The notes under the pieces were generated by a model. The model was not told the DNA's origin and ran no database searches. It was given only the letters and a program-made list of their open reading frames with translations. Shown here in pieces: positions 1-64,000 of a DNA stretch of 64,000 nt. The DNA lies in NCBI RefSeq assembly GCF_028640845.1, contig NC_080539.1, positions 163,568,236 to 163,632,235 on the forward strand, written 5' to 3'. Both the position numbers and the translations under genes were made by a program. This DNA comes from Ahaetulla prasina (taxonomy: Eukaryota; Chordata; Lepidosauria; Squamata; Colubridae). Position 1 is the first letter of the stretch. Every line of letters begins with the position of its first letter.

Positions 1-2582
1 GGCACATATACTGCTAATTTTTTTGTCAAGCTGCTGCAGTTGAATGAGTTACTGCATGGTGATACCAAGGTCAGTTTTTTATCGAAACACTTTAGAACAA
101 TGCCCAGAGACTATTTCCAATTCCAAATTTTTTGTTCATTGTACTTTTTCTGTGGAGTAGTCTTTAGGAACTGTTTAATAGACATGGAACCTGGTATATA
201 GCAATATGCTGCTTCTATATGTAGTGTTTAAAAATACAAAGCTAGCCTATTTGTTTTTGGTCCTGGGTTTTAAACTTTGTCATATTTCAGCAGTTAGAAC
301 CAAGTTTGAGATTTCTCAGAGTTCAGATTAGCCATTCTGAAAGTCATGTTCTCACAGCATCGTAATAAAGAACAACCTGTGCTTTATGTGGCAAATCTCC
401 CATGTTTTGTCTATTGCATTTTTGTTTTCTGATAGCTGATTCCAATGTCCTTTGAGGCTCAGGAAAAAAAAACAGAGAAAAACCCATGCTTGCATTAATG
501 CCTTGTACTGTATAAAAACTCTCATTTAAATTATATTTCCCACTTTTTCAACAGTTGACTTGGACTTTGCTTTGGATTGGTAAAATTTGCCTGCTATGAT
601 CTTTATTCTTGATGGTTATTTCTGAATTTCTTTGCACTCTAGTGGGGTGGATATATATATTTTTTTACATTCAGAGACACCTTATAGATACAACAGCACA
701 GAGAAACAGTCTAATAAAATGTAAAGGATGATCAAAATAACTTTTGATAGGGAGCAGAAATTTGTCCCTCATTTCTTTTTCGATATCTACAGACTGTAAT
801 AGGAACAAGTATTAGAAGTTAAGCTATGATGTTGTTGTTTTTAATAACTTTAGCCTATTACCTCAGGAAGGTTATGTGGGGCAGGGAATAAGCTAGAAGT
901 GAAACTTCAGTTACAGTATTAGAGGCTTGCACACTGTTAAATTGAATTAATGAGGTTATTAAAAGCTTATTACAAGAGTCCCAACAGTGAATCCCTTCAT
1001 TGGCTACTCAGCTTAGCAAGTAAAATGCATCAGAATTTTTTTTTTAAAAAAAAGTTATATCAAGACCCCTAACTTTGAAAATAACATAAACAGGATTTAT
1101 TTTTCCACTTCTGGATTTGTGTGGGTTTCTTACTTGATTGTGATTCACATTCACGTATTTTTAAAAAAGCTCTTAGCTTCTTGCAACAAAATTAGGTCCT
1201 TTATTTTTAAAAGTCTACGTTATTACTTTAAAATTAAAGATGAGATTCTTAAGGTTCCTTGGACACCTTGATCTCATAGAGTTAAATTCTGGAATTCAAG
1301 AGATGTTAGGAACACAGTACAAGCCAACATCATTCACAAAAACTGCATACAATCGTAATGAATATAAATTTTGGTTTTGCATAAACTTAGAAACCAATTG
1401 AACACTTTTTCCAACACAAACTCAACCTGTTTAAATTTAAGTTAAGATCCAGGTCCTGAGCATTTATGTAGTTACTTCCTTTTGACTTGCCTTGTTGGAG
1501 AGGACTCCAGGTAATCCCTCACATCTCACAGACTTTTTGTGGTCAGATAAATGTTGATGACTTAATTTTTTTCTTCTTTTCTGTGAGCTGCTTGCTATAC
1601 ACACATGGCAAGTGTATTAAACCAATTTTAGAAAGACACATCATTCTATCATAGAAATACTTTATGTATCTTATTTGGCAGAGATTTTTTTATTTATGCT
1701 GAAAAACTCCCAATGATAAATGATTTCAATTAAATATATATTAAAGGAAGCATTATTGCTCAGTGTCTTTTTTTAATTTTATTATAAGGGAATACATTTC
1801 CCTCTTTTCTCAGCCGGGAATTTAGAGTTGATTTTCTGGCAACCAGAGTTAAAGTATAATGGAGACTGTAATAAAGTTTTAAAAGACAGAATGCCTGCAT
1901 GCTTTATTTAAAATAGTGGCAGGCTTTTCCCATATTACCGGAATAACTTTTAATACAAATAAAACAAACTGAGATTAATAGCAAAGCATGAATCACTTTG
2001 ACATATCTAAGAGAACTGCCTAAAGATATGACTTAGAAATTATATTATACATTATATTTACTTTATACACATTATCGAATACCCTATTATTCCCCTGAAT
2101 GTCTTTAGGTTTTCTTTTTTTCTTGTTTTAGCTTAATTTACACAAATTTAACATGCATTCAAAATGTAGTTCTCTCTCCACTAACACTGGTATTTATGTG
2201 GACTCTCTGGAATCATGTTTTTTAAAGAAAATATGTTAAGAGGTATGCATAATTTTAATGTATTTAATATGGTAAATTATTTTAGAAGTAGGTGTTCAGA
2301 AAGGCCCCTCATCCTATCTTCAATATGTGGGTGGTAGGGAGTTGGTTTGGGTCCACCTAACCCACCCCTACAAATTGTCAGCAAACTAGATTGGCACCAA
2401 TACAAACTTAGGTCTAAGAATGAAGCGTAAAGAAGCTTCTTTATTACTTATATTCTGTCATTTTGACTGAATTGTATAGACTTGCAACTTTCAAACTGTT
2501 GCCAAAAGTCTCGCCTCTCTCAGTGCATTTTTACCAGAATTATATGTCTCAGTGCCATCACAATTCATTGTCTTCTGCAGTA
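1..2582. other. AT-rich non-coding stretch
   Basis: No open reading frame of note, no repeat family and no RNA gene was recognised here. The sequence is AT-rich with short homopolymer runs, as in intergenic or intronic reptile DNA. Confidence 0.6.
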
Positions 2583-2962
2583 CAGGAAGTCCTCGACTTA
2601 TGACCACAATCAGTCCCAAATTTCTGTTGCTAAGCAAGACAGTTGTTAAATGAATTTTGTTCCATGGTATTATTTTTCTTGTCACAGTAGTTAAGTGCAG
2701 TTGTTAGTAACATGGTTGTTAAGTGAATCTGGCTTCCCCACTGATGTGGCTTGTCAAAAGGTCCTAAAAAGGGATCACATGATCCCTGGACATTGCAGCC
2801 GTCGTAAATATGAGTCACTTGCCAAGCATATGGAGTTCGATCATGTGACCAAGGGGATTTTACAGTGATTATAAGTGTGAAAAATGGCCATGTTACTTTT
2901 TTCAGAGCTGTTGTAACTTCGAACAGTCACTACATGAACTGTTGTAAGCTGAGGACTAACTG
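2583..2962 (+). mobile_element. TA-flanked MITE, copy 1 (CAGGTAGTCC family)
   Basis: A 380-bp element starts caggaagtcctcgactta and ends with the inverted form (agctgaggactaactg). TA dinucleotides lie directly outside both ends (2581-2582 and 2963-2964). The same inverted termini recur at 38337, 44303, 54921 and 56471, so the boundaries are set by comparison. No coding capacity, so it is a non-autonomous DNA transposon. TA target duplication points to Tc1/mariner- or Harbinger-like mobilisation; the superfamily is inferred. Confidence 0.8.
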
Positions 2963-3265
2963 TATTTAGAAGTAAGTGTGATTTATTTGTAGAATGGGGT
3001 GCCTGAGAATCTAGGCAATCCTACAGGCAGTCATTGAAAGCTCTTATGTCTGAGTGAGGTTATCCTCCCCTTCTAAGGGTGGTCTGCAATTTGGAAATTC
3101 TAGGCTGCTTATATATGAACATTTTTGGACTACATAATATGTTCATATGGTCATGTGGCCATAATATGTTCTGTATGGCCGTGGTCATGTGGTCATGGGG
3201 CTACCAACTGATACACAATATACTAATCCCAAACAGTGGTGGTTATATCTGGATATGCATTGATG

Positions 3266-3543
3266 CAGGGGTGAAATCTACTTACCTTCTTTACCGACTC
3301 GGAAGACCACACACCATGCACACTTACTTCACTCGCTTGTGCATGGCAGATGTGCGTCCAGACCTTCTGCGTATGCGCAAAAGGTAAAAAACACATTACT
3401 TCCTGGTTAAAACCAGGAAGTAATGACACCCGGGTGGCGGGTGTTGCCGGTGGTTCAACAGTTGCTACTGGATCACCAAACCACCGACCACAATTGCCAC
3501 TGGATTGCGAGATCTGGGCAGAACCAGGAGCATTTTACCCCTA
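3266..3543. mobile_element. hAT-type MITE (CAGGGGTGAAAT family)
   Basis: The element starts caggggtgaaat and ends with its inverted form (attttacccct). It is flanked by 8-bp target duplications cattgatg / cactgatg (7 of 8 match). CAG-starting inverted termini plus 8-bp duplications are hallmarks of hAT elements. It contains a perfect internal fold-back near 3398-3424 (acttcctggtt/aaccaggaagt) and GC-rich gcgtatgcgc motifs. Non-coding; short ORFs crossing it are shadows. Confidence 0.82.
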
Positions 3544-3799
3544 CACTGATGATCCCAAAGCTTTGGAAGGTGCATTGGTTGCCAGTTGACTTCTAAATGT
3601 GTCTCAAGTTGTTGGTTGCTTGTATGACTTTGAACCAGGTGATCTTAAGGAGCATCTTCTCCTGTATTCATCTGCCCATTCAGCTTAAATGAAATAGGTT
3701 CAGTGTCTTCCAGGTCCCATCCCTCCAGAATTGTCACATTCCTGGTGGCAGCCCTTACTTTTTGGAATTCCCATCCAGTCAAAAATCATTCAATCACAT

Positions 3800-3987
3800 T
3801 AGTAGTGGGTTCCACTTACCTTCGCTACTGGTTCGGAATTGGGAGCATGCGTGCATGAGTGCTTTGCCCGCGCGCGGTGCTTCTGTGCATGGGCAGAGTA
3901 TTCGTGATGTTGTGTGGGTGGGCGGAGCCTCCCGCTGCCACTACTTGTTCACCCGAACCAGGGCAAACTGGTAGAAACCCACCACTG
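3800..3987. mobile_element. hAT-type MITE (CAGTGGTGGGTT family)
   Basis: A 188-bp element begins tagtagtgggttcc and ends gaaacccaccactg. It is bracketed by perfect 8-bp direct repeats aatcacat (3792-3799 and 3988-3995). The interior resembles the 51005 copy (gcatgcgtgcatgag-like GC-rich core, acttaccttcgctac near the left end). Non-autonomous, no coding capacity. Confidence 0.85.
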
Positions 3988-3995
3988 AATCACAT

Positions 3996-5467
3996 CTTCT
4001 CTCTTTGCCAGGATGAGGGTGCACTTTGATTGGAAGGTAGGATTGCACGGCACATGGCATTTTTGTTTGTGTTGTTTTTGTGTTTTGGAATTTGGGGAGG
4101 GAATAATGTATCTGTTTAGATAAATCAATATATAAGCATTTTATATGGTTGTTTTCTGAATAAAGCCATTCTAAAGTGTCACTTCAGTTGTGGCTTGAAA
4201 ATATTTTTAAACATTTCTTAAAACACCTACTTGTTATAAGAAAGCATTTTTATGCTAATTCTCACTTAGACACCTTATTGCTGATTCCCTTGTTCTTCTC
4301 CTGCTCTGTCAAGTTGGAAATCCATAAAAAAAGAAATTAAAAAACAGTACCCCAGGTATAAAGTACTTGCACAGGTAAAAATAAACAAAATGAACCAAAC
4401 TTGCTCTGCAATATGTGCTTGAAATCAGATGTTAACAGCATGGTAATGAAACCAAGCTATGCCTGTATACTTGATACTCAGTGTTTTTGAAAGCATGTGA
4501 GAGAAGGCTTACTAAGGAAGACAAACAAATCCAAACTTTAAAGCCTTAGATTATCACTTAATGTTCCCAGGAAATAATTTCTTACATTTCCAGGAAATAT
4601 TTTTTTACATTGCTTGTGCAGCATCTGCAACATATGCCATATGTGTGACCCCTGTTTTTAAATTGAACTTTTGAATGTTACAATTGCTTTTGTGGAATGG
4701 GTATTTTCATTTGTATTTGAAGATCTGAAATAGCCTTTCGAAGGTTCTCGAATGCAGTTTCAAGCAAGTATTTGTCTTGGTGCTGATTTTCTGTCTCTGG
4801 CATAGAAATAATTTGTGGCCAGCCTCTCAGGAAATCTTATCTCCCCGAGTCTTGGATAGCAGGCTATAAATGCAGAAGAATCCAAAGGAGAAAGATGATG
4901 TATCATATTATCCAGTAATGCTGAGTAGTGACTCATAATATTGGGAACTATTGAACATAAGGCAGATTTCCCAGTTGGGAGGTAGGCATATTTGACATCA
5001 TCTTATTTATGCTAAATGCTTCCTTCCAAAATTCTTATTTTCAACCCAAACATTTTATTGAAAGCTATACGTGCCATCTGTCCTTATTTTTTTTTCAGGT
5101 AAAAATTTGGAACACTATTTGTTATTTTAAAAAATAATTGAGTCAGTCTTTTTTGTGACTTTAACTGACATTATGTTATATAACATATATACCATTCGTA
5201 ACTTTCCCCCTGCAAAATTCTACTTTTTTTCAAGCTTCATGTAACTAGCAAGCTAACGAAGCAGTGATGTAATAAAATAAATAAATTGTTGATCGGCCCT
5301 TTTCATCTGGTCTCCCATCTGACTGAATGTGTATTCTCCCAAAGAGCCATATTTCTCATCTGGTTTTTTTTCTTGATTAGGCCATACCTTACATTCCTTT
5401 ATTTTCTTCTACCAAATATCTCAGCTTTTTCTTTCTATCTTCTCTAATGGTGCTGCCTTTGTTTTCC
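3996..5467. other. unrecognised non-coding DNA
   Basis: AT-rich single-copy-looking sequence. No gene, RNA or repeat family recognised. Confidence 0.5.
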
Positions 5468-5582
5468 CTCTAGGTGGAGACAGCATCCAGGAATGGGGTG
5501 ACCTCGTCTGTTCAGTTGAAGGACTGAGTCTGTCAAAGTTGTTAAACTCCGCCTCTGTTCCTAGGGCTTTCCCACTTTTGAC
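5468..5582 (+). repeat. left inverted terminal repeat of the DIRS element
   Basis: Begins ctctaggtggagacagcatc and runs to cccacttttgac. It is the inverse complement, with a few differences, of 10062-10185. The outer 23 bases are exactly complementary to 9907-9929. Confidence 0.85.
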
Positions 5583-6348
5583 TCAGTCCTTCAGCCTGGA
5601 CAGACATGTCAAAAGTTGGTCTTCTAATTGAACATTTCCTGGATGCTGTTTTCCATTGCTAGCTACATTGCTTGAGAAAGTGCTGAGAGTTCGTGAGTTT
5701 GACAGCTCTCCGTGGGTGCGGAGAGAGTTGTTGGTTTCCCAGAGGCTAGGGTTTTGGCTCCAGCCATTGGAAGGACCCTCTGTCTGTGGATTTGACAGCT
5801 AGCTGTCAGTTTGGTCTTGTGCCTTCCGTTGAGCTGCAGGCACTCCGGAGAGGCTATCAGTGGAGTCCAGTGCTCCCAGTGGCAACAGGGGGTCAGACGG
5901 GTGAGCTTTGCGCTCCCAAAAGTCAGCTGGGGACGCCTCATTCCTTTGAACTTGGCGCTGATCGTTTGGGCGAGTTGGGTGGCCATTCTGATAGTTGGAT
6001 ATAACGGGCCACCCAACATTTCAAATTGTGAGAGCACTGGAGTTTCGCACTCCCGAAACAGCCGGCCTGCCTTGTGGCTTCACCCTGTGCCCTCCCCACT
6101 CACAAATAAGCTGCTTGTTGGTTCTCAAGCCTTTGCATTGCTCCTTGCCACGCTGACAGGCTTTCGTATTTGACAGGAGCCTTGTGTTTTGAACAGCTAG
6201 CTCACGCGCAACATACTAATTGAGGCAATCAGAGCGTGATTTTGGGCTTAGCACCCATTTGACAGCAGAGATTGCTGTTTTTGGTCACATTGTACCTTTA
6301 ATTTAAATTGTCAGCAGAGTTGACGCTTCCAGAGAAGGAGTCAGCAAC

Positions 6349-6680
6349 ATGTCTAAGGCGCTTTCTAAATAAAAAAATGGCAGGAAAGCCACTAGAGCCA
6401 AGATGACAGAGGCTGGAGCTGGTGGCAACAGCATCAGTCTGCTCTAGTTGGTTCTTCAGCTGACAGAGCTAAAACTGTCTCCAAAGATCACAGCAGGCCA
6501 ACCAAACCCAGTAAGACCTCTGTTGCATCCCAAAGGGATGAGAGGCAGAGAGACCAAGCTCTTCAGAAGCTCCACCTGGGGGCAATTATAGATTCCATTG
6601 AAGGCAGGGTATATTTGTCCCAGGAGTGTCAGGACAGTATCAGAGACCTAGCAGGTAGAATTCAGAGAGAGCTCAGAGTG
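6349..6680 (+). pseudogene. probable DIRS first-ORF (gag-like) remnant
   Basis: An ATG at 6349 opens a short basic reading frame that stops almost at once (TAA near 6370). Downstream DNA to about 6680 can be read in fragments. The position between the left ITR and the polymerase remnant fits the gag-like first ORF of DIRS elements. No domain was recognised, so the call rests on position only. Confidence 0.4.
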
Positions 6681-6689
6681 CTCTTGTTT

Positions 6690-7159
6690 CTGCTCTCCCA
6701 GCTCCTGGGCAAAATGGTGTCCAGCATTTCCATCACACCTTGGGCACGCTTACCTGCTAGGGACCTTCAATGGTTTCTTTTACCTTTCCGGAGGGCGGGC
6801 AGGAGCATCTCCACACCCAAGATACAGGTCTCCAGCATGGTCCTTTGGTCTCTCAAGTGGTAGTGGTCAGTGGCTATCGCCAAGGGCTGCCTCTTCCACG
6901 AACCTCTGCACCTAGTGGTTACAACCGACGCAAGCCTTTTTGGCTGGGGGGGTGGGCGCATTATCAGACCCAAATAGCACAGGGCATCTAGAGCACAACG
7001 GAAGCATCAACTGGCTAGAGCTACGTGCCGTTTACCTGGCCCTCCTCCACTTTCAACAGGCGGTCGTGGACAAGCACATTTTAGTGCTAACTGACAATGT
7101 GGCCACAAAGGCTCACATAAACCAGTAGGGCACCAGGTCCAGGTCTCTGATGCTGGAGG
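6690..7159 (+). pseudogene. DIRS polymerase: connection region and RNase H remnant
   Basis: In-frame fragments contain the DIRS RNase H signature: NWLELRAVYLAL, then ILVLTDN and KAHINQ (about 7011-7125). TDN carries the catalytic aspartate expected of RNase H. Upstream fragments (about 6690-6960) read as the region linking reverse transcriptase to RNase H, in more than one frame. The catalytic fingers and palm of the reverse transcriptase are not found between here and the gag-like segment, so an internal deletion at about 6680-6700 is inferred. The frame is then broken by the solo LTR at 7165. Confidence 0.75.
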
Positions 7160-7164
7160 CCAAG

Positions 7165-7776
7165 TGTTGTGGCTCCAGCCCCCCCAGGCCTGGCCCCCTG
7201 CCAGAAAATGACTCAGAGAGTGAGGGGGAAGGGCTATCGGGGCTCCCCTCTGCAGGGCGGGCTCTCTGGCTCAGCTCCAGGAGCCAGAGGCAGGCCAGGT
7301 AGAGGAGGTGACGAGGCCTCTGTCTCCTGTATCTCCCCCCGCCCAGGCAATGCTTCCAGACCTAGCTGTAGACAATCAGTCCTGGTTAGATCCCAAGTTT
7401 TGTAGACAAGAGAGGCGGGAACAACAAAAGAAGGGGTGGGGCAGGCCTAGAGAGTGCTGAGTCACGGAGCCACACCCCACAGGGTATAAAAGCAGGAGGG
7501 GCTGCTCTACTACTTTGTGATGGACAAAACAAACTGACTGGAGAAAACTTGAGCTGAACTATTTGACTGAGCATTTGGCCTGGATTGCTGTTTGTTCCTG
7601 ACTTCCTGGTTGCTCCAGTAACGAGCTTCTGTGACACCAGCATCAGGGAAGATAAAGAAAACCTTGGCAGACCTTCGCTGGTCTGCTGCCAGAGCTGATA
7701 GCTGCCGTGGACTAAATTGCTGGCTAATTGAGTCAGTTCACGTGTCTCCCGGACTGAGGTTGCGGGGGACAGAACA
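7165..7776 (+). mobile_element. solo LTR, family A, inside the DIRS polymerase
   Basis: A 612-bp element begins tgttgtggctcc and ends gggggacagaaca. Perfect 5-bp duplications ccaag flank it (7160-7164 and 7777-7781). A TATA-like box (gggtataaaagc) lies at about 7482. No gag-pol adjoins it, so it is a solo LTR left by recombination between the two LTRs of a provirus-like gypsy-type element. Related copies are at 9385, 14234, 34189 and 42425. The 174-aa and 117-aa ORFs across it are not genes. Confidence 0.88.
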
Positions 7777-7781
7777 CCAAG

Positions 7782-8300
7782 AGACTGGGCCTTTGGGCAG
7801 AGCGACATTTGCAGTCGCTGACTGCAGAGCACATCTCTGGAGTGTCCAATGTGTAAGCGGACTGGCTGAGCCGGACAGTCATCGACCATGTGGAGTGGTG
7901 CCTGACCCATCTCTCTTCTGGGACTGGATGGACCATTTCAGCACCCCGGAGGTAGACTTTTTTGCCACCCCAGAGAATTTGTAGCTCCCATGATTCTTTT
8001 CTCAGTTTCCGACTCAGGGAGCGGAAGGGATAGATGCTCTCCGTGCCCCATGGCCCCCGGGCCTCCTTTACATCTTTCCCCCTCTTCCCCTCCTTCCACA
8101 AGTCATTCGGAAGATTTTGGAGGAGAGGGCAGAGGAGCTGCTTCTGGCTCCACATTGGCTCAGGAGGTTTTGATTCGCAGACTTCATGACTCTCTCAGTG
8201 GTTCCACCCTGGAGGATCTCACAGGGCATGGTGTCGCTCAGCCAGGGACATTGGTCCATCCGGACCCTCAGTGACTTCAACTGACTGCGTGCACTTGAGT
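7782..8300 (+). pseudogene. DIRS RNase H C-terminal and linker remnant
   Basis: Directly after the LTR duplication the DIRS frame resumes. Fragments include ADWLSR-like text (near 7860 the frame reads tggctgagccgg), LFWDWMDHFSTPEVDFFATP (about 7914-7973) and later PHWP-like text. The DLFATPEN-type motif (here DFFATPEN) is characteristic of DIRS polymerases just after RNase H. Frameshifts and stops interrupt it. Confidence 0.7.
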
Positions 8301-8349
8301 GATGCACTCTGAGGGGGGATAATTTCTCCTCCAGGGTTATCAAGACTAT

Positions 8350-9335
8350 TCAGGCCTCTGGGCGACCTTCCACTGAGCATATCTACTCAGTGACCTGGAG
8401 GACCTTTTGCAGCTGGTTTAATAACGTAGGGTGTCACCACTTATAGCCTCGATGCCAGATCCTGGACTTTTTACAGGACAGACTAGATGCTGGGCTAGCA
8501 CCCAACACCATATGGAGACAGGTGGCGGCCCTGTCCTCTGTTCTGACTTGCGGGTCACTGGATTCCCTTTCTCAACATCCCACTATCTGTCGTTTTATTA
8601 GGGGAGTGGCTAATCTATGCCTGCTGGTAATACACAGGTACCCTACCTGTTGAAGGTGTTGAACTCACTCACTGGGGCCTCTTATGAGCCATTACAACCC
8701 ACCAGCCTCCAACTATTATCTTGTAAGGTGGCCTTTTTGGTGGCAATCACATCTGCCAGGCGGATTTCTGAGCTAGCTGTTCTGTCAGTGAGGAGTGATC
8801 TGTGGTGTTTCATGCTGATCACGTTGTACTGAGACTGGACCCTTCCTTTTTACCCAAGATCAACACTGCATTCCACAGGGCGCAGGAGCTAATCTTACCA
8901 AACTTCTATCCTAACCTGTTCACTCATTAGAAAGGCGCTGGCATACATTGGATGTGGAAGGGCACTCCGTATTTATCTTAAACGCACAGCTAACCTAAGA
9001 AAGACAGAATTTTTGTTTATTTCATTTCAGCCTGCTTCTTTAGGTTCCAAGGTACCTCTTCTACCATAGGGCATTGGCTCCGTCTAACCATCACCAAGGC
9101 GTATGAGCTGCAGTCCTTGTCGAGACCTCCATGAGTGATGGTACATTCAACCCAAAGTGCAGCTACGATGGTAGCATGGGCCAAGCAGGCATCTTTGGCG
9201 GAGATCTGCAGGGTGGCAACTGGGATGTCGCCCTCTCCATTTATCAAACATTATAAGTTAGACATGTACCCCTCAGCGGAGATGGATTTCGGCCGTCGGG
9301 TCCTTCAAAGGGTCCATTTGGACAGTGAGGCTATA
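8350..9335 (+). pseudogene. DIRS tyrosine recombinase remnant
   Basis: The recombinase inserts the double-stranded circular DNA of DIRS elements by strand cutting through a tyrosine. Fragments here include TIRRQVAALSS-like text near 8505, then a clear run around 8617-8800 with VAFLVAITSARRISELAVLS, whose Arg in SARRISEL is the first catalytic Arg. Near 9135-9270 there is HSTQSAATMVAWAKQ followed by FIKHYKLDMY. The Tyr of KHYKLD is the probable nucleophile. The second catalytic Arg, expected directly after HST, reads Gln (caa), as CpG decay of cga would give. Stops near 8829 and elsewhere break the frame. Confidence 0.78.
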
Positions 9336-9384
9336 GACCAGACGGGGGCCTGCCCTTAAGGCAAGGGACAGTTAGCTTTGGTAT

Positions 9385-9892
9385 TGTTCTGTCTCCTTCC
9401 CCACTTCAGACCCACGAGCTGGCCTTCAGCCAGTGGATTCACAGCTCTTATCAGTCCTGGCAGAGAAATCGCAGCTGCCTGCCAAAGTTCAAACAAATGA
9501 CTCACGTAGCAAGACTTTCAGCTCTTTTTGAAACGGTTCAGCTAAACTTTTGCTTCCCGTGGAGTGAGAGCAGTCCCAAAGCTCCTTATTTATCCTGTGG
9601 GGTGGGGCTCCTGCCCCACCCTTCCTTTTGATGACACCGCCTCTCTAATCTTCTGAAGCGCAGGTCAAGCCAAGCTTGATTATTATTATCAGCTGGGTCT
9701 GAAGGCATAGCCCGGGGAAGGGAGGAATCAGGGGATGATGGCCTCATTATGTCCTCCAACTGGTCTGGTTCTGGCTCCTGGAGCCGAGCCAAAGGAATCG
9801 GTGCTCCCAAGGTAAGACTTACCGGCCCTTCCCCCTCACTCTCTGAGTCACTTTCAGGCATGGGGCCAGGTTTGGGGGCTGGAGTCACAACA
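9385..9892 (-). mobile_element. solo LTR, family A, inside the DIRS 3' region
   Basis: On the minus strand it begins tgttgtgactcc and ends in the gacagaaca form. Perfect 5-bp duplications ggtat lie at 9380-9384 and 9893-9897. Length 508 bp, with no internal coding region beside it. It sits between the recombinase and the internal complementary region. Confidence 0.87.
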
Positions 9893-9906
9893 GGTATGTC
9901 TCAGTG

Positions 9907-9990
9907 CTGGATGCTGTCTCCACCTAGAGCAAGAAGGGGTGTTGGTCTTACCTGATACGCACCTTCTCGTCGGGTGGAGACAGCATCCAG
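9907..9990. repeat. internal complementary region of the DIRS element
   Basis: 9907-9929 is the exact inverse complement of the outer 23 bases of the left terminus. 9959-9990 is the exact inverse complement of the outer 32 bases of the right terminus (10154-10185). In known DIRS elements this region templates joining of the two ends into a circle. Its presence supports the class assignment strongly. Confidence 0.85.
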
Positions 9991-10061
9991 CCCCACCTTT
10001 GGGATTGTCTGGTCTTCCTTTAATGAGAATATTTTTTTATCAAGTCTGTCACTTCATATTC

Positions 10062-10185
10062 GTCAAAAGCGGGAAAGCCCTAGTAACAGAGGCAGAGCTT
10101 AACAACTTTCACAGACTCAGTCCTTCAGCTGAACAGATGAGGTCAACCCATTCCTGGATGCTGTCTCCACCCGACGAGAAGGTGC
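10062..10185 (-). repeat. right inverted terminal repeat of the DIRS element
   Basis: Runs from gtcaaaagcgggaaagccc to cgacgagaaggtgc and is inverted relative to 5468-5582 with a few mismatches. The outer end differs from the left one (cgacgagaaggtgc against the left terminus), as is usual where the two DIRS ends are completed by the internal complementary region. Confidence 0.85.
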
Positions 10186-10490
10186 CAAAAGCTGCCAAGA
10201 AATGCAGAGAAAGGTGTGTTTAATTTTTACTTCTCCTATCCTGTCTATTCAGACTTTCTCTTTTTCCTGTCTGCTTTTTTCCATCATGTTGAATGCCTAC
10301 CAAAAAAAAATGCCTTTTTTTATTTTGGAGAGAGAAACAGTTGCAAATGGTGGTCTTGAATGGACCAAAGACAAACAAATAAACAAACAGTCCTTCCATC
10401 TCTCCCACTTCTTCCTTTTCAACTAGAGTAGACATTCCCAGTTATTGTAGAACAGCAAAATTCACAATTTCTCACCATTACTGTAGCTCA

Positions 10491-10645
10491 GGGGTCCTTA
10501 AACATTTTAAATGGGGCCAATTCCTGGTCCCTGAGTCTGTTGCAGGGCCAAACCAGCTGGGTGGGTGTGGTTAGGTAGTCATGTTATTGGGTGGCCATGG
10601 CTAGGTGGTCATGTTACTGGGTGGCCATGGCTAGTGGTCATGTTA
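10491..10645. repeat. hAT-like MITE fragment, left part, split by an L2 insertion
   Basis: Starts caggggtccttaaac, the CAGGGGTCC-type end seen in vertebrate hAT elements. It then contains about two copies of a gggtggccatggctaggtggtcatgtta unit. The same unit continues after the L2 at 11121, so the two are parts of one element. The far end was not identified. Confidence 0.5.
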
Positions 10646-11120
10646 TTTTTTATTTTATTTATTTATTTATTTATCAAATTTTTATACCGCCCTTCTCCCG
10701 AAGGACTCAGGGCGGTGTACAGCCTAAATAAAACACAATATATATACAATTAAAATCAAAATTTAAAATAAAACATATTACAAAAAGGCCAATGTTTAAA
10801 AATATAAATTTTAAATTTTAAAAAATTTAAAACCCCACAACAATAAAACCCAATTAAAATGTTAAAAAACCATTATGCTAGTCCAGCTTGAATAAATAAG
10901 TATGTTTTTAGCTCACGGCGAAAGGTCTGAAGATCAGGCACTTGGCGTAGGCCAGGGGGAAGTTCATTCCAGAGCGTCGCTGCTCCCACAGAGAAGGCCC
11001 TACTCCTGGGGGCCGCCAGCCGACATTGTTTGGCGGACGACACCCTGAGGAGACCTTCTCTGTGAGAGCGTACCGGTCGGTGGGAGGCATAAGGTAACAG
11101 CAGGCGGTCATGCAAGTAAC
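10646..11120 (-). mobile_element. 5'-truncated L2-clade LINE 3' end
   Basis: Minus-strand copy of the LINE at 58871. It carries the C-terminal reading frame (motifs HRPVRSHREGLLRV, LWNELPPGLRQ, FRRELKTYLF), then an AT-rich 3' UTR with the CCGCCC..GGGCGG hairpin (10687-10715) and an AAATA tail at the left. A 7-bp duplication catgtta lies at 10639-10645 and 11121-11127. It is only the last tenth of the element, as expected of incomplete target-primed reverse transcription. Confidence 0.82.
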
Positions 11121-11490
11121 CATGTTACTTGGTGGGCGTGGCTAGGTGATCATGTGATTGAGTGGGCATGACCAATTAAGCAGTCCATTAAACAATACTC
11201 TGCTTCCCAAAATTTTGGATTGTTTAAATTGGGATGTTGTCCATGCTTGTTTAAATACTCATCTTCTTAGGCACGGTTGGAGAGGAAAAAAGCTAGGGTG
11301 GAAGAGACATCCAGTTTAGGTCTTAAATTTAATTGAAATGCTATATTTTCCTGATTTGTTTTACAGTGTGTGTTTGTATGCAGTAGTTATCTATTAATTA
11401 TAACAAGTGGTAATTACCACCAGCTCTCTGATACTATTCTCCAGAACTAACAGACTGACCCTGTGGTTGATTTTTTTTTTTTATTGTTGG
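11121..11490. other. right part of split MITE, then unrecognised DNA
   Basis: 11121-11185 continues the gtgggcgtggctaggtgatca unit of the repeat at 10491. Nothing was recognised from there to 11490 apart from a T-rich run at 11470. Confidence 0.45.
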
Positions 11491-11870
11491 TGTCAGGGTT
11501 CCAAGTAACACCCCCAACGAAATCAAACTCAGAGGTTTGCAATTCCTCAGAGCTAACTTTTATTAGAGATGTCATATTGGCACATCTGGGATAACCCGAA
11601 TCTGAGAGCTTCTGGGTTTCCTTACCCAAAAGAAAGTTCAAGATCTTGCCCACTTCTCCCACATGTCCACCACATGTCCAATCAGTTCCTTCATGTACAG
11701 AAGATAACTTCCACTTTCTTCTCTGCACATGGCCTTGAACTTCTCTGCAAAGTTTTGTTGTGGCTAATTCTACTTCACTCATACAATTCCCCCTCCCAAC
11801 TTCCCACGGTAGGATTGTGGCAGGCCTAGATCCTGAAGGCACCAAGGTAATATGGTTTCCACGCCTGACA
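11491..11870 (-). mobile_element. solo LTR, family B
   Basis: A 380-bp element with termini tgtcagg..cctgaca and perfect 5-bp duplications gttgg (11486-11490, 11871-11875). Read on the minus strand it starts tgtcaggcgtggaaaccata, closely resembling the first 20 bases of the LTR of the ZNF740-carrying element at 17507, so the two families are related. A minus-strand AATAAA-like signal lies near 11565. The 152-aa ORF through it is not a gene. Confidence 0.85.
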
Positions 11871-11875
11871 GTTGG

Positions 11876-12124
11876 TTTGTCTTTTTTAAAAACAATATAT
11901 AGCATCTTTCATCTTGGCTGTAATTAGATGTTCTGTTCTTAATGTACATCAGACATAGTATTTAAAATCAATAAAATTAATATTTTTAAATTAAAATAAT
12001 GTTTTCTGGCTTTATTTTCCATCTAAACAAGTTTTTTTATAATAAATTACAAATATATGGATATAGGTAATAAAATTGACATGCTGTAATTGTTTTGGGT
12101 CAAGATGTAAAGGAATTCTATCAG

Positions 12125-12171
<47 letters not shown>

Positions 12172-13507
12172 TGTGTTTTGTCAAGCTGATGAGCTGAGCG
12201 ATAACTAGAAGAGGTTTCCTCAATCTGATTTGAATAGTTTGGACTACAGCCTCTATTAGCTGATTGGAGGTGAAACTTGCTGGGGCTAAAGGGAATTATA
12301 ACATGTCAGGCACTAAATCTGGGAAGTTTGGAGAAAGGAAAGATTTCTATCATCTATTTAATCTGCGATACTTTTGATCAGCCTTAGTATTCTTCATTGT
12401 GTACATTTTAATTTGCAGAATTTTAATGTCCAAGGTGATTAGGAAATTCTCAGCACTAAAGTCCGTACATTGGAGGGGGAGTGTTATGTAAACTTTGGAA
12501 AAACTGGTCTGAAGTAAAACTCTGAGAAGTGGGTTTGCTACTTTTTAAATTCTAGTTATTGAAAGCTCTGGTTTCTAAACCATTTTATTCATTTGTTGAC
12601 CAATTTAGCATTACTATTTAATGTATATTAAATAGTATAATGTATAGTATAATGCATGTATATTATTTAATTGAAGTTGGGGGTCCAAGTGGAACAATCT
12701 GGTGACATGCAAATGGAAGTAAAGCATAGCACAGTTTTTCTATAGAGACAGTTGATCCCACAATAATTAGTAATTGCTGAGAGTGGAAAACATGGCATGG
12801 GTTTCAGGTTCAATATAAATATACAGAGATAGCTTGCTGAAAATAACTTTGTAAGTCTCCAAGGTATATCAGGTTTTCATACATTATCTAGAAAGATGGC
12901 TGGACGGTTTTGGACCACTTGCTCTCTGTTAGTCCAGACATCAGGCTCCAGTGACAAGCCAGTTGGTCAATTTCTATTGCAGCCAATATACAACACTTGA
13001 TTGATCAGGGAAACCCCAGCAGATCTGCATTTGCGGGAAAGCATTTTGTAGAAGAAAAAAATCTTGTGTAGCAGCATAATTTTTACTTGCTATTTTTATA
13101 TCTGTCTTGGCTTAAGAGTTTCATAATTTTAGAGCAATGAATTCTTGATACTGTATGTTAATATCCAAATTGAGTTGGACATTCTCTACTTAGGGCGCAT
13201 TTGGTTTATTAATGAATACTGTGTCACTTTTTAATATATATTACTTTAAAAATGAGAACATGGGGATGGGGAAGGCAGACTCATATAAGAAAATAATTAC
13301 AAGGGTACTATAGTTTGCCAGGTTTTTTTTTTTTTACTAGTGCTCACTAGTAGCTAATAAGCCTAATAACAAATCAAGCACAGTATAGGAAGTTTAGCTT
13401 ATTCTAATACTTCTGTTTATCTGAAACCACTATTGTAGTATTTCATAACTACATTGGCTACTGCAATCTCTCCCTGCCTCTCTCTCCCCTCCCTCCCTCT
13501 CTCTTTA
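11876..13507. other. unrecognised AT-rich DNA with a CA microsatellite and a CT-rich run
   Basis: No gene or dispersed repeat recognised. A (CA)n array occupies about 12126-12168 and a pyrimidine tract about 13467-13507, the latter ending against the next MITE. Confidence 0.55.
12126..12168. repeat. (CA)n microsatellite
   Basis: About 20 uninterrupted CA units followed by catacatg. Confidence 0.95.
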
Positions 13508-13515
13508 CAGATAAG

Positions 13516-13713
13516 CAGCGGTGAAATCTGGCCGGATCTATCCGGCTTGCACGAACCAGTAGCGCTGGCGGCGGGAGGTTCTGTCCACCTGCCGGGACGT
13601 CATTACGTCCCATTTTTGACCCTCTGCATATGCACAGAAGGCTCTGCGTATGCGCAGAAGAGGCGCGCTCCCATTCCCGAATTGGTAACGAAGGTAAGTA
13701 AATTTCACCACTG
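13516..13713. mobile_element. hAT-type MITE (CAGCGGTGAAAT family)
   Basis: A 198-bp element with ends cagcggtgaaat and atttcaccactg. Perfect 8-bp duplications cagataag flank it (13508-13515, 13714-13721). The core holds inverted gcgtatgcgcag motifs. Related to 3266 and 46695. ORFs on both strands here are by-products of its GC-rich palindromic core. Confidence 0.9.
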
Positions 13714-13721
13714 CAGATAAG

Positions 13722-14233
13722 GAACATCCAGATGTTCAGAATAACTCAAAGAGTATATCATTGAAAAGCTTTCGGGCATTAGCAAAATATTTAAAAGATA
13801 GATAAGAAAGGTGGCAATTAACTGGATAGTGAAATCAAGAAATCATGATTTGGAGTTTATTTTATATATGATGATCATAACCATTACAATTATTGTATGA
13901 GCCTATCATATCCAGTCTGAAATGAAAATGCTATTCACAGACCAAGGAAGGCTAAGGGTATGTGAGTTAAAAATCAAACCTCCAAAACTGTGCCAAAAAG
14001 TTAGCTTTTTTTCCTAATTCTCCTGTCCTGAGAAGGATGCTACAGTGCAGTCCTAATCCAGATTACATACCAGTGTGATTCCCTTAGACTAATTTAAATG
14101 AACAGATCAGTTCCATGTTGATAAATAATATAGCTTCTGGTTTGACTAGCATAATCTCAAAATAAAAATTGGAGATAACTTTAATGAAGTTTGTTAGGTT
14201 TTTCCTAGGGCTGTAATATTTTCAGGTTGTCTG
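13722..14233. other. unrecognised non-coding DNA
   Basis: No gene, RNA or repeat recognised. Confidence 0.5.
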
Positions 14234-14838
14234 TGTTGTGGTCCGCCAGCAGTCTGCGGAGCTGGCAGCGGAGTTGGACAGTGAGGAGGCTGGGGAAGAA
14301 CATGGGCCAGTCCTGGAGTCTGGGGAAGGCCCAGATGAGGGCTCTGCGTCGGAGGCAGAGATGGGGCCAGGTCCATCTCGGAGTGATGCGTGGACTCCGG
14401 AGCCTCCAGAATTGGACAGCAGAGAGACAGAGGAACAGGAGGAGCCTGTTCCTAGTGCATGCATGCACAAAAGTGCCAGAAAAACAGTTAAAACAAAAGG
14501 GAAGACTTGGGAGTAAGGCCTGGAGATGATTGGCCCCTCCCATATGGCTTAAAAGAGGAGCAAAGGCACGTGGGCACTTTGCAGGAAAGCAATGTTGTTA
14601 ATTTTGTTCCCAGTCGGCATCTTTGATTCTGGAATCCGTGTGGCTTTGCCAAGTAGGTCTTTGGCAGAGTGTCAAGGGAGATAAAGGTTGGTGATTATTC
14701 CGAAGGACTTCTCCCGAGGACTTTTTGCAGCTTATTGGGACTCAGCTGTGAATGAACGTAATTCACAGCTGTTACAATAAAAGTGGTTTTTGGGACTATT
14801 CGTGTGTTTTAATGACTCAGGAAGCCTAGGTCACAACA
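14234..14838 (+). mobile_element. solo LTR, family A (divergent)
   Basis: 605 bp, termini tgttgtg..cacaaca, 5-bp duplication gtctg / ctctg (one mismatch). It contains a ttcacagctgttacaataaaag polyadenylation region near 14770-14785 and a degraded TATA-like ggcttaaaag at 14549. No internal region adjoins. ORFs of 82-112 aa on both strands lie wholly inside it and have no recognised domain. Confidence 0.82.
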
Positions 14839-14843
14839 CTCTG

Positions 14844-15492
14844 CTAGAAATTTGGGCATGCCACTGATTGATTCTCTCAGTTTTGGAAGTGCAAAGACAC
14901 AAATTCCTTAATTATCAAGTATAGTAAGAGTAGATTAGCTTCTCTCCTCCTCATTGGAATTCTAGCCATGTAAACGTTGGTTGATTTATTTAGGCTCAGT
15001 TGAGTATATTAAAAGTGTAGTCCTTATGGAACACTTCAAGAAGATTTGTTGACTTTGTAGAGACTTGCTCTGGTGAAGGACTTCGACAGGCTGTGAGAAA
15101 ACCAATACATTTGTCTGCATGCCGATTTAGAGGCTTGGAGGAGACAAACCTTGTTTGATTGTGCAAAATGAATGTGAGTATGCCTGTCGCTATACCAATG
15201 CACATCTCCCTATTTGAAATCAACATTATGAAGATAAAGGAGAACCAAATTATATAATCTTACGATTTACTCTACTCTACAAACAACTGTTGGGATGATA
15301 GATTGGTATTCTGTTACCGAAACTGAACTGACAGGATCAGATTCCAGAATCTCACAGTAATTTATCAAAGGAGGAGTTCACTGCTGGGGACTACAAGGGT
15401 TCAGGTTTTATGTTACATTTAAATGTATGTATTTATATATTAAGTATATGAAGCATATTTTTTAAAAATAATTACTTTATCACTATATAGGA
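14844..15492. other. unrecognised non-coding DNA
   Basis: No gene or repeat recognised. Confidence 0.5.
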
Positions 15493-15838
15493 CAGTGATG
15501 GTGAATCCTTTAGGCACCAAGTGCCTAAACTGCGTGCACATGCCCAAACTGAAAGGTGTGTGCTTGCACATGAACGCACGGATGCACGGACATTCGCGCA
15601 TGTGCAGCAGAGACCTGAAAGCAAGCTGGCCAGCGGGAGGCGGGGCATCCCAACACTGGCAGTGTGGCAAGAGGCAAGATCTTTTTCTTTCATGAGCTTC
15701 TCTTTCATCCTTTGCAGGGAAACAGAAGCTCACGAAAGAAACGCCACGGAGATCTGACCTGGGGTGACCGTGCGCGTGCCAGCAGAGAGGGCTCTGCATG
15801 CCACCTCTGGCACACGTGCCATAGGTTTGCCATCACGG
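15493..15838. mobile_element. hAT-type MITE (CAGTGATGG family)
   Basis: Starts cagtgatggtgaatcc and ends ggtttgccatcacgg. Perfect 8-bp duplications atatagga (15485-15492, 15839-15846). A second copy lies at 37372. The interior is GC-rich with gcgcatgtgc-like motifs; the overlapping ORFs on both strands are not genes. Confidence 0.88.
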
Positions 15839-15846
15839 ATATAGGA

Positions 15847-16651
15847 GAATGGGCAATTTAGTGCCTTCTGTATATTTTGTATTTCAGTAATCATCCTCAA
15901 AAATAATAGACAATGGCAAAGGACTTTGGGAAGTTTGAGTTTTCTGTTATATAGTGGAGAGTATCCTTCTTTCTTGTAAATTAGAGGTGGGATTAAAATG
16001 CATTTAGGGTTACCGCTAATATGTGAGCACAAGCACTTGGGTTGTTACTGATCTCTGTGAATGAAGTTATTTTTTTACAGACACATAACAGCTGCATCCC
16101 TCTGTTAGTAGAACAAATGATCGCTTCTTAGTACGTTAGTTTCTGACTCTCTGGCACAGTTTGGTTCAAGAGGTAAGGAAAAAGTCTATACTTAAGATCT
16201 AGTAAGACTTTGGATAGAAATTTCCAACTCACTGCTCTTGAACAGCAATCTATCCCCATTTTGGGGGGGGGAAGTATATTTCAAAGTCTCCCATTTTCCA
16301 TTTGAGGTCATTGAAAGGAAAGATATAAATGTTTGTCTCTTAACCTCTTTACCTGTAAACAGAACATGGGTGGGGAATCATTTCAGCCCAAAGAAAATAT
16401 TTCAGTGTAGAAGTCTTTTGGAACTGCGTTACAACTTTGGACAGAGCAATGGCAAGGTAACTTAATACACATGGCTAAAAAATATGATGCCTGTCTTTGA
16501 GAAATAGTAGCACCTGGGATATATATCACTCAGAGAGCATAGCACAAACCTATAAAACTATTTTAAAGAAAATCACTTTTTTGTTTTTGTAAATGCAATT
16601 ATTAAAAACAATGCTTAAAAACAATACACTCACACATACACACACACAAAA
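15847..16651. other. unrecognised non-coding DNA
   Basis: No gene, RNA or repeat recognised; AT-rich with short CA runs near 16630. Confidence 0.5.
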
Positions 16652-16765
16652 TGCCTGGATAGTGTAGTGGTTAGAATGCTGGTCTTTGGTACAGGGAATG
16701 CGTATAGGTACAAGCCTGGATTTGAATACATTGCCTGCATCAAAGAACATATATAGACTCTGTGT
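16652..16765 (+). mobile_element. tRNA-derived SINE head, degraded
   Basis: tagtgtagtgg (16670-area) fits the pol III A-box consensus TRGYNNARNGG and is followed by ttagaatgctgg. A decayed B-box (ggatttgaata) lies about 50 bases on. The tail is not recognisable. It is a SINE remnant and not a functional tRNA, because no acceptor stem pairing is evident. Confidence 0.6.
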
Positions 16766-16839
16766 GTTTTTAAGCTATCTAGGGATCCTTGGCCAAAGAC
16801 TCCCTAATATTTTAGCTTCCTACTTGGATATGAGAGTGA

Positions 16840-17300
16840 CATGAACTAAGAGAGTCACGCTGACTCTCACAGTGTCTGGATTAACAAGGTCCACACCAGA
16901 TGTTCAGGAACCAAGACAATCTGATAATAGGTGGACTACTGGAACAAACCATACATGGACAAGACTAGAGAACCTTGAATTGATGGAATGCTACTACAAT
17001 AGTAGACATAATGAGAGAGGATATATGAAACATCTGAAGGAACTATGAATGGACAGAAAACCTATATCTGCACTAACCAAGAAACAGCTATTACCGAGTG
17101 CTTCAACATAGTCAATAAGAAGCTAATCTCACCGCTTTGAGATAGAGCAACTATACATTGCATCCCAGACAGGAAGAACAACTGAATGTGCAGCCAACAA
17201 CTGAAGTGGAACATCACTGCATCCCCGTTACAGAGCACAGTAGCTGATATGAGACATAAAATCATGGATAAAATGGCTATAGTCAACCTTTGAGACCAAT
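16840..17300 (+). pseudogene. R4/Dong-like LINE, 5' segment
   Basis: Translated fragments resemble the N-terminal half of R4/Dong-clade (R2-group) LINE proteins: NERGYMK.LKELW near 17010-17045, then LTKKQL near 17075 and NIVNKKL.SPLE near 17105-17140. Stops interrupt the frame. The rest of the same LINE resumes at about 20,100 on the same strand after the nested SINE and gypsy insertions. Clade assignment is from remembered motifs and should be checked by alignment. Confidence 0.55.
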
Positions 17301-17307
17301 TATCAAG

Positions 17308-17506
17308 GCTCAGTGGAGAAGTTTTACTGCAGGTTCTAGTCCCACCAGGCCCAAGGTTGACTCAGCCTTCCATCCTTTATAAGGTAGGTAAAATGAGGAC
17401 CCATATTGTTGGGGGCAATAAGTTGACTTTGTATATAAATATACAAATAGAATGAAGACTATTGCTAACATAGTGTAAGCCGCCCTGAGTCTTCGGAGAA
17501 GGGCGG
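17308..17506 (+). mobile_element. tRNA-derived SINE with L2-type tail, left part
   Basis: Contains the squamate SINE body (aaggttgactcagccttcca near 17352, attgttgggggcaataag near 17405), then gtgtaagccgccctgagtct and the hairpin arm gggcgg ending at 17506. The gypsy element enters exactly at the base of this hairpin. The SINE continues at 19911. Confidence 0.75.
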
Positions 17507-17586
17507 TGTCAGGCCTGGAAACCATACTAGACTTTAGGTTTCCAGACGCTGCCACATTTTTCCCCTGAGGGGAAGAAGGGGGGCTG
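17507..17586 (+). repeat. 5' LTR fragment (first 80 bp only)
   Basis: Identical over 80 of 80 bases to 19541-19620. The match ends at ggggggctg, after which this copy continues as cagtgggaatagc (cDNA) and the 3' copy as aggggtatgg (LTR). A short G-rich microhomology may mark the switch point. Confidence 0.88.
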
Positions 17587-18049
17587 CAGTGGGAATAGCA
17601 GCAGCGGCAGCAGCCGTGGTGGTGTTTCGCTTTCGTGTCTCCCCGGGAGAGGGGAGAGCCGGCACGCCGGGAGTTTGAACTCAGGTGGAAACTGGAGGTG
17701 GACATACAGCAATATTGTGGCTTCTTTACAAGGAAGACCTCAGCACCCTTTCTCCCAGCAAGGGCCATCCTGAAGGGGGATTTAGGGTTGGGGTGACTCA
17801 TCTGCAAGAGCAGCACAGTCTGTAATTTTCCTCAGCTTTTAACAAGGCTGGGAAAACTTGCTGCACGCCATTCTGGACTCTCCGACTCCAGAAAGATGTC
17901 AACAAAGTGGAAGGTATTGGACGGGACCGGTGCAGAAACGATTTACTGAAAAATCTTTGTAGTCATAAAATTCTTTCCTGAGCAAGAGAGAGAGAGAAAG
18001 CGTAAGGACTTGGCATAATCTCCCTGTTGAGGACTGTCAGACTAACGCG
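17587..18049 (+). other. captured ZNF740 5' UTR
   Basis: GC-rich at first (agcagcagcggcagcagcc), joining the ZNF740 reading frame without an intron. No LTR or gag homology is visible. That it is the host mRNA leader is inferred from position; a snake ZNF740 transcript would confirm it. The start of the chimera's RNA is unknown. Confidence 0.6.
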
Positions 18050-18610
18050 ATGGTTCAGGCGAGCCTCCTGGCCTGCGAGGGACTCTCCGGTGTTTGCCTG
18101 GTGCCAACAGTTGCCAGCAAGAAGATGATGCCGAAGCAAAGCTCTAAGCAGGTGGAGAACGGGGAGAGAGGGGGTGCACCGGACATGCTGAGTCATCGCA
18201 AGGAGAGTGAGAAATCACGTAGTCGGAAGGAAGAAGAAACAGCAGAAGGGTCTCCTCCTAAAAAATCCCTTAAAAAGGTAATGGTGATAGAGCAGAATGG
18301 ATCCTTCTAGGTCCGGATTCCCAAGAATTTTATTTGTGAGAACTGTTTTGGAGCGTTCCGGAGCAGTTACCACCTCAAGAGACATATCCTTATTCATACT
18401 GGAGAGAAACCTTTTGAGTGTGATGTCTGTGACATGCGCTTCATCCAGAAGTACCATCTGGAGCGCCACAAACGTGTCCACAGTGGAGAGAAGCCATATC
18501 AGTGTGAACGCTGCCTGCAGAGCTTCTCCAGGACAGACCGGTTGCTGAGACACAAATGAATGTGCCAGGGCTGCCCCAGCAAAGCATCTGACTCCCAGCT
18601 ACTGCTTTAG
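18050..18610 (+). pseudogene. ZNF740 processed (intronless) copy, two nonsense codons
   Basis: ZNF740 is a small nuclear C2H2 zinc-finger DNA-binding protein (about 190 residues in mammals). Here 186 codons plus stop can be read in one frame without a frameshift. The N-terminus MVQASLLACEGL and the basic/acidic middle (SRSRKEEE, PPKKSLKK) match the remembered ZNF740 layout. Finger 1 has C96, C99, H112, H116; finger 2 has C124, C127, H140, H144; finger 3 has C152, C155, H168, C172 (C2HC). TGEKP and SGEKP linkers separate them. Codon 87 (TAG, 18308) and codon 170 (TGA, 18557) are nonsense, the latter probably CpG decay of CGA. Translation would give only an 86-residue finger-less peptide. The real gene has several exons, so this is a cDNA copy. 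Confidence 0.85.
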
Positions 18611-19221
18611 GGTTGGGCCATAGAAGAGGCTTTTAAGAAGCTGCTGGGAAGTCCACCAGGGGCTCTGGGAGTGGGCTTGTTCACCTGCTTGTGTTTTGTG
18701 CCCGAGTTTGCTTCCTGAGCCTATTCCTGTGGAAGGGGCAGAGCTGAGTGGGCACAGACTTCAACTATGGTCTTGACACTGTAAATACATGGAGGACGAA
18801 GCAGGGCTGGCTCCCAGCCATTGGGAAGCTCACTGCAGTTGTGGATAAACATTGCCGGGGTGCGCTTTCTGTTTCTGTTTTAGTTCGTTTTCTTTTCTTT
18901 TTCTTTTCTTTTCTTTTTTTTGAAATTATCACCATTTGCCTCAGGAAAGGCTTTGAAAGCATTGCGGGGGGGCCTTCCGCGAGCCATTCCAACCAGATCC
19001 GGTGCTCTCCATTAACAGATGATCTGCCAGCTGGCCTGATATTTGGACTTGCAAAAAAAAAAAAAAGTGGAAGGACAACAGGCAAATATTTTATGAGAAA
19101 CAGTGATCACCGCCAGTCAAGCAGTGAACTTTTTTTTGCGGAGCTGATCCTGGCAGGATACTGTGGCCTGGGATCACAGGAGTCTGTCTCATTTACGCTA
19201 GGCCGTAAGGCCTACAGGACT
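18611..19221 (+). other. captured ZNF740 3' UTR and junction with gypsy sequence
   Basis: Non-coding DNA continuing from the ZNF740 stop: a T/C-rich run near 18888-18920 and a 14-A run at 19053-19066. Either the UTR runs to the gypsy frame at about 19222, or the A-run is the trace of the mRNA poly(A) tail and 19067-19221 belongs to something else. The sequence alone does not decide this. No AATAAA immediately precedes the A-run, which favours the first reading. Confidence 0.5.
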
Positions 19222-19473
19222 TTCCCTCCCCCACCACCCTTGATAATCCAAGGTGAAACCCACTATGAAATCAAGAAAATCCTTGACTCTAGACTATACA
19301 GAGGTCAATTACAATATTTAGTCCACTGGAAGGGGTATCCATTATCTGAATCTACTTGGGTCAAAAGTTGGAAAGTAAATGCAGACAATTTGATTAAACA
19401 ATTTCACGACACTTTCCCTGACAAACCTAAAAAACCTCTTGGAGAGGGGAGGGGGGATAGAAGGGAAGTGTAG
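19222..19473 (+). pseudogene. gypsy integrase C-terminus with chromodomain
   Basis: Reads FPPPPP then HYEIKKILDSRLY, LQYLVHWKGYP and STWV, the fold signature of a chromodomain as found at the end of integrase in chromovirus-type gypsy elements, where it steers integration to marked chromatin. The frame ends at a TAG (19471-19473), followed within about 70 bases by the 3' LTR, the normal position for the end of pol. Everything upstream in pol is missing. The 241-aa open frame starting at 18748 joins UTR sequence to this domain by chance. Confidence 0.82.
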
Positions 19474-19524
19474 ACCATTGACACTCTTCTTTATCAACTC
19501 TTTGTTTTCTTTCCTAGCTTCTTT

Positions 19525-19540
19525 TCCAAGGGGGGACGCC
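19525..19540 (+). promoter_or_regulatory. polypurine-tract-like sequence
   Basis: ccaaggggggacgcc sits directly before the 3' LTR start (tgtcagg). A purine-rich tract here primes plus-strand DNA synthesis in LTR elements. Confidence 0.6.
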
Positions 19541-19910
19541 TGTCAGGCCTGGAAACCATACTAGACTTTAGGTTTCCAGACGCTGCCACATTTTTCCCCT
19601 GAGGGGAAGAAGGGGGGCTGAGGGGTATGGTAACATTCTTCAAGCGGTCAAGGTCGGATGGTGTTCCCATCTGCAGGAAGAGTGGCGAGAAGATATTCGA
19701 ATGAACTGGGAGAACGTGGGACCATGTGACCATCAAAGGGGTCAGGGGGGTGGGACTCTTGGGGTTTGTATAACTGGGAAAAGAATCCGGAAGTTCAGTT
19801 TTGGAATTTCACTCATCGTGTGCCAGTTTCCTCATGCTAGTAAAGAACTCTGAAAAACAATGGCTTCTGAGTTTTTTTTATGCAGAAGAGGTTTTTCTGG
19901 AACCTTGACA
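19541..19910 (+). repeat. 3' LTR of the ZNF740-carrying element
   Basis: 370 bp, tgtcaggcctgg..aaccttgaca. Contains a promoter-like ggggtttgtataactgg (about 19758) and ends next to tgcgg (19911-19915), the right target duplication. Related to the solo LTR at 11491. Confidence 0.82.
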
Positions 19911-19941
19911 TGCGGAATATAAATGTAAATTTTAAAAAAAA
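19911..19941 (+). mobile_element. tRNA-derived SINE, right part (tail)
   Basis: tgcggaatataaatgtaaat followed by an A-rich tail continues the SINE interrupted at 17506: gggcgg plus (g)aatataaatg restores the hairpin-then-tail order seen intact at 50772-50810. Confidence 0.7.
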
Positions 19942-20099
19942 GTACTAGTATATATGTACTAGAAAATGGTACTAGAACCCTCCCAACAATCTCTATCATT
20001 ATCACTTAAAACAATATGTTGATATTCATCTACAGTTGCTGTAATCCTAGAGGTGCTTGGCTATGTGAAGAATAGCAATACATATGCCACCCCCACCCC

Positions 20100-21835
20100 T
20101 GGAAAATAAGGCAGAGATCAAAGTAAATTACAGAGAGGTTAGTCAGCCATTGGAAGTACAAAAGATCGTGAAGATTAAGGATAAGTCTCAGTTTCTGGAA
20201 AAATTACAAGGGGCTAAATCCATCTGAAGCCCTAGAGACTATTAAACAAAGGTTCACAGCACTGACTGTGCAGCTAAGGAGTTACACTAGAAAAGCAGAA
20301 GAAATACACATTTCCAAAGGGTCATCCAAGGTGTATTCCTAAGTGCTGTAAAACAACACCGATTATAGCAGAACCATCAACACCGAAACTAAACTGTACT
20401 GGAAGAATACATAGAAGAGAAACCAATCACCATCATAGTAGCAGACAACTAGCAGTGGGTGAAGAATATGAAAAGCTGGATGGCACATGGCCTGGACATG
20501 ATCCACACCTACTGGTTAAAAAAATTAAAAGTGTGTGAATGCCTAGCAACACAAATGAACCAACTGGTAGCAGCAGGCTTTCACCCAAACTGGCTAACAT
20601 AAGGAAGGGAAATACTGATGCCTACAAGGAAACAGCACCTTCCAACCACTGGCCAATAACCTGTCTCCCCACCACATGCAGAACTCTTGTCAAGAATCAT
20701 AGGATTTCAGGACTGTACAGACCAATACATGAGCAGAGCTCAGAAAGGCATTTGGAACAACATTAAGGGCTTAAAACGTAGATATAGCACTCGCCCAAGA
20801 CTTAAAATTTAGATAGACCAATCTGAGCACAGCCTGGATTCACTACAGGAAAGCCTATTATTTAATGCTTGTTAAGTCTATACATGTGACTGGTGCTAGA
20901 CAATGTCAACAGGACATTAAGGACCTTCCACAAAAACTGTGGGACACTGAAGACAATACTGAAAATCCAATTAATCCCAGCATTATCCCACTGCTTTTTG
21001 CATAGGCTCAAACTCCCTTAGCCAGATAAATACAAGAATGGAATGTGGATACAAGTTCAAGAGTGAAACTACCACCAGCCACCTCCTCCACACAGATAAT
21101 AACAAGCTACATGCTAAGAATGAACAAGAGATCAACTCGCTGTTCCATCTGACATGGATTTACTGTGAGGACATTGGGATATCATTCAGAATGGAGAAGT
21201 GTGGCTGAAAGAGAGGGAAGGTAATTAAGACCAATGGGGTGGAATCCCGAGTGAGCCACATAACTGACATGTAGACGGGTTACCAGCACCCCGGTATACC
21301 ACAGCCACATGGGAACCACAACGAGGAAGCAAAAAAGACAGCAACAATCATGCACCACCAAAAGGTAAGATAGGTCCTTGAAGAATCAGCTCAATGGGAA
21401 GATCAGGATCCAGATCATCAGCATGTATGCCCTGGCTCTCATCAGATATCCTGCTCATATAGTAAGTTGGCAAAAGGAGGACATGGAGGCTGACAAGGCG
21501 AAGACAAGGAAACTCCTCATAATGTCAAACCCCAAGTCAAACACCCAGAGACCAGTCCAAAAGACAGTGGACAGGATCTGATGAGTATCAAAGCCAATGT
21601 CATGGATGAAACTCAGAGTATCCAGGAGTACATCAGTAAGGTGGCATCCAAAGATAAGCAATTGAGGCAATAGTAGACGGGGATAGAAGATCAAGTAGAG
21701 AAAGTGCCATAGCTATACAAGACTCTGCATGGGATATATCATTGACGTACAGTTGGGATGACTGACATTGGAAAATCATAACCAATAATATCATCTGGGA
21801 GAACTGGAAACTTATGAATACAAATGAATAAAGAG
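20100..21835 (+). pseudogene. R4/Dong-like LINE, reverse transcriptase segment
   Basis: Continuation of the LINE at 16840. Fragments include MNQLVAAGFHPNWLT (20554-20600), NHWPITCLPTT (20644-20677), DQYMSRAQKGIW near 20722-20757, NRTLRTFHKN near 20908, CGIYQ-region decay near 21000, QLNGKIRIQ near 21387 and PKSNTQRP near 21531. These follow the order of palm and thumb blocks in R4-clade reverse transcriptases. Many stops and frameshifts; the catalytic YxDD block is not readable. The proteins of this clade normally insert into defined or simple targets through a restriction-like endonuclease, of which nothing clear remains. Family is judged from memory of motifs. Confidence 0.6.
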
Positions 21836-22704
21836 TATGTCATTTTTTGAATTATATGTTTAGGAAACATGGACAGTCATTTCAGTTTTTAATGTAATGA
21901 AAGTGGGCCAGTCCAACTTAATCACCAGGTTTTGCACTTTGCCTTGACTGCAGACTAGGACAAAGGCATAGGCTGGACTAGACTGGTATTTTTATCTGTA
22001 AAGAAATCTGGCCAATGAAGGCAAATGAGATGTTAAAATAGGTACAACAGAAAAGGCAGCTTACAAGCAAAGTAGAAATGAACAGAGGTATGGACCTTTG
22101 GTATGCATTATTGCAACATCTGCAGTTTGACGCAATTAATTCCAAGGTTACCAAAACACTACAGAAAGTGTTCCTGTCTGTGTAACATTCAGTGATAAGC
22201 TAACTATTGAGCATTGGGTTACTTTGTTTTGATAAACAAGGTCCATTAAGCACCTTGGCTTTAATATGAGTTTTCTCTTGGTGATTTTAATCACTGGCTT
22301 TAAATCTCCTTGATTTAAATAAATGTGCCTTGATAGATGGACAGTTTGGAGAGATTCAGCATAAACATCTCTTTCATAGCACTGGAAGATACCTGATCCC
22401 GAGCATTGACATCTTTATTAGTTATGTTGTCAACAGCAACTTAAATCAAAGCACAGGACAGTGGCAGCTGGCATTGCAAATATATACATTTATTTGGTAA
22501 GTAGAAATAGATTGATTCACACTCTTGATTATTTGGGCGGCATCTCTTCATGTAGATTTTGGAGAAGGTAGCTACTTACTTGAAATCTTTGTTATTTCTG
22601 TTAAATTGTGAATAGGCTACTGTTTGCAATTAAGTTTCATTATAAACAAAACAAGTATATACAGATTTACATTTGATTGCTTGGAAGTTTTCTTTCATTT
22701 TTAA
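21836..22704. other. unrecognised non-coding DNA
   Basis: No gene or repeat recognised. Confidence 0.5.
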
Positions 22705-22960
22705 TTGACAACCTAGCTAGAAGGCAGCATCTAACCAATCTTGGTTAAGCTCAAAGAATTAAGCAGGACTGAACAAGTTTTATTATCTGGATGGGAGACT
22801 ATTACAAAGTACCAGATTCCAAAAATGACTGGGAAATTGAAAAACATCCCAGAAGAAACTAATGGCAAATTATTTCTGTATCAGTAACCAGGAACTTGCA
22901 CTGCAATAATGTGATTCTGCTTTTGTCATTTTCAACAAGCTTTCGTAGATGCCCATAGAT
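22705..22960 (+). mobile_element. 5S-rRNA-derived SINE
   Basis: 22720-22815 resembles 5S rRNA in its internal control region: aattaagcaggactgaaca and tctggatgggagacta match the conserved AAGCAGGGT..TTGGATGGGAGAC blocks with decay. Downstream cccagaagaaactaatggcaa resembles the body of 5S-derived squamate SINEs. It is a dispersed copy: the 5S 3' end is replaced by unrelated sequence, so it is not a functional rRNA gene. Confidence 0.62.
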
Positions 22961-25900
22961 AAGACTGCAGAGGGAAAAGAGAGTTGCCCTAAAATCAGAG
23001 GTACTTTGCAATTTCATTCTGAAAGTTTTATTTCAGTTGCTTTGGAGTGGTTTATAAATGCAAATAAAATCAATACATTAACATTTCGGGGGGAGGAATA
23101 GAAACCTCCCCACTACTCATTTGCTGCTCTCTGACATGGGGGAAAAATGTATCCAGAGGTTTGTAAAATGAGCCTTTTGGTGAGCATTTTGTAGGTTAAA
23201 GAATTCAAATATTTATGAACATGATACTAAGGAACAAAAGTAACACTGAAACTTGCTAATACTTTTTATAGAAAAATAAGTGCAAGCAAAGTTGATGACT
23301 GAGTTTAGCTTTTTTTTTCCCAAAAGAAAAAGATGTCTCAGTAACAGTAGTAGCAGCTTGTGTTTTCTATAGTCTCTCACTGCACATTTCTCCTTTGCAC
23401 TTCTTCCTACACTGTCTTTACTTCAGAGATTGAGAGATTTGCATTCTAGCAGATCAGACTGCATAGCTTGATGCCTGCTGAGAAAAGCTTGCACACCTGT
23501 TAAGCTGTCTGTGCAACTCCAGCAGGGAGCCTTGCTATTCTGAATTCAAACATCTTTACTTTGGGAGAGGCAGATGAAACGAGATTTGATCTAGAGAAAC
23601 TCTAGAGATGATAATCCTGGTGCTAATTTTACACCTTGAGAAGACTGGTTTATACGCTGCTTGGAACAGAATGGAGGGGTTGGAGCGGATAGATAGATGG
23701 CAGTCATAAATTTCACGTCAGAAGAATTGTATTTAAGATCTGGATAAGGAAATTCAGCAGCTTCACTTATTGCAACTTCATATGTAAAGAATAGATGAGA
23801 GTGCCATTTCATTGTAGGGTTCTCATTCTCTCTCTCTCTCTCTCATGTGAAGTTCATTAATGCTTATATCTACCTTGGGAAGAAGAAATTAAATCTGCCG
23901 AGCTGCTTCCAGATTATTTATATCATGATCTGTGAAGCATATGATTTGAGCATCTTCCTCACTAAATTTTAAAAAAGACAGGGTGGTTGTTTGTGTGTTT
24001 TTTTTTTAAAGAAGTTTCTATTTTCCTTGCAGGACACATCAGAAATAGTTTTGTAATGTTAATCCATGCAAACTTTTTCAGAATATTGTCTGGCTTGTGC
24101 ATTATAATAAAACTGAGTCTGCAATGTTGGTCTAAATTTAAAATACTGTATTGCAGGTCATTAAAAGAGATTTATGGCAGTTCTAAATTATCTCCAATAA
24201 TTTGCCATGCAGAAAGGCATCTGTAGATAACAGAAAACTTTTTATAACTATTGACAGAATATCTATTAAAAAGCTCTTTGCTGTCCCCATTCATAATATA
24301 GGTTTCCCTTACCCCCTACCCTTTTTAAACCTTTATAACTAATATTATAATCCATATAAAAAAAATTTGCTTCTACTTTTACCCTAAGCTCTGAACTGTC
24401 TGGAAAATTGCAAGAGACCTTTTTCCTCCCTGTGGGCATTTTTTATTTGACAGATCTGTTCATTTTTGGGATGACTGAAATGCCCACTTAGATTTAGATT
24501 GCCAAAAAGAGAACTGTTATGTATTCAGGTCCCCAAATACTTAAACACTTGAAATTGAGAACAAGACTTACGAACTACAAAATATTTTGCTTTCTAAAAC
24601 TGATAAAAGGGAAGAAATGCTCTGTCTTATCCTAGGAATAAAATGCACATAAACAAAAGCTTTGTGTCTTTGAATACCTTGATAGTAAATACCAATTCTC
24701 TAATTGACCACTTTGGGTTATGTTGTTGGAATGCTGTTGGGCTTCTTTTTCTAGCATTTTGAAACATGAAAACAAAATACAATTCAATAACTCTGTATGA
24801 AAAAGGAACAAAAATCTTTGGTCTGCAACAAAAATTGTTGTACAACATTAATTTTTACTACCTTCTCCATTGAGTGTTTCAGCTTCAAGGAGGAGATGGA
24901 GCATAGCATTCACTTGATTACTACCAAACTGCTGTTATTAGCTGTTCTGCTCGACAGTATAATAGTAGTAATAATTCATTTAGTGAATACAATAAACTAC
25001 AGATCATAAATGTAGGAACATTAAAAATGTAATAACTAAGGTAGTTGCTCTGACAGAAGTGGAAAAGTTTCACAGTGTAATAAGCTAATCCTCATTTTTA
25101 TTTTCCATCTGATGTCTACATAGTTGTAATGAGAGTAGAATCTTTTGTTTGTAATTTTTCTAAAGAAACTGTTTTCTTTCTGAGTCTTCCAATTCTTATT
25201 CTTGGTTACTTATTTTTTGCAACAAGATAAATGGTCAGCCAGAGATTTATGCTTTAATTTTCTTTTTATAATTTTTAAATTTGATATTCGACATGACACC
25301 TGTTATAAATGTACATTTGAACTATAAAGTATTAGTGATGCCAACCTACCATCATTCTCTAGCTCTACCACAGCAATATATATAGGATGTACCGAAACTC
25401 AAGCCCCACAGGCCAAGAACGATGCTTAATTAATTAATTAATTAATTAATTTTCCTTCTAGGGAAAATGTAGGCATGTTCAAAGACCATGTGTCAAAAGA
25501 GTAAGGAAATGTTTAGAAAGAAATGGCAACCACTTTGAACATTTAATGTAAGCTACATACTAGACTGTTACAGGGGGCTGAGTTTTGGTACACTCTGTAC
25601 ATGTTTGTATGCATATAAATATGTTTATTAAAATTAGAAAATAAATATGTTCACACTTCTAGTCCAAGAAATGGGAAACCTACCAATCTCTGCAGAATAT
25701 TGGAAAAATTAGTCCCTGCTTGTTTTGTTGGCCTGTTCACCCAACTGGTCAGTAGGGGCTTCTAAGTGCTATCTTGGGCGAATGCTGGTTTTCTGTAAGA
25801 GGTAAAAGATACTTTTGAGATTTAGTTGGTATAAATTAGGAACTTAGAGTTTAAGTTGAGTAAAATGGGAGTACAGCATCACCCATTTGAGATCTTATAA

Positions 25901-27113
25901 AGAGCCTTGTCTCAGGATAGCATACATATATCTTTCATAATTGACCTTATTAGAATATTTGGAATTTTAATTTATTTCATAGGCTATGGCCCATTGTGTC
26001 TTTCTCAAAGATGCATAGTCAATTATTTTAACTCTATTTTAACCACTTTATAATCAGCTCTTGGTGGGCTATGTGAGATAAGTATACATTTAAATAAAAT
26101 CTGCATTTATTTTAAGTTGTTTTCCGAAAGTTTGCATTTTGGGAATGCATTTTATATAATTGCTTTGCACCCGGTATAAGCTATTGTTTTGTACTAGTGG
26201 TTCAATAATATATCTTTTTTTTCTATTTATGATTTATTTTTCTTACATTTGGCCTTTTCTAATTTTCCAGTACCATTGGTGCTTTACTGTCCCAGCTCGT
26301 TTCTGGATCTTTTTGCTTGTTTTTATATATTTTTTACAGAAGTTGGAATGACACAAGAAATAGAATCTCTGACTATGGCTTTGAGAATTTACTGACTCTG
26401 TGCTGAGTTCCATTCCATATTTGAATTTGTGGGGCTATTTATAGCGCAAAAATTGCTTACAAAGACAGGCTCTTGTCACCTGGAATAAATTCCTTTGCGT
26501 ATTTTCAAGAAATAAAATTATTCTGCCAATTAATTGGTGGAGTTTAAGTACTGTAATTCAGAGACATTCAAGCAGATTAATATTCAAGGATTCAATGTAT
26601 ATGATAAGCTGAACAACAGACCTTTTCAGCAACAGCTCTGCTAGCAGATGTGAAACCCAATGAAGTAAAACATCATGCCTCTTTTTTATATATTATATAT
26701 TCATTGCCAAGCTATTAAGCATCTAAATTAAAACGTGTAGCAAACTCCAGTGACCCTTTAAAAGGCTAACACACTTTATTCCTGCATATAATAAGTGTCA
26801 CACTGATTAAGTGTTAATATATTCCTAACTTTGGCACTGTCTACAAACTCAAAAACCTTGCTGTAACCTATAAAGCAAGAATAAACCACTTTTTAAGACT
26901 CTCTTGCTCTATTATCTATCTAATGTTAGCAATCTAATATACTGTCTCTCCCGCTGTTTTGAAATTGTCAGTTCATCTAGCATTTCTTTATCTATGGTTA
27001 CATTCTTCTGTTATCTTAATTGAGGAAACAGCTCTTGTGTGGAATTTATATAATGTTCCAATAAATTCTACATTCTTTTGCATCTCCCTTCTTCAGAATT
27101 AGTGTAGTCTTGA
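22961..27113. other. long unrecognised AT-rich stretch
   Basis: About 4.1 kb with no gene and no dispersed repeat recognised. Simple repeats only: (TC)n at 23829-23843 and (ATTA)n at about 25425-25451. 26540-26870 and 23330-23560 look less repetitive than their surroundings and could be conserved regulatory DNA, but nothing in the sequence proves it. Confidence 0.45.
25425..25451. repeat. (ATTA)n microsatellite
   Basis: Tandem taatta units, about seven copies. Confidence 0.85.
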
Positions 27114-27820
27114 TCCATGGAATCAAGGAAACTCAAACTGACCAAGGAGCGATTGATACAGTTTTACAGAGGTATTATTGAGTCTATCATCTGCACCTCT
27201 ATAACTGGTTTAGTTCTGCAACCCAACAAGACAGACTCAGACTTCAGAGGATAATTAGAACTGCAGGAAAAACAATTGCTACCAACCTGCCTTCCATTGA
27301 GGATCTGTATACTGAGGAACTGTATACTGTATACTGCACAAGTCAAAAAGAGGACTGTGAAAATATTTGCAGACCCTCACATCCTGGACATAAACTGTTT
27401 CAACTCCTACCCTCAAAACGACGCTATAGAGCACTGCACACCAGAACTAGACACAAGAACAGTTTTTCCTGAATGCCATCACTCTGCTGAGCAAATAATT
27501 CCCTCAACACTTTCAAACTATTCACTTAGTCCGCATTACTATTACTGTTAGTCTTCTCATCATTCCTATCACTCATCTCCTCCCATTTATGACTGCATGA
27601 CTGTAACTTAATTGCCTGTATCCTTACAATTTATATTAATATTGATTGTTTCCTAGTATGATTTGATTGTTTATTTGTACCCTATGACTATCATTAAGTG
27701 TTGTACCTTATGATTCTTGACAAATGTATCTTGTCTTTTTATGTACACTGAAAGCATATGCACCAAAGACAAATTCCTTATGTGTCCAGTCACACTTGGC
27801 CAATAAAAAATTCTATTCTA
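27114..27820 (+). mobile_element. CR1/L3-type LINE 3' end ('Snake1'-like)
   Basis: The C-terminal part of ORF2 is readable in fragments: RLQRIIRTAGKTIATNLPSI (27240-27300), SIEDLYT, then KRTVKIFADP and HCTPELDTRT in a shifted frame. A long 3' UTR follows with attaagtgttgtacctta (27693-area) and tgtacactgaaagcatatgc, ending in caataaaaaattctattcta. The same UTR occurs at 55370 (minus) and 56040 (plus). LINEs of this type with ATTCT tails are described from advanced snakes. 5'-truncated and frameshifted. Confidence 0.75.
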
Positions 27821-27929
27821 TGTCACCAGAATAGAGTTGGATATGAGTACATACAGTGTCTGTTGAACTTATACAACAAATACATTATAAAAATGGCAAG
27901 AGATGACATCTGGATTCAAAACTGGAGCT

Positions 27930-28450
27930 TGAAACACTAACAAATTGAGATGGATAGATAACATCATTTTGTTAGCTGAAAATAACAAAGTCTTAAAAGA
28001 ACTATTTCTGAAAGTAAAGATGAAAAATGAATATAATATGGGTTTCAGGTTGACTTATAAGTAGATAAAGTGTGCTAGAGAAGTAAACGGAATTAATCTT
28101 AGCAAGGAAGGCAAGATTATGGAGGATAAAGTTAGTTCTATGACAGTAAAGATCAACATTGTTGAAGCAATGTTTTTCCTAGTATAATAAAAGTATGCCA
28201 AAGAAAGCAGGGCAGAGAGAGAGGGGAAAAAAGAAAACCAGGCTTTGAATTATTGATTTGCCTATAGTTACTCTATGGAAAGTACCATGGTCTAAAAGTA
28301 GGATCAATCCTGTACCAAATATTGACTAACTTCTGCTTTGAGATCATGATAAACAACCAGAAACTGTTATGGTTCGGATATGTGATATGAACAGATAAGG
28401 AACTAATAAAACAAAAACTCTGCTTTGTAAGATTGGAGAAGTAGAACAGA
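27930..28450 (+). pseudogene. possible RTE/BovB-like LINE fragment
   Basis: Broken frames read LRWIDNIILLAENNKVLKEL (27946-28005) and later KINIVEAMFF near 28150, resembling the DDIILMAE and KAMVFPV blocks of RTE reverse transcriptases with the aspartate pair altered. Heavily decayed. It could be another LINE clade. Confidence 0.35.
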
Positions 28451-28906
28451 AAAACAACAGATAAGGTGAGTAGGTAGAAAGAAAAGGATCACTGGAATGT
28501 CTTCAAAAGGGTTTTAGATTATCTCCGGATTCAGATCAAGAGAGTCAGGATATACCTACATGGTTGCCCCACAGATGCAAAGCAGTAGCCTCCACTCCTC
28601 CTCCTTTCAAATTAAGGTTTACAATATAATTTCTCAAAAGATTTTCCAGATCATTATTCAATGCACTGTTTGCTTATAAAGAAGAATTAAAGTTTGAAAA
28701 CATTAATTCTATACTTTCCCTTGTCCCTATTGCATTGAATGCAATAAATCATGCTTGTACAGAACATTAGGTGCAAGTCTAATAGTGAGTAACGTTGCTG
28801 GGATGAAATGCCTAACAGACCCTGAGAGAGAAGGCAGTAAGACAGGAACAAGGCTGTTAACTTAAAACATGCTGAAGTCAGATGAAGGGAGAGTTTGCCT
28901 TAATTA
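28451..28906. other. unrecognised non-coding DNA
   Basis: No gene or repeat recognised with confidence. Confidence 0.45.
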
Positions 28907-31150
28907 CCATATTTTTCGGAGTATAAGACGCACCGGAGTGTAAGATGCAGCTTAGTTTTTGGGGAGAAAAATAGGCGGGGGGGGGGGGGGGAAATCTGCC
29001 TATCAGATGTTCATCTGACTAGCGTTCTAAGTCTGGTCAGCTTCAGCACATTAGTTTGCTGGTTTTTATCCCCTGCTTGGGGATAAAAAACAGCTTCTTA
29101 TTTATTTATTTATTTATTATTCGAATTTATATACCGCCCTATCTCCCAAAGGACTCAGGGCGGTTCACAGGCATATAAAACATCAATATCAATATACAAA
29201 TTAAAATAATCCTTAAAAAACTTATTCTAGCACCCGAATTATTAAAAATAGAAATATAAATATCAAATATAAAATATTAAAATCAATTTAAAACCCCTCT
29301 AAATTTAAAAATCTAAGCCAGTCCTGCACAGATGAATAAATGTGTCTTAAGCTCGCGACGGAAGGTTCGAAGGTCAGGAAGTTGACGGAGTCCTGGGGGG
29401 AGTTCGTTCCAGAGGGTGGGAGCCCCCACAGAGAAGGCCCTTCCCCTGGGCGTCGCCAAACGACACTGCCTAGCTGACGGCACCCTGAGGAGTCCCTCTC
29501 TGTGAGAGCGCACGGGTCGGTGAGAGGTATCTGGTCGCAGTAGGCGGTCCCGTAGATAACCCGGCCCTATGCCATGGAGCGCTTTAAAGGTGGTCACCAA
29601 AACCTTGAAGCGCACCCGGAAGGCCACAGGTAGCCAGTGCAGCCTGCGCAGGATGGGTGTTATCACGGGAGCCACGAGGGCTCCCTCTATCACCCGCGCA
29701 GCCGCATTCTGAACTAACTGCAGCCTCCGGATGCCCTTCAAGGAAGCCCCATGTAGAGGCGTTGCAGTAATCCAGGCGAGGCGTCACAAGGCGTGAGTGA
29801 CCGTGCAAAGGGCCTCCCGGTCCAGAAAGGCGCAACTGGCGCACCAGGCGAACCTGGTAAACGCTCTCCTGGAGACGGCCGTCAAATGATCTTCTAGAGA
29901 CAGCCGTTCATCCAGGAGGGCGCCTAAGTTCGCACCCTCTCCATCGGGGCCAATGACTCGCCACCGATGGTCAGCCGCGGATTTAGCTGACTGTGCGGGA
30001 TGCGGCATCCACAGCCACTCTGTCTTGGAGGATTGAGCTTGAGCCTGTTTCTCCCCATCCAGACCCGTCGGCCTCCAGGCACCGGGACAGCACTTGATAA
30101 CCGTTGGGGTGGTCGGTGTGGAAAAATACAGCTGGGTGTCATCCGCGTACAGCTGGTACCTCACACGAACCCACTGATGATCTCACCCAGCGGCTTCATG
30201 TAGATGTTGAACAGAAGGCGAGAGGATCGATCCTCGGCACCCCACAAGTGAGGGGCCTCGGGCCGACCTCTGCCCCCCTGTCAACACCGACTGCGACCGG
30301 TCGGAGAGATAGGAGGAGAACCACCGATAAACGGTGCCTCCCACTCCCAATCCCTCCAACCGGCGCAGCAGGATACCATGGTCGATGGTATCGAAAGCCG
30401 CTGAGAGGTCTAATAGGACCAGGGCAGAGGAACAACCCCTATCCCTGGCCCTCCAGAGATCATCCACCAACGCGACCAAAGCCGTCTCCGTGCTGTAACC
30501 GGGCCGGAAACCGGACTGGAGCGGGTCTAGATAGACAGTTTCATCCAGGTGTAAGGGAAACTGATATGCCACCATACTCTCAACAACCTTCGCCGCGAAG
30601 CGAAGGTTGGAGACCGGACGATAATTATCTCAAACAGCGGGTCAGGAAGGCTTCTTGAGGAGGGGCCTCACCACCGCCTCTTTCAAGGCGGCCGGAAAGA
30701 CACCCTCCACCAAAGAAGCACTCGTAATCGCCTGGAGCCAGCCTCGGGTCACCTCCTAAAGCACAGCTTCTAAAGCACAACTGATCTTTGGAGAAAGAAG
30801 CAATGAGAAAAGCAGGCAAGTTAAGGCTGAAAAAAATCATTACAGCTGAGAGTCGGAGCAGGCAAAGCACTTCACTCGCTAGCACCTGGTTAGGGCTGAA
30901 AAAAAGCTTCACAGCTGAGAGTCGGAGGGAGCAGGCAAAGCACAGAAGATTGCTTCACTGAAAAAAAAGCTGCTAAAGCACAGCTGAGAGTCGGAGAGAG
31001 CAGACAAAGCATGGAGATTGCTTCACTCGCTAGCACCTCGTTAGGGCTGGAAAAAAGCTTTAAAAAACTTACATTCGGAGTATAAGACGCACCCAAATTT
31101 CCCTCCCTTTTAGGAGAGGAAAAAGTGTGCCTTATACTTCAAAAAGTATA
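28907..31150. mobile_element. inverted-repeat DNA element split by an L2 LINE
   Basis: Left end ccatatttttcggagtataa and right end attcggagtataagac..cttatacttcaaaaagtata carry inverted gtcttatactccgaaaaata sequence, repeated inside the right end. The part right of the L2 (30758-31080) is built of imperfect direct repeats of roughly 110 bp with aaagcacagctgagagtcgg as the recurring core. A G-run (28977-28992) lies near the left end. Non-coding; superfamily not determined. Confidence 0.65.
29099..30757 (-). mobile_element. 5'-truncated L2-clade LINE
   Basis: Minus-strand copy of the LINE at 58871, covering the second half of reverse transcriptase and the C-terminal domain. Readable blocks: LVLLDLSAAFDTIDH and RWFSSYLSDRSQ (minus ORF 30183-30575), MRYQLYADDTQLYF with the catalytic YADD intact (start of minus ORF 29784-30164), and RPVRSHREGLLRV..LWNELPPGLRQ (29313-29741). 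The 3' UTR hairpin is at 29134-29163 and an AAATA tail marks the left end. acagcttct occurs on both sides (29090-29098, 30763-30771) and is the probable target duplication. Frameshifts separate the blocks. Confidence 0.83.
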
Positions 31151-31331
31151 GTACGCACGGTACAAGTTTTAAACAGCTTTGGTAGCTTTGCAGATTCAAA
31201 TACTTTACCCTACATATTAGTAATAAAGATATTTCCAGAAATCTAAGAGGTACCAACTGAACTTGCCAACCTCACAGCGCTTGATTTTTTTAAAAAAAAA
31301 AGTTAAAGGAGTGCCTTCAGATTTTACTCCA

Positions 31332-31634
31332 TTAGTCGTTGCCAACTATAGGAGGCAATGCTCATCTCTGTTTCAAGGCCATTGAGCCATTGTCCAAAGA
31401 CATTTCTGCAGTCATGTGGACAGCATGATGTCACAGAGAGCTGCTCTTTTCCTATCAAAGTGGTATCTATTTATCTACTTGCATTTGCATGCTTTCGAAC
31501 TGCTAGGTTGGCAGTAGCTGGGGCAAGGACAGAAGCTCACCCCATCACATGGCATTTCAAGTCTTGAAACTGGGCTGTTGGCTTTTCCGGTCGACAAACC
31601 CGGAATCTTAACCACTGAGCCGCTGCGCCACCCC
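31332..31634 (-). mobile_element. Sauria-type SINE (tRNA head, RTE/BovB-like tail)
   Basis: On the minus strand it starts ggggtggcgcagcggctcag, a pol III A-box context, then gtttgtcgaccgg, ctgccaacctagcagttcga, aaagcatgcaaatgcaagta and ends cagagatgagcattgcctc..ggcaacgacta. This matches the remembered layout of Sauria SINEs, which are mobilised by BovB LINEs. Full length apart from the last bases of the tail. Confidence 0.78.
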
Positions 31635-32907
31635 AGGGCTCAATAGTTACCATTTTATTCACTCTAAATAATTTGGAACAAAGAACTCAAAGATTAAAAT
31701 ATATTGAGTTCACAATACCCTGTTTTTGTTTTGAGAGGGAGATGTTATATTTGAACTGGAAACTGTCCTGGCCTCAACATACTTCTGAAATGACCAGAAC
31801 AACATTAGATGTCTTCCAGGGAGCAGTTTCCTTCAAGCTGAAAGCAATGGTTTCAAGCTAAAACAAGACATTTCAGACTCAAAAAGTTTCCAGTTCAAAA
31901 GGTTTTTGCACATCCTTAAGGATTACTTATTTTGCAAGATAATAGTAATTCATGTTCTACTAGATTATTGTGCCCATGATATCTGTCTTTTAAAGGGTCC
32001 AAAAGAAATTTATTAAACATTAGATACTACAATGGTCATTTTTATCTGGAGAAAAAAAAATCAAATTTTGTTCTACAAACAAGACTACTTCATGTTCTAT
32101 TGATATGGAAACATTTTTAAAAAATATTTATTTATTGGACTTCTATGTATACCAGTGTTAAGAAGCTGTTGTGGGCAGTTCACCACAACAATAAAAACAA
32201 AAATAAATAAATATTTAATAATAATTAAAAAACAACAACAAAAAACAGTGCATCTACCTGTACTTGCTATGAAACCATTCCCAACTTCATCTTATTCTGC
32301 CCTTACCCTATCAGTCAGTTAAATATAGAAATTTGTCTTGTGGATTTGGCATGCTACTTGTAACAGATTAAAAAGCATCCCAAAGCATTTTTTTTAGTAT
32401 TGGGAAACCAGCTGTTTTGAATCAAATGTTACTGAATTTGTTTCATATGCTTTTTTCTCACCATCCAAAGGATCTGTGGATCTCACACACAGAGAGAGAA
32501 ACAATTATGACTCTCAATAGTTGGAATGTATAATTTGCAAGAAAAGGAACTTGCAAACGTTTGGTGTTGCTTCTCATCATATTGTACTAAGAGATTCCAA
32601 GTGCAAGGATAATACTTTGTATGTAAAAAAAAAAAGCAATTTGCATATCTGAAGATTATTACTCCAACCAGTCTGGTACACTCATGCCTCTACAGTCAGC
32701 TAAATGTTCGCTTATTCCTTTTGCCTGAAGACGTGTTTTTGAAATATGAGAACTCGGGATAATTCTATAAAATTTAAATTGGCCTCATATTTTGCCTTTA
32801 TGGAATTTTGATATTTTATAGGCATTGTAAGTGAATCTATATTGAAATTGTCTGTAGAATTGTATAAAGAGACTTCTGAGTAACTCTAGCCAGTAGCTTT
32901 TGTAGTA
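31635..32907. other. unrecognised DNA with a probable LINE tail fragment
   Basis: No gene recognised. 32125-32240 (aatatttatttattggactt..cagttcaccacaacaataaaa) looks like a decayed minus-strand L2/CR1 3' end without a clear hairpin. Confidence 0.4.
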
Positions 32908-33043
32908 CTGGGGTGTCAAACTCACAGCCTACGGGCCAGATGCATCTCATGCTGGTCATGCCCACGCCCGGTGTAGCAAAGGAGGGGGGGAGTCACAATA
33001 CGTCATGTGATGACACCGTGACAACACGAGTTTGACACCCCTG
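32908..33043. mobile_element. hAT-type MITE (GGGGTGTCAAACTC family)
   Basis: 136 bp. Left end ctggggtgtcaaactc, right end gagtttgacacccctg. 8-bp duplications ttgtagta / ttgtagtg (7 of 8). Related copies at 49133 and 51739 share the core gtcacaat(g/a)cgtcatgtgatgac. Confidence 0.85.
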
Positions 33044-33050
33044 TTGTAGT

Positions 33051-33171
33051 GTGTGTGTGTGTATGTATGTATGCGTGTGGATAGATAGATGATAGGTAGA
33101 TAGATAGATAGATGGATGGATGATGGATAGAGATAGACAGACAGACAGACAGATAGATAGATAGATAGATA
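33051..33171. repeat. Bkm-type GATA/GACA microsatellite with GT leader
   Basis: A GT/GTAT run (33051-33078) passes into GATA units interrupted by GATG and a block of GACA units (33134-33150), then GATA to 33171. Mixed GATA/GACA arrays are the banded krait minor satellite type, known to be abundant in snakes, above all on W chromosomes. Minus-strand ORFs reading SIYLS repeats are artefacts of it. Confidence 0.92.
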
Positions 33172-33751
33172 TCCCATGGTGCCTCACCTTTTTCATATAA
33201 CTATTGAAAATATGACTTGGTTATTATTTTTATTTTAAAGTAAGCTGTAAATCAGTTTGTGAAAAGTGAACTGTAAATCTATTAAACCAACACACTAACA
33301 TGCTTATGGTCAATAAATTATGAAAAGTATTTCATAATTCATTTTTAAGCCTCAGAAGAGTTAGTATCATTTCCTCACACAGAGATGTACAAAACAAAGA
33401 GGAATTTGTCACTTTCTCTAGTTACACTTGATAACTTTTAACAATTTTCAATTTCCAATCCAACACTTGTTTTGAATTCTCTCTTGAAATGAAACTGAAA
33501 ACAGTGCAAAAAATAATTAGGTTTCACACAATCTCTTTTAAAATAGTATAAATCCTTTATTTTAGTTTATCTGTAGATACCAGAATTTCAGTGGAATTAT
33601 TTGGTAAAGTAAGTACTGCAGTGCTACTCTATTGCTTTCAAAGTATTTTGGACTTTGGTTTCCTAAATATAGCCAGTGACAGAAGACCCTGTGAACTGTC
33701 ATCTGAAATATGTAGTGAGTTCCATGTTGTCAATTTCTGGCTAGTTTTAAT
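33172..33751. other. unrecognised non-coding DNA
   Basis: No gene or repeat recognised. Confidence 0.5.
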
Positions 33752-34130
33752 CGGGTGGGCTGCTGGAGGCTCGCAGAGGTTTGGGAGAACCTCTAGCTAA
33801 TATTCTGTGCAGTTTGGAAAAACCCCAAATCCCATTCCTGGCTGGCCCTTCCCACCCTGCCCCTCCCAGGAGTCCCCAGGCGGCCTGTTTTGGATGCAGG
33901 TAAGTGCAGGGCACATGCGGAGGCTCAGGAAAGGCAAAGGCTGGAAATGGGCCTGTTTCCGGCCTCCAGAGGGCCTGGGGAGGCCGTTTTCACCCTCCCG
34001 GAGGCTCAAGGAAAGCAAAAATGCCTCCTGCCATGGTGCAGGAGGCCGACTAGGCCATACCCACCATGGCAACGCCCACCCAGCAACCAGACAAAGAGCC
34101 CCTTGCTAAAATTTTTGAAAGCCACCCCTG
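33752..34130. mobile_element. hAT-type MITE (GGGTGGCT family)
   Basis: 379 bp, left end cgggtgggctgctgg, right end gaaagccacccctg. Perfect 8-bp duplications gttttaat (33744-33751, 34131-34138). GC-rich interior with repeated ggaggctcaggaaaggcaaa motifs. Overlapping ORFs of 86-100 aa on both strands have no domain. Confidence 0.85.
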
Positions 34131-34188
34131 GTTTTAATGATACATCTTAATGTTGATTGATTATAGTAACTCTACACCTTCCCAATAA

Positions 34189-34698
34189 TGTGTCTTGCCC
34201 GCTCTCACTGCAGCCGGGGCCTTCTTCTTCCGAACGCTGAGGAATGTCCTAGTATGCCTCCCGGCCCCAGCCCTGGCTCCATGCCCAGACAGGAGGAAGC
34301 ACCTCCCGGCCCCAGCCCTGGCTCCATGCCCAGGCAAACGGAGCAACTAGACCCCTCCCCCTCCCCCACAGCATGTGAGCCTGAGGGAGGTCAATTACCA
34401 ACAGCTGCCGACTGGAGTGACCCTCGCTTCAGAAGAATTGATAGGCGGCGGCGTCAGAAGGAAGGGAGGGGCAGGCCTGGATAAGTGCTGAGTCATGGAG
34501 CCACACCCCATGGCCTATATAAAGGATCTGCTTTCTGGCATTCTCTGAGTCAGGCAAAGTCAAACTTATCTTGCTGAAGTCACTTACTGGTCTCCTGCCT
34601 GCTCTGAGGACTTTGCTAGGACTTTGGGCAGAGCTGCAGAGGCAAGCCTGATTCGGATTTCCCTGACCCGGCCGTCAGCGGAGGAGTGGGACACGACA
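34189..34698 (+). mobile_element. solo LTR, family A
   Basis: 510 bp, tgtgtcttgccc..gggacacgaca, perfect 5-bp duplications aataa (34184-34188, 34699-34703). A good TATA box (ggcctatataaagg) lies at about 34513, so transcription would start near 34545. Tandem ccccagccctggctccatg units occur at 34264-34330. Closest to 42425. Confidence 0.88.
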
Positions 34699-34703
34699 AA
34701 TAA

Positions 34704-35989
34704 TAGTTTCATATTTTGAATACAGTGCTCTAGTGTTTCAATTTTCCCTTCCCTAATTCTGCTTTTAGGGATGGGACAAGTTGGAGCATGATATCAGTGA
34801 ACCTTTTTGTGAACTTCTAAGTCATAGTTGAAGAGAGGAATTTGGGACTAGAGAGTCCAAGAGCAACCATGTATTCTCTTCAATATTCTGTTTTAGTTAG
34901 AATAGGAAATACATTCTCCAAATCTGATTGATTCACTAGATGTTACCTCTTAAATATAAAAGTTTCCAAATATAATCTTTATTAGATCAACAGAAAGGTC
35001 ACAAATGAATCAGTTTTCTAGAAGAGTATAAATGTTTTCTTGTGACATTAAGCTAACTCAATATGTATTGTCCAACTGCACAATTGGGAGTTTTTCTCTG
35101 GGGAGATATGGTTGCATTTGAAATCATCTATTTTGTATGAAGCAGCATCATTGTGAATGTACTTAGGATAGAGTCCTCAGCAATTCTTGAAATCCTAGGA
35201 AGAAATTAGCTGTGAATGTTGAGGATTTATTGAGAGAGACATCTTTATCATGTCAAAGGATTTTTCCTTCTCCTCCAGTAGCCCTTCCTCGAAGTCTTCC
35301 AAAATGCATCTTGGATAGTTCTCAGCAAATTCTGAGAATGGATAAGGGTTGGAGGATAAAACAGAAATTTTTTTCATCCATTCTTCTGATAAAAGCAGTT
35401 CTACTTGGAGAGGTACTTAATTAGATGCCAAAAATTGCCATTTTTAATATCAAAATATGATATAGGGTAGAAATGCTGGTTTTACCAGCAATATTTTGCC
35501 AGCAAAAAATGTAATTTTCAGTTTCTTGATTTTTTCATATATTTTATTTTATATTTCTCAATTCAGTTTCATTTAGCTTATAAATATAGGGATAAAATTT
35601 TATTGTACCAATTTATTGGTAGAAATGCTCATGAATCATATTGAATTTCACAGTGGGACGTCTTGTCTATTTATTCAAATCTCAGATGAATCTCTGTGTT
35701 GAGAGTCATATGTTGACACTGCGGTATATCACAATTCTATCTATTTCTATTTAATTGTAGCTATGATTTCTATAATATATTACTAGTTTTAAAATGAATA
35801 TTATCTGTGTATATATAATAATATCTTTCAAAATCAGACTATGTAAATGAAATTAGTATTTATTGAAGATTACATTTACAGGATAGAATTGTCCATGTAC
35901 TCTCAATTTCTTAGTTATATATCAGCTAGTAGTTACAAAGTTAACAGCTAATACAGTTATTACACTAGGTGAGTTCCTTTTTACCCTTG
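34704..35989. other. unrecognised AT-rich DNA
   Basis: No gene or repeat recognised. Confidence 0.5.
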
Positions 35990-37107
35990 ATGAAAGATAT
36001 TTTATGCAAATTTAAGGAGTTTTTTAAAAAAAACAAAAATATTTTTGAATGAACAGCAAAAGGATAACTAGAGCATTGATTTTGGAAAATTATAAATGGA
36101 TGAAGGAGACAGATGGATTTGAAAGAGTGTTTCCAATGGATTGTTTAAAATATTACAAAGAACATTATATGAAGATTTTGAAACTAACTGTAAGAAATCC
36201 TACTATGTGAAAGTGTTGTTAATTAAAAAATAAAACAAGATAAGAGAGGACTTTGAAAATTGAATAGGGGGAACCAGAGAGAATTAAAGATTAAAATTAT
36301 AGAAGAGACCCATTAATATAATGGAGCAATATTATTTGTAGAAAAATTCAACAATATTTGGGAACAATGAACTCACTCAGAAATTACTCTTAAGATTGTC
36401 TGGCACTATGATAATGGATTTAAAAGAGGCTACAGAAAAGGAATAGATTTTTCTAGACAAAAGAGAGATTGAGACTTTGAATGTGGATCTAAAAGTGGAT
36501 TTAAAAATGCCAGAGTACAAGAATGATATGGAAAAAGATGTCACACTGGATTTACAAATGAAAATCAGCAGATGGCTTAATAATTAAAGGGGACACTCAT
36601 GTAATAAATACAGAAGAATGGTTTAGATATTTTTTCTTAACTTGGATTTAGAAAAGAGACATGAAAAAGTTTCCTAGCAAAGACCAAAAGAAAAGACACA
36701 GAGAAAAGTTGCTAAGAAATCAGCTTGTTGAACATTATTTAAAAGGATCCAAAGATCAAGCTTTTAATCTTTAAAAGTTGTAAACGGGAAGAAATATAAA
36801 GTAGATTTGATTTGATCAAAAACTATATGTTGTTGTTTCGGGTAGCATTTAATAGACTTTTAAAAACTTTTTTAATCGAATTATAAAACTTTAAAGATTT
36901 GTTTATAGATAATAGGTATGTTATGGGAAGAGATTTCTTTTGCTAAATTTTTAGAGAAAGTTGTAAGTTACAGCATTAATAGTAAAAGAGCTTTAAACTG
37001 ATTTATTTGATTAAGGTTAAAAATATATGTTATAATTCCTGATAGCCCTTAATAGACTTTTGATGATTAGGACTGAATGATGGTATTTTATAATTTGTCT
37101 GTTGATA
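35990..37107 (+). mobile_element. L1-like LINE 3' region, degraded
   Basis: A purine-rich, A-rich strand without readable frames, resembling the weakly conserved ORF1/linker and 3' UTR of squamate L1 elements. It seems to continue at 37683-37861, which ends cttctcctttttatattctt..ctttaataaagatgattaaaa, an L1-like 3' end with polyadenylation signal and A-rich tail. The match is to general character and not to a protein, so confidence is limited. Confidence 0.4.
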
Positions 37108-37682
37108 TCAGGCCTCCCAGGTAAACAAGACATGACACACAGACAGATTTTACTTTATTATAAGGCTATGTTAACAGAATCTTGTGAGGCTAAAAATACA
37201 AACTTTCCACCACTACTTTTAACTGCATAAACCATTAGGCCACTAGTTCTTCCTGATTTTCTTTCTCTGGGGACTCCTGCCTCTCTTGTCTGATTGTTTC
37301 TTAGGTAGCATCTCTTTCCCTCTTTCCCCAAGGTCATCCACACATTCCATCTGATCACAGATGAGATATGGCAATGATGGCTAACCTTTTCCAGACCGAG
37401 TGCCCAAAGCGCACACGTGTGCACGTGTGAATGCGCACACATGTGCCCACACCCCCAAAGTGCAATGCGCACACCATTAACATTAACCGTAACCCCACCA
37501 CCTTGCACATGTATGCGTGGCCCCCGCAGCACCCCACGCATGCATGCACACGCCCCACCCCCGCACATGCACAGCGGAGCTGAACTGGAGCAACGGCTCA
37601 CATGCTCACAGAGAAGGTGCTGCACGCCACCTGTGCCACGCATGCCATAGGTTCGCCATCACGGAAATATGGAAAAAAGAGA
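37108..37682. mobile_element. insertion within the L1-like region, probably an LTR fragment
   Basis: 37108-37371 reads on the minus strand as an LTR-like segment (ataataaagtaaaatctgtc polyadenylation region, then cttgtttacctgggaggcct). Terminal repeats and target duplications could not be settled because a hAT MITE (37372-37664) sits at its right side. Confidence 0.35.
37372..37664. mobile_element. hAT-type MITE (CAGTGATGG family)
   Basis: 293 bp, left end caatgatggctaacc, right end ggttcgccatcacgg. 8-bp duplications agatatgg / aaatatgg (7 of 8). Second copy of the family at 15493. Rich in gcacacgtgtgcacgtg motifs. Confidence 0.84.
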
Positions 37683-37861
37683 TCTTTTATTGAAATATCA
37701 GTGAAGGAGATAAGCTACTGAAGTTATTTGTAACTTGTCTGGAGGGAAGAGTTGTTTCCTTATATATCTTTTTATTTTACTTTCTCCTTTTTATATTCTT
37801 CTTAGTTTGTACTAGTTTTTTTAACTTTGTATAAACTTTAATAAAGATGATTAAAATTAAA
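37683..37861 (+). mobile_element. L1-like 3' end
   Basis: Presumed continuation of 35990-37107. T-rich then ttgtataaactttaataaag and an A-rich end at 37861. Confidence 0.4.
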
Positions 37862-38336
37862 AAGGAATATGTGGCTCTCTTTAGGCTATTATGGCATTGT
37901 GGTACTAAGAAAATGAAAGCAGTTTTTTTGTAAAATTACCTTTCATCTTCATTGGTTCCTTTAGCCTGCTTTCTGACTTGCTAGAAAGTATATGTGTGTT
38001 TTTTTCTCAAACATATATAGGCTTTTCACCCTGCTTGTGCTGTGCAGTAATATAATTCAAGTGAAGCTGGCTAAGATCCTGATCTCTAGCATACAGGAGG
38101 GAGTGCTTTAGAGATTAAGATTTAAGTATATCATCCTCACCTCTCATGGACCATTGAGTGTGATGAGAAAACATAATAGCAAGATCCAACCATTCGATCA
38201 GGAACCTTAGCTTTTATTACCCAGTTTTCTATCACAATTTTTCATTATTGTTTTGTCATTAGAGGGCTGCATTTCCTTAATGGGTGGTGGTGGTAGTGGA
38301 GTGGCAGTATTCCTAGTCTTGTTTTATGCTACCATA
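37862..38336. other. unrecognised non-coding DNA
   Basis: No gene or repeat recognised. Confidence 0.5.
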
Positions 38337-38714
38337 CAGGTAGTCCTGGACTTCTGATCATTCATTTAACAACTGTTTGAAGTTACGATGGCCCTGAAAA
38401 CATTGACTTAAGACTGGTCCTCGCATTTACGATTGCCACAGCATCCACACAGTCACATCATCAAAATTCGGGTGCTTGGCAACTGGCATGTATTCATGAT
38501 GGTTTTAGCATTCGAGTCACGACTGCCATTTATGATTTTCTCAGGGGACTTCCAAGAAGCAAAGTCAGTGAAGAACTCCAGATACATTTATGGTGATTCA
38601 TTTCATAACCCTAGCAAAGAGATTGTAAAATTGGGCCCGCCTCACGTAATGTTTGCATTGCTCAGCGATGGGAAGTTCTGGTTTCAGTTGTGGTCATAAG
38701 TCAAGGACTACCTG
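38337..38714 (-). mobile_element. TA-flanked MITE, copy 2
   Basis: 378 bp, ends caggtagtcctggactt and aagtcaaggactacctg, TA outside both. The asymmetric core (gacttccaagaagcaaagtc) is inverted relative to copies 1 and 4, hence the minus orientation. Confidence 0.86.
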
Positions 38715-38716
38715 TA

Positions 38717-39839
38717 TTATTATTGTTAAGGAACATTTCACTTGCAGTTAATTATAGTATTACTTGAATAAACTGCCAGTCTTATGTTTCCTACTACTGT
38801 TGCACAGAAATACTTTTGGCTTGTTCTGTGAGGCATTGTGAAGCTACTAAACAATTTGTGTGTGTGCATGCAACCTTGTTCCTGTTGTACTTGTTTATTA
38901 TACAAAGCCATGCTGTTGCATTTCCTCCCTCCTCCCCCCCCCCAAAAAAAACCCCAAGCCATGCTTTCTGCCCATATTCCACTGATTTATTTTACAGGTC
39001 ATCTTTGAGAGATTCTGCTAGTGCAATTGTTTATAACTATATTGCTTTTAATATGAATAACTGGATTGGATCCAAGTAACTGGATTGAATCAGTGTTTCT
39101 GCACAGTAAATGGAAGCCCATAGGCTTGTACTCTGTGGACAACTCCTCTGTGGAGGAAAAGGCAGAGGAGTTGTCCCCATTTTGTTTCACTTTTAATTCT
39201 TGTTTATCTCCAGAAGGCATTGAAGGCCCTCAGAGTCTCACAGAGAATAACATCTAGGGATAGAAAAATATGGGTGAACATTGCTGCAACTTCCCTCACC
39301 ACATCCCCATATCCTGAGTTTTTCCCAAAGAAGAACCCTCCAGTTCATAAAGGTGCAAATTTGGATCCAAATATCTATATAAAAAATAGATTGTTAGTAG
39401 TAGTATGAAAGCTAAGAAAACAAGCCACACATTCAGGAGGTATTGGTGGTGCTAGAAAAAAATCCTTAAGCTTTAGGCCTCCTGGGACCTCCCTCACTCC
39501 CTTGAGACACAACACCATGCCCCTTATCCTGCTGCCTCTCCATTCTGGTGCTGAAAACCCTCCTTGAATTTCACTAGGGGAAATTTCCAGTGCCACAGCA
39601 GAGAGAGACTGCAGTTAGGTAAGGGGTGCAAGGTGCTTTCCAGTTGGGGAGGTCCCTTAAAGGCTGCACATGGCATGTCTCTCCACTCAGGAGCTAAAAA
39701 TCCTGCTTAGAATTCATAAGAGAACATTTTCAGCACCAGAATGAAGAGGCAGTGTGGTAAATTAAGATGCGCAGGATGCCTTGGGTGGGGGAAGTATGAG
39801 GAGGCCTAGCGAATATCTCTCCACTAAGGAGCTGCTTGG
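38717..39839. other. unrecognised non-coding DNA
   Basis: No gene or known repeat. A c/a-rich run (cccccccccaaaaaaaa) lies at 38934-38950. Confidence 0.45.
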
Positions 39840-39919
39840 ATTTTACTTAACAACTGATTCACTCAATGACCTGACAGTGATTCCAGTTCCAATAGTGATC
39901 ATACGTCGAGGACTATCTG
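39840..39919. mobile_element. TA-flanked MITE, partial copy
   Basis: Only about 80 bases of the right end remain, ending catacgtcgaggactatctg followed by TG in place of TA. Confidence 0.7.
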
Positions 39920-39963
39920 TGTTAGACTGACATTACATTGTTGATGTTAAATTTGTAAACAGC

Positions 39964-39964
39964 G

Positions 39965-40005
<41 letters not shown>

Positions 40006-40016
40006 TCCCCCTCTCT

Positions 40017-40053
<37 letters not shown>
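39964..40053. repeat. (CT)n microsatellite
   Basis: About 90 bases of CT units broken by CCCT and CCCC interruptions. Confidence 0.95.
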
Positions 40054-40057
<4 letters not shown>

Positions 40058-41621
40058 TACTAGGACTAGTAATACAGTTGATGATAGCCACTTAAAAAAC
40101 AATGACACCTTGTAAAAAGAAGAGAAGATTGAGTGCTGTAGATGAGATAATAGTGTTAAATTGCTATCCCTGTCTCCTATGTTTTAGTGCCTAAGGGTAG
40201 CACAACAGCTTTCTGTATAAAAAACAGTACATAAAAATTCTTCTCTTTTCACGCCCTAAACAAATGCTAGTTTACTGTAATCAAAGATCAAGAGTTTTTC
40301 ATTGAGGAATTTTCTAATATGATAATATGCCTATCAAATTGTTAGTGAAAATACACAGAGTGATGTTTTTCTGAAGCTGTCATTCATAGTAATTCTATTA
40401 TTTATAAGCAGCCCATACATCAACATTTACAGGAATGGTAAACATCTATCACCATAATTTTGCAAGAAAAAAAAGGGGGGGGGAGAATTGAGACTATAGC
40501 ATCTTGGTCTTTATTGCAAAACAACCATTTTTGTAGCTTTGTAGTTAAGAACATGTATCTTTAATTATAAAACTTGAACAGAAAAATCTTTGGTGTTTGC
40601 AATTAATTAAACTAAAATGCATTTGGAACAGAATTAGGATATTGTATTGAATTATAATTATGAACAACTGTAGGGATTATTTTTTCATAATCTTCGTTCT
40701 TGATTTCTTCAGTCTAATTTTTCACGGAGTAGCTAAGCAGACATGGGAGTCAACTTGGGAAGAGATGGGGGAAAAGAGAGGAGGGTGATTGTCTTATGGC
40801 TTTTGATGAAATCATACTCCTTCTGATTTTTGGCTGTCATAGATTATCAAGGATAATCTATGACAGCCAAAAATCAAAGATAAAGAGTTTGCTGGTTTGC
40901 TTCCTTTAGCCTGGTAATCAGCCAGCCCAGTATATTTGTATGACATAGGCTATTTTCAGTAGGCTATAGCTCATTTATTGCATTTTGGGGATATTGCACA
41001 ATTTAAATACTTAAAAAGATATTTTAGGAGCCTCTTGCCAGCCTCTCCAAACCCTGTCACCACGATTATTAAGGGATTTCTCTTTCCCTTCCTTCCATTG
41101 ACAAAATTGTCCATTTATTCCTACAATACTCTTTCCTTTCTGGCTATCCATAAGAAGGCACTTCCTTTTGTGTCCTAACAACTAAGTTTAATCATTAGCC
41201 TTGATCAGAAATGTTGCCAAAGGAATCTTAAGTATACAATGTTGTCAGGGCAATTGCCTGTTGACGCTCAAAAGATCTCAAGAAAGTGGCTGGCAGGTTT
41301 GTTGCCCTCAATGTTGAGGTTTGTGGTTGTTGTTTTTAATTACCTAGTGAATGTTTGGCTGGGAATCCACCAGGAAATGCCAAGACTGAAAGCTAGACTG
41401 GGAAGTTGAAAAAAATAATCATGAATCTGTCACTCTTAACTTACCAAAAGCTAATTTCATGTTAAGGGAGGTTATATCTTTTTACTTTTAATCAATAGGA
41501 ATGTCCACTCTGATAGTGCAGTTTCTAAATTCAAAATGGAATGAAGCAGTTTGGATTGATTTTTAACCAAAATGTGTGTCTCTAACTACATTATCCAAAA
41601 TCCTCCCTGAAGCTCCCCTTT
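40054..41621. other. unrecognised DNA containing a perfect hairpin
   Basis: No gene or dispersed repeat recognised; see the separate hairpin at 40824. Confidence 0.45.
40824..40876. repeat. perfect 25-bp inverted repeat with 3-base spacer
   Basis: 40824-40848 and 40852-40876 are exact inverse complements (outer bases tgatttttggc / gccaaaaatca, inner bases agattatc / gataatct) separated by aag. No mismatch in 25 pairs. Confidence 0.95.
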
Positions 41622-41845
41622 TTATATTTTTGTTTATTCATTTGTATCCCGCCTTCATTATTTTTACAAATAATCCAAAGAGGCGAACATATCCAACACA
41701 CGTCCATCCTTGTGTTTTTCCCACAACAACAATCATGTGAGGTGAGTTGGACTGAGAGAGAGAGAGAGAGAGACTGGTGCAAGGTCACCCAACTGGCTTT
41801 CATGGCTAAGGCGGAACATAGTTTAACCAAGTTTGTCTAACTATC
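41622..41845 (-). mobile_element. tRNA-derived SINE with conserved central domain, degraded
   Basis: Reading minus: gccttagccatgaaagccag, ttgggtgaccttgcaccagt, then a (CT)-rich block, cctcacatgattgttgttgt and gcgggatacaaatga at the end. This is the body and tail of a common squamate SINE whose end resembles L2/CR1 tails. The tRNA head is missing. Confidence 0.6.
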
Positions 41846-42424
41846 ATTTTTCTTCTAAAGAAATCTCATTGGGACGACAATTACAAAGGAATTTTAGGGG
41901 TCAGTCTTGTTTTGTTTCTATTCTAAACCCTCATTATGACACATCTAACAAAATGTTTTTGAAGATCCATAATCACCTTAATATAAGTCATATCATAAAT
42001 ATCCAGGTTACCCAATCACGTCCTTCCAGCCCCAGTAACCACCTATTCCTCAAAGGCACTTAATCTTTCATCCATACCAGACAACAAGAAGCAAAGTACA
42101 ATTTTAAATTAGGTAATCCTAGCCTGCCTCTTTCTTTGGCATCTTGCAACCATTTATATTTAATTCTTGGTGGGGGTTTTTTCGCTTTGCCATACAAACT
42201 AAAAAAACATATCTTTGCCATTGTTTAAATGGTACATCAGTCGTCCATATTGGCAGTGTCTGAAATAGAAATAACATCCTAGGTAAAACATTCATCTTCA
42301 TCACTGAAATTCTGTGCAACAATGACAGTTGTTGTTTGTCCCACTCCAATAAGTCTGTAACTGCAAAATTTTGAGTGAGTGATATGCTTCTAAAACTACA
42401 AAATGCAACATGGAAGTGAGAGTC
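41846..42424. other. unrecognised non-coding DNA
   Basis: No gene recognised; the 126-aa minus ORF at 42119-42499 crosses into an LTR and has no domain. Confidence 0.45.
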
Positions 42425-42943
42425 TGTCGTGTCCCACTCCTCCGCTGACGGCCGGGTCAGGGAAATCCGAATCAGGCTTGCCTCTGCAGCTCTGCCCAAA
42501 GTCCTAGCAAAGTCCTCAGAGCAGGCAGGAGACCAGTAAGTGACTTCAGCAAGATAAGTTCGACTTTTGCCTGACTCAGAGACTGCCAGAAAGCAGATCC
42601 TTTATATAGGCCATGGGGTGTGGCTCCATGACTCAGCACTCATTAAGGCCTGCCCCTCCCTTCCTTCTGTTGCCTCCGCCTATCCAATCTTCTGATGCGA
42701 GGGTCACTCCAATCAGCTGTTGGTAATAAACCCTCCTCAGGCTCACATGCTGTGGAGGAGGGGGAGGAGTCTAGCTGCTCCGTTTGTCTGGGCATGGAGT
42801 CAGGGCTGGGGCCGGGAGGTGCTCCTTCTTCTGCAGTTTGTCTGGGCATGGAGCCAGGACTGGGGCCGGGAGGCATACATTCCTCTGTGTTCGGGAGCAG
42901 ATAAGAAGGCCCCGGCTGCTCTGAGGGCGGGCAAGACACAACA
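42425..42943 (-). mobile_element. solo LTR, family A
   Basis: 519 bp, on the minus strand tgttgtgtcttgccc..gggacacgaca. Perfect 5-bp duplications gagtc (42420-42424, 42944-42948). TATA box on the minus strand near 42604 (cctatataaagg). Nearly the same sequence as 34189, in opposite orientation. The 98-aa minus ORF lies in its U3 part. Confidence 0.9.
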
Positions 42944-42948
42944 GAGTC

Positions 42949-44302
42949 CCTGCAATATGTATTGAACGGTTTTGCTCTGACAGTTCTCTCTATTTTTATT
43001 GTACGTCTGTCTCAACAAATCTCTTACAGTGTTCGGTGATCTGGGGTGCTGGTAGAACAGACTTCAGCATTTTTATAATTCTTTCCGTTTCAACTTCACT
43101 CATCAAGGAATTGGTATTTTGTATGAGAAACATTTGGGAATCTTATCTTTGTATAGTTGCTTTTTAATTAAAAGGCCCCCACTGAGAGAGCCCTTTTTTA
43201 AATAAAAAAAGCAATTACATTTTATTAATCAGAACTTAACTGTCCTAAAGGAAAGAAACCAGAATGTAACCTGTGGGACTCTTTCTTTTTTCCCCCCCTA
43301 AGTGTAAGAAAGATCCCATGTGTGAAAATGGGATGACTTAGTTATGTTTTGCTTTAGGCTTTCTAGGAGATGAACTTTTGTGTTGTCTTTAATATGACTG
43401 AGATATGCTGCAGATTGTCCCAGATGTTCTAATCTTGCATTCTCAAGATAGATTGGAATTGTAATTCCCACAAGTTGCGGTCCCAGCATATCTGAAGGAC
43501 ACCCAATAGATGGTCTAAATTTAGAGTTTTGTCTTTGCATTTAAATTAAGAACATTTGGCTATTGGTGAAAGGAAAAAAAAATTATAGTGCAAAATTGCT
43601 TTTGCTCCCTTTAAAGGCAAAGAAAAACCTAGCGAACAGAAGAGATTTGGCAGACCTGTAGTGTTTAGAAAGAATTACTGCCCAAAATTTAAGGTGCTAT
43701 GTTCCTATAATTTCAGTGTAGTTTTCTTCATATACTTTCTGGAGCACAATGCTTTGGATAAGCTACTCTGCATATTCTTGGCAAATTTGTTTTCTTTGAA
43801 TGTGTATATATGTAAGTGTAGGTATAATATATAAAAGCCCCAGTGTGCTTTCCACCCATATCTTTTTGTATGCCACACATGAAGTTAAGTTTCCTGTGGG
43901 ATTTGCTTGCACTCTTCTGTAGTGTATGCATTTGAACATCTTGGGAATGACAACCTGGCAACCTCCTACTGGTATTTTTAAAAAAATGCTGTAATAGCAT
44001 GCAAGGGTATTTTTTAGTTTATGTACAGATTTTCACCTAGTTTAGCTCAAAAAATGTTGCAAAAGCCACAGGGGAATTGAATTTTAAAATTACAAATTCT
44101 AAACCTTGGTTGACTGGAGCCAGATATCATGACCTGAAGTAGAACTGTACATGCACATATGTATATATGTATGTACGTGTATGTATATATATTATATATA
44201 TATTGCTATCTCTCTGTAAACTGATTATAGCTTTTCTTTTAAAAAAAACCTGTCTCGCTTTTTTTATAATTTCTTCTTTGTTTTTCTTCCTTTTCTTATG
44301 TA
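42949..44302. other. unrecognised non-coding DNA
   Basis: No gene or repeat recognised; short AT-rich runs at 43800-43830 and 44160-44200. Confidence 0.45.
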
Positions 44303-45125
44303 CAGGTAATCCTCGGGTTATGACAGTTCATTTAGCGACCATTCAAAGTTATGACATAACCCACCCACCCCCAAGTACTTGCAACACAGTCCTGAAGTTA
44401 TGAATGTTGCAGCACCATGGCAATCGTTCACACTTACGAATACGGCATGGGCACTGCAATATTTACCCTGCCTATTCCCCCTGCCGGGTCTCCAAAGGCA
44501 CTGGGCTTGTGGAGACTCACTTGTGACAATCTAGCCAGCCATTGGTTCCTTTGCTTACTTCAGTGCATTCGCAGAGAACAGAGGCCTAAAGTCATGTGAG
44601 ATCTGGTACTACAGTACTTTAGGTATCTGTTCTCAGAAAACAGAGGTCTACACCAGATCCGGCCAAAGAGTGCTTGCAAGCTGATGAGACTTTGGCGCAG
44701 CAAAATTGCATTGCTTCAAGTTTCCCATTAGCTTACAAATGCTTTTCGCGGCAAGACTGAAATGGCGCGAAAAATGTTTGCAAGTTGATGGGACACTTGA
44801 AGCAATACGGTTTTGCTACCCCAGAGTCTCGTTGGCTTGCAAACGCTTTTCATGCCGAGACTGCAATCAGGCAAAGAAACCGTGGCAAAGAGGCTGGAGA
44901 GGAGGCAGCTCACTAGATCTTTACAAGGTAAAGCAGGTGACCTGTTCTATCGCTAGGTCCAACAAGGCCTCCCCCCCCCCAAACCTCATGTGCACTTAAC
45001 AACCAGCACATTCTATTAGCGAATGTGTGGACGGAAGCACGGATTGATCACCTTTGACATGATTCACTCTTACGAATCCTTGGGTTACAAATGTTATATT
45101 TCATTCGCAACTTGAGGACTACCTG
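44303..45125. mobile_element. TA-flanked MITE, long variant with fold-back
   Basis: 823 bp, twice the usual size. Ends caggtaatcctcgggtta and caacttgaggactacctg with TA outside. The extra length is a different interior with a large imperfect inverted repeat (44669-44750 against 44766-44846). Confidence 0.83.
44669..44846. repeat. imperfect fold-back of about 80-bp arms
   Basis: Left arm includes cattgcttcaagtttcccat, right arm the inverse atgggacacttgaagcaata. The arms face each other across cggcaagactgaaatgg (44749-44766). Shorter direct repeats (gcttacaaatgctttt, gcttgcaaacgctttt) lie at 44731 and 44835. Confidence 0.8.
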
Positions 45126-45682
45126 TAATAAGACAAAGGTCTTGAATTTTTTATAATGGAGTGCAATATCTATATTGCTGGAGGAGAAAGAATAGATATA
45201 CTTTATGTGCATTTAAAAAATATCTTTTTGTTTACTGTATATACCCTGCATAAGAAAATGATGGAAACATTTTACCATCAAAAAGAAAAAAAAGTAGCAT
45301 TTGTTCACTTGTATTCCATATATTTTATAGGTAACTTTGCAGAAGTTCTTAAAACAACCTTGTCAATTTGATTATGCCCATTTTTACATGACCAAAATCA
45401 TAAAGTGAATTCATACCCATGATCTTTTCATCTAGAAACTTCGGGCCTGCATAAAAGCTTCTTTATTCTACTCATGTTTCAGCATTACAAACTTTTAACT
45501 CATTCTGAATAGTTTTGAAAGCAACACATATAGTTTTTTATACATTCTCACGTTTAATATATTTTCTTTAGTGTTTCAAAAACTAGCTGTAAATTTATGA
45601 TTCAGACCAGATAGATGGACAGATAATATTTGTCCGCTTCTCTTCATACTAATAGGCTAGACTCATACTGTAATTAATGTAC
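45126..45682. other. unrecognised non-coding DNA
   Basis: No gene or repeat recognised. Confidence 0.5.
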
Positions 45683-45870
45683 AATTATTTATTAGATTTT
45701 TATCCCATTTTATTACTTTCTAATTAACTCAGGGCAGCAAAATACATAAAAAATACATACCTTTCTCCTTTTTTCCTTGTAAGGTATGTTGGGCTGAGAG
45801 AGAATCTAAGGTGGGACTAGAACTCACCGTCTCCTGGTTTCTAGGCCTGCACCTTCACTACTACTTTAGT
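45683..45870 (-). mobile_element. tRNA-derived SINE, degraded
   Basis: Minus strand reads aggtgcaggcctagaaacca, ggagacggtgagttctagtc, ccaccttagattctctctca, gcccaacatacc and ends in an ATAAAT-type tail. Same family as 41622, here keeping the B-box region (gagttctagtcc). Confidence 0.65.
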
Positions 45871-46370
45871 AAAGATACCTTAGTCAAACTTAAACTTTCT
45901 CAGACTGCATCTATCAAGTAATCTTAAGCATATTTTCCACAATTTAGTCATACTTGATTTTTTGATAAGTGTTCTTAAGATTGGAGCCCTAACTTTATTT
46001 CCTGATTTTTGCAAATGAAATGGTGAGACTTCAGCCTATCTACAGGTGAAACTCAAAAAATTAGAATATCATGCAAAAGTTCATTTATTTCAGTAATGCA
46101 ACTTTAAAGGTGAAACTAATATATGAAATAGACTTATTACATGCAAAGTGAGATAGTTCACGCCTTGATTTGTCATAATTTTGATGATTATGGCTGACAG
46201 CTTATGAAAACCCCAAATTCACAATCTCCGAAAATTAGAATATTGTGAGAAGGTTCAATATTCTAGGCTCAAAGTGTCCCACTCTAATCAGCTAATTAAG
46301 CCATAACACCTGCAAAGGGTTCCTGAGCCTTTAAATGCTCTCCCAGTCTGGTTCAGTAGGAATCACAATC

Positions 46371-46694
46371 ATGGGAAAGACTGCTGACCTAACAGTTGTG
46401 CAGAAAACCATCATTGACACCCGCCATAAGGAGGGAAAGCCTCAGAAGATAATTGCAAAAGAAGTTGGATGTTCCCAAAGTGCTGTATCAAAGCACATTA
46501 ATAGAAAGTCATGTGGAAGGAAAAAGTGTGGAAGAAAAAGGTGCACAAGCAGCAGGGATGACCACAGCCTGGAGAGGATTGTCAGGAAAAGGCCATTCAA
46601 AGTGTTGGGGACTTTCACAAGGAGTGGACTGAGGTTGGAGTCAGTGCATCAAGAGCCATCACACACAGACGGATCCTGGACATGGGCTTCAAAT
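46371..46694 (+). pseudogene. Tc1 transposase, N-terminal part
   Basis: Starts MGKTADLTVVQKTIIDTRH and carries the first helix-turn-helix that binds the inverted repeats (KIIAKEVGCSQSAVSKHINR, near residues 24-43), then a basic GRKKCGRKRCTS stretch (GRPR-like hook and nuclear localisation region). ATG 46371 is preferred to the upstream in-frame ATG at 46335 because the family starts there. The frame is cut at 46695 by the hAT insertion. One internal shift near 46620-46640 is likely, since the second DNA-binding segment (EWTEAGV-type) is altered. Confidence 0.85.
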
Positions 46695-46979
46695 CAGGGG
46701 TGAAATCTAAAAATTTTCCCTACTGATTCTGTGGGTGTGGCTTGGTGGTCAGATGACTGGGTGGGCATGGCCAATAACAATAAATAAAAATAATAAACAA
46801 AGCATACAAAACAATAAGAGGTACAAAAAACCAACTTTCACACTTTACACACACACAACACAACACAGCTGACTCACACACAATGTAAAAGCAGCTGCAC
46901 TTCACCCAAAATGGCCCCTGCAATATGCAGGAACCTCACACAGCCACAAAAAGCTCAAAAACCAACTTTCACACTTCAC

Positions 46980-47002
46980 ACACACACAACACAACACAAC
47001 AG

Positions 47003-47028
<26 letters not shown>
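46980..47028. repeat. (CA)n microsatellite
   Basis: CA-rich array broken by AACA units, inside the hAT element. Confidence 0.9.
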
Positions 47029-47034
<6 letters not shown>

Positions 47035-47395
47035 CCACATACAGCTTTGTGAGATTTTGTGTGTTTATGTAGTTAGAGTGAAACACTACAGAAACACGTC
47101 CAATCTCAGAAAGCTGCACAAATATTTTATTATTTTATTTTATTTATATATTATTATTTATTTATATTTATATCGGGGTCTCCAACCTTAGTAACTTCAA
47201 GGTTTGTGGACTTCAATTCCCAGAGTTCCTCAGCCAGCAAAGCAGGCAGATTAAATTGCTGACTGAGGAGACGGATTGCAGGCAGGCAGATTCAGTTGCT
47301 AGCTGATGCAACTGATGTAAAGCATGGCTTTCCCAGCTGGAAAGGAGCAGTAATAAGGTAAGTGCTTCACCGCAACCCAAACCTCTTAAAAGGAG

Positions 47396-47674
47396 GTTTT
47401 CTACGAGCTCTTCGGCTGAAGAGCTCGTAGAAAACATGTTTTTTAAGGTTCTGGTGATGAGGAACTCAGCTGGGATCGTCAGAGGAGCCTTTTAAAACCT
47501 TTTTTTTTTACAACCTTTTTGGCCGAAGAGGTTGTTAAAAAAAAAAACTTTTAAAGGGTTCTGACGATCTCAGCTGAGCCACGGGATCATCAAAGGCTTT
47601 TTTTTTACTTTTAAAGGCATGTTTTCGGCTGAAGAAAAACTGCTTTTAAAAGTAAAAAAAAAACCCTGATGATG
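47396..47674. repeat. three tandem hairpins with related loops
   Basis: Hairpin 1: 18-bp perfect stem 47396-47413 / 47418-47435, loop ggct. Hairpin 2: imperfect arms about 47465-47516 / 47529-47577, loop around ttggccgaag. Hairpin 3: arms about 47586-47626 / 47632-47674, centre ttttcggctgaagaaaa. The centres (ttcggctgaa, ggccgaag, ttcggctgaa) are related and the arms share A/T runs and cttttaaa. Confidence 0.85.
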
Positions 47675-47803
47675 GTGGGGCTCAGCAGAGGCAGGGGGCG
47701 GGGCCAGGGATTTTTGCTACTGGTTCTCCGAACCACCTGCCGCCATTGCTACCGGATCAGGCGAGCCAGTCCGAACTGGGAGCATTTCACCCCTGCTTCA
47801 AAT

Positions 47804-48474
47804 GTCATATTCCTCTTGTCAAGCCGCTCCTGAACAACAAACAACATCAGAAGTGTCTTACCTGGGCTAAAGAAAAAAAGAAATGGTCTGTTGCTCAATG
47901 GTCCAAAGTCCTCTTTTCTGATGAGAGCAACTTTTGCATCTCATTTGGAAACCAAGGACCCAGAGACTGGAGGAAGAATGGAGAGGCACACTCTGCAAGA
48001 TGCTTGAAGTCCAGTGTGAAGTTTCCACAGTCTGTGTTGATTTGGGGAGCCATGTCATCTGCTGGTGTTGGTCCACTGTGCTTCATTAAGTCCAGGGTCA
48101 ACACAGCCGTCTACCAGGAGATTTTGGAGCATTCATGCTTCCTTCCGCAGAGGAGCTTTATGGGGATGCTGACTTCATTTTCCAGCAGGACTTGGCAACT
48201 GCCCACACTGCCAAAAGTACCAAAACCTGCCCATGGGATTACTGTGCTTGATTGGCCAGCAAACTCGCCTGACCTGAACCCCATAGAGAATCTATGGGGC
48301 ATTGCCAAGAGAAAGATGAAAGACATGAGACTGAACAATATAGAAGAGCTGAAGACCACTATTGAAGCATCCTGGTCTTCCATAACACTTCAGCAGTGCC
48401 ACAGGCTGATAGCATCCATGCCATGCCGCATTGAGGCAGTAATTGATGCAAAAGGGGCCCAAACCAAGTACTGA
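47804..48474 (+). pseudogene. Tc1 transposase, catalytic C-terminal part
   Basis: Continues directly after the hAT duplication: HIPLVKPLLNN, VLFSDESNF (first catalytic Asp of the DD34E triad), WGAMSSAGVG, then PANSPDLNPIENLWG (third catalytic residue, Glu) and a normal C-terminus ending AKGAQTKY and TGA at 48472. Between about 48130 and 48225 the open frame is shifted; the family block holding the second catalytic Asp (QQD) is present in the DNA but out of frame, and a second shift restores the frame. The protein would be inactive. Confidence 0.86.
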
Positions 48475-48753
48475 ATACATATGCATGCTTATGCTTTTCA
48501 GAGGTCCGATATTGTTCTATGTAAAATCCTTGTTTTATTGATTTCATGTAATATTCTAATTTTTTGAGATTGTGAAACTGGGGTTTTCATGAGCTGTCAG
48601 CCATTATCATCAAAATTATGACAAATCAAGGCATGAACTATCTCGCTTTGCATGTAATGAGTCTATCTCATATATTAGTTTCACCTTTTAAGTTGCATTA
48701 CTGAAATAAATGAACTTTTGCACAATATTCTAATTTTTTGAGTTTCACCTGTA

Positions 48754-49132
48754 TTTATCTAACAGAATTTTAGAGCAGACATGATTAATTTTGGACTGTT
48801 CTACCATAAGGACTGGAGTTTGGAATATTGTTCTGTAGTTGTGTCTGTATGCAGGTGTGTAAATGTGGTAATGTGAAATGCTGCCTGAATATTTATTTGC
48901 TGTGTATACATATCTAAGCATTTATCTGAATTTGCTGGGAACTCCATACATATCTGAGCATTCAATTTTCCACTTGCCTATTCCCAAAGTGCTTTAGAAA
49001 TTTAACATGGATTTTTTTTTATGTTAGGGATGATATCTAGAGATTTAATTCGTGTTTAAGAAAATAGCAGTATGTGAAGTATTCAAATAATTCAGAACTT
49101 GTGTTGTTTTTTTTAAGTGTAATGTTCCCTAA
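48754..49132. other. unrecognised non-coding DNA
   Basis: No gene or repeat recognised. Confidence 0.5.
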
Positions 49133-49256
49133 CAGGTGTCAAACTCACAGCCTCGATGTGTCATGCACTGACCACGCTCACCCCCAGTTTAGTGAAGGGC
49201 AAAAAAAGTTGCAATGTGTCACATGATGACAACATGTCGTCAATTTGACATCCCTG
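49133..49256. mobile_element. hAT-type MITE (GTGTCAAACTC family)
   Basis: 124 bp, left end caggtgtcaaactcac, right end aatttgacatccctg. 8-bp duplications ttccctaa / ttccaaaa (6 of 8). Same family as 32908. Confidence 0.75.
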
Positions 49257-49517
49257 TTCCAAAACAATAAAGTACCCTAAATAAGTCACTACTTCTGAAT
49301 AGCATACAGAAAGATACTATCTATGTATTCTATAAAAACTTTTAAGAGAATATAAACTATTTAAAAACAATTATAAAATACATTATACTATGAATATTTA
49401 ATTGAAAATGTATGATGACAAAAAAATGAAACAAAAAAAGGATGACAAAAAATGAAATGGGATTTTGCTTTTTTACCGATTAGATAGATTTGTTGTTACA
49501 GAAATGGCTAGTTTATA

Positions 49518-49650
49518 CCCTGTTTTCCCCAAAATAAGACATCCCCTGATTATGCCCAATTGGACTTTTGAGCACATGGCAAAAAGGCCAAGCGCTTATT
49601 TCAGGGTTCAAAAAAATATAAGACAGGGTCTTATTTTCGGGGAAACACAG
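49518..49650. mobile_element. TA-flanked short inverted-repeat element (CCCTGTTTTCCCC)
   Basis: 133 bp. Left cctgttttccccaaaataag and right cttattttcggggaaacaca are inverse complements over about 23 bases. TA on both sides (49516-49517, 49651-49652). A mariner-like MITE by its target; no coding capacity. Confidence 0.75.
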
Positions 49651-49652
49651 TA

Positions 49653-50749
49653 CTATTATTTAAAAGTAAAAAGTTGAGGTTTTATGTTATTATCTTATTC
49701 TACTGCACCAAAGGGAGTCGGAAGTCAATGTCTTGTCTTTTCTTTTTCCCCTTTCCCTCACTTTTCCCTTCCCTATTTTCCCTGCTATTTACTTTTGTAT
49801 TTTCTTTTTATGCTATATTATAAACTAATAAAAACTGTTGAGAAAAAGAAAATGTATGATGACTTACTTTTACTAAGAACAGTTGAACTTCTCTTATTGG
49901 AAGATAGAAGCATTCAAACAGAGTGAGAATGTATTTAAAGTCAGCATAGCGGTAAGCGATTCAGATTATCACAAGGAATAACATTAGCAGGAAAGGCAAA
50001 AAAAATCTGAATAAAAAAAAACCCCTGCCTAAATAAGAACATAATATCGAAGAAGAGGGTATTGTGAATTCCACATAGAGGGCACCTCACTTGACAAATG
50101 CCCATGACGTTGCACTTTTAAGTATGAATAGTAGTTAAGTGGAAGCTTTAAACCTTTATACTTACCTGAAGAGTATATTCTCAGTGTAAAGCATAATCAG
50201 CAAGAGTCAGATGAAAGGAAATGATTTCATTATGCATTGTGGCAGGAATGCCAGTATTAATAAGCTTGGGGACTGTCCTTACAGGATTTTGCTGATCGGC
50301 CATTGTTCCATGATCCCCACTGCAGTGTATTAGATATCATTAGATACTTGCTTGTGGGCACATATTTGTGCGATGCATTTAATTTTCACAGTAGACTTCT
50401 TACATGTATAAACCAATAAATAATAATTTACTGGCTTAATATGTGCATAATAAGAAGAGCATACATTCTAAAGAGAAAAGAAAATAGACCTGGCTCTTGA
50501 CTGAAAAGCTTTCCGTTGTCATTGTGGCAACTGGGAAAGATTGAAGCTACAAAAGTGAAGGAGCCATTGAATGCAGTCTGACCCCGTTTCTGAATAAACG
50601 TATTTTGTCTGATTGTGGATGTTTCAAAAATCATTTGGGGAAAAATGCTTTAGTCTTTATATCAGTAGAGCACTTCTATGCTATTCATTTAAGGACCTCT
50701 TCTTCCACTGAGCCTGAGGAAAAAGCTATAGCTGTTTTAGGAATTTAAT
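49653..50749. other. unrecognised non-coding DNA
   Basis: No gene or repeat recognised apart from an L1-like T/C-rich stretch ending ctaataaaaactgttgagaa (49735-49850), which may be another LINE 3' end. Confidence 0.4.
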
Positions 50750-50809
50750 TTTAATAGTAACATAGTGTAAGCCGCCCTGAGTCTTCGGAAAAGGGCGGGA
50801 TATAAATGC
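50750..50809 (+). mobile_element. LINE/SINE 3' tail with hairpin
   Basis: gtgtaagccgccctgagtct then gggcgggatataaatgcaaa. Hairpin at 50772-50798. Identical in type to the tail of the SINE at 17308. Nothing upstream was recognised, so only the tail was inserted. Confidence 0.65.
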
Positions 50810-50867
50810 AAATAATAATAATAATAATGATGATGATGATGATGATGATGATGAAGAAGAAGAAGAA
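50810..50867. repeat. compound microsatellite (AAT)n(GAT)n(GAA)n
   Basis: AAT units to 50828, GAT units to about 50853, GAA units to 50867, growing out of the A-rich end of the preceding tail. Confidence 0.93.
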
Positions 50868-51004
50868 CAGGATCCTTAAGACAGTATATATATTTTTTCT
50901 ATTCTACCTCATTGTCCCCCCCTTCCCAGCACACTGAGTGGCTGAAGTATGCTAGGATATTCCATGACCAGGAGGAAACAATGAAAGTATGTATGGGTTT
51001 GGAT

Positions 51005-51193
51005 CAGTGGTGGGTTGCCCCCAGTTCTGACCCATTCTATAGAACCAGTAATAAAACCGGTGGAAGCCTCCACCCACTGACCCAAACGTCATCAAAACTC
51101 TTCTGCGCATGCACAGAAGAGCACGCATGAGTGGAGCGAGTGCACGCGGGCACGATGCAAACCGATAGTAAAGGTAAGTAGAACCCACCCCTG
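51005..51193. mobile_element. hAT-type MITE (CAGTGGTGGGTT family)
   Basis: 189 bp, ends cagtggtgggttgcc and tagaacccacccctg. Perfect 8-bp duplications gtttggat (50997-51004, 51194-51201). Same family as 3800. Confidence 0.9.
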
Positions 51194-51424
51194 GTTTGGA
51201 TGGAAGTTGCCTATGAAAGGCTATAGGATTAATCCATGCAAGTTTGGAAAATGATCCACTAAACATGGCATGTAGCTTCTTACATGGGGAGGAAGGAAAT
51301 CTAATAAAAAGGCTGATGACAATCAATAGGGTGGTTGTAGTTGATTCCTAAAGAGAAAAAGTGAAGCTTCTGGAGTGGGGAAAGGCCTGAAAGCTTGGCA
51401 GCATGCTTTGATGGTCTCCATGTA

Positions 51425-51640
51425 AGCAATAGCTTACATGCCGCTTCATAGTGCTTTACAGCCCTTTATAAGCAGTTTACAAAGTCAGCATATTGTCCCC
51501 CAACAATCAGGGTCCTCATTTTACCGACCACAGAAAAGTGGAAGGCTGAGTCAACCTTGAGCTATTCAGGATCAAACTCCTGACAGTGGGCAGAGTTAGC
51601 CTACAATACTGCATTTTAACCACTGTGTCACTATGGCTCT
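51425..51640 (-). mobile_element. tRNA-derived SINE
   Basis: On the minus strand: gagccatagtgacacagtgg (A-box region), ttaaaatgcagtattgtagg, caaggttgactcagccttcc, aatgaggaccctgattgttg, ggggacaatatgctgac and ctgtaaagcactatgaagcg. Same family as 53096, near full length. Confidence 0.8.
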
Positions 51641-51738
51641 TGACCTCATAAGGCAGCATCTGAGTACAGGAATGACAATGTTGCTCCAAGGTGATACCCC
51701 CATCCCTTCCCCTCCCTTCTTTGGATAAGCCTCTAGGT

Positions 51739-51871
51739 CAGAGGTGTCAAACTTGCGGCTTATGGGTCAGATACGTCACACGCTGGCCACGCCGAACCCC
51801 ATTTTAGCGAAGGGGGAAAAGTCACAATGTGTCACGGGACGACAACGTGATGCCATGAGTTTGACAACCTG
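51739..51871. mobile_element. hAT-type MITE (GTGTCAAACTC family), one flank lost
   Basis: 133 bp, ends cagaggtgtcaaactt and gagtttgacaacctg. The left flank ctctaggt is not repeated on the right, where an RTE-like fragment abuts. Confidence 0.72.
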
Positions 51872-52140
51872 CCATTCAGTCGTGCCCAACTCTCGGCCAT
51901 TTCATAGATCAGCTCTGCCCATGCCCTTCTTTCTCACATTGCCTCCTTCAAATCTGCCATGGTCATCCTTTTCAGTGTCCAGCCAACAAGTACTAGGGTG
52001 GCCCCTTCTCCTTTTCTGCTGATCACTCTTAGCATGATTGATTTTCGAATGAGTCATCTTGCACGATACCTCCTAATGCATTCAGTGGGATTTTTAGCTT
52101 TAGCTATTGTTTTCCTCTGTAGCCAAAATTTGTACTTCAC
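51872..52140 (-). mobile_element. possible RTE/BovB 3'-region fragment
   Basis: cattcagtcgtgcccaactc, tgcccttctttctcacattg, ggtggccccttctccttttc and gattttcgaatgagtcatct resemble, in order, blocks of the inverse complement of BovB-type 3' regions. Decayed; no end was defined. Confidence 0.4.
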
Positions 52141-53095
52141 TTGCCAAGCATTATAACAATTGCAACCTGCTTCCTGAAACTAGGAGCTGTATTTAATAAC
52201 TAATTACTCTAATGATCCTATAGACATCCTGGAGACCTGTTTTAGCAATGGTGTCAATTACAGCCATCTGCACAATGAATAGAAGGAACTATGGCCCAGC
52301 TGTAGAGTTGAAACTTGTTGGCGTTTTCCTACGGGCAGCCATATGGTACTTAACAAGATTGAATTGTTCACACTGCAAACTTCTCTAATGAATGTTAACA
52401 TTTTTTGTTCTGGGAAATATTTTTTTTCACCAAAGTGTTGAGTATTTTTAAAATGGTGAAAGTGTTTAAAAGTGACAGAATATAAATGGAAAAGTCTTCA
52501 GGGAATAGGGAGGGGGGGAGTGGTAAGGCGGGAAGCCTTTCTCTCGCTTGCTCGCAATTGCTTCCAGAGGCCTTTATGATAGCACTCCTCTTTTTAATAG
52601 TGCTGTCACTTTGTGCGTATATTGGCAGCACTGAAACAATAAATAAGGAAGGGTGTAATTAGAAATGTTGCTCACGTTTGCCACAAGCATGCCCAGGTTT
52701 TCAGATGATTTGAGTTAATAGCAGCTTTCTTTCATGTGCATTTGCTTACACGGTTGAGACAGCTGCCATCTTGCTCATCACTCCAGGGAGTTGGGTCAGT
52801 GATACTAAACACACGAGACTGTGTGACTCAAGCTGCAGGCTGTCCTCAAGTGACAACAGCTAGCTGGCTTCCAGCTGAGGTCTTCTGCAATACCCTGAGC
52901 ATGTTATATGGCTAAATATATAATTCTGCAATTAACCGGTTGGCAAGTGCTGTTCTTCTGGCTGGTGAATCAGAGAAACAACAGTTGACATGGCAGGGCT
53001 GGGCCGGTGGAGCAGCATCTGACTCCTCTCTGATGGTTCTTGCTTTGTTCTCTGAAGCATGGAAAATGGGTGGAAATGTAGCCTATCTGCTACAA
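52141..53095. other. unrecognised non-coding DNA, possibly conserved
   Basis: No repeat or gene recognised. 52680-53080 is balanced in composition and free of repeats, with E-box (cagctg) and AT-rich homeodomain-type words; whether it is conserved cannot be told from one sequence. Confidence 0.4.
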
Positions 53096-53335
53096 GAGCC
53101 ATGGTGGCGTAGTGGTTAGAATGCAGTACTGCAGGCTACTTCGGCTGACTGCCGGCTGACTGCAATTTGGCAGTTCAATTCTCACCATACTCAAGGTTGA
53201 CTCAGCCTTCTATCCTTCCGAGCTCAGATTGTTGGGGGCAATAAGCTGACTCTGTAAACCGTTTAGAGAGGGCTGTAAAGCACTGTAAATATATTTATAT
53301 AATAGTATATAAGTCTAAGTGCTATTGATAGTGCT
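53096..53335 (+). mobile_element. tRNA-derived SINE
   Basis: Best copy of its family: A-box tggcgtagtgg (53105-53115), ttagaatgcagtactgcagg, B-box region cagttcaattct (53170-area), caaggttgactcagccttct, attgttgggggcaataagct and ctgtaaaccgtttagagagg, ending in tataagtctaagtgctattg. Acceptor-stem pairing and CCA context are absent, so it is not a tRNA gene. Confidence 0.85.
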
Positions 53336-54322
53336 ATCTCATTGGCTTCTCTTTCTTTCCCCAAGCTAATTACAGCTGACCAAATACCAATTTCTAAGAA
53401 AACACTACCCTGACACTAGAAAGATAGTAGGTACCCTGTGATTTGTGTTGCTGTTTCAAACATGATCGAGGTGTATCCATTTCTATGAGTTACTACTGTG
53501 CGTTGAAGATTATGCTACTCCATTCCATACATAGTCAAAGAAATTCTTAGGAATTCTAGAAATTTCTTAATTAACTTGAAAAATATAAGAAGCACTATTG
53601 GATTGTAGTGCGCAAATAAATAAAGGGAGTCTATACAAGTATTTCAAATGCATATACCAGTACTGACATTGAAATAGAGCAATTGCAATTGCCTATATAT
53701 CTACTTGGATAATTTTATACTAACCAAGATGGGATTCTTCAGATGGTGGCTGAAGTATCAAAACAAATAATCTTTTCGTATATCTTCCATTTGTGTGCCA
53801 ACAGAGGCTGGGGTGCCTTGCAGTTTGCAAAACAGGCAGTTCAGGGCAAGTTAGGCTAAGATATGAATGTCTAGGTAGCTTTGATTCCCTTCATTTTTGT
53901 TTACAACAACCTTAAGAAAATTTAAGCAAGGATTATAATTGCTTAGCATCTTAGTCAACAGAGCAGCACAGATGTACCTTGGGTCAGAAGGTTTGGGTAA
54001 AGTCATACTTGATTATATGCTAAAAGAAAACTTCATCTTCTTTTACAGTAATCACAATTCTTCTTTTAGCCTTTTACTCTTTAACTAAGGAACATGGCTT
54101 TCAACATTAAAGTTTGTTCTTGCCTGTGGCTTTAAGGAACTTAGCTATTACAGGTGCATTTACAAGTGCATCTCAAATAGAAACCTGAACTTGAATGCTT
54201 CCTTGGAAAATATTAAATAATCCAGTTCTCTACTATGGCTACCATGAGTATTAAATAGCTGTCATCCCATGTGATTTTGTGTCTGGTTGAACAAAACACA
54301 CACTTACAAAGAGATTGAAACT
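53336..54322. other. unrecognised non-coding DNA
   Basis: No gene or repeat recognised. Confidence 0.5.
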
Positions 54323-54664
54323 CAGAGGTGGTATTCAGCAGGTTCTGACTAGTTCTGGAAAACTGGTAGCGGAAATTTTGAGTAGTTCGGAGAACCCGTT
54401 AATACCACCTCTGACTGGCCCCGTCCGCATCTATTCTCTGCCTCCCGTGTCCCAGCTGATCGGGAAGAAATGGGGATTTTGCAGTTACCTTCCCCTGGAG
54501 TGGGGAGGGAATGGAGATTTTACAGTATCCTTTCTCTGCCATGCCCACCAAGCCACGCCCATCAAGCCATGCCATGCCCACCAAGCCACGCCCATCAAGC
54601 CATGCCATGCCCACCAAGCCATATCCACAGAACCAGTAGTAAAAAAATTTGAATCCCACCACTG
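54323..54664. mobile_element. hAT-type MITE with internal tandem repeat
   Basis: 342 bp, left end cagaggtggtattcag, right end gaatcccaccactg, 8-bp duplications ttgaaact / ccgaaact (6 of 8). The first 92 bases are a palindrome of their own (cagaggtggtatt..aataccacctctg). A 33-bp unit starting atgcccaccaagcca repeats at 54541, 54574 and 54607 (about 2.5 copies). Confidence 0.8.
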
Positions 54665-54920
54665 CCGAAACTCCTTTTCATTCATCATAATCTCATGTAT
54701 TTAGAGAAAGAAATCTTAAAAAAACCTTGACTCTCTTCCTCCAAAACAAAAGAAAAACAAAAAAGTCTACATATATGTGGCATAATTTCTCCTACTTTTA
54801 TGGTGGTCACAACCCTTGTGAGAATATCTTCCATGAATTTTCTGAATCCTTCCTTTACTAATTTCTTAGTTTAGTTGTATATGATTTAGGAAGTAGGTCC
54901 TGAAAGCATATAAAGCACTA

Positions 54921-55300
54921 CAGGTAGTTCTCGACTTACGACCACAATTGAACCTAACATTTCTGTTCCTAAGTGGGACAGTTTTAAGTGCGTTTTGCCC
55001 CATTTTATGATCTTTCTTACCACAGTTAAGTGAATCACTGCAGTTGTTTAGTAACACAGTTGTTAACTGGTTCTGACTTCCCCATTGACTTTGCTTGTCA
55101 GAAGATTGCAAAAGGTAATTGTATGACCCTGGGACACTGCAACCACCATGCCAGTTACCAAGCCTCCAAATTTTGATCATATGACAATGGGGACGTTGCA
55201 ATGGTTGTAAGTGTGAAAAACAACCACACGCCACTTTTTTCAGTGATATTGCAACTTTGGGTGGTCACTAAACAAATGGTTGTAAGTTGAAGGCTACTTG
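54921..55300 (+). mobile_element. TA-flanked MITE, copy 4
   Basis: 380 bp, ends caggtagttctcgactta and gttgaaggctacttg, TA outside both (54919-54920, 55301-55302). Core ctgacttccccattgacttt in the same orientation as copy 1, same length. Confidence 0.87.
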
Positions 55301-55369
55301 TATTATTTAACTCTTCCACAGTGTTACTGATCTTCTTTACAGTCTTAATGGTTAGTTGTACCCAGATGA

Positions 55370-55616
55370 ATAGAATTCTTTTTTATTGGCCAAGTGTGAT
55401 TGGACAAACAAGGAATTTGTCTTTGGTGCATAAGCTCTCAGTGTACATAAAAAGACAAGATACATTTGTCAAGAATCATGAGGTACAACACTTAATGATA
55501 GTCATAGGGTACAAAAAAGCAATCAAGTCATACTAGGAAACAATCAATATAAATCTTATGAAGGATACAAGCAACAAAGTTACAGTCATGCAGTCATAAG
55601 TGGGAGGAGACTTAAT
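55370..55616 (-). mobile_element. CR1/L3-type LINE 3' UTR
   Basis: Inverse complement of 27590-27820: tail atagaattcttttttattgg at the left, then caagtgtgattggacaaaca and caatcaatataaatctt. Truncated to the UTR. Confidence 0.78.
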
Positions 55617-55934
55617 GTTCCTAAAATACTCTGTGTAATCACATACTTCCTGTCACTCGTTAGAAGATATCACCAAATTAAGCTTGTTGTAGGAACATGA
55701 TCATCCCGTCTCATAAATATACTAATTAGCATTCATTTCTGATAGGTAGTATCTGAATCTGATTTTAATAGTATATTTTGAAATTTTACTGTACATTTAT
55801 TTTGCTTTTCCAGAAAGTGACAGGAAGAATTATTAGTTTTAGTTACTCTGGCTTATTTGCTAGAGTAGAAAAGCAGAGCATCAGCTTAGACGATGAAGAT
55901 GTTGATGGCAGCATTCTGGTTTCAGTTAGATAAG
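55617..55934. other. unrecognised non-coding DNA
   Basis: No gene or repeat recognised. Confidence 0.5.
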
Positions 55935-56039
55935 GGTTTTTTTCCCTTATTTATATTGTATCCAATTCCTAATTGCCTTATTTGTAATTCTCAATGTTTA
56001 GTGATAAGAATGCTTTGTAATTTTTGATTGTATTTTCCT

Positions 56040-56232
56040 TATGTTGATATTGTTTCCTGATTGCTTATTTGTACCCTATAACTATCATTAAGTGTTGTAC
56101 CTTATGATTCTTGACGAATGTATCTTGTCTTTTTATGTACATTGAGAGCATATGCACTAAAGACAAATTCCTTGTGTGTCCAATCACACTTGGACAATAA
56201 AAAATTCTATTCTATTCTATTCTATTTTATTC
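56040..56232 (+). mobile_element. CR1/L3-type LINE 3' UTR with ATTCT tail
   Basis: ttgtttcctgattgcttatt, attaagtgttgtacctta, tgtacattgagagcatatgc, caatcacacttggacaataa, then attct repeated four to six times with one variant (56210-56232). The decayed sequence from about 55935 may be its upstream part. Confidence 0.82.
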
Positions 56233-56470
56233 TTCACCTCTGCTAATGCTGCAGTTTCATAAACCAGTGGTTCTTTTAAAAGTAGGGTGAGGAAGCTGTG
56301 GAGTCAACAATTATTGGGCATGCTGGTTTGGACCTGTGAGGGATGCAATAGTTTAGTAATAGTTAAAACAGCCCTATTTTTGTTGAGCTTTTAATACAGG
56401 AGGCAAGACATTAATGTAGCGGTCTTCAAATTAAGCTTAGGTCTGCTGACTTCATGGATGCATCCATATA

Positions 56471-57077
56471 CAGGTAGTCCTTGTTTTATGATCATTTGTG
56501 TGATGACGCTGAATGAATGGTTTTTACAATTGGTCCTTGAAATTAAGGCTGTTGCAATTCCTTTGTGGCCACATGTTAAAAATTCAAGCACTTGGCAGCC
56601 TCATCTGCACAGCTTCCCAACACCATCTAGCTCCATCCCATCTCTGTCCTTTTGGCCAGAGCTGTTGATTTGGCGACTGCTGCCCTCCGTTCCCACCAGC
56701 TGACCTTCACCGTCTCTTCCCCTGCTGCTGATAAGGCACACCTGCTGGCAGAATGCAAGGTGGCAGAGTTGGCAGGAACAATGGGATGAAGGGTGGCAGA
56801 GTGTAGGCTGGCCAAAAGGGCAGAGATGGGAAGAGATAGGCAGGAGAGTTGAACTGAAGGCAAGTGCAGAAAAGCAGGATAGGAGAAGCATTAGCTCCTT
56901 ACCTAACAATGGCATAGTCTTAGTCTAACAACTAAGTACTACCAAACTTAGTTGTTAGACTAAGCAACTGGTAGTACCAAAACTGCCATTGCTAAACAGT
57001 GCAGTCATGTTTCCCTTTATGACCATATTGCTTAATGATTCTGGTCCCAATTACGGTCATTAAGTGAGGACTACCTA
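56471..57077. mobile_element. TA-flanked MITE, long variant with hairpin
   Basis: 607 bp, ends caggtagtccttgtttta and taagtgaggactaccta, TA outside both. The interior (56600-56900) is unlike the other copies and includes a perfect 18-bp inverted repeat (56919-56936 / 56947-56964). Confidence 0.8.
56919..56964. repeat. perfect 18-bp hairpin
   Basis: cttagtctaacaactaag and its exact inverse, spaced by tactaccaaa. Confidence 0.95.
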
Positions 57078-57079
57078 TA

Positions 57080-58870
57080 GTTTTCTTGGCAGAAATGTTG
57101 AAGTGTTCCCTTACTTTGTGGATTACTCTACAGTGCTGGGCTTTCCTTGTTGTTCCCTATTACTATTACTAACTACATCTACCCCTGCTTAGCTTCAGAG
57201 CCCAGAAAGAGTCATCCCTTTAGTAGTTACTGTGCTGCCTACTAAAGCAGCTTCTAAGAGACCAGATTATTTAAGACCTTGACAGGTAACAGCTGCCCAT
57301 ATGAATTGCCTAGAGTTTAATTCTTCTCTGTCACTGTTGTAAAACAACATAGTAATAAATGTTGCTGCTTCTCATTCGTTAAGCATTATTCAGTGGAATA
57401 TGAATATTTATTTGGAAAATAAGAACCAATGTCTGCTATATGTAACAGTAAACAGAGATGAATTTTCTGCATAGGCATTGCATTCGAGAAATCTGCGGCA
57501 TGTAACTCCCCCCAAACATCAGTTCTGTGTTATGGAGACATTATGCCATTCAGGTTGTTGTTTATGTTATCAGTGTATACATAATTCCACGCTGAGCCTT
57601 ATTTCTCTCCAATGCCCAGTCTCTGCTCATATGTCTTGGAGATCTGCAGAGCTGTAGCCTGCCTTCAAAATTAAGAGGAAATGCATTCTGAAGAGGCTCC
57701 TTAGGAAATCCATTTAAATTACAAACTCCGGTTTCTGCGTCTTAGTATTTCATATACAGCACTTGAGAGAAATTTCCCCTGGCTTGAACCACTGCACAAA
57801 TGGAAGAAGTGCAAAGCAAGCATTCCTAGGACTACGCAACAGCAGCTGAATGGCCTTATTTAAATGCCATGGGCACTCGGAAATAGAGGGAATCTAGACA
57901 GAGCATGCTAATAGTCAAAAATGAATCTTGGCTAGGACTAAAAGGCTAATGGGATTGCAGGCAGCCAGGTATTAATTGCTATGCAATTTGCAATTAACTT
58001 TGGGAGTTGTTTCATCTGTGCAGGGATATTACTGGGTGTGAAGGGAGACAGATTGGATGGACAAAACACCTGTGCTTATGATTGCAGCTCTCTGAACATT
58101 GAGATAGTCAGGATGAAAGCTTTGAGTTCTTGATTGGGGCTTGCAGGCTAAATTTTTTGAGTAATGTGCACTGCATCTGAAGTAAGCCCACCCCCCCAGG
58201 TCTCCCTTATATTCATAGCATATACAGTAAGGGATACGAAATCAAGGATAAAGAGACACGAACATGTCCTAATGATGACACGTTTTGCATGTGGTCTGTC
58301 CATGGCAGTGATTGAGCAGTGTGGACACAAGGATGCTGGACTAAATGAGAAATTCGTTCTGTTTAAGCATGCATCTTCTTACATTTTTATAATAGTTTCC
58401 CTTGGTAGGAAGGGATGTTAAAGGAAGTCACTGAAACATAATGTTAGGTGCTATTGTGCAGCGTTTATTAATGATTCTAGTAAAGGTTAGAGTTTAGGAT
58501 TACAGCCCTAATTATTCACTGTGTTTAAATCTGAATTTCCAGGATATTGACCTTTTTTTGGCTTTAAGCAAAAAAAAAAAAGCTTAAGAAAGCCTGGATG
58601 GAGAAATGTTGCTTAACCAAGCAGGAATTGCTTAATTAGACCCTGTACCCCACCATTCTGTAAAAAAAAAAAAAAGTGGGATAATTTTGGAAAGTGCAAG
58701 GTTTTATCACGATTTTTAAAACGTGTTCTGAATTACAGGAGTACATTCTAACAGGATATTTCTTTTAATGATTCAATCATACATTCCTTGATCAGTACCT
58801 GTAATTCTAATTTTTACAAAATTATATAAGCTAGATTTAAAAAATCAGAAAACCCCTTCAACAGTTTTAT
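57080..58870. other. unrecognised non-coding DNA, possibly conserved in part
   Basis: No gene or repeat recognised. 57700-58070 is repeat-free and contains clustered homeodomain-type words (ggtattaattgctatgcaat, tttgcaattaacttt). A-runs at 58570 and 58660. Confidence 0.4.
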
Positions 58871-59310
58871 GCGCATGCGCAAGATGGCAGCCTAGCCGAA
58901 GTTCGGAGACAACGAGGATTATGTGAGGAGGGGGATGGCGGCGCCCAGGCGGCCTGCCGAACAGCTTGCGCCCCCCGGTTAGCCGTATCATCTTCTGGAC
59001 AGCCGTGGGGGAGGTCTTGGGACCTCCCTGGACGCGCGGCTGCCGAGACCAGGGCTGCGGAAGGGCGAGCTACGAACGGCGGCCATTTTACCATCTGGCC
59101 GGGCAGGAGCCGAAGAAAGTAACAACTGGGTAATGGAGGAAAGGACGCCGGGACCCAGATGGCTTGCCGAGCGGCTTTCGCCCCCCGGCCAGGTATACCA
59201 TCTTTCGGGCAGCCGGGGGAGAGGCCTGTGGGCCTCTCTGGACTCCCGGCTGTCGGGAATGAGACCGGGGATGGGCGAGCGGCGAATGGCGGCCATTGGA
59301 CAACGGACGA
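58871..59310 (+). promoter_or_regulatory. L2 5' UTR with two tandem monomers of about 210 bp
   Basis: CpG-rich. Two related units (about 58930-59092 and 59130-59299) share, 210 bases apart, cttgcgccccccgg / ctttcgccccccgg, then ggcagccg, gggcgagc and ggcggccatt. Such repeated 5' monomers carry internal promoters in several LINE families. No coding content, although both strands give spurious ORFs. Confidence 0.75.
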
Positions 59311-60260
59311 GGCCGCGGCTTGTATTTAGTTGCTGGGAAGCCGCGGCTGGGTTTCTCTCCCTGACATTCAGCGTTCGCTCGGCTATTTCGGATAATTTGG
59401 GGGCTTACCAGCTCTCCTTGGCTCCCCTGGTCCTGTTTTTGGATTTGGTGGATGGCCATGGGGCGAAGGGCTGTGAAGGATCCCCCTGGTGGCCCCTGCT
59501 GGAGGTGTCCCGACCTAGTTTGGCCTGGTTGGGCCCAGCTAGGCCTGCTTCTTCCCGGATTAGGAAGTTACATTGCCATCTGTAACATTGTCACCTGCAT
59601 TTGTCATCTTGCACTTTGTATGGCCGGCCGGAGTTTTCTGGGTTCGGCCATCTTTGGAACTTCCCGGGAGGATGATTGGAGACCGACTGTTGCAGTGGGA
59701 CTTTATCTTGAAACATCTACTGTGGAACCATCTACCTCGGAAATAGCTGAGACGCCATGGACGGAGAGAGGAATACCACCTCTATTAGATTATGGATTTT
59801 AGGACTGAGCTTGGTGCAGAGTAGTAATAACTTTCTACCATCAGACTACATCTGCTTATTGTACTATCTTGTGTCAGCGTTAAGCCAGCCACCATCCGAA
59901 GATATTCTGGCAGATGGGTATCCATTAGGATTTGGCATTACATCCTGCCACCCCAGACATTATACTACTACCTCTCGCTGTCTTCTTTCTCCTGCTTATG
60001 CTTGTGAACATTTATGCGATATTCTGCTTTGGAACTCTTGCGCCTGCGAGGTGCCCCCGCCTTGCAGGAATGGCCCGCCGCATTATCAAGGGCCGGCCTC
60101 AATGACGGGTCTTGGGACCCACAGAGGTGGCATGCGAAAAAAAAGAGCCTTTGGGGGTTTTTAGATAGGGCTTTTTTAAGGGGTGGGAGGGGCAGGGCGG
60201 GTGTTGGGGGTAGCCCGTCGGGTGGGGAGCCAGTCCTTGCGCGTGCTCGCGACGGTTTTT
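59311..60260 (+). other. L2 leader between monomers and endonuclease frame
   Basis: No conserved domain was recognised. A short ORF1 could have been here, but the frames (59133-59585, 59452-59802, 59757-60164) show no zinc knuckle, coiled coil or other mark. Confidence 0.45.
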
Positions 60261-61545
60261 TAATGGGTTCGGAGGTTAGGGGGGGAGATTGCGTTCCTGC
60301 TGGTGAGGGTGGTCTGATTAGCACGGTAAGTGGGAGGGGCAGATATGGCGGAAGGGGGGGACCATATCGTTTTGGGGGGTCGCGCGGTCGATGTTTGCAG
60401 GCGATCGCGCGCCCCGATCCCCCGTCCTTTTCCCGTTCCCCGGATGGTCGAGACCCTCAGAGCCTGGGCCTTCGGCTGATGTTATGCAACGCACGGTCCA
60501 TAGTCAATAAGGCCCCCCTAATACACGATCTTATTCAGGGGGGCGCTGCGGATCTTATAGGCGTTACGGAAACCTGGCTGGGCACGGAAGGGGGTGTGCC
60601 CCTTGTTGAGATGTGCCCGCCAGGTTTCCGTGCATTCCATCAGCCGAGGGCCCAGGGCAGGGGTGGAGGGGTGGCGGTTGTGATTAGAGAGAGCCTAGAG
60701 CCGAGGGAGACCACTGTTCCTCAGATTGCTGGGTGCGAATCCCTCTTTGTGAGATGGGGTCATAGGTGTCAGGTGGGATTACTGATCGCGTACCTGGCTC
60801 CTTGCTACGTGACAGTCGCCCTGCCCGAGCTCCTGGAGGTGCTGGCCGGGTGGCAGTTGAGACCCCCAGACTTTTAGTCATGGGGGACTTTAACTTGCCA
60901 TCTTCCGGCTTGTCATCGACAGCAGCTCGGGAGTTCATGGCTTCCATGACGGCCTTGGACCTGACCCAAGTAGTTGATGGCCCTACTCACATTGGGGGTG
61001 GCACTCTGGACTTGATTTTTGTCTCTGGTCAGTGGTTGAGAGATCTGGACTTGAAGGAAATAGTCATTGAACCTTTGTCATGGTCAGATCACTCTCTTCT
61101 TCGCCTGGACTTTCTGACCGCTACTCCCCACCGCAGGGAGACGGAGCCGATGCGTTGGTTCCGTCCCAGGCGCCTGATGGACCCGGAGGGGTTCCGGACG
61201 GAGCTTGGGCCATTCCCTGAGGGTCTGGCTCACGGCTCGGCTGAGGAACTTGTTGCGGCCTGGGAACAGGCCGCGGCGGGGGCCTTAGACCGAGTCGTGC
61301 CTTTGCGGCCTCTGACCCGGCGCAGGTCCCAACCGGCTCCTTGGTTCTCCGAGGAGCTGCGAGGGATGAAGCGCCAGAGAAGACGCCTAGAGAGTTCCTG
61401 GAGGTCTAGCCGTTCGGAGGCTGATCGGACACTAGTGAAGTCCTATACTAGGACTTACCTAGTGGCATTGAGGAAGCGAGGCGTAGCTACGCCTCCTCCC
61501 TCATTGCATCGGCAGATAACCGCCCAGCCGCCCTGTTTCGGGTGA
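60260..61545 (+). pseudogene. L2 ORF2, apurinic-like endonuclease domain and linker
   Basis: Nicks target DNA to prime reverse transcription. Endonuclease motifs in order: LMLCNARSIVNK (Asn, about 60477), DLIGVTETWL (catalytic Glu, about 60552), GGGVAVVIR, then after a frameshift at about 60860, VMGDFNLPS (about 60879) and SWSDHSLLRLDF (catalytic Asp-His pair, about 61078). The 287-residue and 259-residue open frames overlap at the shift (60766-60877). All catalytic motifs survive in the DNA. Confidence 0.83.
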
Positions 61546-62601
61546 CTCGCTCCCTTTTACATCAGGGGGAGCGGGATGACCCGTTGCAGGGACGTGCTGA
61601 GGAGTTTAACGGTTATCTATACGATAAAATCGTTCAGCTTCGGGATGGTCTGGACCAGAATTGCAGTGACGCGGGTGAGACGGCTGAGGCGGTCTTGGTG
61701 ACATTTTATGGGATGAGTTTGACCCTGTGGCTCCCGAGGACATGGACAGGTTGTTGGGTAGGTTGAATGCCACCACGTGTTTACTGGACCCGTGCCCCTC
61801 CTGGTTGGTGCTGGCCACTCAGGAGGTGACACGAGGCTGGCTCAGGCAATAACAAGTGCTTCTTTGGTGGAGGGAGTCTCCCCGGCCGCCTTGAAGGAGG
61901 GGGTGGTGAGACCCCTCCTCAAGAAGCCGTCCCTGGACCCGGCTGTTTTAGGTAATTATCGTCCGGTCTCCAACCCGCTCATGCGAAGGTTGTAGAGAGT
62001 ATGGTGGCATATCAGTTTCCCTACACCTGGATGAAACTGTCTATCTAGACCCGTTCCAGTCCGGCTTCCGCCCGGTTACAGCACTGAGACGGCTTTGGTC
62101 GCGTTGGTGGATGATCTCTGGAGGGCCAGGGATAGGGGATGTTCCTCTGCCCTGGTCCTGTTAGACCTCTCAGCGGCTTTTGATACCATCGACCATGGTA
62201 TCCTGCTGCGCCGATTGGGGGGATTGGGAGTGGGAGGCACCGTTTATCGGTGGTTCTCCTCCTATCTCTCCGATCGGTCGCAGACGGTGTTGACGGGGGG
62301 GCAGAGGTCGGCTCCGCGGCGCCTCACTTGTGGGGTGCCGCAGGGGTCGATCCTCTCGCCCCTTTTGTTCAACATCTATATGAAGCCGCTGGGTGAGATC
62401 ATCAGTGGCTTCGGTGTGAGGTACCAGCTCGACGCTGATGACACCCAGCTGTACTTTTCACACCGGGCCACCCCAACGAAGCTATCAAGTGTTGTCCCGG
62501 TGCTTGGAGGCCGACGGGTCTGGATGGGGAGAAACAGGCTCAAGCTCAATCCCTCCAAGACAGAGTGGCTGTGGATGCGGCATCCCGGTACAGTCAGCTG
62601 A
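61546..62601 (+). pseudogene. L2 ORF2, reverse transcriptase domain
   Basis: Fingers motif LLKKPSLDPAVLGNYRPVSN (about 61915-61974), then a small deletion/shift, FQSGFRP, A-motif LVLLDLSAAFDTIDH with two Asp (about 62155-62200), RWFSSYLSDRSQ, B-motif GVPQGSILSPLLFNIYM (62334-62384) and C-motif DADDTQLYF (about 62432-62458) where YADD is expected. The copy at 29099 keeps YADD, so Tyr-to-Asp is a lesion of this copy. Frameshifts at about 61545, 61690, 61980 and 62060. Confidence 0.85.
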
Positions 62602-62616
62602 GTCCTCGGCTGACTG

Positions 62617-63271
62617 TTGGGGCAGTCATTGGCCCCGATGGAGAGGGTGCGCAACTTGGGCGTCCTCCTGGATGAACGGCTGTCTTTGGAAGATCATTTG
62701 ACGGCCGTCTCCAGGAGAGCTTTTTACCAGGTTCGCCTGGTGCGCCAGTTGCGCCCCTTTCTAGACCGGGGTGCCCTATGCACGGTCACCACGCCTCGTG
62801 ACGTCTCGCCTGGATTACTGCAATGCTCTCTACATGGGGCTCCTTGAAGGGCATCCGGAGGCTGCAGTTAGTTCAGAATGCGGCTGCGCGGGTTATAGAG
62901 GAGCCCTCGTGGCTCCCGTGATGACACCTATCCTGCGCAGACTGCACTGGCTACCTGTGGCCTTCCGGGTGCGCTTCAAGGTGTTGGTAACCACCTTTAA
63001 AGCGCTCCATGGCATAGGGCCGGGTTATCTACGGGACCGCCTACTGCTACCGAATACCTCTCACCGACCTGTGCGCTCTCACAGAGAGGGACTCCTCAGG
63101 GTGCCGTCAGCTAGACAGTGTCGTCTGGCGGCGCCCAGGGGAAGGGCCTTCTCTGTGGGGGCTCCCACCCTCTGGAACGAACTCCCCCCAGGACTCCGTC
63201 AACTTCCGGACCTCCGAACCTTCCGTCGCGAGCTTAAGACGCATTTATTCACCTGTGCAGGACTGGCTTAG
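62617..63271 (+). pseudogene. L2 ORF2, C-terminal domain
   Basis: Blocks APMERVRNLGVLLDERLSLE (62632-62691), LHWLPVAFRVRFKVLVTTFK (about 62945-63000), RPVRSHREGLLRVPSARQCR and LWNELPPGLRQLPDL, ending FRRELKTHLF and a stop at 63271. Two frames are needed, with the shift between 62770 and 62850. Known L2 elements share this block; its role is not defined. Confidence 0.82.
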
Positions 63272-63502
63272 ATTTTAGATTTTAAATTTAGATTTTAAAT
63301 TTATAGATTTTTAAATTTACAAGGGTTTAAATTTGGTTTTAAGATTTATATTTCTATTTTTTAATATTTGGCATTAGAATAAGTTTTTTAATAGTTATTT
63401 TAATTGTATATAAATGTTTTATGTGCCTGTGAACCGCCCTGAGTCCTTCGGGAGATAGGGCGGTATACAAATTTGAATAAATAAATAAATAAATAAATAA
63501 AT
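63272..63502 (+). other. L2 3' UTR with terminal hairpin
   Basis: AT-rich UTR, hairpin ccgccct (63434-63440) / agggcgg (63457-63463) around gagtccttcgggagat, then atacaaatttg and AAATA repeats. The hairpin is the probable recognition site for the LINE reverse transcriptase. Confidence 0.8.
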
Positions 63503-63835
63503 TTCTTTTTGTGTGAGAGAACAGGATTGGGGGGGAGTCAAGGCAATGAAGCTCTTTTAGCAATATAAGCTATATCAACTATAGATCTCTAATACATACA
63601 AAATTGTAATCAAACTTTACATTATAGATGTATATGGGCCTTCCTTTATTCTGGATAGTTTCAAACAAGCGAATAATGATATATAACTCTTATAGATTTG
63701 CCTATGCTGTCTTTTAATCCAGAGCTTTCAGTATACTGATAGGGATCGCCAACATCAGCCACTTCATTTATCGTCAGTGTTACATCCCATGTAAGAATCT
63801 TCTTTGTCATGTGTCCTCTACTTGATAACAATAAC
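63503..63835. other. unrecognised non-coding DNA
   Basis: No gene or repeat recognised. Confidence 0.5.
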
Positions 63836-64000
63836 AATAACAACAACAGAGTTGGAAGGGACCTTGGAGGCCTTCTAGTCCAACCCCCTGCCCAGGCAGG
63901 AAACCCTACATCATCTCAGACAGATGGTTATCCAACATTTTCTTTAAAAAATTGGATAATGATCTTGCACCCATGTCTCCTACTGCCTCAGCATTCTCAA
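63836..64000 (-). mobile_element. CR1 LINE 3' end, running off the window
   Basis: gagttggaagggaccttgga, ctagtccaaccccctgccca and ggcaggaaaccctacatcat are the inverse complement of the well-known amniote CR1 3' region, with an (AAC/AAT) tail at the left (63826-63848). The body continues past 64000. Confidence 0.82.

What the first reader, a model, noticed from the sequence alone, without database searches (positions are those of the whole stretch)
17507..19910. Host zinc-finger gene ZNF740 captured as cDNA inside a gypsy-type LTR element
Seen: LTR head, intronless three-finger frame with UTRs, gypsy chromodomain, purine tract, complete LTR and a 5-bp flanking repeat, in that order on one strand. 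Known: LTR elements and retroviruses can acquire host mRNA by template switching, but clear host-gene transductions by vertebrate gypsy elements are rarely described. Inference: ZNF740 mRNA was packaged with element RNA, reverse-transcribed with it and integrated as one unit. A plain LINE-made retrocopy would lie outside LTRs with a poly(A) tail and its own duplication.
Basis: partly seen in the sequence, partly recalled or inferred. Interest (0 to 1): 0.92.

Follow-up and report, generated by a model that had tools for sequence, protein, structure and literature searches.

The report
Host gene copy inside jumping element
In what is likely a snake genome, an intronless copy of the host gene ZNF740, broken by two stop codons, sits between a short stub and a complete terminal repeat of a gypsy-type jumping element, likely because the element's copying enzyme switched onto the gene's messenger RNA before the joint product went into the chromosome as one piece.

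Summary
On one strand, in order: 80 nt identical to the head of the right LTR; an intronless ZNF740 cDNA; a Ty3/gypsy chromodomain tail; a purine tract; a complete 370-nt LTR; all inside a 5-bp target duplication with one mismatch (GGCGG/TGCGG). Joining the outer flanks recreates a dispersed repeat that is uninterrupted at nine other places of the same genome, so the chimera entered as one insertion. A related solo LTR elsewhere in the genome has nearly the same ends and a perfect 5-bp duplication. I found no terminal poly(A) tail and no inner duplication, so a LINE-made retrocopy is not supported. I read the left end as likely a premature plus-strand transfer during reverse transcription; a later deletion is the main rival. 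The parent gene and intact elements could not be searched, because the genome search did not answer in 16 tries.

The parts
17440..17506 (+). left half of the dispersed repeat that the chimera interrupts
   Evidence: joined flanks 17440-17506 + 19916-19945 align across the joint to 8 of 24 sampled loci and, from 17466 on, to 50758-50824
17502..17506 (.). target site duplication, left copy GGCGG
17507..17586 (+). left LTR stub: first 80 nt of the LTR only
   Evidence: 100% identical to 19541-19620
17587..18049 (+). ZNF740 5' UTR of a spliced mRNA
   Evidence: 17592-17615 encodes GIAAAAAA as in the Naja naja protein P0050, a ZNF740 by sequence; MSTKWK at 17896-17913; the rest by continuity
17896..17913 (+). 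alternative first coding segment MSTKWK, followed by GTATTG, apparently the donor used by other isoforms
   Evidence: same six residues start the snake isoform P0012 and the gecko isoform P0003
18050..18610 (+). ZNF740 coding sequence, intronless, with two internal stops
18308..18310 (+). internal stop TAG at codon 87 (Q in all 9 relatives compared)
18557..18559 (+). internal stop TGA at codon 170 (R in all 9 relatives compared)
18611..19204 (+). start of the ZNF740 3' UTR (assigned by continuity; end uncertain, 19190-19228)
   Evidence: none of five poly(A)-signal hexamers in 18612-19240; no Pfam domain in the open frames tested
19053..19066 (+). internal run of 14 A, the only run of 8 or more A in the insert
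   Evidence: no exact word of 6 or more nt shared with the left junction region
19205..19540 (+). 3' end of a Ty3/gypsy element: end of pol with chromodomain (19264-19410), then the tail to the LTR
   Evidence: PF00385 E 1.3e-13; 34 of 69 residues identical to the C-terminal part of polyprotein P0123, the match starting at 19228
19528..19536 (+). polypurine tract AAGGGGGGA, 4 nt before the LTR
   Evidence: sequence; role inferred from position
19541..19910 (+). complete right LTR, TG...CA, 370 nt; TATAA at 19769, AGTAAA at 19839
   Evidence: related solo LTR L013:9564-9950 shares the first 14 nt and all but one of the last 8
19911..19915 (.). target site duplication, right copy TGCGG (4 of 5)
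19911..19945 (+). right half of the interrupted dispersed repeat

Best explanation
A spliced ZNF740 mRNA was likely packaged with the RNA of a chromodomain Ty3/gypsy element, the reverse transcriptase likely switched from the end of pol into the ZNF740 3' UTR and copied up into the 5' UTR, and the chimera was inserted as one unit with a 5-bp target duplication. Shown: the order of parts, the intronless copy, the insertion as one unit, the 80-nt stub. Inferred: because the minus strand ended in host sequence without a primer-site complement, the normal second strand transfer could not happen; the plus strand, started at the purine tract, copied only 80 nt of U3 and then moved onto the end of the host cDNA. 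That gives a left end that is a true LTR terminus (good for integrase) but lacks R, U5 and primer site. The product has no TATA-like site in its left end and a broken ZNF740 frame; it is most likely a dead, single-use copy without function.
For: Left stub and right LTR head identical, 80 of 80 nt, as expected if both were copied from one U3. The stub begins at the LTR terminus and is followed within 13 nt by sequence that matches a snake ZNF740 5' region, with no room for R, U5, primer site or gag. Outer flanks join into an uninterrupted dispersed repeat at 8 of 24 sampled loci and at one place in the window, with 4 of 5 bp duplicated; the related solo LTR has a perfect 5-bp duplication GGGAT. 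None of five poly(A)-signal hexamers lies in the copied 3' UTR and there is no A run at the 3' junction, as expected for entry inside a 3' UTR by template switch. Six inferred exon boundaries are crossed without an intron.
Against: The parent gene was not reached, so neither breakpoint nor its microhomology is fixed. The Naja naja protein P0050 has 73 residues (about 219 nt) upstream of the point that matches the junction; if that gene model is right, the copy stops inside the 5' UTR and not at the mRNA's 5' end, so the minus strand did not simply run off the template. Similarity between the LTR just past the stub and the ZNF740 5' UTR is not clearly above chance (82 of 1590 positions score as well at 12 nt, 135 of 1590 at 16, 1081 of 1590 at 20). 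One mismatch in the target duplication. No copy of this element beyond the related solo LTR was found in 231,000 sampled bases. A deletion after insertion would leave the same left end.
Confidence: 0.55

Rival explanations
1. Ordinary two-switch LTR-mediated retrocopy (complete left LTR, primer site, then host cDNA) that later lost the rest of the left LTR, the primer site and the leader by a genomic deletion.
For: Template switching between element RNA and host mRNA is the published model (PMC5408686, passages of section 2.2 and legend of its Figure 3); that this yields a complete left LTR is my inference from ordinary strand transfers. A deletion would also leave a stub joined to ZNF740 sequence, and would explain a junction inside the 5' UTR if the Naja model P0050 is right.
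Against: Needs a second event, with one end inside the LTR and the other inside the host 5' UTR; the insert otherwise looks young (80 of 80 LTR bases equal; 5 of 186 residues changed). No trace of R, U5 or leader remains.
Confidence: 0.25
2. DNA-first capture: a gypsy element (or its 3' part) lay in or just after the ZNF740 gene, a read-through ZNF740 transcript ending in the LTR was packaged, and only the left end was made in reverse transcription.
For: One RNA would carry ZNF740, pol tail and LTR in the right order, with no switch needed at the 3' side; the copied 3' UTR lacks the five poly(A)-signal hexamers tested.
Against: No direct evidence; needs an insertion at the parent locus, which was not reached.
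Confidence: 0.15
3. LINE-made processed pseudogene that landed in an older LTR element, with later deletion of the element's interior.
For: A run of 14 A lies at 19053-19066; LINE reverse transcriptase sequences are present in the window.
Against: About 140 nt without a Pfam match in the open frames tested follow the A run before the pol tail; no exact word of 6 nt or more is shared between 17562-17599 and 19060-19090 or 19170-19225; the rest of the left LTR and the element's 5' part, which should follow the copy, are absent.
Confidence: 0.03
4. Assembly or library artefact at one of the two inner junctions.
For: No raw reads could be examined; which contig holds the window is not known to me.
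Against: No N in the window; four of the five contigs looked at are 34 to 378 million bases long, the fifth 68,135; the left stub equals the LTR head to the terminus and the outer flanks reconstitute one repeat with a target duplication, which a random mis-join would not give.
Confidence: 0.02

Closest known systems
LTR-mediated retroposition in metazoans (Tan et al. 2016, Genome Res; paper not held, known here only through passages of PMC5408686 and PMC8277862)
   Same: Host mRNA copied by template switching with an LTR element and integrated by the element's machinery; reported in mosquito, zebrafish, chicken and Drosophila.
   Different: Here the left LTR is an 80-nt stub joined straight to host 5' UTR, without primer site; the host is likely a snake and the element has a chromodomain. 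Whether Tan et al. list stub-ended cases I could not see.
Maize Bs1 element, which made retrocopies of three cellular genes (PMC5408686 passages)
   Same: Host cDNA made by an LTR retrotransposon.
   Different: Plant element; from recall it keeps both LTRs. This copy does not.
Acute transforming retroviruses (oncogene capture; recalled, no call)
   Same: Host mRNA sequence replaces most of gag-pol and junctions arise through RNA recombination.
   Different: Those keep complete LTRs and spread (recalled); this one is a broken single insertion as far as seen.
LINE-made processed pseudogenes
   Same: Intronless gene copy in a chromosome.
   Different: No terminal poly(A), no own target duplication found, LTR-element sequence on both sides within one 5-bp duplication.

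Membership tests
LTR-mediated retrocopy | intronless copy of a host mRNA | tested here: met
   six exon boundaries inferred from gene models P0003, P0006, P0012, P0016, P0020, P0025, P0050, P0106, P0120 are crossed without an intron
LTR-mediated retrocopy | LTR-element sequence on both sides, same strand, inside one target duplication | tested here: met
   stub 17507-17586, tail and LTR 19205-19910; flanks join into an intact repeat; duplication 4 of 5
LTR-mediated retrocopy | no terminal poly(A) tail and no own target duplication | tested here: met
   the parent 3' UTR was not available to prove that the inner A run is not a tail
LTR-mediated retrocopy | microsimilarity between element and mRNA at the switch points | tested here: inconclusive
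   downstream similarity not clearly above chance; parent sequence across the breakpoints not available; a GCTG overlap with the Naja-like frame is only suggestive
conventional two-switch product (my inference from ordinary strand transfers; not spelled out in the passages read) | complete left LTR followed by a primer binding site | tested here: not met
   only 80 of 370 LTR bases at the left; ZNF740 5' UTR follows
Ty3/gypsy chromodomain element | chromodomain at the C-terminus of a pol polyprotein | tested here: met
   PF00385; match to the C-terminal part of P0123, whose listed Pfam accessions include PF00078 (reverse transcriptase), PF00665 (integrase core, name recalled) and PF00385
Ty3/gypsy chromodomain element | order protease-RT-RNase H-integrase | not testable with these tools
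   those parts are absent from this copy and no intact element was found in 231,000 sampled bases
Ty3/gypsy chromodomain element | LTR with TG...CA ends, purine tract beside it, short target duplication | tested here: met
   related solo LTR L013:9564-9950 with GGGAT on both sides
LINE-made processed pseudogene | 3' poly(A) tail and flanking target duplication of its own | tested here: not met

The most novel reading that the evidence does not exclude
The left end is a fossil of a premature plus-strand transfer: a gypsy reverse transcriptase left U3 after 80 nt, before ever reaching R or the primer site, and rescued a host cDNA that ended in the mRNA's 5' UTR. If so, one junction at the 3' side is enough to turn a packaged host mRNA into an integrase-ready molecule: a second route of LTR-mediated gene copying whose products (a U3 stub at the left, a full LTR at the right) would be missed by searches that ask for two LTRs.
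Probability: 0.47. Interest if true: 0.62.

Novelty: new variant of a known kind. Interest (0 to 1): 0.47.

Why it matters
Retrocopies of non-mammalian chordates have been ascribed mainly to LINE1 (PMC3136929, passages; the lizard was left out of that comparison). A clean case with target duplication, complete right LTR and a U3-stub left end indicates that a chromodomain gypsy element can do it in this lineage, and the stub gives a testable signature for a shorter reverse-transcription route. Its practical use is a search pattern: U3 stub, intronless host cDNA, pol tail, purine tract, full LTR. The copy itself is most likely inert.

Tried and rejected
LINE retrocopy inside an older element: tested for an inner target duplication and poly(A), none found. 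Functional retrogene: rejected as unlikely because of two internal stops and no TATA-like site in the stub. Microhomology at the left switch from LTR bases past the stub: not clearly above chance. A chimera that spread: LTR and ZNF740 pieces were compared with 24 sampled stretches (231,000 bases; 717 N in the first 201,000): 0 ZNF740 matches, 0 matches of the pol tail, 1 related solo LTR; the sample is far too small to exclude other copies. Protein searches for the pol tail: 3 hits of 14 candidates with a long carrier query, none of 7 candidates with the natural frame; neither fixed the 3' breakpoint. Exact 32-nt LTR-head pattern: 0 in viral contigs and 0 in genome contigs; neither is expected to hold snake DNA, and both answers say that records of the window's own genome may be left out. 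PDB sequence searches only repeated what Pfam says (zinc fingers, chromodomains). Rfam: 0 matches in the window at gathering scores. ZNF740 retrocopy in print: one search, terms ZNF740 + retrocopy, 0 papers.

Full report
What is there. On the + strand between 17507 and 19910 lie five parts in order. First, 80 nt (17507-17586) identical to the first 80 nt of the LTR at 19541-19910. Second, an intronless ZNF740 copy from 17587 to about 19204. Third, the end of a Ty3/gypsy pol with a chromodomain (PF00385, E 1.3e-13), whose best match among long proteins is the C-terminal part of a polyprotein (P0123, source jgi) whose listed Pfam domains include reverse transcriptase, integrase (name recalled) and chromodomain (34 of 69 residues identical). 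Fourth, a purine tract AAGGGGGGA at 19528-19536. Fifth, the complete 370-nt LTR. GGCGG stands before and TGCGG after.

Identity of the gene. A protein search with the 180-residue read-through gave 880 hits among 937 candidates, of which 120 were listed; the best named hits are ZNF740. I fetched 15 of the 120 and compared 9 residue by residue, stops counted as differences. King cobra (P0006) differs at 5 of 186 residues, Ahaetulla (P0025) at 4 of 173; the other three snakes at 6 of 157 (P0050), 7 of 173 (P0012) and 8 of 173 (P0016), three of them in each case at the alternatively spliced N-terminus. Four lizards differ at 12 of 186 (P0002), 16 of 186 (P0003), 15 of 185 (P0005) and 14 of 173 (P0033). 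V88 is shared with 5 of 5 snakes and 0 of 4 lizards compared. With a first contig of 377,630,096 bases this makes a snake the likely host; the genome itself is unnamed. Codons 87 and 170 are stops where all nine relatives have Q and R; the frame has no frameshift.

It is a copy of a spliced mRNA. Gene models begin, skip or insert at six places: before ASLL, VENG, SHRK/GHRK, VMVI/VVVI, EKPF and SFSR. I take these as exon boundaries; the parent DNA was not seen. The copy runs through all six. Upstream, 17896-17913 encodes MSTKWK, the alternative first coding segment of P0012 and P0003, followed by GTATTG, apparently the donor those isoforms use; so the copied mRNA was probably the longer splice form that starts with MAQ (inference). 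Further upstream, 17592-17615 encodes GIAAAAAA, as in the N-terminal part of the Naja naja protein P0050, which its source calls hypothetical but which is ZNF740 by sequence. The Naja peptide reads AAVGTVAVGIAAAAAA and the window AAVGIAAAAAA, with the first A codon (17583) inside the LTR stub; this hints at a short shared GCTG at the switch, but only at protein level. Against a simple run-off at the mRNA 5' end, P0050 has 73 more residues upstream of that point.

It entered as one piece. The flanks without the insert, joined after one copy of the 5 bp, match 50758-50824 at 60 of 67 bases across the joint, and eight of 24 sampled stretches of the same genome at 87 to 95% across the joint. So a dispersed repeat, which resembles a SINE or LINE tail, was interrupted by a single insertion. 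A related solo LTR, found at L013:9564-9950, shares the first 14 nt with the window's LTR, ends CCCTGACA (the window's ends CCTTGACA), is 387 nt long and has GGGAT on both sides. That supports both the LTR limits in the window and a 5-bp duplication, here with one change.

Not a LINE retrocopy. The only run of 8 or more A is at 19053-19066; about 140 nt separate it from the pol tail, without a Pfam match in the open frames tested. None of five tested poly(A)-signal hexamers lies in 18612-19240. No exact word of 6 nt or more is shared between 17562-17599 and the sequence after the A run (19060-19090) or around the 3' junction (19170-19225). The parent 3' UTR would be the full test.

How it most likely arose. 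Shown: composition, order, single insertion. Inferred: packaging of ZNF740 mRNA, a switch of the reverse transcriptase from the end of pol into the 3' UTR, and copying up into the 5' UTR. The published model has template switching between element RNA and host mRNA guided by microsimilarity and a plus strand started at the purine tract (PMC5408686, passages); that an enzyme which switches back to the element leaves a complete left LTR is my inference. Here only 80 of 370 LTR bases are present at the left, and host 5' UTR follows. The simplest one-step account is that the plus strand, begun at the purine tract, copied 80 nt of U3 and then moved onto the end of the host cDNA. Both ends would then be proper LTR termini for integrase. 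A later deletion, or a read-through transcript from a parent gene with a gypsy insertion, remain possible; my weights are 0.55, 0.25 and 0.15, with 0.03 for a LINE origin and 0.02 for an artefact. That ZNF740 and element sequence were joined through RNA and inserted together is common to the first three (0.95).

Consequences. The TATA-like site (LTR position 229) and the poly(A)-like AGTAAA (299) are absent from the stub, and there is no room for a primer site. The copy is not expected to move again, and the ZNF740 frame is broken. It looks young: 80 of 80 LTR bases equal, few residue changes; I give no date.

Novelty. LTR-mediated retroposition is known. I read passages of PMC5408686 and PMC8277862; Tan et al. 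2016 itself is not held, so I cannot say whether stub-ended cases are in it. Passages of PMC3136929 ascribe non-mammalian chordate retrocopies mainly to LINE1, the lizard excepted from that analysis. Passages of PMC8303610, a review of snake repeats, name Gypsy but in the places shown no host-gene capture. Paper searches are (listings only, except the papers named). I rate it a new variant of a known kind, with the stub as the variant.

Limits. The genome search did not answer in any of 16 calls (list in Tried and rejected), so the parent gene, intact elements and other junction copies were not searched. The sample was 24 stretches, 231,000 bases, 23 of 10,000 and one of 1,000.

Noticed in passing
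11491-11684 (-): Fragment 82% identical (196 aligned columns) to the last 194 nt of the solo LTR at L013:9564-9950, so the LTR group has another remnant in the window.
   Followed up: partly
L013:9564-9950: Solo LTR of 387 nt, nearly the same ends as the window's LTR, flanked by a perfect 5-bp duplication GGGAT.
   Followed up: yes
60008-63271 (+) and 29313-30629 (-): Two LINE copies (endonuclease PF03372/PF14529 at the first, reverse transcriptase PF00078 at both), 85-97% alike in inverted blocks; near their 3' ends lies a tail motif similar to that of the repeat hit by the chimera.
   Followed up: partly
47656-48474 (+): Open frame of 272 residues with a DDE_3 domain (PF13358, E 2.4e-12); a Tc1/mariner-type transposase remnant by recall.
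   Followed up: no
46041-46244 and 48550-48753: Inverted repeat of 204 nt, 94% complementary, flanking the transposase frame; possibly the ends of that DNA transposon.
   Followed up: no
34293-34698 and 42425-42873: Set of inverted repeats, 76-99% complementary in blocks, about 8 kb apart; not identified.
   Followed up: no
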